Shown here: positions 1 to 45,664 of the stretch, piece after piece
How the letters are laid out: each line of letters starts with the position of its first letter
Numbering within the stretch: the stretch's first letter is position 1
DNA from: Pseudomonadota bacterium
GTDB lineage: Bacteria > Pseudomonadota > Gammaproteobacteria > Steroidobacterales > Woeseiaceae
NCBI GenBank assembly: GCA_022564475.1
Contig: JADFLJ010000002.1
Span: forward strand, 1-45,664
Direction: 5' to 3'
Length of the DNA: 45,664 nt
Program-made: the position numbers and the translations under genes
The notes under the pieces: model-generated
What the model was told of the DNA's origin: nothing
The model's input: only the letters and a program-made list of their open reading frames with translations
The model's database searches: none

Positions 1-1
1 T

Positions 2-1843
2 GCGAGCCTGAATCGCTTTCAAAATATTCGCTCGGCGAGTTTTCGCGCATGGACCGAAGAGGGCACTGGAATTTATGTGTCCACACGTTTTGGTGATGTG
101 TCGCAGCTGCATCGTGTTGACATGCCTGGTGGTGCACGTCATCAATTAACCTTTAATACAGAGCCCGTGGGCGGCATTACGGGCCAGCCCCGGGGGTCGG
201 CACTCGCAGTCACGCGAGACGCCGGCGGCAGCGAATTCACGCAGATTTTTCTGTTCGACCCGGAGTCGGGACAGGAAACCCTGCTCACGGATGGTGAGTC
301 GCGAAACGGAGCCGTGCAGTGGGACAGGGACGGGCGTCGATTCGCCTACAGGAGCACGCGCCGCAACGGCGCATCGAACGACATCTGGCTCATGGACCCG
401 GACGATCCGGACAGCGCCGAAATAATTCTGGAGTCGCAGGACGGTAGCAGCTGGATGCCGTCGGAATTCTCCGCTGCGGGTAGTCGGCTGCTGGCGCTGA
501 ACTACGTCAGTAACAGTGATGCACGCGTGCATCTTGTGGACCTCGATACACGTACACACACCCTTCTCGCGGGTGGCACAGGCCATGCCAGTAGTAACTA
601 TCCGGTGGCATTCGATGACGAAGCCGAGGGCTTCTGGCTCGTTACGAACCAGGGCAGCGATTTCGACAAGCTGGCCTGGCAGTCACTGGAGCCCGGCGCT
701 GAAGTGGAGCTGGTGACAGCCGATATTCCGTGGAATGTGTCGGGTGTGGAGATCAGTCATGATCGGCGGCGTCTTGCATTTTCGATAAATGAAAACGGTC
801 GCTCGAGTGTTTACCTGCTCGACACCCGCACGCGCCAATACAGGAAAGTCGACAACATCCCCATCGGCGTTGCATACGGGCTAAGCTTTAGTCCCGCCGA
901 TGACCGGCTCGCAATTACGCTGAACACGCCGTCAACACCGAGCGATACCTTTGTACTTGATCTGGGCTCAGAGCCGCTCACGCACGGGAAGCTGACGCGC
1001 TGGACCTACAGCGAGATTGGCGGACTTAATGCGACGCTGTTTCGCGAGCCGGAGCTGATTCATTATGAGACCTTCGATGAAATAGACGGCAAGGCCCGGG
1101 AAATTCCGGCGTGGATATACAGGCCGGCGGGCGACGGCCCATTCCCGGTTGTCATATCGATTCATGGCGGGCCAGAGAGCCAGGCCCGACCGACCTTCAG
1201 CTCTACCTACCAAATGTGGATGCAGGAATTGGGTGTTGCAATCATCGTGCCCAATGTTCGCGGCTCGAACGGTTACGGTAAAGCTTATAAGGGTCTCGAT
1301 AACGGCTTCAAGAGAGAAGACTCTGTTCGAGACATCGGCGCGTTACTGGACTGGGTTGCTACGCAGTCCGATCTGGACGCGGGCCGCGTAGCTGTATTTG
1401 GCAGCAGTTACGGCGGTTACATGGTGCTTGCAAGCGCCGTACATTTTAGCGATCGTCTGAAGGCGGCCGTTGATATCGTCGGTATCAGCAACTTCGTGAC
1501 CTTTCTCGAAAACACGCAGGATTATCGGCGTGACCTGAGACGGCCGGAGTACGGTGACGAGCGCGACCCGGAAATGCGGGCGTACCTGCAAAAAATCAGC
1601 TCGCTTAACAATGTTGAAAAAATAGACGTGCCGATGTTCATCGTGCAGGGTGAAAACGATCCGCGTGTCCCGGTAACCGAGGCCGCACAAATGGTCAAAG
1701 CGCTGCGTGAACAGGGCGGACTCGTCTGGTATATGAATGCGCTCAACGAGGGGCACGGATACCGCAAGAAAGAAAATCGCGACGTGTATCAGCAAGCGAC
1801 CGTGCTGTTCTTGCGAGACCACTTATTGCAGGAGGGCCTGTAG
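2..1843 (+). CDS. S9 family prolyl oligopeptidase-like peptidase (5' end truncated by window edge)
   Basis: Frame is open from base 2 through the listed ORF start at 77 (ASLNRFQNIRSASFRAWTEEGTGIYVSTRF...). Beta-propeller-like N-terminus, then a C-terminal alpha/beta hydrolase with HGGPESQ, GSSYGGYM, and the DPRVP and EGHGY motifs. Confidence 0.9.
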   Translation, partial: ASLNRFQNIRSASFRAWTEEGTGIYVSTRFGDVSQLHRVDMPGGARHQLTFNTEPVGGITGQPRGSALAVTRDAGGSEFTQIFLFDPESGQETLLTDGESRNGAVQWDRDGRRFAYRSTRRNGASNDIWLMDPDDPDSAEIILESQDGSSWMPSEFSAAGSRLLALNYVSNSDARVHLVDLDTRTHTLLAGGTGHASSNYPVAFDDEAEGFWLVTNQGSDFDKLAWQSLEPGAEVELVTADIPWNVSGVEISHDRRRLAFSINENGRSSVYLLDTRTRQYRKVDNIPIGVAYGLSFSPADDRLAITLNTPSTPSDTFVLDLGSEPLTHGKLTRWTYSEIGGLNATLFREPELIHYETFDEIDGKAREIPAWIYRPAGDGPFPVVISIHGGPESQARPTFSSTYQMWMQELGVAIIVPNVRGSNGYGKAYKGLDNGFKREDSVRDIGALLDWVATQSDLDAGRVAVFGSSYGGYMVLASAVHFSDRLKAAVDIVGISNFVTFLENTQDYRRDLRRPEYGDERDPEMRAYLQKISSLNNVEKIDVPMFIVQGENDPRVPVTEAAQMVKALREQGGLVWYMNALNEGHGYRKKENRDVYQQATVLFLRDHLLQEGL

Positions 1844-1896
1844 GAGGGCCTTCAGGCCCGAGCGGGTCGCGGTTGTAGGAGGGCCTTCAGGCCCGA
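1840..1896 (+). repeat. Two GTAG-headed REP-like units, class A (1840-1861 and 1875-1896)
   Basis: GTAGGAGGGCCTTCAGGCCCGA twice, direct orientation. Confidence 0.9.
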
Positions 1897-1954
1897 GCCC
1901 GGCCAGACCGCAATGCGGCCCGAGCCCGGCCCGACGGTAACGAGAACGTGAGCA

Positions 1955-2575
1955 ATGAAGCAGCTAATCACACAACTCGATCAAGCATTCCCGGATGACG
2001 CGCTGGAAAAATACCGGGTGTTGCTCGACGAACTGCAACGCTGGAACAAGAAGGTCAATCTGACAGCCATCCGAGATCGCGATGAGATGGTCACGGCGCA
2101 CCTGCTCGACAGTCTTGTGGCACGGCCACTGCTCCACGGTGTACGCATTCTCGACGTCGGAACCGGCGGCGGTTTTCCGGGGCTGCCGCTTGCGATTGCC
2201 GAGCCCGATCGCGAATTCGACCTCGTCGACAGCAACAACAAAAAGATTATGTTCGTGCAGCACATGATCGGCCTGCTTGGTTTGGACAACGTCAACGCCG
2301 TGAAAGCGCGCACAGAGGACTATGCACCCGGCTACCGCTTTGATACCGTGATCGCTCGGGCCGTGGCGACCGTGCCGCGGCTCCTGGAATTAGCAGGACA
2401 CCACGTAGGAGAGGACGGAGTGTTCGTTGCCCTGAAGGGCCGATATCCAGCAGAAGAATTAGAACCGTCGCCTGAACACTGGGCATATGAAGTAACGGAA
2501 CTTTACGTGCCAGGACTCGCAGAGGGGTCCCGACACGCCGTGCTTCTGCGACGTGACAACCGGGTAGAAGAATGA
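1955..2575 (+). CDS. rsmG: 16S rRNA (guanine-N7)-methyltransferase RsmG (GidB)
   Basis: NLTAIRD, LLDSL, ILDVGTGGGFPGLPLAI motifs; immediately upstream of parA/parB. Confidence 0.93.
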   Translation: MKQLITQLDQAFPDDALEKYRVLLDELQRWNKKVNLTAIRDRDEMVTAHLLDSLVARPLLHGVRILDVGTGGGFPGLPLAIAEPDREFDLVDSNNKKIMFVQHMIGLLGLDNVNAVKARTEDYAPGYRFDTVIARAVATVPRLLELAGHHVGEDGVFVALKGRYPAEELEPSPEHWAYEVTELYVPGLAEGSRHAVLLRRDNRVEE

Positions 2576-3357
2576 CGCGCATCATTGCTGTAGCAAACCA
2601 GAAAGGCGGGGTCGGTAAAACGACGACCTGCGTAAATCTGGCTGCCTCGCTGGCGGCGACGCAGCGGCGTGTGTTACTGGTTGATATTGACCCACAAGGC
2701 AATGCGACGATGGGTTGCGGTATCGACAAGCGCACCGTTGAAAATTCGACCTGTGATGTTTTGCTTGGCGACGCCACAGCGGCCGATACGATCGTGTCGC
2801 CACCCGAGGGCGGGTTCGCGGTCATGCCCGGCAATGAAGACCTGACGCTGGCGGAAGTAAGCCTGCTGCAGGAAATCGGTCGCGAGATGAAGCTGCGCCA
2901 GGCATTGGCGCCCGTCGTCGGCCTGTACGATTTCATTCTTATTGATTGCCCGCCGTCGATTAACATGCTGACCGTGAACGCACTCACGGCGGCGGACGGT
3001 GTGTTGATACCCATGCAGTGTGAGTACTACGCGCTCGAGGGATTAAGCTCGCTTCTCACAACGATTGAGAAGGTGCGAAATTCAGTCAATGCGGATCTCG
3101 AGGTGTTCGGCATATTGCGGACGATGTTCGATCCACGCATCAATCTCTCGAACGAAGTCTCCATGCAGCTCCTCCAGCATTTCGACAGAAAAGTTTTTCG
3201 CACGGTCATACCTCGAAATATTCGCCTTGCTGAGGCGCCGAGTTTCGGGCGCCCCATCTTGTTGCACGACAGATCATCACGCGGCGCTATTTGTTATCTG
3301 GCGCTGGCCGGCGAGATATTGCGGCGCGAGGATGAGCGTTTGGCTGAGGCCGTATAA
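2572..3357 (+). CDS. parA: ParA family chromosome partitioning ATPase
   Basis: Deviant Walker A (NQKGGVGKTTTCVNLAASLA), LLVDIDPQGNATMG, LIDCPPS; 4-bp overlap with rsmG. Confidence 0.95.
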   Translation: MTRIIAVANQKGGVGKTTTCVNLAASLAATQRRVLLVDIDPQGNATMGCGIDKRTVENSTCDVLLGDATAADTIVSPPEGGFAVMPGNEDLTLAEVSLLQEIGREMKLRQALAPVVGLYDFILIDCPPSINMLTVNALTAADGVLIPMQCEYYALEGLSSLLTTIEKVRNSVNADLEVFGILRTMFDPRINLSNEVSMQLLQHFDRKVFRTVIPRNIRLAEAPSFGRPILLHDRSSRGAICYLALAGEILRREDERLAEAV

Positions 3358-3395
3358 ATACCCGCAGGAGCACAGCTCCTCCGACAGAGAACTGA

Positions 3396-4295
3396 ATGAA
3401 CGCAAGAAAAAGACGATTAGGCCGCGGCCTGGATGCACTGCTGTCGAAGCCGGTTGCTGACATGTCCGCTGCCAGCACCGACAAAGCGGCCTCCGGCGAC
3501 GCTTTGCGAAACATTCCCGTGGATCTGTTGCAGCGCGGCCAATACCAACCGCGTGTCGACATGCGCCAGGACTCGCTGGAGAACCTCGCGGCGTCGATTC
3601 GTGTCCAGGGTGTTGTGCAGCCGATCGTTGTGCGGACCATTGGTGCAGACGGACCGTCACAGCGTTACGAAATCATCGCGGGCGAGCGTCGCTGGCGTGC
3701 CGCACAACTGGCCGAGCTGGACGAGATTCCGGCCATCGTTCGCAAGATTGCGGATGAAGACGCTATTGCAATCGCGCTTATCGAGAACATACAGCGTGAA
3801 AACCTGAATCCGCTGGAAGAGGCGCGTGCGCTCGATCGGCTGATTCGGGAATTCGATCTGACCCACGCGGAAGCTGCGACGGCCGTTGGTCGTTCGCGTG
3901 CAGCGGTGAGCAATCTGCTGCGTTTGCTGGAGTTATCCGATAAGGTCAAATCGTTGCTTGAAGAGCGGCAACTGGACATGGGCCATGCGCGTGCGTTGTT
4001 GTCGATCGGCGATTCCCTGCAGCAGTACGATGCAGCGCGCCAGGTCGTGCGCAAGGGGCTTTCGGTTCGCGACACCGAGAAACTGGTTAAGCACATGCTG
4101 GATGCAAAAATCGGCAAGTCAAAGACCAAAGCTGCGTCTACGGGCGATGCGAACATTCGTCGTCTGGAAATAGACGTCTCCGAGAAGATCGGCGCCCGAG
4201 TGCGGGTCGAACACCGCAAAAACGGCTCCGGCAGGCTCGTGATTCCTTACAATAGCCTCGATGAACTCGACGGTATCCTCAAACACATCCGGTAG
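3396..4295 (+). CDS. parB: ParB/RepB/Spo0J family partition protein
   Basis: LGRGLDALL N-terminus, QYQPR, GERRWRAAQLA, IALIENIQRENLNPLEEA, HTH AAVSNLLRLLEL; follows parA. Confidence 0.95.
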   Translation: MNARKRRLGRGLDALLSKPVADMSAASTDKAASGDALRNIPVDLLQRGQYQPRVDMRQDSLENLAASIRVQGVVQPIVVRTIGADGPSQRYEIIAGERRWRAAQLAELDEIPAIVRKIADEDAIAIALIENIQRENLNPLEEARALDRLIREFDLTHAEAATAVGRSRAAVSNLLRLLELSDKVKSLLEERQLDMGHARALLSIGDSLQQYDAARQVVRKGLSVRDTEKLVKHMLDAKIGKSKTKAASTGDANIRRLEIDVSEKIGARVRVEHRKNGSGRLVIPYNSLDELDGILKHIR

Positions 4296-4339
4296 GAGGG
4301 CCTTTAGGCCCGATGGGTCGCGGCTCAAGCCGCTCCTAC
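4292..4339. repeat. REP-like inverted pair: class A (+, 4292-4313) and class B (-, 4318-4339)
   Basis: GTAGGAGGGCCTTTAGGCCCGA-tggg-TCGCGGCTCAAGCCGCTCCTAC. Confidence 0.9.
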
Positions 4340-5502
4340 GCGACGTCTTCTTCGTTGCGTTGTTCTCTGCTGGAATACACGCGGCGAATTATGTGCGGCA
4401 ACACGGCCTCTGAAATCAGGAAGCCCTGCATCTTGTCGCACTTGATGGTTTTCAGAAACTCGAAAGTCTCCTGATCTTCTACGCCCTCAGCACACACGGA
4501 CATGCCCAGATTGTGGGCCAATCCCGTCACGGCAGCCAGAACGGCGCGCCTGGTAGAATTCTGTCGAGCGAGCTTTAGTGCCGAGGCGTGAATCTTGATT
4601 TCGTCAAAGGGCAGCTGCTCAAAGGTTCCAAGCGATGCGGCGGCTATCCGGAAATCGTCGAGGCACAGTCGGAAGCCGCGCTTGCGCAGGCTGCGCATGG
4701 CCCTCAAGTGGGGCGAGTCTGTATTTGCAAGATCCTCTTCAACTACTTCGAACGTGAAGCTGGCGCACTCAACGCCAAATTCCTTGACGATGCCGGCATA
4801 GCGTTCGCCTATCGACTCGTCGGTGAGCTGACTGGGTGCGAGATTGACGCAGCAGTTGAGAGCCAGGCCCTGTTCGCGCCAGCTAACGAGTTGAGCGGCC
4901 GCTTTGCGCAATACGAATTCGGTGAGCTGGCCCATCATGCCGAAGGCTTCGACCTCGGGCAGGAATTCGAGCGGCCCGATCAGCCCGAGTTCCGGGTGAC
5001 GCCAGCGTACGAGGGCTTCGGCTTCACGCGTCAACCATTCCGTGCCGGCATTGCGCTCCACCTTTGGCTGGTAGCGGACTACAAATTCGAAATTGTCGAA
5101 CGCCGACTCAATCTCCCGGCGAGACAACTTGAGCATGCGGCGGCGACAATGCCTGGCGGCGGCGGCAAGGCGCTCGAAATTAAAGCCGGCCCCAATCCAC
5201 TCGATATTCGATAACTCGCCGAGGCTTGCATATGCTCTGGCCTTGTCGCTGGAGCTCAGCGACAGACGATCCGCAGCGATGATGACGCCAAACGGCGCCC
5301 GATCGTCGGCGGCCTGCAGGGTTTTAATCGCCGTGTCAGTGAGGTCATCTTCGGTGAGCAGCAGGACACGACGCGATTCGCCCACCATGAGTTCGGCGAG
5401 TTTTTGATCCGTGGAGAAATAGCGCAGGGAAAAACTCATTTCTCGCACGACATCGGTCAGTGCTTTGGACCCTCGTGAGGCCTCGCTGGCGATCAGCAGC
5501 AT
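4336..5502 (-). CDS. EAL domain-containing protein (c-di-GMP phosphodiesterase-like, with a variant loop)
   Basis: EALVRWRHPELG, CVNLAPSQL, LDDF, CAEGVED, QGFL motifs of the EAL domain; N-terminal region resembles a degenerate receiver domain. Confidence 0.85.
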   Translation of the reverse strand: MLLIASEASRGSKALTDVVREMSFSLRYFSTDQKLAELMVGESRRVLLLTEDDLTDTAIKTLQAADDRAPFGVIIAADRLSLSSSDKARAYASLGELSNIEWIGAGFNFERLAAAARHCRRRMLKLSRREIESAFDNFEFVVRYQPKVERNAGTEWLTREAEALVRWRHPELGLIGPLEFLPEVEAFGMMGQLTEFVLRKAAAQLVSWREQGLALNCCVNLAPSQLTDESIGERYAGIVKEFGVECASFTFEVVEEDLANTDSPHLRAMRSLRKRGFRLCLDDFRIAAASLGTFEQLPFDEIKIHASALKLARQNSTRRAVLAAVTGLAHNLGMSVCAEGVEDQETFEFLKTIKCDKMQGFLISEAVLPHIIRRVYSSREQRNEEDVA

Positions 5503-5650
5503 CGTTCGCTCCGGGCGGCAGGATTGCTGAAATTATGAGCAGAATAGCGTCGATTCAGCCGGGCAGATGTGCGCCAGGTCGCATTGCGGCAAATCGCAGT
5601 ATTGGCGAAAGAGAAGGTCCGAAGACGCTGCCAAATAAGGGGTTTTTCGG

Positions 5651-5679
5651 TTGCCATGCCAACGGCGCGCCACTATAAT
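5651..5679 (+). promoter_or_regulatory. Putative sigma70 promoter of the atp operon
   Basis: TTGCCA (5651-5656), 17-nt spacer, TATAAT (5674-5679), located upstream of atpI. Confidence 0.7.
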
Positions 5680-5784
5680 GCGCACGCTTGATACAGGCTC
5701 GCCTGGAAACACCGTAAGACTAGCGCCACAAGCCGAGGGCAGTGCCCGTTGGACGTGGCGTTTTTAGTGCCGGAGGCAAACAAA

Positions 5785-7030
<1,246 letters not shown>

Positions 7031-7076
7031 TTATTATTACTTTACATTTCAATAAGTTGGACGAAGTCCTCTTTAG

Positions 7077-7364
<288 letters not shown>

Positions 7365-7386
7365 TACCAGACAGGTCCGTTGTGAC

Positions 7387-7430
7387 GTAGGAGGGTCTTC
7401 AGGCCCGATCGCGGCTGAAGCCGCTCCTAC
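7387..7430. repeat. REP-like inverted pair, zero spacer: class A (+, 7387-7408) and class B (-, 7409-7430)
   Basis: GTAGGAGGGTCTTCAGGCCCGA|TCGCGGCTGAAGCCGCTCCTAC between atpE and atpF. Confidence 0.9.
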
Positions 7431-7459
7431 AATCATCGCATCAGTGTAGGGAGAGTTCT

Positions 7460-7930
7460 GTGGATATCAATCTAACTTTAATCGGCCAGTCGATCGCGAT
7501 GCTCGTGTTCGTCTGGTTCTGTATGAAGTTCATCTGGCCGCCGATCATCGAAGCGATTGAGGAGCGGCAGAAGCAGATCGAAGACGGCCTTGCCGCGGCG
7601 GATCGCGGCCAGGAGAAGCTGGTGCAGGCACAGGCCGAGGCCGACGAGCTCGTCGAAGAGGCACGCCACCAGGCGACAACAATTCTTGACCAGGCAAATG
7701 CCAGGGCAAACGAAATTGTTGCCGATGGCAAAGCCGATGGCGCTAAGGAACGTGAGCGCCAACTTGCAGCCGCGACGGCCGAGATCGAGCAGGAAAGCAA
7801 TCGTGCACGCGAAGAGTTACGCGGACAGGTTTCAGCGGTCGCACTCGCGGGCGCAGAGAAAATCCTGAATCGCGAAATCGACGCGAAGACGCACGACGAC
7901 ATTCTGGGCAAGCTGGCTCAGGAGCTGTAG
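7460..7930 (+). CDS. atpF: F0F1 ATP synthase subunit b
   Basis: MDINLTLIGQSIAMLVFVWFCMKFIWPPI N-terminal TM and a long Ala/Glu-rich coiled coil. Confidence 0.95.
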   Translation: MDINLTLIGQSIAMLVFVWFCMKFIWPPIIEAIEERQKQIEDGLAAADRGQEKLVQAQAEADELVEEARHQATTILDQANARANEIVADGKADGAKERERQLAAATAEIEQESNRAREELRGQVSAVALAGAEKILNREIDAKTHDDILGKLAQEL

Positions 7931-7936
7931 GCGCAC

Positions 7937-8494
7937 ATGGCTGACAACAACAGGATTGCACGGCCGTATGCACAGGCCGCATTCGAGCTCGCACATGAGG
8001 CGGGTGAGCTGGCGACATGGTCCGAGGGCCTGGCCCTTGCCGGCCAATTACTCGCGGACGGTCAGGTGGCCGTCTTTCTGAGCAGTCCGTCGCTCGATAA
8101 CGAAAAGCGGCTGGAGTTCCTGACGGGTCTGTTCGCGAAGGCGAAAGCTGATGTGCTGTCCGGCAGCGATAAAAAGGGCACGAACTTCCTGAAGTTGCTG
8201 CTTGAATACGGACGTGTGGCGGTGCTACCAGAGATCGCCGGGCACTTTGAGGTGCTCAAGGCGAAGGTCGAAAACACCGTGGATGTGACTGTCACGTCGG
8301 CAACGGAGCTTTCGGCCGCACAGCAAAAAGAAATTTCGACAGCGCTTCGTGCGCGACTGGGTCGGGACATCAAACTCGAAACAGAAATTGATAAGAGCCT
8401 TATCGGCGGCGCAGTAATACGAGCTGGCGATGTCGTAATTGATGGATCACTGCGGGCGAGGCTAGAGGGCCTCAGCAACGCGCTGATCAACTAG
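7937..8494 (+). CDS. atpH: F0F1 ATP synthase subunit delta
   Basis: [14 protein letters not shown] and C-terminal [24 protein letters not shown]. Confidence 0.95.
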
Positions 8495-8507
8495 AGAGGA
8501 AGACAAA

Positions 8508-10049
8508 ATGGCACTCAAAGCTTCTGAAATTAGTCAGCTGATTAAAGAGCGCATCGAGAACTTCGAAGCGACCGCGGAAGCGCGTGACGTAGGTACAGTA
8601 ATTGCTGTTACCGACGGCATCGTGCGTATCCACGGCCTGGCCGACGCACGTTACGGCGAGATGCTCGAGTTCCCGGGCAACACGTTCGGCCTGGCGCTGA
8701 ATCTGGAGCGGGATTCGGTTGGCGCGGTTGTACTCGGCGACTACAAACACATTTCGGAAGGCAACACGGTAAAGACGACCGGTCGTATTCTTGAGGTGCC
8801 GATTGGTGAAGCCTTGCTGGGTCGCGTCGTTGACGCACTCGGCAACCCGATCGACGGCAAAGGCCCGATCGAGGCAGAAGGCAGGGCGCCGATCGAGAAG
8901 GTCGCGCCGGGCGTCATCGCTCGTAAGTCAGTCGATCAGCCCGTGCAAACAGGCCTGAAGGCCATTGACTCGATGGTGCCGATCGGCCGCGGCCAACGCG
9001 AACTGATCATTGGCGATCGCCAGACCGGCAAGACGGCTGTTGCAGTTGACACGATTATTAACCAGCGCGGCAAGGGCATCAAATGCATCTACGTTGCGAT
9101 CGGTCAGAAAACGTCGTCGGTCGCAGGCGTTGTACGCAAGCTCGAAGAAGAGGGTGCGCTTGAGCACACCATTATTGTCGTGGCATCGGCGGCGGAGAGC
9201 GCGGCAATGCAATACATCGCGCCGTACTCCGGTACGACGATGGGCGAGTACTTCCTCGACAAGGGCGAAGATGCACTGATTGTTTTTGACGACCTCACCA
9301 AGCAGGCATGGGCTTATCGCCAGATTTCCTTATTGCTGCGTCGTCCGCCGGGTCGCGAAGCCTATCCGGGTGACGTTTTCTACCTGCATTCACGTCTGCT
9401 CGAGCGCGCAGCCCGCGTTTCCGAGGCGTACGTCGAGGAAGTGTCGGGTGGCAAGATCAAGGGCAAGACGGGTTCTCTGACGGCATTGCCGATTATTGAA
9501 ACACAGGGTGGTGACGTGTCGGCGTTCGTACCAACGAACGTGATCTCGATTACCGATGGCCAGATCTTCCTCGAAACCGACCTCTTCAACGCAGGCATTC
9601 GCCCGGCTATTAACGCTGGCTTGTCGGTGTCTCGGGTAGGTGGTGCGGCACAAACGAAGATCATCAAGAAGCTCGGCGGTGGTATTCGACTCGCGCTGGC
9701 TCAGTTTCGTGAGCTCGCGGCATTCGCACAGTTTGCATCTGATCTTGACGCGGCAACGCGTCAGCAGCTCGCACGCGGCGAACGCGTAACAGAGCTCATG
9801 AAGCAGAAGCAGTACTCGCCATTGTCGGTTGCCGAAATGGCGCTGTCGTTGTTCGCGGCTAACGAAGGCTTTATTGACCCCGTAGACGTCAAGAAAGTGG
9901 TTGCCTATGAAACGGCGTTACACAACTTCGCAAAAGCGAATAATGGCGATGTGCTCGATGCGATCAACGAGACGGGTGATTACAACGACGATATCGCGGC
10001 AAGCCTGAAGGGCATTTGCGAAGCATTTGCCAAGGAAGGCGTTTATTGA
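8508..10049 (+). CDS. atpA: F0F1 ATP synthase subunit alpha
   Basis: [18 protein letters not shown], full-length 513 aa AtpA. Confidence 0.98.
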
Positions 10050-10058
10050 GTCGCGGTT

Positions 10059-10145
10059 GTAGGAGGGCCTTCAGGCCCGAGCAATAACGCGGTAGGTAGG
10101 AGGGCCTTCAGGCCCGAGAAGATTCGCGGCTAAAGCCGCTCCTAC
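10059..10145. repeat. Three REP-like units: class A (+, 10059-10080), class A (+, 10096-10117), class B (-, 10124-10145)
   Basis: Exact or near-exact 22-mers between atpA and atpG, followed by a class A fragment AGGCCCGA at 10146-10153. Confidence 0.9.
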
Positions 10146-10183
10146 AGGCCCGAGAATATGCCCGATGGTTAAACGGAAAAGAT

Positions 10184-12521
<2,338 letters not shown>

Positions 12522-12553
12522 GACGAACCGACGAACCGAAGAGACAGAAAGTT

Positions 12554-12970
12554 ATGGCCACGATCAGAGTCGACATTGTATCCGCGGAAGGCGAGATCCA
12601 TTCTGGCGAAGCTACGATGGTTTTCGCACCCGCGAAAATGGGTGAGGTGGGTATCGCGCCCCGACATGCGCCGTTGCTAACGGCGCTGAATCCGGGCGAA
12701 GTTCGCGTGCAAACCGCCGAGGGCAAGGAAGAGAGCTTCTACATCACGGGCGGCATGCTCGAAGTACAGCCTCACCTGGTGACAGTGTTGGCCGATACGG
12801 CGCTGCGCGGCGATCAACTTGATGAAGCGGCAGCGCTTGCGGCAAAACAGGCGGCGGAAGAAGCGCTGAAGGGCGTTTCGAGCGAGACCGATCTCAAGCG
12901 TGCGCAGGCAGAGCTCGCCGAAGCCGAAGCGCGTTTCCGTGCGGCGCAAAAGCTCAAAGGTAAACGCTAG
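12554..12970 (+). CDS. atpC: F0F1 ATP synthase subunit epsilon
   Basis: VDIVSAEGEIHSGEATMVFAPAKMGEVGIAPRHAPLLTAL; last gene of the atp operon. Confidence 0.96.
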   Translation: MATIRVDIVSAEGEIHSGEATMVFAPAKMGEVGIAPRHAPLLTALNPGEVRVQTAEGKEESFYITGGMLEVQPHLVTVLADTALRGDQLDEAAALAAKQAAEEALKGVSSETDLKRAQAELAEAEARFRAAQKLKGKR

Positions 12971-12981
12971 CGCCCCGGTTT

Positions 12982-14436
12982 TTAGCGAAGAGTGCCCAGC
13001 CGATCGGTCAGCTCGATCGGCTTGCCGTCGATATCCACGAGCGCTCGCGGCGGGTCAATCTTCTGCGTTAGCGGCGTGACGATTATCATCGTTACGAAAG
13101 ACACACCAAGTCCAATCAGGTCACCCGGCAACTCCGGGTAAAGCAGCGACGTTGTCAGCCACGACACAATTCCCATGGACATCGCTGCCAGCGCACCGCT
13201 GCGATTGGCCTTCTGCCACCAGACGCCAAGTATAAACGGCACGATTACGGCGGCCAGCAATAGCAAATTGCCGTCCAGCATCGTGTCGAAAACAACCTGC
13301 GCATTCAATGCGAAGCTGACAGCGATAATGCCAAGCACCAAAATTCCCCAGCGCACGACCTGAAGTTGTAATTTGGCTGAAGGGTTCGGCTTCACCAGCG
13401 GCAACAGGTTAGTGCTTACAACGCTGGCCGATGCCAATAGCGCGCTGTCGCAGGAGCTCATGATGGCTGCGAGTACGGCGCCGACAAACACAGCAAGGGC
13501 AACCGGGTGCAGGTGTTCGAACGCCAGCGCTGGCACGATTGACTCGGAATCGGAGAGGCCGGGCATCGTGACGGAGCCGATGATTCCCAGCAGAACCGGA
13601 ATCATGCCAAAGGCCAGGTAGCCAATCGATGCCAGGTAGAAAGACTGTTGTGCCACACGCTCGCTCTTTGCCGCGAGCGCCCGCCCCATCAAGGACTGAG
13701 ATGCAATATCAGCGAGCCCGAAAATGACCCATGCGCGCAGGTAGTTGAGCCAGCGCTCGCCGGTGTGCTCGAGCGGATACATTCGAAACGTGTGCTCGGG
13801 GAGCTGTGACGAGATGGCCCCCCAGCCGCCGGAATCAACGAGCACAACGACCAGCAAGATAATCAGGCCGAACGCAATAACAATCATCTGGAAAAAGTCA
13901 GTGAGCGCAACCGCGAGCATGCCTCCCATCGTCGTGTAGATAATGACAATAATCGCACCGCCAATAATGCCGTAGACCAGGGGTGTTCCAGTTAAGGTCT
14001 CGAACACGATGCCGAATGCGACCAGCATTCCGGCGACCCATAAAAGCGTCGACATTAGCGACGCGATTGAGGTAATTGTAGCGGCCGTGGGGCCGTAACG
14101 CTGTTCGACGAACTGCACAAAGGTCATCAGTTTCAGTCGCCGAATCAGGCGCACGAAGAAAAGCGCCAGCAGAAACAAACAGAGCGCAGCGCCGAAGGGA
14201 TCGGCGATGTTGCCAATGATGCCGTCGTCGTATGCGGCGCCCGCACCCCCGATCATCATGCCGCCGCCAAACCAGGTGGCGATAATCGTTGTCGTACAGA
14301 GCCATAAAGGCAAGCTACGGCCCGCGACGATAAACTCGGAAACGGAATGTGTTTTCCGGGCGGCGTAAACACCGATAGCGATCATGATGGCAATATAAAT
14401 TGCCACGCCGATAAAAATGATCGTCTCTGTCGTCAT
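12982..14436 (-). CDS. Sodium:solute symporter (SSS) family protein
   Basis: About 13 TM segments; VAGRSLPLWLCTTTIIATWFGGGMMIGGAGAAY, ALTDFFQMIVIAFGL. Confidence 0.9.
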   Translation of the reverse strand: MTTETIIFIGVAIYIAIMIAIGVYAARKTHSVSEFIVAGRSLPLWLCTTTIIATWFGGGMMIGGAGAAYDDGIIGNIADPFGAALCLFLLALFFVRLIRRLKLMTFVQFVEQRYGPTAATITSIASLMSTLLWVAGMLVAFGIVFETLTGTPLVYGIIGGAIIVIIYTTMGGMLAVALTDFFQMIVIAFGLIILLVVVLVDSGGWGAISSQLPEHTFRMYPLEHTGERWLNYLRAWVIFGLADIASQSLMGRALAAKSERVAQQSFYLASIGYLAFGMIPVLLGIIGSVTMPGLSDSESIVPALAFEHLHPVALAVFVGAVLAAIMSSCDSALLASASVVSTNLLPLVKPNPSAKLQLQVVRWGILVLGIIAVSFALNAQVVFDTMLDGNLLLLAAVIVPFILGVWWQKANRSGALAAMSMGIVSWLTTSLLYPELPGDLIGLGVSFVTMIIVTPLTQKIDPPRALVDIDGKPIELTDRLGTLR

Positions 14437-14553
14437 GCCTGTTCTTCTTATTATTGCTGAGCAAACAGACTAGCACCATTGGCCATAATCCGGGCTGCGT
14501 GGGCAAGCGACCGAACCAAAGCTGCGTGTATCCGGTATCATTCGCGTTATCTT

Positions 14554-15921
14554 ATGGATTTAACAATCGTCATTCTTGCTGCTGGTCAGGGCACGCGCAT
14601 GCGCTCCGATTTGCCCAAGGTCCTGCAGCCGCTGGCCGGTCGGCCGTTGCTCGCGCATGTGCTCGAGTATTCCCGCGCGCTTGCAGCAAACGATGTGTGC
14701 GTCGTCTACGGTCATGGCGCCGACGCGGTGCCGACAGCTTTTGCCGGCCAGGGTCTGCGATGGGCCTTGCAGGCCAAGCAAAACGGCACCGGCCACGCCG
14801 TCATGCAGGCGATGCCGGACACACCGGACGACAATCAGGTGCTGATTTTGTTCGGTGACGTACCGTTGTTGTTACCGGAGACCTTGCAACGCCTGCGAGC
14901 CGCGACGGGCGACGACGAATTAGCCATACTGACCGTTGACATGGATGACCCGACCGGCTACGGCCGCATTGTTCGTGAGCATGGAAAGGTCGTTCGCAAC
15001 GTCGAACAAAAAGACGCCAGCGACGCAGAGCGGCAAATCAGAGAGATCAATACGGGCGTCATGCTGTCACCCGCCGTGAAGCTCAAGCACTGGCTGGACA
15101 AGCTCGGCAACGACAATGCACAAGGTGAGTATTATTTGACTGACATTATCGCCATGGCTGTGAATGACGGTGTCACCGTCCACGGCATCAAGGCGAGCAA
15201 GCAGGAAGAGGTAATGGGCATAAACGACAAGAAACAACTGGCCGAAGCCGAGCGCGCATTGCAGGCTCGACTCGTCGATGAACTCATGGCTCAGGGTGTC
15301 GGTTTTGCGGATCCGTCACGCGTCGATATCCGCGGCAATCTCAGCTGTGGCAAAGATGTTTTCATCGACATCAACGCGATATTCGAGGGCGAAGTCGTGT
15401 TGGGCGATGGCACGAAGATCGAATCCAATAACCTGATACGTGACACACGGCTTGGTACGGGAACGCTGGTGCATTCAAACTGCCATATCGAAGGCGCCGT
15501 GACGGGCGCCAATTGCGAAATCGGGCCGTTTGCACGATTGCGGCCCGGCGCGGAGCTCGCAGACAATGTCAAAGTCGGCAACTTCGTCGAAATAAAGAAA
15601 AGCACGGTGGCCGATGGCAGCAAGGTAAACCACCTGACCTACATAGGAGACACGGATATCGGCAAAGGTGTAAACGTCGGCGCCGGCACGATCACCTGCA
15701 ATTACGATGGCGTGAACAAACATCGCACAACGATTGGCGATGATGTGTTTATCGGTTCCGGCGTGAACCTCGTGGCACCAGTCAAAATAGGCAAAGGTGC
15801 AACGATCGGTGCGGGCTCGACGATTACCAAGCCTGTCGCCGAAGGCCAGCTCGTAATTGAGCGGTCGAAACAAATGACGGTCCGGGGCTGGAAGCGTCCC
15901 GTCAAGAAAGGAGCAGATTGA
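14554..15921 (+). CDS. glmU: Bifunctional UDP-N-acetylglucosamine diphosphorylase / glucosamine-1-phosphate N-acetyltransferase
   Basis: VILAAGQGTRMRSDLPKVLQPLAGRPLL, C-terminal left-handed beta-helix hexapeptides; start taken as ATG 14554 within the 14479 ORF. Confidence 0.96.
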   Translation: MDLTIVILAAGQGTRMRSDLPKVLQPLAGRPLLAHVLEYSRALAANDVCVVYGHGADAVPTAFAGQGLRWALQAKQNGTGHAVMQAMPDTPDDNQVLILFGDVPLLLPETLQRLRAATGDDELAILTVDMDDPTGYGRIVREHGKVVRNVEQKDASDAERQIREINTGVMLSPAVKLKHWLDKLGNDNAQGEYYLTDIIAMAVNDGVTVHGIKASKQEEVMGINDKKQLAEAERALQARLVDELMAQGVGFADPSRVDIRGNLSCGKDVFIDINAIFEGEVVLGDGTKIESNNLIRDTRLGTGTLVHSNCHIEGAVTGANCEIGPFARLRPGAELADNVKVGNFVEIKKSTVADGSKVNHLTYIGDTDIGKGVNVGAGTITCNYDGVNKHRTTIGDDVFIGSGVNLVAPVKIGKGATIGAGSTITKPVAEGQLVIERSKQMTVRGWKRPVKKGAD

Positions 15922-17754
15922 ATGTGTGGAATCGTCGGCGCGGTTGCCGAGAGAAACGTTGTTCCGATCCTCATGGAGGGCCTGCGCAGGCTTGAGTACC
16001 GAGGTTATGACTCGGCGGGCATCGCGCTGTATGACGATGGCGAGATCATACGCTTGCGGCGTGCCGGCAAAGTGCAGGAGCTGCAGTCCGCACTCGACAA
16101 GAATCCGCTGCAAGGCGCAACCGGAATTTCACACACACGCTGGGCAACACACGGCGCACCGAACGAAAGTAACGCACACCCGCATGTGTCCGGTAAGGAC
16201 ATTGCCATTGTTCACAACGGCATTATCGAAAACCATGAAGAACTGCGCGATGAGCTAATGAAGCACGGTTACACGTTTGACTCGGAGACCGATACCGAGG
16301 TCGTCGCGCATCGCATTCATTTCAACATGCAGGCAGACGGCGATTTTGTGAAGGCCGTCAAGACCACGGTCGCCGAGCTCGAGGGCGCTTATGCGCTCGC
16401 AATAATGAGCGTCAAACATCCGGGCGAACTGATCCTCGCGCGGCAGGGCGCGCCTGCGGTTGTCGGCCTGGGCCTTGAAGAGAATTTCATCGCGTCGGAC
16501 GTTGCTGCATTGCTGCCCGTTACGCGCAAATTCATCTACCTGGAAGAGGGCGATGTCGCGCACGTTCGACGCAAGGAAGTTACGATTTGGGATATTGATG
16601 GCAATGTTGTCGAACGACCCGTTGCCCAGAGTGAACTGAGTGCCGATGCGGCCGAACGCGGCAGCTATCGACATTACATGCAAAAGGAAATTTACGAACA
16701 ACCCGAGGCCGTTGCGCGAACGCTTGACGGCCGCATCGCCGACGGCAAGGTTCTTGACTCAGCCTTCGGCGATAAAGCGAACGAGGTGCTGGACAAGACG
16801 AAAGGCGTACACATCATCGCCTGCGGTACGAGTTACCATGCAGGCCTTGTCGCGCGTTACTGGATCGAGGCACTCTGCAGAATTCCATGCATGGTTGAGA
16901 TCGCGAGTGAGTATCGTTATCGCTCACCCGTTGTCTTGCAAGATACGTTGTTCATTACGATCAGTCAGTCTGGAGAAACGGCCGACACGCTCGCGGCATT
17001 GCGACTCGCGAAGGAGATGGATTACATCTCGACGCTGACGATTTGCAACGCGCCGGAGAGTTCGATGGTGCGCGAGTCCGACCTCGTCATGCTGACTCAC
17101 GCGGGCCCGGAAATCGGCGTCGCGTCAACAAAAGCATTTACGACACAGCTGGCGGCATTGGCATTGCTGACCATCGTGCTTGCAAGACGTTCGGGGCTTG
17201 AGGAAAAACAGGAACGCGCACTGGTCGCCCAGCTTGCAGACTTGCCGGGCCTGATCGGACAGGTTTTGACGCTGGACTCATCCATCGAAGCACTTGCCGA
17301 ACACTTCGCGGACAAAGAACACGCGTTGTTCCTGGGCCGCGGCGTACAAAATCCCGTGGCCATGGAGGGTGCGCTCAAGCTTAAGGAAATTTCCTATATC
17401 CATGCTGAGGCGTATGCGGCCGGCGAACTCAAACACGGACCGCTGGCACTGGTCGACGAAAACATGCCGGTTGTAAGCATTGCGCCGGACGATGACTTGC
17501 TCGAAAAGTTGAAAAGCAATCTGCAGGAAGTACGCGCCCGGGGCGGCGAATTATTTGTGTTCGCGGACCCGCGCGTGCAGTTCGGCGATCGTCACGGCAT
17601 TCACACGACTCGTATGCCGGCACTCATTCAGGATTTTCAGGCACCGATTCTCTATACGATTCCACTGCAATTGCTCGCGTATCACGTCGCGTTGCTCAAA
17701 GGCACGGATGTCGATCAGCCGCGAAACCTCGCGAAGTCGGTGACTGTCGAATAG
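15922..17754 (+). CDS. glmS: Glutamine--fructose-6-phosphate aminotransferase (isomerizing)
   Basis: [38 protein letters not shown] domains; C-terminus [13 protein letters not shown]. Confidence 0.98.
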
Positions 17755-17868
17755 CCAACCGCGTTGCTGCGGCGATTATCCATAGCGAGACCCCTATAAT
17801 TGCGCACAATACAGCGGGAATAATTCGCGACATATGGTCATGTACAGGATGCAACCACTCACGTAACA

Positions 17869-18066
17869 ATGACCGGTCGACCCGAAAAGATCGGCGCCCT
17901 GGCCGCGATGGATATCTTCTTAATGCTCAATGGGCAAGAACTATTGCCGGACGAAGCTGAAGCTGTTGTGATAATCAATGCGCTCGCCGCAGGAGAATTT
18001 TCTCAAGGTGACCTTTCCGAATGGCTTGAACTCAATTCGACTGATCTTTCTGATGGGAAAATCTAG
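17869..18066 (+). pseudogene. Putative C-terminal remnant of a Fic/Doc (death-on-curing) toxin
   Basis: PEKIGALAAMDIFLMLNGQELLPDEAEAVVIINALAAGEFSQGDLSEWLELNS resembles the segment after the HPFxDGNKRxG motif of Doc-type Fic proteins. No catalytic motif or N-terminal part is found upstream. Confidence 0.5.
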
Positions 18067-18215
18067 CAACTGATGAAATGCAGCCTGACAATGCACCTCA
18101 CCTTCACTCGCCAAATATGAAACTTCGCCTCTTTGCAGTATTGGGCATCACATGCTGGCCGTAGAGAATTCCTGCGAGTGACCAACCCGGAGCAGAGGGA
18201 CCTCCACTAAGCAAG

Positions 18216-19868
18216 CTACAGCGCAGCACGCTGTCGCCAATAATACGCGTCTACCATCGACCTTGAAACCACATGCCCCTGCTCGTAAAGGGTGGCGAAT
18301 CTGAGCTGCGCCTGGGTCGAGCCAAGTGATGCGGCGATGCGCATCAGATTGAATACGAGAGCTGGTCCATACTCAGAGGGATATTCGAACGTCGTTTCGT
18401 CTGCGAATCGAACGATAAATACGTCATCTCCGACATCAAGTGCTTTCTCAATGATGTCAACGATGTTCATCAGTGCACTGCCCGTTTCATCGGGTCGCAC
18501 AGCGGCCCGATCCAGCGCTGCGGCGATCGCGGCAGCACCGTGAAACCTTTGAAAATAGGCATCATCGAGCAGAAAATCGGCGGGCCCGTAGCCGGCTATT
18601 TCTATCTGCGTGAGGTATTTTCTACTGGCCCTGAAATTCGGGGCAGAGCCCAATCCTTCGCGGTAGCGAAACGCCACACTGAATGCTGCTGTGCTGATTC
18701 CGCTGTCGGCAGCCACCGCTAGTAAACGCGTCGCCTCTACGTCATCGCGGGGTGCACCGTGTCCGTTCGCCATCATGCGGCCCAGATTGAACGCAGCCGT
18801 TGTGTCGCCGTTGTCCACGGCTGTTTTAAACCACCTCACCGCTTCAATGTAGTCTTGAGCGACACCACATATCGCCATCAGATAGCAGTACCCCAATTCG
18901 TTCGCCGCGAACTCTTTGCCGTTTTGCGCCGCCTGTTCCATCCAGAATACACCGGGGGCCAGGACGCCCTGGCTCTCATTAATGTCATTCGTAATATAAA
19001 AGACAGCAAGGCTCCACTGTGCGTCCACGGAACCCATTGCAGCATCGCGCAGCAATGCTGCTTTGGGCGTTGGCGCTATCTCTTCGGTTTCGGTTTCGCC
19101 CGTCTCTGCCACCGAACGCGATGCTTCATATCTCTCAACATTCAGATACAGCTCCAAGCGTTGCGTGGCATCGGCGTCATATTCACCGTTTATCGCAATC
19201 GCTTGCCGCTGGTATTTCACCGCATTGTCGAAATTACCGGCGGACGCATAAGCCGCCGCAAGAGTATCCACATGTTCCCAAACCGGCACTTCTTGCAAAC
19301 TAATGGCATGGGTCGAGTGTTCTATCGCCAACTGAGGGTCGAGGACATCAGGATCGGGATGCGTTGCCAGCAGCCACGCAAATTCGTTGTATGGCCCCGG
19401 ATCTTCGGAATTAACGTCAACGAACAGGTGCAGCACTTGCATGCGTTCCGGCGTGAGACCCGCCATCTCAAATCGGCGCAAGACCTGGCTGAACCTCTGC
19501 GGCCCAAGTACCAGTTTGTTATTCTCGAAGCCATAGAGATAACTCTCGCGTATTGGCCCACTCAAATCGATTAGGGGAACGCCTTCGCGCACAACAAGAT
19601 ACCCCGGCCACTCCCTCAATATAAAAAGGTTTCGCTCGACCAGCTCGTTTCTTACCTGATCAATACTGGTACCCGACACGAATGCCGGCACAGATTGCAG
19701 CGCCTGGCGCCATACCCATTGCATTTTGGTTAGCGGTGAGTTTTCGTGTTGACCAACAACTGTCTCGGGCACTGTTATCGAGGTGCGACCCGGCGACACA
19801 ACGACATGAATAATCGGCGAGCTACCGGCCAGCAATGACAGCAACAGGAACGCGGCAATCTTCGACAT
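18216..19868 (-). CDS. Sel1/TPR-like repeat secreted or membrane-anchored protein
   Basis: Sel1-like repeats (AANELGYCYLMAICGVAQDYIEAVRWFKTAVDNGDTTAAFNLGRMMANGHGAPRDDVEATRLLAVAADSGISTAAF). Likely start MSKIAAFLLLSLLAG at 19868 within the longer ORF to 19979. Confidence 0.75.
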   Translation of the reverse strand: MSKIAAFLLLSLLAGSSPIIHVVVSPGRTSITVPETVVGQHENSPLTKMQWVWRQALQSVPAFVSGTSIDQVRNELVERNLFILREWPGYLVVREGVPLIDLSGPIRESYLYGFENNKLVLGPQRFSQVLRRFEMAGLTPERMQVLHLFVDVNSEDPGPYNEFAWLLATHPDPDVLDPQLAIEHSTHAISLQEVPVWEHVDTLAAAYASAGNFDNAVKYQRQAIAINGEYDADATQRLELYLNVERYEASRSVAETGETETEEIAPTPKAALLRDAAMGSVDAQWSLAVFYITNDINESQGVLAPGVFWMEQAAQNGKEFAANELGYCYLMAICGVAQDYIEAVRWFKTAVDNGDTTAAFNLGRMMANGHGAPRDDVEATRLLAVAADSGISTAAFSVAFRYREGLGSAPNFRASRKYLTQIEIAGYGPADFLLDDAYFQRFHGAAAIAAALDRAAVRPDETGSALMNIVDIIEKALDVGDDVFIVRFADETTFEYPSEYGPALVFNLMRIAASLGSTQAQLRFATLYEQGHVVSRSMVDAYYWRQRAAL

Positions 19869-20138
19869 CCGATCTTTTTCGCCCCCAGATAAGCGTCGCC
19901 CAATACGACCACGGATGATATCAGAGCTATTCAGGCAGCATCGAGTCGTCTTGATTACGTAGAAGTTGCAGCCTGACAACGCGATGCACTTGTCGCCCGA
20001 GTAGTAACTGTCACGGCTTTTATTCGCTCTTGCATGTTTGCATTTGCGTCAGTCGCGCCAGATACTTGGCCGCAGGTCGAAATAGAGTCCGGGTATGAAC
20101 CGCGTCGATATGGAACTAAAATTTCAAGAGTCATCTGC

Positions 20139-20861
20139 ATGAAAAACCGTCGTAGAACCGCTGGCGAGTTCGTGCTCATAGTTGTTGGTGTGTTCGTAGC
20201 GTTGCTGCTTGACACTATGATGAACGAGCGTCACGACGGCGAGCTCCGCTTAGAGTACTTGGTACGATTAGAAGCCGATATCAACGCAGACAAACAGGCT
20301 TTCGAGTATCGCATCGAGTTTTTTACTGCGGTCCAACAATTCAGCCAGGAATTCCTGGATTGGATGCAGTCCGACGCGCCAGTGGACCAGAATGTTTTGC
20401 TTGCCGCGTTTTATGCCGCTGAGATTTGGCCGTATGTTCCTCGTACAAGTACGTATCAGGATTTACAGAGCACAGGAAACCTTCGCTTAATCGAAAACAT
20501 TGAGCTGCGAACCAGGCTGTTCGAGTACCACAACAAAATTGATATATCCCGGCCAGGCTGGAATCCATCCGCCGAGTATCGCGAGACTGTTCGAGGGATA
20601 ATTCCAAGCGACGTGCAGGCTCAAATTCGAAAAGCTTGCCCGACGGCTGATATCGACAACCTGGTGCCGACGGGTTTTCCAGCTTGTATCCTTCAGGATA
20701 TAGACTACGAGCACGTAACAGCGTTATTTGAGCCGATGCGCGACGATGCATCCGTTCAAAATCTACTTACGTATCGTCATTCAGAACTTGGCGTGATGAT
20801 TCGACTGTTTCGTCAGCAAGTCTCGTTCGGTGACGATGTGTTGGCTCAAATTGCAGACTGA
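20139..20861 (+). CDS. DUF6090-like single-TM protein of unknown function
   Basis: MKNRRRTAGEFVLIVVGVFVALLLDTMMNERHDGELRLEYLVRLEADINADK: conserved N-terminal TM plus acidic helix architecture. Start taken as ATG 20139. Confidence 0.65.
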   Translation: MKNRRRTAGEFVLIVVGVFVALLLDTMMNERHDGELRLEYLVRLEADINADKQAFEYRIEFFTAVQQFSQEFLDWMQSDAPVDQNVLLAAFYAAEIWPYVPRTSTYQDLQSTGNLRLIENIELRTRLFEYHNKIDISRPGWNPSAEYRETVRGIIPSDVQAQIRKACPTADIDNLVPTGFPACILQDIDYEHVTALFEPMRDDASVQNLLTYRHSELGVMIRLFRQQVSFGDDVLAQIAD

Positions 20862-20923
20862 GCGGCACCAGCAACCACTTTGCTAATACTTGCGGATTCC
20901 AATGCAGGGGAGATGAATTAGCC

Positions 20924-21025
20924 GTGTCAACTATCGGCTTAATACTGTTTGGCATGGTACTGGTGCTGTTTTTCTTTGGCATTTTTGCACTCTATAGTCA
21001 GGCTTTCTGCTCGTCCGATAAGTAA
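20924..21025 (+). CDS. Putative 33-aa single-TM small protein upstream of an NSS transporter
   Basis: GTG-initiated frame MSTIGLILFGMVLVLFFFGIFALYSQAFCSSDK*, below the ORF-track length cutoff. GGGGAG upstream as a weak RBS. Confidence 0.35.
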   Translation: MSTIGLILFGMVLVLFFFGIFALYSQAFCSSDK

Positions 21026-21224
21026 AACGACCACCAATCAACGAGCTGCTACAGGGTATAATCCCACGCTACAAGAATTAGACGGATGGTTCAGCCGCAA
21101 TGATTAGCTCCAATCGGCAGCTAACCTCAATGTGGAAACAGAGGATTCGGATTGGCGCGGTGAGGCGGAGAATCGCTTCAACGGGCCTTTTGTTTTAGTC
21201 AAAGCATACTGGTAGGGGGTTATC

Positions 21225-22601
21225 TTGGCGCTTTCAAATACTGGCGATAACAATCAAACCTGGTCGTCCGGCTGGACGTTTATTCTTGCGGCCGTCGGTG
21301 CGGCGGTCGGACTCGGCAACATCTGGCGCTTTCCCTATGTTGTTGGCGAAAATGGTGGCGCTGCCTTCATTCTCGTATACGTTCTCTGTGTGGTGTTCGT
21401 TGCGATACCGATTCTGATCGGTGAGTTGATGATTGGCCGCCGAGGCAGCAATAGCCCGCCGCGTGCGATGGCGAGTGTGGCGAGAGAAGCAGGCCGTTCC
21501 AAACTATGGACGCTGGTTGCCTGGCTGGGCCTGATTGCCGGCTTCCTGATCGCAACCTACTACAGCGTCATTGCGGGATGGACGCTGGCGTACATCCAGA
21601 AAGCGATCATGGGCTTTGGTGGTGCGTCGGCTGCCGTAGTGGGGTCACAATTCGATGACCTGCAGGCAAACCCGCTGGTGATGACGGGTTGGCACACACT
21701 GTTTCTCTTTGTCACGATGACCATTGTTGGGCGCGGTCTGCATGGCGGTATCGAAAAAGCCGTTACAATAATGATGCCAGCGCTGTTTGCGATGTTGTTG
21801 CTGATGATTGGCTATGCTGCAGTTGCCGGTGATTTTGCGGCCGGCGTCAATTTTCTTTTCAGCGCCGACTTCAGCAAGATCGATGGCAGCTCGGTACTGA
21901 TGGCCATCGGCCAGGCGTTTTTCTCGATCGGTGTCGCGATGGGGCTGATGATGGTCTACGGTGCCTATGTACCGAAAGATGTTTCGCTGACGCGTTCGGC
22001 AATCATCATCGCGGGTGCAGACACTCTCGTCGCCCTGCTCGCCGGCCTGATGATCTTCCCGCTCGTGTTCGCCAACGGACTGGACCCGGCGTCCGGCCCC
22101 AGCCTTATTTTCCGAACCTTACCTGCGGCGTTTGTAAATATGCCAGGCGGTGCATTTTTTGGTGCGTTGTTCTTCCTGTTGCTGGCGTTCGCAGCGGTGA
22201 CATCACTGATCGCGCTGATCGAACCCATCGTCGCCTACGTTATTGATAAGTGGAGCCTGAGTCGTCGCAACGCCTGTATCGCAGTTGGTTCCCTGGTCTG
22301 GGTTATTGGCCTCGGCAGTGTGTTGTCTTCCAACGCGTGGTCCGATTTCATGCCGCTGGGCATGTTCGCATTTTTTGAAGACATGACGGTGTTCGGTCTA
22401 ATTGATTACTTCACGGCCAACATCTTCATGCCGATTGGTGGCATCCTGATCGCGCTGTTCGTCGGCTGGCGAATGCAGGTCAGTACGCTGCGCGAGGAAC
22501 TGCCGTTGATGGGGCCGGCCGTGTTTCAGGTCTGGTTGTGGATGATCCGGGTTGTCGCGCCGCTCGCAATCGTCGGAGTCATGTATCAGACCTTTGCCTA
22601 A
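21225..22601 (+). CDS. Neurotransmitter:sodium symporter (NSS) family transporter
   Basis: WSSGWTFILAAVGAAVGLGNIWRFPYVVGENGGAAFILVY signature; TTG start with GTAGGGGG upstream. Confidence 0.93.
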   Translation: MALSNTGDNNQTWSSGWTFILAAVGAAVGLGNIWRFPYVVGENGGAAFILVYVLCVVFVAIPILIGELMIGRRGSNSPPRAMASVAREAGRSKLWTLVAWLGLIAGFLIATYYSVIAGWTLAYIQKAIMGFGGASAAVVGSQFDDLQANPLVMTGWHTLFLFVTMTIVGRGLHGGIEKAVTIMMPALFAMLLLMIGYAAVAGDFAAGVNFLFSADFSKIDGSSVLMAIGQAFFSIGVAMGLMMVYGAYVPKDVSLTRSAIIIAGADTLVALLAGLMIFPLVFANGLDPASGPSLIFRTLPAAFVNMPGGAFFGALFFLLLAFAAVTSLIALIEPIVAYVIDKWSLSRRNACIAVGSLVWVIGLGSVLSSNAWSDFMPLGMFAFFEDMTVFGLIDYFTANIFMPIGGILIALFVGWRMQVSTLREELPLMGPAVFQVWLWMIRVVAPLAIVGVMYQTFA

Positions 22602-22640
22602 GGACTCTTTATAATCAATAGCTTACGCGTATCGCTGCTG

Positions 22641-23543
22641 GTGTTGGCCATGCTCGCGGTAAATGCTGCGAGCGCCGAGGGTGGCGTGTCGATTTACGTA
22701 CTTGGAGTTGCCCAGGACGCTGGCTATCCGCAGGCCGGTTGCTATCAACCGCACTGCATGCGTGCCTGGGAGGACAAGAGCCTGCGACGCGCGGCGAGCT
22801 CGATTGCAGTTATCGATGAAAGCGCGAAGGCGAAATACATCTTCGACGCCACGCCAGACATGCGTGAGCAGCTTTATGCATTGCAGAAAATAGCGCCGGA
22901 CAGCGAGTATAAACTCAATGGTGTTTTTCCGACGCACGCACACATCGGGCACTACGTTGGAATCATGCATTTCGGTCACGAAGCAATGGGTGCGAAGGGC
23001 GTGCCTGTTTACACAATGCCGCGAATGCATGAGTTCTTGTCGACGAACGGTCCCTGGGACCAGCTGGTTCGCTATGGCAACATCACGCTGCAGCCGATGG
23101 TTGACGGTGAGCCAATCGAATTTGGCGAGCAGTTGCGAATTACGCCGATCATCGTCCCGCATCGCGATGAGTATTCCGAAACCGTCGGATTTCGTATCGA
23201 CGGACCGAACAAGTCGGCCGTGTACATCCCCGATATCGACAAGTGGGAACGCTGGGACACGGATATTCGCGACATCATTCGCTCGGTGGATTACGCGTTG
23301 CTCGACGCAACTTTTTTTGCCGACGGTGAACTGCCGGGTCGTGATATGAGCAAGATTGCACACCCGTTCGTTGCGGAAAGCATGTTGCTGATGCAGGACA
23401 TGACAGCAGAAGAAAAATCCCGCGTCATTTTTATTCACATGAATCACACAAATCCGCTGCTCATCGAGGGCAGCAAAGAACAGGCTGCCGTAAAAGACCT
23501 CGGCTTTAATTTCGCATACGAAGGGATGCGACTGGAACTGTAA
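22641..23543 (+). CDS. MBL-fold (PqqB-like) metallo-hydrolase, probably exported
   Basis: LGVAQDAGYPQAGCYQPHCMRAW, SIAVID, PTHAHIGHYVGIMHFG, LLDATFFADGELPGRDMSKIAHPFV, IHMNHTNPL. True start may lie slightly upstream. Confidence 0.8.
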   Translation: MLAMLAVNAASAEGGVSIYVLGVAQDAGYPQAGCYQPHCMRAWEDKSLRRAASSIAVIDESAKAKYIFDATPDMREQLYALQKIAPDSEYKLNGVFPTHAHIGHYVGIMHFGHEAMGAKGVPVYTMPRMHEFLSTNGPWDQLVRYGNITLQPMVDGEPIEFGEQLRITPIIVPHRDEYSETVGFRIDGPNKSAVYIPDIDKWERWDTDIRDIIRSVDYALLDATFFADGELPGRDMSKIAHPFVAESMLLMQDMTAEEKSRVIFIHMNHTNPLLIEGSKEQAAVKDLGFNFAYEGMRLEL

Positions 23544-23555
23544 GGACAGCAAAGC

Positions 23556-24758
23556 ATGGAAACCAAGTCCATCCTCAACAGGATTTCGAGCGGCAGCCTC
23601 GTGCTGCAAATCGCAATCGGTATCGTATTGGCAGTCGTGTTATCGCAGGTGTCGCCAGGCACCGCTCAAAAATCGATGCTATTCGGCAACCTGTTTGTGC
23701 AAGCCCTTAAAGCCGTTGCGCCGGTGCTCGTGTTGTTGCTCGTTGCCTCCGCGATCGCGAATCGCAAGGCCAGCCACACGGCGCAAATGCGCCCCATCAT
23801 CCTGATGTATCTGGTTGGCACGATGCTCGCGGCGCTTTTGGCCGTCGGCATGAGTACTGTGTTTCCGACGACACTCGTGCTGCAGGTTCCGGATGCTGTC
23901 GTGAACGCGCCGCAGGGAATTTCGGAAGTGCTCAACACGATGCTGTTGAAGCTTGTGGACAACCCCGTGAACGCTGTGTTGACCGGGAACTTTATCGGCA
24001 TTCTTGTGTGGGGCGTCGCGCTGGGTATTGTTCTACACCACGCCTCCGACACGACTCGACAGATGCTGCAGGATCTTGCCGACGGCATTACACAGATCGT
24101 GCGTATTGTTATTCGCTTCGCACCGCTGGGGATTTTTGGTCTTGTGGCCGGGAATCTGGCGGAATCCGGATTGTCCGTATTGGGTGGCTATGTACAAATC
24201 CTGACCGTGTTGATCGGCGCAATGATCATCGTCGCGCTGCTAATCAATCCCGCAATCGTCTGGTTCATGACGCGTCGTAATCCCTATCCACTCGTGTTCA
24301 CGGCCTTGCGTGAAAGCGGAATTACGGCGTTTTTCACGCGCAGCTCGGCTGCGAACATTCCAGTAAACCTGGCACTCTGCGAGCGCCTGAATCTGGAGAA
24401 AGACACCTACTCCATGTCCATACCGCTCGGTGCGACGATCAACATGGGCGGCGCCGCCATCACGATTACTGTGTTGACGCTGGCAGCGGTCAACACACTA
24501 GGCATTCAAGTCGACCTTGCAACGGCCTTTTTGCTCAGCGTGGTCGCCGCGCTGTCGGCCTGCGGTGCGTCCGGCGTTGCGGGCGGATCTTTGCTGTTAA
24601 TACCGCTGGCGTGTAGTTTATTCGGCATATCAAACGACATTGCGATGCAGGTTGTCGCAGTCGGCTTCGTCATCAGTATCTTGCAGGACTCGGCAGAGAC
24701 CGCACTGAACAGTTCGACAGACGTCGTATTCACGGCCGCGGTGGCGTCGAAGGACTAG
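23556..24758 (+). CDS. sstT: Serine/threonine:Na+ symporter, SstT-like (DAACS family)
   Basis: [98 protein letters not shown]. Confidence 0.92.
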
Positions 24759-24825
24759 CAGGGGCAACGGCGGTTGTTCTGAGACACATCTTGTTAGCGG
24801 CGCTTGCCGGGCCGGCAATCTGGGC

Positions 24826-25380
24826 ATGAAAGAAATGGCAGCAGATCCCAATCACCAGGTACTTCGCCTGAGGAAAAAACATGCACCGGGGCGACATGAG
24901 CGACCCGTCGCAGCTGATGGTGAGCGACTGCTGAAGGCGCAGTCCATCGGACAGGCTCTGGCGGCAGCGTTTATCGCCGTTATCGCTTTCGCCGTGATCT
25001 GGTCGATGATGACGTCGGCGCTCGGGCGAATTTATCCCTGGATGACCGTGTTGTTGGGTGTGATGGTTGGTTTCGCCGTCAGGCGTGCCGGGCAGGGACT
25101 GGACTGGCGTTTCCCGAGCATCGCTGCGGCGATGGCCTTCGTTGGCTCTGTTTTTGCGAAGGTAGTCATTGCAGCGGGAACCACGGCAAACGAATTTGGC
25201 ATAGGCACGATCGAAGTGCTGCGATCTGTCACGACAATGACCTGGCCAGTTTTTTTCGATGAGGCGATGACAATTGCCGATTGGGTGTTTGCGCTATTTG
25301 CGGCCGTTATCGCTGCCTATTACGCGAACCGGCGACTCAACCGACGCGAGTACCAGGCATTGCGCATGTACCAGGAATAA
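24826..25380 (+). CDS. Hypothetical integral membrane protein
   Basis: 184-aa ORF with several hydrophobic segments in an otherwise unclaimed region. Confidence 0.6.
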   Translation: MKEMAADPNHQVLRLRKKHAPGRHERPVAADGERLLKAQSIGQALAAAFIAVIAFAVIWSMMTSALGRIYPWMTVLLGVMVGFAVRRAGQGLDWRFPSIAAAMAFVGSVFAKVVIAAGTTANEFGIGTIEVLRSVTTMTWPVFFDEAMTIADWVFALFAAVIAAYYANRRLNRREYQALRMYQE

Positions 25381-25386
25381 AAGGGG

Positions 25387-26454
25387 TCAGACCGGCATCA
25401 GGAGTCCGTTCTTCGCTGCTATTGCGCGACCTGTGAATCCAGCGAGCAGCTTCGTCACGAGTGATTCCATGTCCTGGGCGGCGGTGCCGATACCGAGGAA
25501 ATAGGGCGGCTTACGGCGCAGCAGAGACCAGTTTTCGGATGCCAATACCTTCACGAGGTGCTCGATGTTGACCCGAATGGCCTCGATATAAGGATTGTGT
25601 CCGTCGTATAACACCTCAGCGTAGCGATAGACGCGATTGAATTTCTTGTTAAGTCGGTCACGCGTGACTTGCTGGTAAAACGCCGGCGTCTTTTGCAGCA
25701 GGTCTTCGCCCGATGCATAGCGCACCGTGTATTCGCCGGGTTTTGCGTTTTCAATGGCGATCCCGCCAACGACAAACTCCTGGTACAAGCGGTCGCGACA
25801 TTTTTCGAGATAACAACGGTCGGCCATTTGCGCGATGAGATCAGCCGTCCCGATAAGGTGGCCGCATATGATGTCACGCGGGTCGTCCAATTCAATCTTG
25901 TCGAGATCCAGTTCGTAACCCGTAAAGTGTACGATCATGCTGGCGATGCCGACATCTTTTGCCATGCCTAGCTCGGGTAAATAGCGGCGCAGAAAATCGG
26001 CGCTGCGCGATACGTGCTGCATCGTAAACTGGGCGCCATTGTTGAAATCCCGATCGCGTTCCGCGTGGCGTATATAACCGGAGTCATGAAAAAGCGCGGT
26101 GATAATTGCCATCAAAGCGCGCCCCGCACCGAGCCGATCGGCGGGTTCCACACTGCGCTCATACCCGGCAATGAGGCGCGCTAACGCGAGCGTCATGTCG
26201 AGTGAATGTTGCACGTCGTGATAGGTCGTATCGCAACCCAAATAGCCCGGATAGCGCCCCGTGAACAAGCGCTCAAAATCGTAAAACGCGAGCCATAACT
26301 TATCGAAAGAAGCGCCGGGAAAAGTCTCGGAAAAGAGTTCGTGGACGGCATTGCGAACGGCCGCAGGGCTGCTTACCTGGACGGTATTCGTGACATCAAA
26401 ATCGTTACGGCGATCTTGGGAAATCATGCTCGCACGGGCATTCATGGACACCAA
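25387..26454 (-). CDS. HD-domain phosphohydrolase-like protein
   Basis: TTYHDVQHSLDMTLALARL and ALFHDSGYIRHAERD HD-type metal motifs. Confidence 0.8.
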   Translation of the reverse strand: MVSMNARASMISQDRRNDFDVTNTVQVSSPAAVRNAVHELFSETFPGASFDKLWLAFYDFERLFTGRYPGYLGCDTTYHDVQHSLDMTLALARLIAGYERSVEPADRLGAGRALMAIITALFHDSGYIRHAERDRDFNNGAQFTMQHVSRSADFLRRYLPELGMAKDVGIASMIVHFTGYELDLDKIELDDPRDIICGHLIGTADLIAQMADRCYLEKCRDRLYQEFVVGGIAIENAKPGEYTVRYASGEDLLQKTPAFYQQVTRDRLNKKFNRVYRYAEVLYDGHNPYIEAIRVNIEHLVKVLASENWSLLRRKPPYFLGIGTAAQDMESLVTKLLAGFTGRAIAAKNGLLMPV

Positions 26455-26541
26455 GTGTACATAAGCGGAGCCGCAGTTCTACAACAAAAAAACTTATTGT
26501 TAAGGTATTGTTGCAGTTTGCCGAAAGTGTCGGAATTCTAG

Positions 26542-27309
26542 TCAGATATCGAACTCAGCAATGACCGGAGCATGATCTGAGGGGCGCTCCCAGCCCCGCG
26601 GTTCCTTGTCCACAAAGCTCGCTGTACAATTTTTCGACAGGGCCGACGTTGCCAGGATCAGATCGATGCGCAGGCCCGCATTGCGCCGGAAGCCCGCAGC
26701 CCTGTAATCCCACCAGCTGTAGGTCTTTTCGGGCTGCTCGAAGTGGCGAAAAACGTCACTCAAGCCCAGATCCAGCAAGTCTTTGAGCGCCGCCCGCTCC
26801 TGCGGGCTGCACAAAATGGATTCACCCCATTTCTGCGCGTCATAAACGTCCTCATCGGCCGGTGCGATGTTGAAGTCGCCCAGAACGACCAGCTTGTCAT
26901 GGCTCCTCAATTCATCCCTGAGGAAGCCCGTAAGTGCTGCGAGCCAGGATAACTTGTAGGCGTATTTTTCGGATCCGACTTCCGAGCCATTCGGGATGTA
27001 GAGATTGATTATCCGCACGTCCTCAATGGTCGTCGCAAGAACTCGTCGCTGTGGGTCGTCAAAGCCCGGAAAGTCCATGATCGGATTCTCAGCAACCTGC
27101 TTGGAAATGACGGCGACGCCGTTGTAGGTTTTCTGGCCGCTGGCAATCGAACGGTAGCCAATTTCCGCAAACGCCGCGCCCGGAAATTTCTCTGTCAGCT
27201 GTTTTATTTCCTGCAGGACCAGCACATCCGGCTTGTTTGCCGCCAGCCATTCAAGAACGTGTGGCAGTCGCACGTTCAGCGAGTTTACGTTCCAGGTGAC
27301 AAACTTCAC
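26542..27309 (-). CDS. xthA: Exodeoxyribonuclease III
   Basis: [53 protein letters not shown]. Confidence 0.95.
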   Translation of the reverse strand: MKFVTWNVNSLNVRLPHVLEWLAANKPDVLVLQEIKQLTEKFPGAAFAEIGYRSIASGQKTYNGVAVISKQVAENPIMDFPGFDDPQRRVLATTIEDVRIINLYIPNGSEVGSEKYAYKLSWLAALTGFLRDELRSHDKLVVLGDFNIAPADEDVYDAQKWGESILCSPQERAALKDLLDLGLSDVFRHFEQPEKTYSWWDYRAAGFRRNAGLRIDLILATSALSKNCTASFVDKEPRGWERPSDHAPVIAEFDI

Positions 27310-29327
27310 GTGGTCGTAATGCCGTTGTGCCGCAGCAGCGCGTCGATTCTGGGTTTGCGGCCGCGAAAGGCCACATAGGCATCCATCAGGTCACGGCTGC
27401 CGCCGATTTCGAGAATTTCACGCCGGAAGCTCTGTGCCGTATCGCGATCGAATATACCGTTTTCCTCAAAGGCACCGAATGCGTCAGCCGCGAGGACTTC
27501 CGCCCATTTGTAACTGTAGTATCCCGCCGCATATCCGCCGGCGAATACATGTGAGAAGGAGTGCGGTAATCGATTATAAAACGGGTGCTGCATAAGCGAG
27601 ACTTCGGCGCGTACGTCGGCCAGCAGGGCCAATACGTCCGTGCCCTCGGTGGAGTCATACTCGGCGTGCAGGCGGAAATCGAACAGCCCCAACTCCAGTT
27701 GCCGCATCATCGCAATCGCAGCGCCCGTGTGCCGACTGTTTTCAAATCGTTCGAATAAATCTTTGGGTAACGCCGCTCCGGTTTCTGCGTGCGCGGAACA
27801 GCGTTGCAGAACTTCGTAATTCCACGCGAAGTTCTCCATGAACTGGCTGGGCAATTCGACGGCATCCCACGGCACGCCGTTGATGCCGGCGATGCTCGGG
27901 TAGTCGATACGTGTCAGCAGGTGGTGCAACATGTGCCCGAACTCATGAAACAGAGTCACAACATCATCGTGTGTTAGCAGCGACTCAGAGTCCGCAGTCG
28001 GCGGCGCAAAATTGCACACCAGGTAGCCCACAGGCAGAGTGGTTTTGCCATTCAGCTTCTTGCGATTGATGCACTCGTCCACCCAGGCGCCATTACGTTT
28101 GCCACCGCGAGCGAACAGGTCGGTATAGAATCCGCCGAGTCGCTGGCCGGCTGAATCGTAGATTTCGAAATAGCGTGTGTCTTCGTGCCAGGTCGCAACA
28201 TCGTTTTTGCGTTCAAACGTTACGCCGTAAAGCTTGCCGGCCAGGTCGAAAAGACCCTCTATAACCTTGCTTACGGGGAAATACTGGCGCAGCTCTTCAT
28301 TGGAAACGGAATACTTCGCCTGTTTGAATTTCTCAAGCCGGAATGCAAGGTCCCAGGGTTCAATGGCCATGCCTGCAAATTCGCGAATCTCGGCGAGCTC
28401 TCGCTCAGCGCCATCGCGAGACCGCTCCGCAAGCTGCCGTACAAATCCAATCACCTCGTCGATTGACGATGCCATCTTGGTTGCAAGCGAGTATTCGGCG
28501 TAATTGCCATAACCGATAAGAAGTGCTGCTTCATGGCGTAGCGCAAGAATCTTGCGAATATTATCGCTGTTGTCATAGCGCGGGTCCGCTCCCTGATCTG
28601 ACGCGCGTGTCGCCCACGCATGATAGAAATTTTCACGCAGGCTGCGATTCTCAGCGTGCGTCATGACGGCATCGTAGGTTGGGTAGTCCAGCGTCAGAAC
28701 CCAACCATCACGGCCGCGTTTTTCCGCTTCGGACGCTGCGCGCAACATCGTGTGATCCGGCAGACCCGCCAGATCAGCGGCTTGATCGATATGCAATAGC
28801 CAGGCATCCGCCGCGTCCTGGACGTTGTGTTCGAAATTCGCCTGCGTTGCGACCAGCTCACGCATGATGTCGCGAAAGCGCGCCTTGTCCGATTCTTCAA
28901 GATCGACACCGGCAAGATGAAATTCACGCAGTGCGTGTTCGACAGTACTGCGCTGTGCACAGACACCTTCGGCAGGCAAGCCTTCCTTTACGCGGGCGTA
29001 AGCCTGCTGCAATCGAACATTCTGTGATAATTCGGTCCCGTACTCGGTCAGTAATGGCAGTGCTTCGTTGTAAGCGTCACGCCACTCATGTGATTCGAGT
29101 ACGCCCTGCAGGTGACTGACGGGTGACCAGACACGCGAAAGCTCATGTTCCATGTCTTCGAGCTGCGCGACCAGGCTGTTGAAGTCTGGCGCGGATGTGT
29201 CAGCCAGCAGCACGTCGAGCCGTTGCCGATTGTCGGCGATTAGCTGAGTCAGCGCGGGCATGACATGCTCAGGAGCGATGTCGCCGAAGCGCGGCAACGA
29301 TGAAGTATCGAGTAACGGGTTTGACAT
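27306..29327 (-). CDS. prlC: Oligopeptidase A (M3 family)
   Basis: [18 protein letters not shown] zinc motif; start taken as ATG 29327 ([14 protein letters not shown]). Confidence 0.94.
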
Positions 29328-29419
29328 CGGCGGTGCTGATATCCTTCTCGGACCTGACATATTATCACACGTGGTCGGTGGCACTGCTTGGCGGCGACCG
29401 CCACACCAGGGAGAAAAGT

Positions 29420-30766
29420 TTGGACAAGACATTTGATCTGCTCGTGTTGGGCGGAGGTAGTGGAGGGCTCGCGCATGCGCAACGCGCTGCGGACTACGGT
29501 AAGCGCGTCGGCGTCATCGAGTCCGGGCCGCTTGGTGGCACCTGCGTAAACGTAGGTTGCGTGCCGAAAAAAGTAATGTGGTACACGGCCGAACACGCGC
29601 ATCACCTCAATCACGCAGCTGACTACGGATTTGATGTGACGGTCGGCGCTCATAACTGGTCGGCGCTCAAGTCGCGACGTGATGCGTACATAAAGCGCCT
29701 GAACGGCATTTACAAAAGCAACCTGGACAAACGCAACGTCGAACACATCGCGGGTTACGGCAGCTTCAAGGACGCCCATACGATAGTCGTGGACGGTCAG
29801 GAGATCAGCGCCGAACGCATTCTTATTGCCACGGGCGGCCACCCTGTCGTGCCGGAAATTCCGGGCGCCGAACTTGGTATCACGTCAGACGGCTTTTTCG
29901 AACTCGAGGATCGGCCGCAGCGCGTGCTCGTCGTTGGCAGCGGTTACATTGCTGTGGAACTGGCCGGCATTCTCTCAGCGCTCGGCAGCGAAACCCGCAT
30001 AGTCGTGCGCAAGAATGGCATCGTTCGCACGTTCGACAGCATGCTGGGCGCGGAGCTCATGGAAAGCATGCGCGCACATGGCACGGCGATAGAGACTGGC
30101 GTCATTCCCAAAAACCTCACGCAGAACGAGGCCGGACTCACACTGACAAGTGTGGATGGGCGTACATTCGGTCCCGTTGACAGCCTGATCTGGGCCGTTG
30201 GGCGCGCACCAAATACGGCAGACCTGAACATCGAAGTGACGGGTGTGGAAATGGATGCACGCGGGTTTATTGCGACAAACAAGCTGCAGCAAACGAATAT
30301 CGAACACATCACCGCGCTCGGCGACGTCACGGGCCGCGCGGCGTTGACCCCCGTCGCAATCGCCGCTGGCCGACGCCTTGCCGACCGGCTTTACAACGGT
30401 ATGGAAGGCCGGCACCTGGATTATCACCTGATACCGACAGTGGTGTTCAGTCATCCACCCATCGGTACTGTAGGTCTTACAGAAGACGGAGCGAGGGCTG
30501 AGTATGGCAATGCCGTAAAGATTTATTCGTCGTCGTTTACAGCCATGTTTTATGCACTCGGCGACGTAAAAAGGCGTTCAACGATGAAGTTGATCACGGT
30601 CGGCGAGGAAGAACGCATCGTGGGTTGTCATGTCATCGGCGAGGGTGCCGATGAAATGTTGCAGGGATTCGCAGTCGCGATTCGCATGGGTGCGACAAAA
30701 GCGGATTTCGACGATACCGTGGCCATTCATCCGACGAGCGCGGAAGAATTCGTGACTATGCGGTGA
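29420..30766 (+). CDS. gorA: Glutathione-disulfide reductase
   Basis: [51 protein letters not shown]-terminal [17 protein letters not shown] 29420 is the likely start. Confidence 0.95.
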
Positions 30767-31604
30767 TCGACATTTGCTTGAGCACAGGTGACGTATCGGG
30801 GCGAATGCCGCGCCACAGGTGAAAGGACTCGGCGGCCTGCTCGACGAGCATGCCCCAGCCCATGACCGAACGTGCGGCGCCCTGATCGCGCGCCCAGACG
30901 CTGAACGGCGTCGGCTTCAAACCGTAAGACAGATCGTAACAAAAAGAATTTTCGGAAATTGCGGCGGCCGGATACGGTGGTGTTTCACCGCGCAGGCCGG
31001 CTGAGGTCGCGTTGATGACAAGATCGTAAGCCTCGGTCACGGGCACGGCATCGAATCGGCAGGCCGAAACCGGCCCGCTATTTTTGAAACAATCGGCGAT
31101 GACCCTGGCGCGCTCGATCGAGCGGTTCGCAATGACGAGCGACTTCGGCAGCATCTCAAGCAACGGACCCGTGATGCCACGTGTCGCCCCGCCCGCGCCG
31201 AGAATTAGAATGTTGGCGCCTTCGAGATTGATGCCGAAATTAACGGCCAGGTCTCGCAACAGTCCGATGCCGTCTGTGTTGTCGCCGATAATTTCGTTGT
31301 CCTGAAATATCAGTGTGTTGACAGCTTCGGCCGTGCTGGCGCGCTCACTGAGTTGATCGCACAAGCGACTGACGGGGTTCTTATGTGGGACCGTAATGTT
31401 CAGGCCTCTGCCGCCCGTGCGTTGAAACTGGCGTACAGCTTGCTCCAGTTTCTCGGGCGCGACCTGCAATAATTCGTATTGGATATTTTGTCCGGTGTGC
31501 AGCGCGAACAGGCGATGGATAACAGGCGAGCGGCTATGGGAAACCGGATAGCCCATGACCCCATAACGATCAATGGTTGTCGTCTCGTCAACCAATGCAG
31601 CCAC
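30756..31604 (-). CDS. aroE: Shikimate dehydrogenase
   Basis: [49 protein letters not shown]. Confidence 0.95.
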
Positions 31605-31659
31605 ACTCTCCGTTGTTATCGCAGACTTTTTCGCCGTTCAGGCCTGACGCGGAGTATAC

Positions 31660-33308
<1,649 letters not shown>

Positions 33309-33313
33309 CAGAC

Positions 33314-34033
33314 ATGAACACTATGAATACATGCGAAGAATACAGAGAAGCCATTGCAGCGGAGCCGTCGTTTGACGGTGGTGCCGCGCACTTGTCGCAA
33401 TGTGCGTCTTGCCAGGCATTTCGTGCAGAGATGCTGGCGCTCGACTTGAAAATCAGCAGCGCACTGGCGATCAGTGTTCCTGAGCTCAAGCTGCCGGAGT
33501 TGCCTGAATTGGATACGAGCAAGGTCACGGCAATGCCGCTGCGCCGTTTTGCTCAGCCGGCCTGGCTTGCGGTTGCCGCAACCGTCACATTGGCCGCCTT
33601 CATTGGTTTTGGCATGTTCGGCAGTGACGTGTCGAATGCGACGCTGGCAGAACAAATTCTCGTCCACATCGATCACGAGCCGGGTGCGTTTCGCGTGGTC
33701 GACGAAGCCGTGACAGACAAACGGCTGGCACGCGTTGTTCCGGCGAATATTGCGACATTGAATCACAGCGCCGGACTGATTACCTACGCCCGGAGTTGTC
33801 TCATTAATGGTCGTGAGGTACCGCACCTTGTAATCCAGGGCGAGTTCGGCCCCATAACAATCCTGCTCATGCCCGGGGAAAAAATAACAGGTGCGCAGAC
33901 CATCGAAGGCGAAAACGTGCACGGCATTATCTTGCCGGTCGGCGACGGCAGCATTGCGATTATTGGTGAGGTCGGCGAGCACCTCGAACGAATTGAAAAG
34001 CAAGTGATGAATTCAGTGACGTGGAGTACTTAA
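33314..34033 (+). CDS. DUF3379-like membrane protein, putative anti-sigma factor
   Basis: N-terminal zinc-finger-like HLSQCASCQAF, one TM (PAWLAVAATVTLAAFIGFGMF), and periplasmic domain; directly follows the sigma factor. Confidence 0.75.
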   Translation: MNTMNTCEEYREAIAAEPSFDGGAAHLSQCASCQAFRAEMLALDLKISSALAISVPELKLPELPELDTSKVTAMPLRRFAQPAWLAVAATVTLAAFIGFGMFGSDVSNATLAEQILVHIDHEPGAFRVVDEAVTDKRLARVVPANIATLNHSAGLITYARSCLINGREVPHLVIQGEFGPITILLMPGEKITGAQTIEGENVHGIILPVGDGSIAIIGEVGEHLERIEKQVMNSVTWST

Positions 34034-34091
34034 ACGCCGCAAGCTGAAATGAATGCCCATGCTAGGGCGCAATGCAGTAGGAGAGAAGACA

Positions 34092-34529
34092 ATGTCAGAG
34101 AGAAAAGTAGTAAAGCCAATTGCTTTGGCTGTTGGCGCGGCCCTCGCAGGCGCATTCGCGATCGGTAGTGTCGCAAGCGCTGAGACCGTTGATAATCCGT
34201 TCGAGATGTCTACGCTGACGGCCGGCTACATGCTGGGCGAGGGCGAAGGATCTTGCGGCGGTGACAAGAAAGACAAGGACGGCGAAGGTTCTTGTGGTGA
34301 AGGTTCTTGTGGCGGCGACGACGACAAAGACGGCGAGTCTGAAGATAAGGACGGCGAAGGTTCTTGTGGCGGCGACGATGACAAGGACGGTGAAGGTTCT
34401 TGTGGTGGCGACGACGACAAGGACGGCGAGTCTGAAGATAAGGACGGCGAAGGTTCTTGTGGTGAAGGCTCTTGCGGTGGCGACAAGGAAGACAAGGACG
34501 GCGAAGGCTCTTGCGGTGGACTGGTCTAA
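34092..34529 (+). CDS. HvfA/bufferin-like Cys-repeat RiPP precursor peptide (8 x EGSCG)
   Basis: MSERKVVKPIALAVGAALAGAFAIGSVASA signal-like segment, then NPFEMSTLTAGYMLGEG and repeated EGSCG motifs separated by D/K/E linkers. AGGAGAGAAG RBS; start ATG 34092. Confidence 0.75.
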   Translation: MSERKVVKPIALAVGAALAGAFAIGSVASAETVDNPFEMSTLTAGYMLGEGEGSCGGDKKDKDGEGSCGEGSCGGDDDKDGESEDKDGEGSCGGDDDKDGEGSCGGDDDKDGESEDKDGEGSCGEGSCGGDKEDKDGEGSCGGLV

Positions 34530-34569
34530 GCGACTGATTCACACCTGACTTTCGTTAATAGAAAGTAAG

Positions 34570-34599
34570 AGGCCCGCGTTTTACGCGGGCCTTTTTTTA
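34570..34599 (+). terminator. Rho-independent terminator
   Basis: GGCCCGCG-TTTTA-CGCGGGCC stem-loop followed by TTTTTTTAT. Confidence 0.92.
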
Positions 34600-34601
34600 T
34601 T

Positions 34602-34657
34602 GTAGGAGGGCCTTTAGGCCCGACCGTCGCAACGGTCGCGGCTGAAGCCGCTCCTAC
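34602..34657. repeat. REP-like inverted pair: class A (+, 34602-34623) and class B (-, 34636-34657)
   Basis: GTAGGAGGGCCTTTAGGCCCGA-ccgtcgcaacgg-TCGCGGCTGAAGCCGCTCCTAC, just after the terminator. Confidence 0.9.
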
Positions 34658-34742
34658 CAATCTGTACACAGTCGCGGAATTCACGGGTTTCCGCGAAACG
34701 GCCGCGCTGATAACCTGCGGTATCACCCTGAAGGAATCGAAC

Positions 34743-35336
34743 ATGGCCAAAGTGACACGTTGTAAGTGGGCCGAAGGCGTCAGCCTTAACTACATCGAAT
34801 ACCACGACAAGGAATGGGGTGTACCTGTTTACGACGATCGGCTGCAGTTTGAATTCCTGATCCTCGAGGGCGCGCAGGCCGGCCTGAGCTGGTCGACGAT
34901 ACTGAACAAGCGCGATGGCTATCGAAAAGCATTCGCTGACTTCGATGCGGAGAAAGTAGAGCGCTTTACGAAGAAGCGCGTGGAGAAACTTCTTTCGGAC
35001 CCGTCGATTGTTCGCAACCGACTTAAAGTTCAATCAACTGTGATGAATGCAAAGGCTTTTCTCGACGTGCAGCAGGAGTTTGGCAGCTTCAGCGATTACA
35101 TCTGGGGCTTCGTGGGCGGTAAACCCATACAGAATAAATTCAAGAACGATGCTGATGTGCCAGCGACTTCGCCCGAGTCCGACGCGCTCAGCAAGGACCT
35201 GAAAAAGCGTGGCTTCCGCTTTGTTGGCAGCACGATTATGTATGCACACATGCAGGCGACGGGCATGGTCAACGATCATGTCACGGGCTGTTTCCGCTAC
35301 AAGCCTTGCGCAGTGCTCGGTAAAAGGAAGCGCTGA
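34743..35336 (+). CDS. tag: DNA-3-methyladenine glycosylase I
   Basis: RCKWAEGVSLNYIEYHDKEWGVPVYDDRLQFEFLILEGAQAGLSWSTILNKRDGYRKAF. Confidence 0.95.
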   Translation: MAKVTRCKWAEGVSLNYIEYHDKEWGVPVYDDRLQFEFLILEGAQAGLSWSTILNKRDGYRKAFADFDAEKVERFTKKRVEKLLSDPSIVRNRLKVQSTVMNAKAFLDVQQEFGSFSDYIWGFVGGKPIQNKFKNDADVPATSPESDALSKDLKKRGFRFVGSTIMYAHMQATGMVNDHVTGCFRYKPCAVLGKRKR

Positions 35337-35389
35337 ATCGAGTATCATTCCGGCACTCCCGCAAACAATGCAAAAAGAGAGGGAAGCCA

Positions 35390-35830
35390 ATGAACGATGA
35401 ACTGAATGGCGGCACGCCCATGACGCACTGGCTCGTCGCCGGCGCAGCTTTGATCTGGAACCTGTTTGGCTTCATGGTCTATCTGATGACAGTCAGGGCG
35501 ACACCCGAGCAACTGGCGCAGCAATACAGCGCCGCCGAGATCGCGTTCATGGATGCGGTCCCGGTCTGGGCAACGTCCGCCAACGCCATCGCGGTTACGG
35601 CGGGTGTGATTGCCTGCGTGTTGTTGTTGCTCAGGAAGTCGCTGGCGCTGCCACTGTTCGTGGCGTCGCTGGCGGCACTGCTGGTGCAGGACCTGTACTC
35701 GTTCGTGCTCGAAGATGTCGTGGGCGTTTTCGGTATGGTGCCGGCGTACATCCAGGGAACCGTGCTCGTTATTGCGATTGCACTGATCTTTTATACGCTT
35801 GGTGTGAAAAGTCGCGGGCTATTGAACTAG
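35390..35830 (+). CDS. Four-TM hypothetical membrane protein
   Basis: 146-aa ORF with about 4 hydrophobic helices; GAGAGGGAAG upstream. Confidence 0.7.
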   Translation: MNDELNGGTPMTHWLVAGAALIWNLFGFMVYLMTVRATPEQLAQQYSAAEIAFMDAVPVWATSANAIAVTAGVIACVLLLLRKSLALPLFVASLAALLVQDLYSFVLEDVVGVFGMVPAYIQGTVLVIAIALIFYTLGVKSRGLLN

Positions 35831-35841
35831 TCGTCTCACAA

Positions 35842-38800
35842 TTAGTTGCGAATCGTAATCAGGGTTACGCCGGCCAGGCCTTGCGGCGTAATGTGCGAGA
35901 TGCCGCCCAGGTAGGTCGTATCGGAGTTCAGGTTGAACCAGTCAACCGTCACGATCTCGGTCGTACCGGCATTGACCGTGGCCGGCCCGCTCGCAGTCAT
36001 GTTGCCGCGGTCATCCACTTCGCCGAATGCCCAGGACAACATCGTGAAGACAGCGCCCAGGCCGCCAGCGTCCTGGTCGGTCTCAAAACCGTGAACGAGT
36101 ATTGCGTAGATGCCGGCAGGCGGGCGGAACAGGTCAAAGCGCTCATCCGATGTCGGGCCCCCGCTCTCACCAATCTTCACACAACTCGCGCCGTCGTCAC
36201 CGCAAAAGTAAACGTGCATATCGAGGTCGTCGTTGCCGTCGGTTAGTGCATCGAACAACGCGAACCGTAAATACAGCTGATTCGCAGGCACTCTTATCGC
36301 GATCTGCGTGACACCGTTGCCGCTGCGAAACGTGAAGGTCTTGGTTGGGTCATTGTTCACAAAGACGTCACGATCGATGCGCGGCAACCTGAGCCCGTGT
36401 ACCTGTGGCTCGTAAGTTCCCGTGTAGCCGAACTCGACGTCGAAGTCGATGCTGCCTGTGCCGCCAAATGACGTGATCTCTGTTGGCGCTGTCACCGAGA
36501 TGGGCTTAACCGCAATCGTGCTGCGTACTGAGTGCGTGCCGTCGCTCCAGGTCAAAGACCCAAAGCGCCAAAGGTCCAGCGGACCAGAAATATAATCGAT
36601 CGTCACGTCGAAACTGGCCGACTCACCGGGGCCAAGCGTCAGGGTCGGCGGATTGACGCTGACCTGCATATCAACAGGCGTGGCGATCGATGCCGTGTAA
36701 GTGGCACTCTGGTCACTAACGTTGGTGACCGTTCGCGTCACGGTCCTCGAGTTCGCGAGGCGTGCGACCGCGATCGACGGCTGGTTCATCTCGGCCGGAT
36801 CGAGCGAAAAGCCTGCGTCTTTGAGATCTGTACAACGATCCGTCGTCACGGCCTCGAGCTCAAAGCCACAGGCGAACGCATCGTAGTCGTCTGCCGTTAA
36901 TTCATAAACCAGCCCGGGATCCGTCGCGGCGTTCGGGACGATATGTCCCGCACCAAACTCGAACGGATGGGCCTGTCCCTCACCGTCGGACTGCGTCAGA
37001 TCCTGCCGTGAGCTCGTCATGAGTGCAGACTTGATTGCGGCTGGACTCCAGTCCGGGTGTGCTTCCATCAGCAGTGCGGCAACGCCCGCGACATGCGGTG
37101 TTGCCATCGACGTCCCGCTCAGGAACGCGAAGGTCTCGTTGGGTGCTGCATTGACGGCGTCGGCCGTGAAGCCCGCCAATATATTGACGCCGGGTGCCGT
37201 GACATCCGGCTTCATGATGTCTTGCGCGGGCCCGGGTCCACGCCCCGAGAATATGGCCATGATATTGCCGGTCTCGCTTTCGGTCAGCAGCAGTCCCTTG
37301 TCGAGGACGACATCGACGGTGTTGCCGGCATCGAATTCGGCGATGAACAGATTACCGTCCGCCTGGCCGACCATGAGCGCCGGTATGTTCACGAGCGCGG
37401 CATCACCGTTCATGACGATCGGGTCGCCGGCGATGTTGTACACGAGCACGGCGACTGCACCGGCATCTTCGGCATTCGATATCTTGATGTCGAATTCGCA
37501 ACCGCCACGCTGAATAAATGCGATGTTGCCGGAAATGTTGTCGCCATTGATCAGCGCTTCGCAGGCATCTGACGCCGTGCCCGCGGCACCGCTCTCCAGC
37601 GTGTCCTCACCATCATCGACGAGTACCAGCTTGCCTTCGATCGGGTCGTTATCCGCGAGTGGCGGCGTAAAATTGGCTTCACGAACCGCATACTTGGCCG
37701 CGATTGAAGGCGGCGATAGAACCTGCATGGCTTCACGCGAAAGCTCGCCGTCGCGTGTTGCCGCGGCAGCCGTAATGACCCAGGGGCCGCCCGCCGGCGA
37801 GCCAATCGTTCCAAGGTTGGGCCCCTCATTGCCCGCCGCAACAACGCTGACGATGCCGGCCTTGGTGGCTGCAAGCAGTGCCGCGTCGTCGGGCGCCGAG
37901 ATTCGCAGCATCGAGCTGCCGACCGAATAGTTGATGATATCGACGCCGTCTGCCACGGCAGCGTCAATGGCCGCTGCAAGATCGGATGTGTTGCAGCTCG
38001 CGCGCTGATCACCCGGTCGCAGCCAGCACGCTTTGTACACAGCAATACGTGCGCCCGGCGCCATGCCTTCGACGACGCCCACACGCGTGCCGAAAATGGA
38101 TGCATCCACGCGGTTGCCGGCAGCCGTCGTGGCGGTATGTGTGCCGTGGCCGTCGACATCTCGTGCTGACCGGATTTCGCCCGTGTCGATTGGGCCGCTT
38201 GCTGCGGCGCCGGCAATAAACCAGCGCGCGCCAATTAGCTTGTTATTGCAGTTGGCTTCCTCGAAGCGCTCGCCGGTTTCGCACCTGCCGTTCCAGTTTT
38301 CGGGCTCCTCGAACAAAACCTGGTCGTCGGCTCGCCGGTAACGGCGACACAGCCAGCGGCCGAGAAGCGTGTTTTCTGCCCAGCTGCTACGGCAAGCGCG
38401 TGGGCGGTCGGCCTCTTTGGTGTCTTTTAGCGCGGGATGTTCCGGGTAGACGCCACTGTCGACAAAGCCAATGACAATACCGTCGCCATCAAGCCCCTCG
38501 GCGCTGCGAAGGCCGTTCTCCGAATCGAATAGCTCAAGAAAATTGGCGCTGAAATTCGTCGCCAGCGGGCGGATCTCGTCTTCCCAAACGGCTTTGACCT
38601 CGGGAAGGTGCTCAAGCTTGTTCGCCTGCGCGGGCGTCATACGCGCGGCAAAACCGTTCAATCCGTACAAATAACTATAGACCTTGTCGACATTGCCGCC
38701 CGCGCGGGCAAGAACGCGGCTCTGCTGCTCTTGAAGTTGAGCCGTGTAAGCGATGACCGCGGCGTTGCTCTTGTCGAAGCGTGTCCGCGACGCGCCGCTG

Positions 38801-39021
38801 GCGGTGGTTTTGGAGGAAGAACGGCGCATCGCCACGAGGTGTTCTGCGGCCGGCGGCGCCACCAGCTGCACGATGTAGGTCTTGCGCTCGGCCGGGTTCC
38901 CGGAATCGGCGAGCCGCAGACTGCCCGCCGGGCCTGTGGTGAGGGGCGACTCGGCGTCGCTGCGAGCTGCGGTTGGCGCCATGAGGGCGGCGCAAAGTAA
39001 AAGATGCAGGAGATGCTTCAA
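35842..39021 (-). CDS. Secreted S8 (subtilisin-like) serine protease with inhibitor I9, PA and Fn3-like domains
   Basis: VIGFVDSGVYPEHPAL, DGHGTHTATTAAGN, SGTSMATPHVAGVAALL catalytic motifs; signal peptide MKHLLHLLLCAALMAPTAARSDA. Confidence 0.93.
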   Translation of the reverse strand: MKHLLHLLLCAALMAPTAARSDAESPLTTGPAGSLRLADSGNPAERKTYIVQLVAPPAAEHLVAMRRSSSKTTASGASRTRFDKSNAAVIAYTAQLQEQQSRVLARAGGNVDKVYSYLYGLNGFAARMTPAQANKLEHLPEVKAVWEDEIRPLATNFSANFLELFDSENGLRSAEGLDGDGIVIGFVDSGVYPEHPALKDTKEADRPRACRSSWAENTLLGRWLCRRYRRADDQVLFEEPENWNGRCETGERFEEANCNNKLIGARWFIAGAAASGPIDTGEIRSARDVDGHGTHTATTAAGNRVDASIFGTRVGVVEGMAPGARIAVYKACWLRPGDQRASCNTSDLAAAIDAAVADGVDIINYSVGSSMLRISAPDDAALLAATKAGIVSVVAAGNEGPNLGTIGSPAGGPWVITAAAATRDGELSREAMQVLSPPSIAAKYAVREANFTPPLADNDPIEGKLVLVDDGEDTLESGAAGTASDACEALINGDNISGNIAFIQRGGCEFDIKISNAEDAGAVAVLVYNIAGDPIVMNGDAALVNIPALMVGQADGNLFIAEFDAGNTVDVVLDKGLLLTESETGNIMAIFSGRGPGPAQDIMKPDVTAPGVNILAGFTADAVNAAPNETFAFLSGTSMATPHVAGVAALLMEAHPDWSPAAIKSALMTSSRQDLTQSDGEGQAHPFEFGAGHIVPNAATDPGLVYELTADDYDAFACGFELEAVTTDRCTDLKDAGFSLDPAEMNQPSIAVARLANSRTVTRTVTNVSDQSATYTASIATPVDMQVSVNPPTLTLGPGESASFDVTIDYISGPLDLWRFGSLTWSDGTHSVRSTIAVKPISVTAPTEITSFGGTGSIDFDVEFGYTGTYEPQVHGLRLPRIDRDVFVNNDPTKTFTFRSGNGVTQIAIRVPANQLYLRFALFDALTDGNDDLDMHVYFCGDDGASCVKIGESGGPTSDERFDLFRPPAGIYAILVHGFETDQDAGGLGAVFTMLSWAFGEVDDRGNMTASGPATVNAGTTEIVTVDWFNLNSDTTYLGGISHITPQGLAGVTLITIRN

Positions 39022-39239
39022 AAGTCACTACAAGTGGCGGTTTTTATAGCAACTTAGCATATTGCTGAAATGTCCGACCAGCCATGGAGCTTAAGCAGTT
39101 GAAATAGCCCTGGTCCGATAATTCAGACAGGTCAGATCAGATCGGATTCGAACGGCGGCTTGCCACTGGAGCGAGTGTTTTATCGCCAACAAGATTAGCG
39201 ATATGGAGAGTAGAGAACGGCCGGCAGCGGCCGGTGGCG

Positions 39240-39968
39240 TTACCCCGTGTTCGGATGGAAGTGTCTAGGAATCTCCGGCCATGAACACGTATCTTCGAAA
39301 TTCAATTCAATATTGGGAGGATTGTGGCCCACCGAAAACCCGTTGCGCCAAGAGAACCCGTTAAGAAAAGAACTTAGGCTTGTAGTGCCCTCAAATTCAT
39401 AGCGTATCCAGCAGTTCAGATCGGGTTCGCCTATTGGTACAAGTAACAATGCGCGTGAACAAGCACTATTTGTTCGCGAAACATCATCATCAATTTGAGT
39501 CTGGACAGACTCCAGCACATCGTCGATTCTCATCTCATAAAAACGTGTTGTCTCGATACGGATGTCATGGAGTATTTCGAATTGGCAATCAAGCGCGATT
39601 GCTAGCTTCGGATCGGTTTCGCTCCTGATCGACTCCCAGAGAACTTCGAATATGACGCTGGAACACGCCTCGGCATGAGACGTTCGACACGATCTCAGTA
39701 ACTCATCATTTTTGCCCCATAGACCAAAAGTGTTTCTGACGCCAGTTCCAAACGGCAGGTGCAACTGAGCGGTAACAGTGGCCTTTGCGTTTGACCGAAT
39801 CCATGCGATGTCCTCGTCAGAAAGCCAGTCGGACTTCAGAATCTGCACAGCTTCATCTACGGTTCTTGGCCAGTCGTGATCAGTTTCCACGATTTCCTGC
39901 GGCGCATTCGAACAGCCAAATAGAATCGCTAGTACGATAACTGAACAAAGATGCTTCAAGTCAAGCAT
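39240..39968 (-). CDS. DUF6794-like lipoprotein
   Basis: Lipobox ILFGC; WPRTVDEAVQILKSDWLSDEDIAWIRS...LHLPFGTGVRNTFGLWGKNDELLRSC. Confidence 0.6.
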   Translation of the reverse strand: MLDLKHLCSVIVLAILFGCSNAPQEIVETDHDWPRTVDEAVQILKSDWLSDEDIAWIRSNAKATVTAQLHLPFGTGVRNTFGLWGKNDELLRSCRTSHAEACSSVIFEVLWESIRSETDPKLAIALDCQFEILHDIRIETTRFYEMRIDDVLESVQTQIDDDVSRTNSACSRALLLVPIGEPDLNCWIRYEFEGTTSLSSFLNGFSWRNGFSVGHNPPNIELNFEDTCSWPEIPRHFHPNTG

Positions 39969-40177
39969 TGCTCCAGTTGCCTCAGATGTGTTTATTCGGA
40001 CGACGACGGGTCAGCAGCCGCCATTACCGGGCTAATAAATATCCAGCTCAGAGCGGCCGAAAAGTGACCATCACGGGACGATCACCTAAGCAGGTTATAC
40101 GTCAACTAGCTCCTACATTTCCAGCGCATCACCGATTTTGCTGCCGACGAGTTCAGGCCGATTCCAGCCCGCATCAT

Positions 40178-41440
40178 TCAGGGAGGCGGCGAGTAAATGT
40201 GAAAAGTTTTCACTGCGGTCATTAATCCCTCCGCGGAGGGATTAATGATCAATCCGGAAAGATCGTCGATGTTGTTGCCAATGTTATCGATACTGTCATC
40301 AATCATGTCCTGCGCTCGGTATCCGCACGCCGGCACGGCCCGTCCATCAGGACGTTTGAAAAACCAGCGGTTCTGGTAGTCACGCTCGATACGAAATCCC
40401 CCTTCGTGCACCAACCGATGGTGATGCGAACACAGCAACAGCAGGTTATCGAGACTGGTTTCTCCGCCGGCCGACCAGTGTTTCACGTGGTGGGCATCGA
40501 CGAAGCGCGTGTGGTGGCAACCCGGGAACACGCAGGCCTTGTCTCTTGCTTGCAGCGCTCGTTTGATCGCCGTGGGAACGGTACGCGTCTTGCGGCCCAC
40601 GCTGAGCGGCTCACCGTCTTCGTTTTCAACGATGACAATGGCATCGCCGTCACAGCACAAGCGTTTGACGGATTCGATCGGCAGGCTCGAACGACCATCG
40701 CCGCATGCCAGCGCTGTCTGATCAACATGCACCGTTACGAGGTAGTTATCGGAAGTGCACGCCGACGACTCAGCGCTACCCGACAAATAGGCATTGGCAA
40801 TCGCAACCAGGGCATCTGCCTGCAGTGTCGACCAGCACTCGTCCACACAGTCCGGTGTATTTGCATCCCTGGTATCGCGGGCACGGTCCAGCGCTTTTTC
40901 CAGTAACTCGCCGGTCTCGAGTGGCAGCTCGACCGTGATCGACATTGTTCCGCGTTCGACATTGCGAAACACGCGCAGCGAACGATTCGCATGGGCACAA
41001 TGTGCTTCGCCGATGGACTCAGCCGTGCCGTAACGCAGCTCGCGGCAGCGTTCCTCCACCCGCGAGGCCGTGGTCTTCAAGGCAAACGCCAGCAATGATT
41101 CTTCGTTGTCCATGCTTGCCACACGCGTCAGTGACCGCACTTTCGAATACGACAACTCGCCTGTTGAAAATGAAGTCGCGATCATCGGCAGGGTCTTGAG
41201 CGCATGTGCCACACGCACCTTCTCCCGTGCGGCACTCATGCTTAAGTCACAGCGCCAGGCCAGCCACTCGGCACAGTTATTAAGACCCCATTGCAACCAG
41301 CCGGCACGTTCGTCGAATTGCCGAACCAGCACGACCAGTTCATAGGTAGCAGCATTGATGCGGGAAGAAAGATTGACGATATCTCGATCGAGTTCGTCGA
41401 TGGAAAGCAAACGGTCTTTGGGTGAAATTACAGGCTTCAT
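40178..41440 (-). CDS. HNH endonuclease with DUF222-type N-terminal domain
   Basis: N-terminal DUF222-like region; C-terminal CVFPGCHHTRFVDAHHVKHWSAGGETSLDNLLLLCSHHHRLVHEGGF HNH motif. Confidence 0.88.
   Translation of the reverse strand: MKPVISPKDRLLSIDELDRDIVNLSSRINAATYELVVLVRQFDERAGWLQWGLNNCAEWLAWRCDLSMSAAREKVRVAHALKTLPMIATSFSTGELSYSKVRSLTRVASMDNEESLLAFALKTTASRVEERCRELRYGTAESIGEAHCAHANRSLRVFRNVERGTMSITVELPLETGELLEKALDRARDTRDANTPDCVDECWSTLQADALVAIANAYLSGSAESSACTSDNYLVTVHVDQTALACGDGRSSLPIESVKRLCCDGDAIVIVENEDGEPLSVGRKTRTVPTAIKRALQARDKACVFPGCHHTRFVDAHHVKHWSAGGETSLDNLLLLCSHHHRLVHEGGFRIERDYQNRWFFKRPDGRAVPACGYRAQDMIDDSIDNIGNNIDDLSGLIINPSAEGLMTAVKTFHIYSPPP
40199..40248. repeat. Tandem palindromes (40199-40213 and 40219-40248) inside the 3' end of the HNH gene
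   Basis: GTGAAAA-G-TTTTCAC and the perfect 30-bp palindrome TCATTAATCCCTCCGCGGAGGGATTAATGA. Confidence 0.9.
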
Positions 41441-41542
41441 GACCCATCCTTGTGGTCGAGAGAGTACCTGTTATTATATACAGTAGTAGGTCAAAAAGCA
41501 ATATTAAATCAATGAGTTAACACCGATTTTAATCTTGCCTGC

Positions 41543-42694
41543 CTAGATCTTTTCCGCTTCCAGCTTGGCCTCGGCAACGGCTGCATCGATCATTTCCCGG
41601 ACCTCCTCCAAGGTCGGCGCATCCGGATCCTGCTCAACGGTATTTTGTACAAGCCGCGCGCGCGCCAGGACCTCGCTGACATCGGCTGCCGCGATGCGCA
41701 CGGGCACGCCGTCGGCTGTGCTAGCGATTGTGCGCATGTGTTCCAGTTGTGACGCGTCAATTGTTTCGCTGGCCGATTGCATCAGTGTCGCCAGTCTTTG
41801 TGCAGGTTCGATCAAGTCGTCTTCGAGCGGCATATGGCTTTCGAAATACCAATCGCCATCGACCTGACCCAATAAATAGGGTTCATTAATGATCCGCACA
41901 GGCTCGCCGATTTCTACCAGCTCGTAGAGAAATTCGATGTTCTCGGGGTACAGCCGGATGCAGCCATGACTGACGCGCATGCCGACACCGTAGGGTTGAT
42001 TGGTGCCGTGAATAAGATAACCCGGCATTTCGAGCTTGAGGACGCGCGTGCCAAGCGGATTGTCCGGCCCGGGCGGTACCAGCGCCGGCAATGGATTGCC
42101 CATTTCGGCATGCTCACGACGCACCGAGAGCGGCACCCACCAACTTGGATCTCGCGCCTTCGACACGACCGTCGTCGCACCCAACGGCGTTTCCCAACCA
42201 ACACGCCCGATACCAATGGGGTAGGTAAATACGATCTGATCCTGCCCTGGCGTCATCTGCGGAAAGTAGAACAGGCGCTTCGATGCAATATTGAGCACGA
42301 CGCCCTCGCGCGGCACATCGGGCAACACGTACTGAGTCGGTAACAGTATCGGCGTGTTCTCGCCCGGCAACCACGGACTCACACCCGGGTTGGCTTCCAG
42401 CAATTCGTCGTAGCCAAGCCCGTATTCACGCGCGATGTCCGACAAGGTATCCGTCGGACCCGGGAACACGACCTGAGGTGCGCCTATGACACCCTGATCC
42501 GCGCTCTCGAGTACGAAGCGATTGGGCTTCGCCGGCGCTTCGACGGGTCGCTCGCTGAGTGGCACTGCTTCGACAGTGCGGCGCGAACTGCCGCTGTTGT
42601 CGAAAAAATCTTCGAGCGTCGTACAGCCTGTCAGAAAAACCAACAGCAGCGTCGATGCTGCCGGCAGTTGAAGAATATTTTTGTGGGGGATCAA
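41543..42694 (-). CDS. L,D-transpeptidase (YkuD) with LysM-like domain, lipoprotein
   Basis: Lipobox LTGC; DTLSDIAREYGLGYDELLEANPGVSPWLPGENTPILLPTQYVLP; catalytic HGTNQPYGVGMRVSHGCIRLYPENI. Confidence 0.93.
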   Translation of the reverse strand: MIPHKNILQLPAASTLLLVFLTGCTTLEDFFDNSGSSRRTVEAVPLSERPVEAPAKPNRFVLESADQGVIGAPQVVFPGPTDTLSDIAREYGLGYDELLEANPGVSPWLPGENTPILLPTQYVLPDVPREGVVLNIASKRLFYFPQMTPGQDQIVFTYPIGIGRVGWETPLGATTVVSKARDPSWWVPLSVRREHAEMGNPLPALVPPGPDNPLGTRVLKLEMPGYLIHGTNQPYGVGMRVSHGCIRLYPENIEFLYELVEIGEPVRIINEPYLLGQVDGDWYFESHMPLEDDLIEPAQRLATLMQSASETIDASQLEHMRTIASTADGVPVRIAAADVSEVLARARLVQNTVEQDPDAPTLEEVREMIDAAVAEAKLEAEKI

Positions 42695-42703
42695 GAAACC
42701 TGT

Positions 42704-43516
42704 CTACATCGTGCAGTTCGGATTGCGGCCGGCTGCCAGCGCTTCGTTGTACAACGGCAGGACTGTTGGCCATTCTGAAATAAGAGCCTCGATACGCCTC
42801 TCGCTCGATGGATGAGTCGACATGAATTCCGCCACTTTAGCGCCCTCATCATCCCCGCTCATGTTGACCCAAAGCGCGACGCTTTCGCGAGGATCGAAGC
42901 CGGCACGCGCCATGTACTCGAGGCCGATGACATCGGCTTCGCTTTCCTGACCCCGGCTGAACGGCAACATGATACCGAGTTTGGCACCGGCATTCAGCGC
43001 TTCGTACGCCGTATAGGTTGCACCGGAATGGCCGCCACCCAGCAAGATGGCCGCCACTTGTACGCCGATATTGGAAACAGGTGAACGTGACGCGCGTTCG
43101 TTGGCATGACGCGCTGTGACATGCGCGACTTCGTGGCCCAGTACGGCGGCCAGTCGATGCTGGTTATCAGCTGCTTCGAGAATGCCGACCATGACGCCGA
43201 TCTTGCCGCCCGGCATTGCGAACGCATTGACTGCCTGGCTATCGAAAATGGCCATGTCCCACTTGAGCTCCTGGTATTCCGGTTCCAGCACCTCAATGAT
43301 GGCTGTCGTGACGCAGTGCACGTAGTCGATGACAGCACGATCGGTTTCCAGCGGAATTGACGCGCGCATCTCCGCGAATTGACGCGCGGACTCTGCTGCC
43401 AGCTCTGCGTCCGAGCGATAAATTATCTGGCTGCGGCCTGTCGGCGACGTCGAGCACGCTGCAACAATGCTCGCGGCTATGGCGAGCGAAAGTAGAATCT
43501 TGAGAATACGAATCAT
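42704..43516 (-). CDS. M48 family metallopeptidase (lipoprotein-like)
   Basis: AAVLGHEVAHVTARHANER zinc motif; start taken as 43516 (MIRILKILLSL) behind a GAGGAG RBS; lipobox VAAC. Confidence 0.9.
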   Translation of the reverse strand: MIRILKILLSLAIAASIVAACSTSPTGRSQIIYRSDAELAAESARQFAEMRASIPLETDRAVIDYVHCVTTAIIEVLEPEYQELKWDMAIFDSQAVNAFAMPGGKIGVMVGILEAADNQHRLAAVLGHEVAHVTARHANERASRSPVSNIGVQVAAILLGGGHSGATYTAYEALNAGAKLGIMLPFSRGQESEADVIGLEYMARAGFDPRESVALWVNMSGDDEGAKVAEFMSTHPSSERRIEALISEWPTVLPLYNEALAAGRNPNCTM

Positions 43517-43612
43517 GGGAACTCCTCGAATCACGGTATTTTAGCCCTTGGCGTACTGAAATTCGACCAGCCGCGCGCTCGACGGTTCCACCGGCTGGTC
43601 AGGGTGGCGCGG

Positions 43613-44629
43613 CTAGCGTGGCAGGCGAGACTCGAATTTTTGCCGCCAGCGAATGGCCACGGCCCTTTCCAGCGCACTGTCGATATTGGCCAGCAGGCGT
43701 TTTTGCAGCGGTTGTTTGATTTTGTAGTTTAATTCGTAAAGGTCCCGCTCTTTGGCGCGCTCGCGCAACAGCTCGTCGCTGGTCTTGATCTCATCGGCCA
43801 GGCCCAGTTCCAGTGCACGCGTACCGTACCAGTGTTCGCCCGTCGCGATCAGCTCAAGATCGAGGTCCGGACGGTATTGCGCCACGGCGCTTTTGAACAA
43901 GGCGTGCACCTCTTCGAGCTCTTCTTTGAGTTTCGCGCGATCCTCGTCAGTGTTTTCACCGAACATCGTCACTGTGCGCTTGTGTTTGCCGGCTGTGATC
44001 TGTTCGAAGTCCACGCCGTGATCGTCCAGCAGGCGATGAAAATTCGGAATCTGCGCAAGCACACCGATGGAACCCAGAATTGCGAAGGGCGCCACGTGGA
44101 TCCTCGTCGCGACACAGGCCATCAGGTAACCGCCACTCGCGGCGACCTTGTCCACGCACACGTGCAAGGCAATGCCCTGATCACGAATACGCACCAGGTG
44201 CGATGCAGCAAGGCCGTGCTCATGAACAACGCCGCCGTGGTTTTCCAGGCACAGAATAACTTCGTCCTCTTCTGTCGCAACATCGAGAATTGCGCTGACT
44301 TCCTCGCGCAATGACTGCACCGCGCTGGCTTTCAGGTCGCCCTTGAAGTTGATGACGAAACTGCGGGGCCGCGACGCGCTCTTTTCCTCGGCCTTGCGAC
44401 GCTTCTTCTCGCTCCTGGCCTCTTTCTTTTGCTCATCCTTGTTCAGGATTGCCGATCGCAGCCCGTGGGCCAGCGATTTGTATTTTTCATTCAGGCTCTC
44501 AACCTCAAGGCCGTTTGCGGAATCCCGACGACCGACTGATACAGCGACGATGATCACGACAACAATGGCGATGACGATCGTGACGGCTTTGAGCAGAAAC
44601 AATCCGTACTCGATAAAAAAATGACTCAT
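43613..44629 (-). CDS. sohB: Probable inner-membrane S49 protease SohB
   Basis: [57 protein letters not shown]. Confidence 0.93.
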
Positions 44630-45627
44630 GAAATTCCCACGTTATTCTTTTGCAAAACTTGTTCGGCGCGATAGCTCGAGCGCACCATCGGCCCCGAGAC
44701 GACCTCCAGGAAGCCCATCTCAAGGCCTTGTTCGCGATAGGCGTCGAATTCAGCCGGCGTTACGTAACGCTCAACCACGAGGTGATTCAGCGTGGGCCGC
44801 AGATACTGGCCCAAGGTCACGATGTCTACGTTCGCAGCGCGCAGATCCTGCATCGTTTGCATGATCTCATCGTCTTCTTCGCCGAGGCCCAGCATGAGGC
44901 TCGTCTTCGTGAGCACTGCAGGACGATGCTGTTTGGCGTGTCGCAATACGTCGATGGTCTGCTCGTAGCCCGCCCGCGGATCGCGAACCGGGTGCGTCAG
45001 GCGCTTAACGGTCTCAACATTTTGTGCGAACACTTCAATACCCGAGTCGACAACCAGCTCGACGTGTTTCTTGTTGCCATTGAAATCCGGTGTCAGCGCT
45101 TCCACCGCCGTGCCCGGATTCAGGCGCTTGATTTCGCGCACGCAGGCCGCGTAGTGCGCGGCACCACCGTCCTCGAGATCATCACGATCCACAGACGTGA
45201 TGACGACGTAGGTCAGCCCCATGAGCTTGACGGCCTTACCCGTGTTCAAGGGCTCTTCGTGATCGAGCCAGCCCTTCGGGTTTCCCGTATCAACGGCGCA
45301 GAAGCGGCAAGCGCGTGTGCATACGGACCCCAGAACCATGATCGTCGCTGTACCCGCATTCCAGCACTCGCCGATATTTGGACACATGGACTCCTCACAC
45401 ACGGTGCTCAGACGATGCGTGTGGACGATATCGCGTGTCGAGGAATAGCCGCTGCCCGACGGCATTTTCGCGCGTAGCCATTTGGGTTTCTGGCCATGCA
45501 CGATCGGCTCCGCATTGCGGCGGTGTTTGACGCCATTCTTGATGGCGGCAAAGCCCTCGTCGGTCTGGTATTTCTGACCGCTTGCGACGACGGGTATTCC
45601 GCGGAAAATTTGGCCGGACTTGCTCAT
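44626..45627 (-). CDS. lipA: Lipoyl synthase
   Basis: [43 protein letters not shown] radical-SAM LipA signature; 4-bp overlap with sohB. Confidence 0.97.
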
Positions 45628-45664
45628 TTTGGGACGACAGGCGGGAAAAACAGGACGCGCATTC

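Follow-up and report, generated by a model that had tools for sequence, protein, structure and literature searches.

A serine-core HvfA-family precursor in Woeseiaceae, probably modified in trans and sharing a promoter-like element with its predicted HvfBCX enzymes

The gene at positions 34092–34529 of the window (the whole 45,664-nucleotide stretch of DNA analysed here) probably encodes an HvfA-family RiPP precursor in which Ser replaces Lys before the modified Cys, and which would be processed in trans by HvfB, HvfC and HvfX as part of a shared ECF-sigma regulon; we assign this combined explanation a probability of roughly 0.8. The original prediction, made from the letters of the window, had described an orphan precursor that was either modified by enzymes encoded elsewhere or was an unmodified thiol-rich protein. 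Bufferin-type precursors that lack a neighbouring MNIO gene are common, and it is an open question if enzymes encoded elsewhere modify them or if they stay unmodified (PMC12452194). Here a single precursor and a single enzyme set are joined by a common promoter code, which makes the present genome a directly testable case for modification in trans, and its natural Ser-for-Lys core provides test material for MNIO specificity. Members of Woeseia, relatives of the source organism, have been reported as dominant in marine biofilm on copper (PMC6917582).

The features of the precursor locus, all on the forward strand, are as follows.

32757–32782, + strand: putative ECF-sigma promoter GTAATAA-N15-GGTC before the sigma-DUF3379-hvfA operon (pattern search of the source genome; found at 28 of 28 orthologous positions)
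32790–33308, + strand: ECF RNA polymerase sigma factor of the NCBIfam PRK12517 subfamily, 172 aa (210.9 bits against a cutoff of 197; conserved upstream of hvfA)
33314–34033, + strand: DUF3379 protein, a probable membrane-spanning anti-sigma factor (PF11859, 111.4 bits; conservation; AlphaFold2 model)
34055–34068, + strand: short inverted repeat GCCC-N6-GGGC in the gap between the DUF3379 gene and hvfA (upstream alignment and sequence)
34092–34529, + strand: HvfA-family precursor, EGSCG variant, 145 aa
34092–34181, + strand: predicted Sec-type signal peptide, residues 1–30, ending ...ASA|E (cleavage site by inspection; KPxALAVGAALA conserved in relatives)
34194–34238, + strand: conserved post-signal motif NPFEMSTLTAGYMLG, a candidate recognition segment (alignment of eight relatives)
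34245–34517, + strand: core with eight EGSCG units and eight Cys (unit coordinates)
34571–34598, + strand: intrinsic terminator-like hairpin GGCCCGCGT/ACGCGGGCC followed by a T run, 3′ of hvfA (sequence)

The hvfA reading frame is real: a Shine-Dalgarno sequence (GGAG, 34080–34083) precedes its ATG and relatives share the MSE/DKK start, whereas an upstream ATG at 34053 that would give a longer frame is not conserved. It comes third in a conserved sigma-DUF3379-hvfA operon, not mentioned in the original prediction, that starts near 32757. The translation, MSERKVVKPIALAVGAALAGAFAIGSVASAETVDNPFEMSTLTAGYMLGEGEGSCGG...GLV, bears out the Sec-type signal segment that had been proposed, both by inspection and by conservation of the signal region among relatives. 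Likewise, the statement that every Cys sits in EGSCG, singly or in doublets, stood up, with all eight Cys distributed over four singlets and two EGSCGEGSCG doublets separated by D/K/E/G linkers. The eight units differ from one another at third codon positions only, all synonymously, and three or more EGSCG units occurred in none of 20,000 shuffles of the mature-region composition. The NPF/SPF...GYM post-signal motif is also found in EGKCG homologues. Inverted repeats resembling the GCCC/GGGC repeat before hvfA are present in most loci of the genus.

To place the precursor in a family, we compared it with HMM libraries, a check suggested in the original prediction. It exceeded the cutoff of the NCBIfam HvfA repeat domain NF050137 (38.5 vs 19.5 bits) and fell below that of the HvfA equivalog model NF050188 (24.3 vs 95 bits). 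Homologues from the same order with EGKCG (51.6 bits) or mixed repeats (46.0 bits) also miss the latter cutoff, indicating that NF050188 is a narrow model. A Pfam search at an E-value of 0.1 matched no family; membership in the DUF2282 bufferins (Buf1) was therefore rejected. The defining HvfA architecture, a Sec-type signal (here assigned by inspection) followed by tandem EGKCG-type Cys units, is present with EGSCG as the unit, and the genome encodes both an HvfB MNIO and an HvfC DUF2063 protein, on a contig (C171) where they do not adjoin the precursor. The usual but not obligatory placement of the precursor beside the MNIO gene was not found, as the two lie on different contigs and at distinct conserved loci across the genus; stand-alone precursors are known among the bufferins (PMC12452194). 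These results support assignment of the predicted protein to the copper-binding HvfA family (EGKCG/oxazolin, 'captophorin') as a variant, of a known kind, in core sequence and genetic organisation. The HvfA-type reading gains further from homologues with mixed EGKCG/EGSCG repeats in the same synteny and from Ser-rich homologues beside hvfB in other lineages.

In the genus, Ser predominates at position 3 of the repeat, and K, A, T, G or N appear there now and then. K and S are evenly mixed in the precursors of loci L025 and L174. In other families of the order, the same sigma-DUF3379-hvfA setting encodes EGKCG at loci L032, L034, L036 and L038 and alternating S and K at L035. Among 387 gammaproteobacteria, the doublet EGKCGEGKCG was found in 79 genomes and EGSCGEGSCG in two, the latter by a pattern restricted to TCN Ser codons that misses AGY-coded EGSCG. 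In genome G032, a Ser-rich precursor is followed directly by hvfB, hvfC and DoxX, and in G140 the end of an EGSCG precursor lies inside an MNIO cluster. On the sequences compared, EGSCG is a lineage variant. At the Lys position, the FonBC enzyme accepts A, R and T and does not accept F or E; Ser is absent from the position-3 substitutions named in the text of that paper (PMC12668002). The RR and DF motifs that contact substrate in FonB (PMC12668002) are retained in HvfB of the genus, and a search for a compensating change at the position of FonB Phe250 found the DF motif unchanged. Near the substrate-contact motif, HvfB of the genus (L003:7061–7939) carries the genus-specific residues V190 (Tyr or Phe elsewhere) and F264 (Ile or Leu elsewhere), which could be linked to the Ser core and, coming from one lineage, are inseparable from ancestry.

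The source genome was assembled from a metagenome and totals 2.44 Mb over 256 contigs, with 83% completeness and 0.31% contamination. As the original prediction had stated, no MNIO or DUF2063 gene lies within the window. The genomic check that it proposed found one of each, adjacent to one another on C171 and the only copies found in the genome, with the DUF2063 gene directly behind the MNIO gene (C171:7097–7882) and a DoxX gene next. All three products exceed their equivalog cutoffs (HvfB 415.6 vs 360, HvfC 283.2 vs 142 and HvfX 130.7 vs 80 bits), and a single HvfA-type gene was detected in the genome. Thus, 'orphan' holds for the window and fails for the genome: hvfA is orphan only locally, with one HvfB/HvfC/HvfX set on another contig.

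Both loci are conserved in the genus. The precursor locus consists of hemB on the opposite strand upstream, followed by sigma-DUF3379-hvfA-tag, in which tag encodes a DNA-3-methyladenine glycosylase, and the enzyme locus reads nth-DUF1841-hvfB-hvfC-hvfX. Approximately 60 further records, many labelled Woeseiaceae, share the synteny of the precursor locus, and these relatives point to a marine gammaproteobacterium of Woeseiaceae type as the source of the window. Downstream of tag, most relatives keep the order of the next two genes, at 35390–35830 (a 146-aa protein, no Pfam match) and 35842–39021 (an S8 protease of the subtilisin-like type), and no link of either to the regulon described below was found. 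Within the genus, hvfA and hvfBCX are never adjacent, and in every genome that has both loci they are on different contigs, including assemblies of ~40 contigs; their pairing thus rests on co-occurrence and on the promoter element. The precursor is present in 22 of 24 genomes of the same genus. Across 40 genomes, precursor and MNIO occur together in 32, MNIO occurs without precursor in two, neither occurs in six and precursor never occurs without MNIO (Fisher P = 7e-6, ignoring relatedness); in G002 and G009 the MNIO match is fragmentary. The 1.5 Mb genus genomes G004 and G011 have lost precursor, MNIO and DUF3379, together with hvfC at the enzyme locus, and within the genus DUF3379 is absent from these two genomes only, the same two that lack both precursor and MNIO. 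The relative G015 carries three further distant MNIO genes (L131, L132 and L133; 33–39% identity to HvfB) beside its own HvfB.

Alignments of upstream regions first made visible a string common to the two loci. GTAATA[A/G]-N15-GGTC lies upstream of the sigma gene at 28 of 28 loci and of hvfB at 22 of 29 (18 of 18 in the genus), with the N15 spacing invariant in all of these elements; in the source genome, the element of the enzyme locus lies at C171:7945–7970. No element was found at the starts of hvfA, tag or hvfC, and a promoter element directly before hvfA was rejected (0/27). The exact pattern occurs at six sites in the 2.44 Mb source genome and at none for the reversed control; five of the six precede sigma-DUF3379-hvfA, hvfB-hvfC-hvfX, two thioredoxin-like genes and one gene for an AhpC/TSA-type peroxiredoxin. 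In 26 genus genomes, 85 exact sites were found vs 19 in the control, and further targets seen in single genomes include DsbD, DsbC, MsrP and DM13 proteins. Orthologues of the peroxiredoxin gene, gathered without use of the motif, carry the element within one mismatch in 17 of 24 cases vs an expected 0.01, and regulon membership of this periplasmic thiol-redox gene is therefore conserved rather than incidental. The −10-like GGTC ends 7 nt upstream of the sigma ATG, as in most relatives, which hints at a transcript with little or no leader. From these placements, we infer one ECF-sigma thiol/copper-stress regulon with DUF3379 as its zinc-type anti-sigma factor; copper is the presumed inducer, by analogy with related systems.

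The precursor could be a genuine HvfA substrate while the element is a general promoter or the site of another regulator, with the neighbouring sigma factor not in control. We consider this unlikely. In its favour, the sigma factor is tied to the element by its position, through the logic of autoregulation, and in G004 and G011 (L128 and L129), which lack DUF3379 and keep nth, DUF1841 and DoxX/HvfX, the element persists, now directly before DoxX. Against this alternative, the element precedes the sigma gene at every one of the 28 loci with unvarying spacing, is rare in the source genome (six exact sites, none in the reversed control), and has an ECF-like architecture comparable to those of sigma-F in Caulobacter (PMC3511200) and sigma-E in Neisseria (PMC2893595).

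The features of DUF3379 are consistent with an anti-sigma role. Its gene follows the ECF sigma gene, and its N-terminus has the Cys...His-x3-Cys-x2-Cys arrangement of the ZAS family (C7, H26, C30 and C33, conserved in 24–25 of 28 sequences). In the C-terminal domain, predicted to be periplasmic, H118, C162 and H171 are present in 28/28 sequences and H121 in 27/28. An AlphaFold2 model (pLDDT 80, pTM 0.54) contains N-terminal helices, a helix at 84–103 that fits the hydrophobic stretch expected to span the membrane (about 84–103), and a beta-rich C-terminal domain. A sequence search found no PDB homologue, and a fold search gave only sub-threshold matches to MucB/RseB (best E 0.03), which we take as a hint. 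DUF3379 of L023, L025, L026 and L038 is without the zinc-type Cys/His N-terminus and retains the periplasmic His/Cys residues; these exceptions weigh against the proposed mechanism. DUF3379 is presumably a zinc-type anti-sigma factor and may act as a metal sensor. The literature searched contains no paper on this family, which gains a likely role from the present case.

A second alternative is that the protein is secreted without modification and buffers metal through its many thiols, much as a metallothionein does, the Lys-to-Ser change having taken it out of the substrate range of HvfB, which would serve something else. Precursor and enzymes do lie at different loci, and direct metal binding by the acidic D/E-rich linkers is conceivable. 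However, the genome search found no other HvfA-type precursor; precursor, DUF3379 and MNIO are lost jointly; both loci carry the same promoter element; Ser-rich precursors adjoin hvfB in other lineages; and FonBC is tolerant at position 3 (PMC12668002). We regard this alternative as quite improbable. Thus, of the two possibilities left by the original prediction, the single enzyme set, the co-occurrence of precursor and MNIO and the shared element strongly favour enzymes encoded elsewhere and make an unmodified thiol protein much less likely than before, and modification of the precursor in trans is likely. A third reading, in which low sequence complexity or faulty assembly accounts for the repeat and no functional gene exists, as the fragmentation and incompleteness of the assembly might suggest, is refuted by homologues in fixed synteny in 22/24 genus genomes and ~60 Woeseiaceae-type records and by units whose differences are purely synonymous.

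Under the preferred explanation, an HvfA-family precursor modified in trans, the zinc-type cytoplasmic domain of DUF3379 would keep the sigma factor inactive until copper or thiol-oxidising stress is sensed at the periplasmic His/Cys site. Once released, the sigma factor would transcribe the hvfA locus, the hvfB locus and its own gene. In the cytosol, HvfBC would act in trans on the EGSCG units and turn their cysteines into 5-thiooxazoles. After export to the periplasm, the peptide would bind copper(I), and damaged thiols would be repaired there by peroxiredoxin, Dsb and Msr proteins. A bolder version, which we hold tentatively and at somewhat less than even odds, is that DUF3379 spans the membrane as an anti-sigma factor and directly senses copper or thiol oxidants through its periplasmic His/His/Cys/His site. 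In this version, the PRK12517-type sigma factor would run a copper/thiol-repair regulon, so far undescribed, in Woeseiaceae and families close to it. The metal-binding effector would be a captophorin with a serine core, encoded and matured from two unlinked loci, and its preference for metals might differ from that of EGKCG peptides.

Like HvfA/oxazolin of Haemophilus influenzae and the Buf_EGKCG precursors (PMC13419390, PMC12452194), the protein has a Sec signal and tandem EGxCG units, with HvfB, HvfC and HvfX in the genome; unlike them, it carries Ser where Lys would precede Cys in each of the eight units, and it has D/E-rich linkers and a locus apart from the enzymes. With the fontiphorin system FonABC and the captophorins (PMC12668002), it shares an MNIO of the Lys-Cys group with RR and DF motifs, a multi-repeat precursor and an HvfC-type partner, whereas the FonA core is EGKCG and the EGSCG product here is a predicted one. 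The sigma-F/NrsF regulon of Caulobacter (PMC3511200) is similar in that an ECF sigma factor governs several transcription units, which between them encode a precursor, DUF692, DUF2063, DoxX and YedY/MsrP, but there the precursor is DUF2282, the anti-sigma factor is CC3252 (DUF1109) and the promoter is GTAACC-N16-CGAA. The sigma-E/MseR system of Neisseria (PMC2893595, PMC3240639) likewise combines an autoregulated ECF sigma factor, a ZAS anti-sigma factor, a DoxX-type protein and a methionine sulfoxide reductase target; in contrast to the present case, its genes are in one operon, its promoter differs (−35 GTMAGBWTT, −10 CGTCTAAH) and its anti-sigma factor is MseR in place of DUF3379. In the proposed scheme of regulation, an ECF sigma factor with its anti-sigma factor controls precursor, MNIO, DUF2063, DoxX and sulfur/thiol repair genes; this parallels the scheme of Caulobacter sigma-F and neisserial sigma-E, with different parts and a different promoter.
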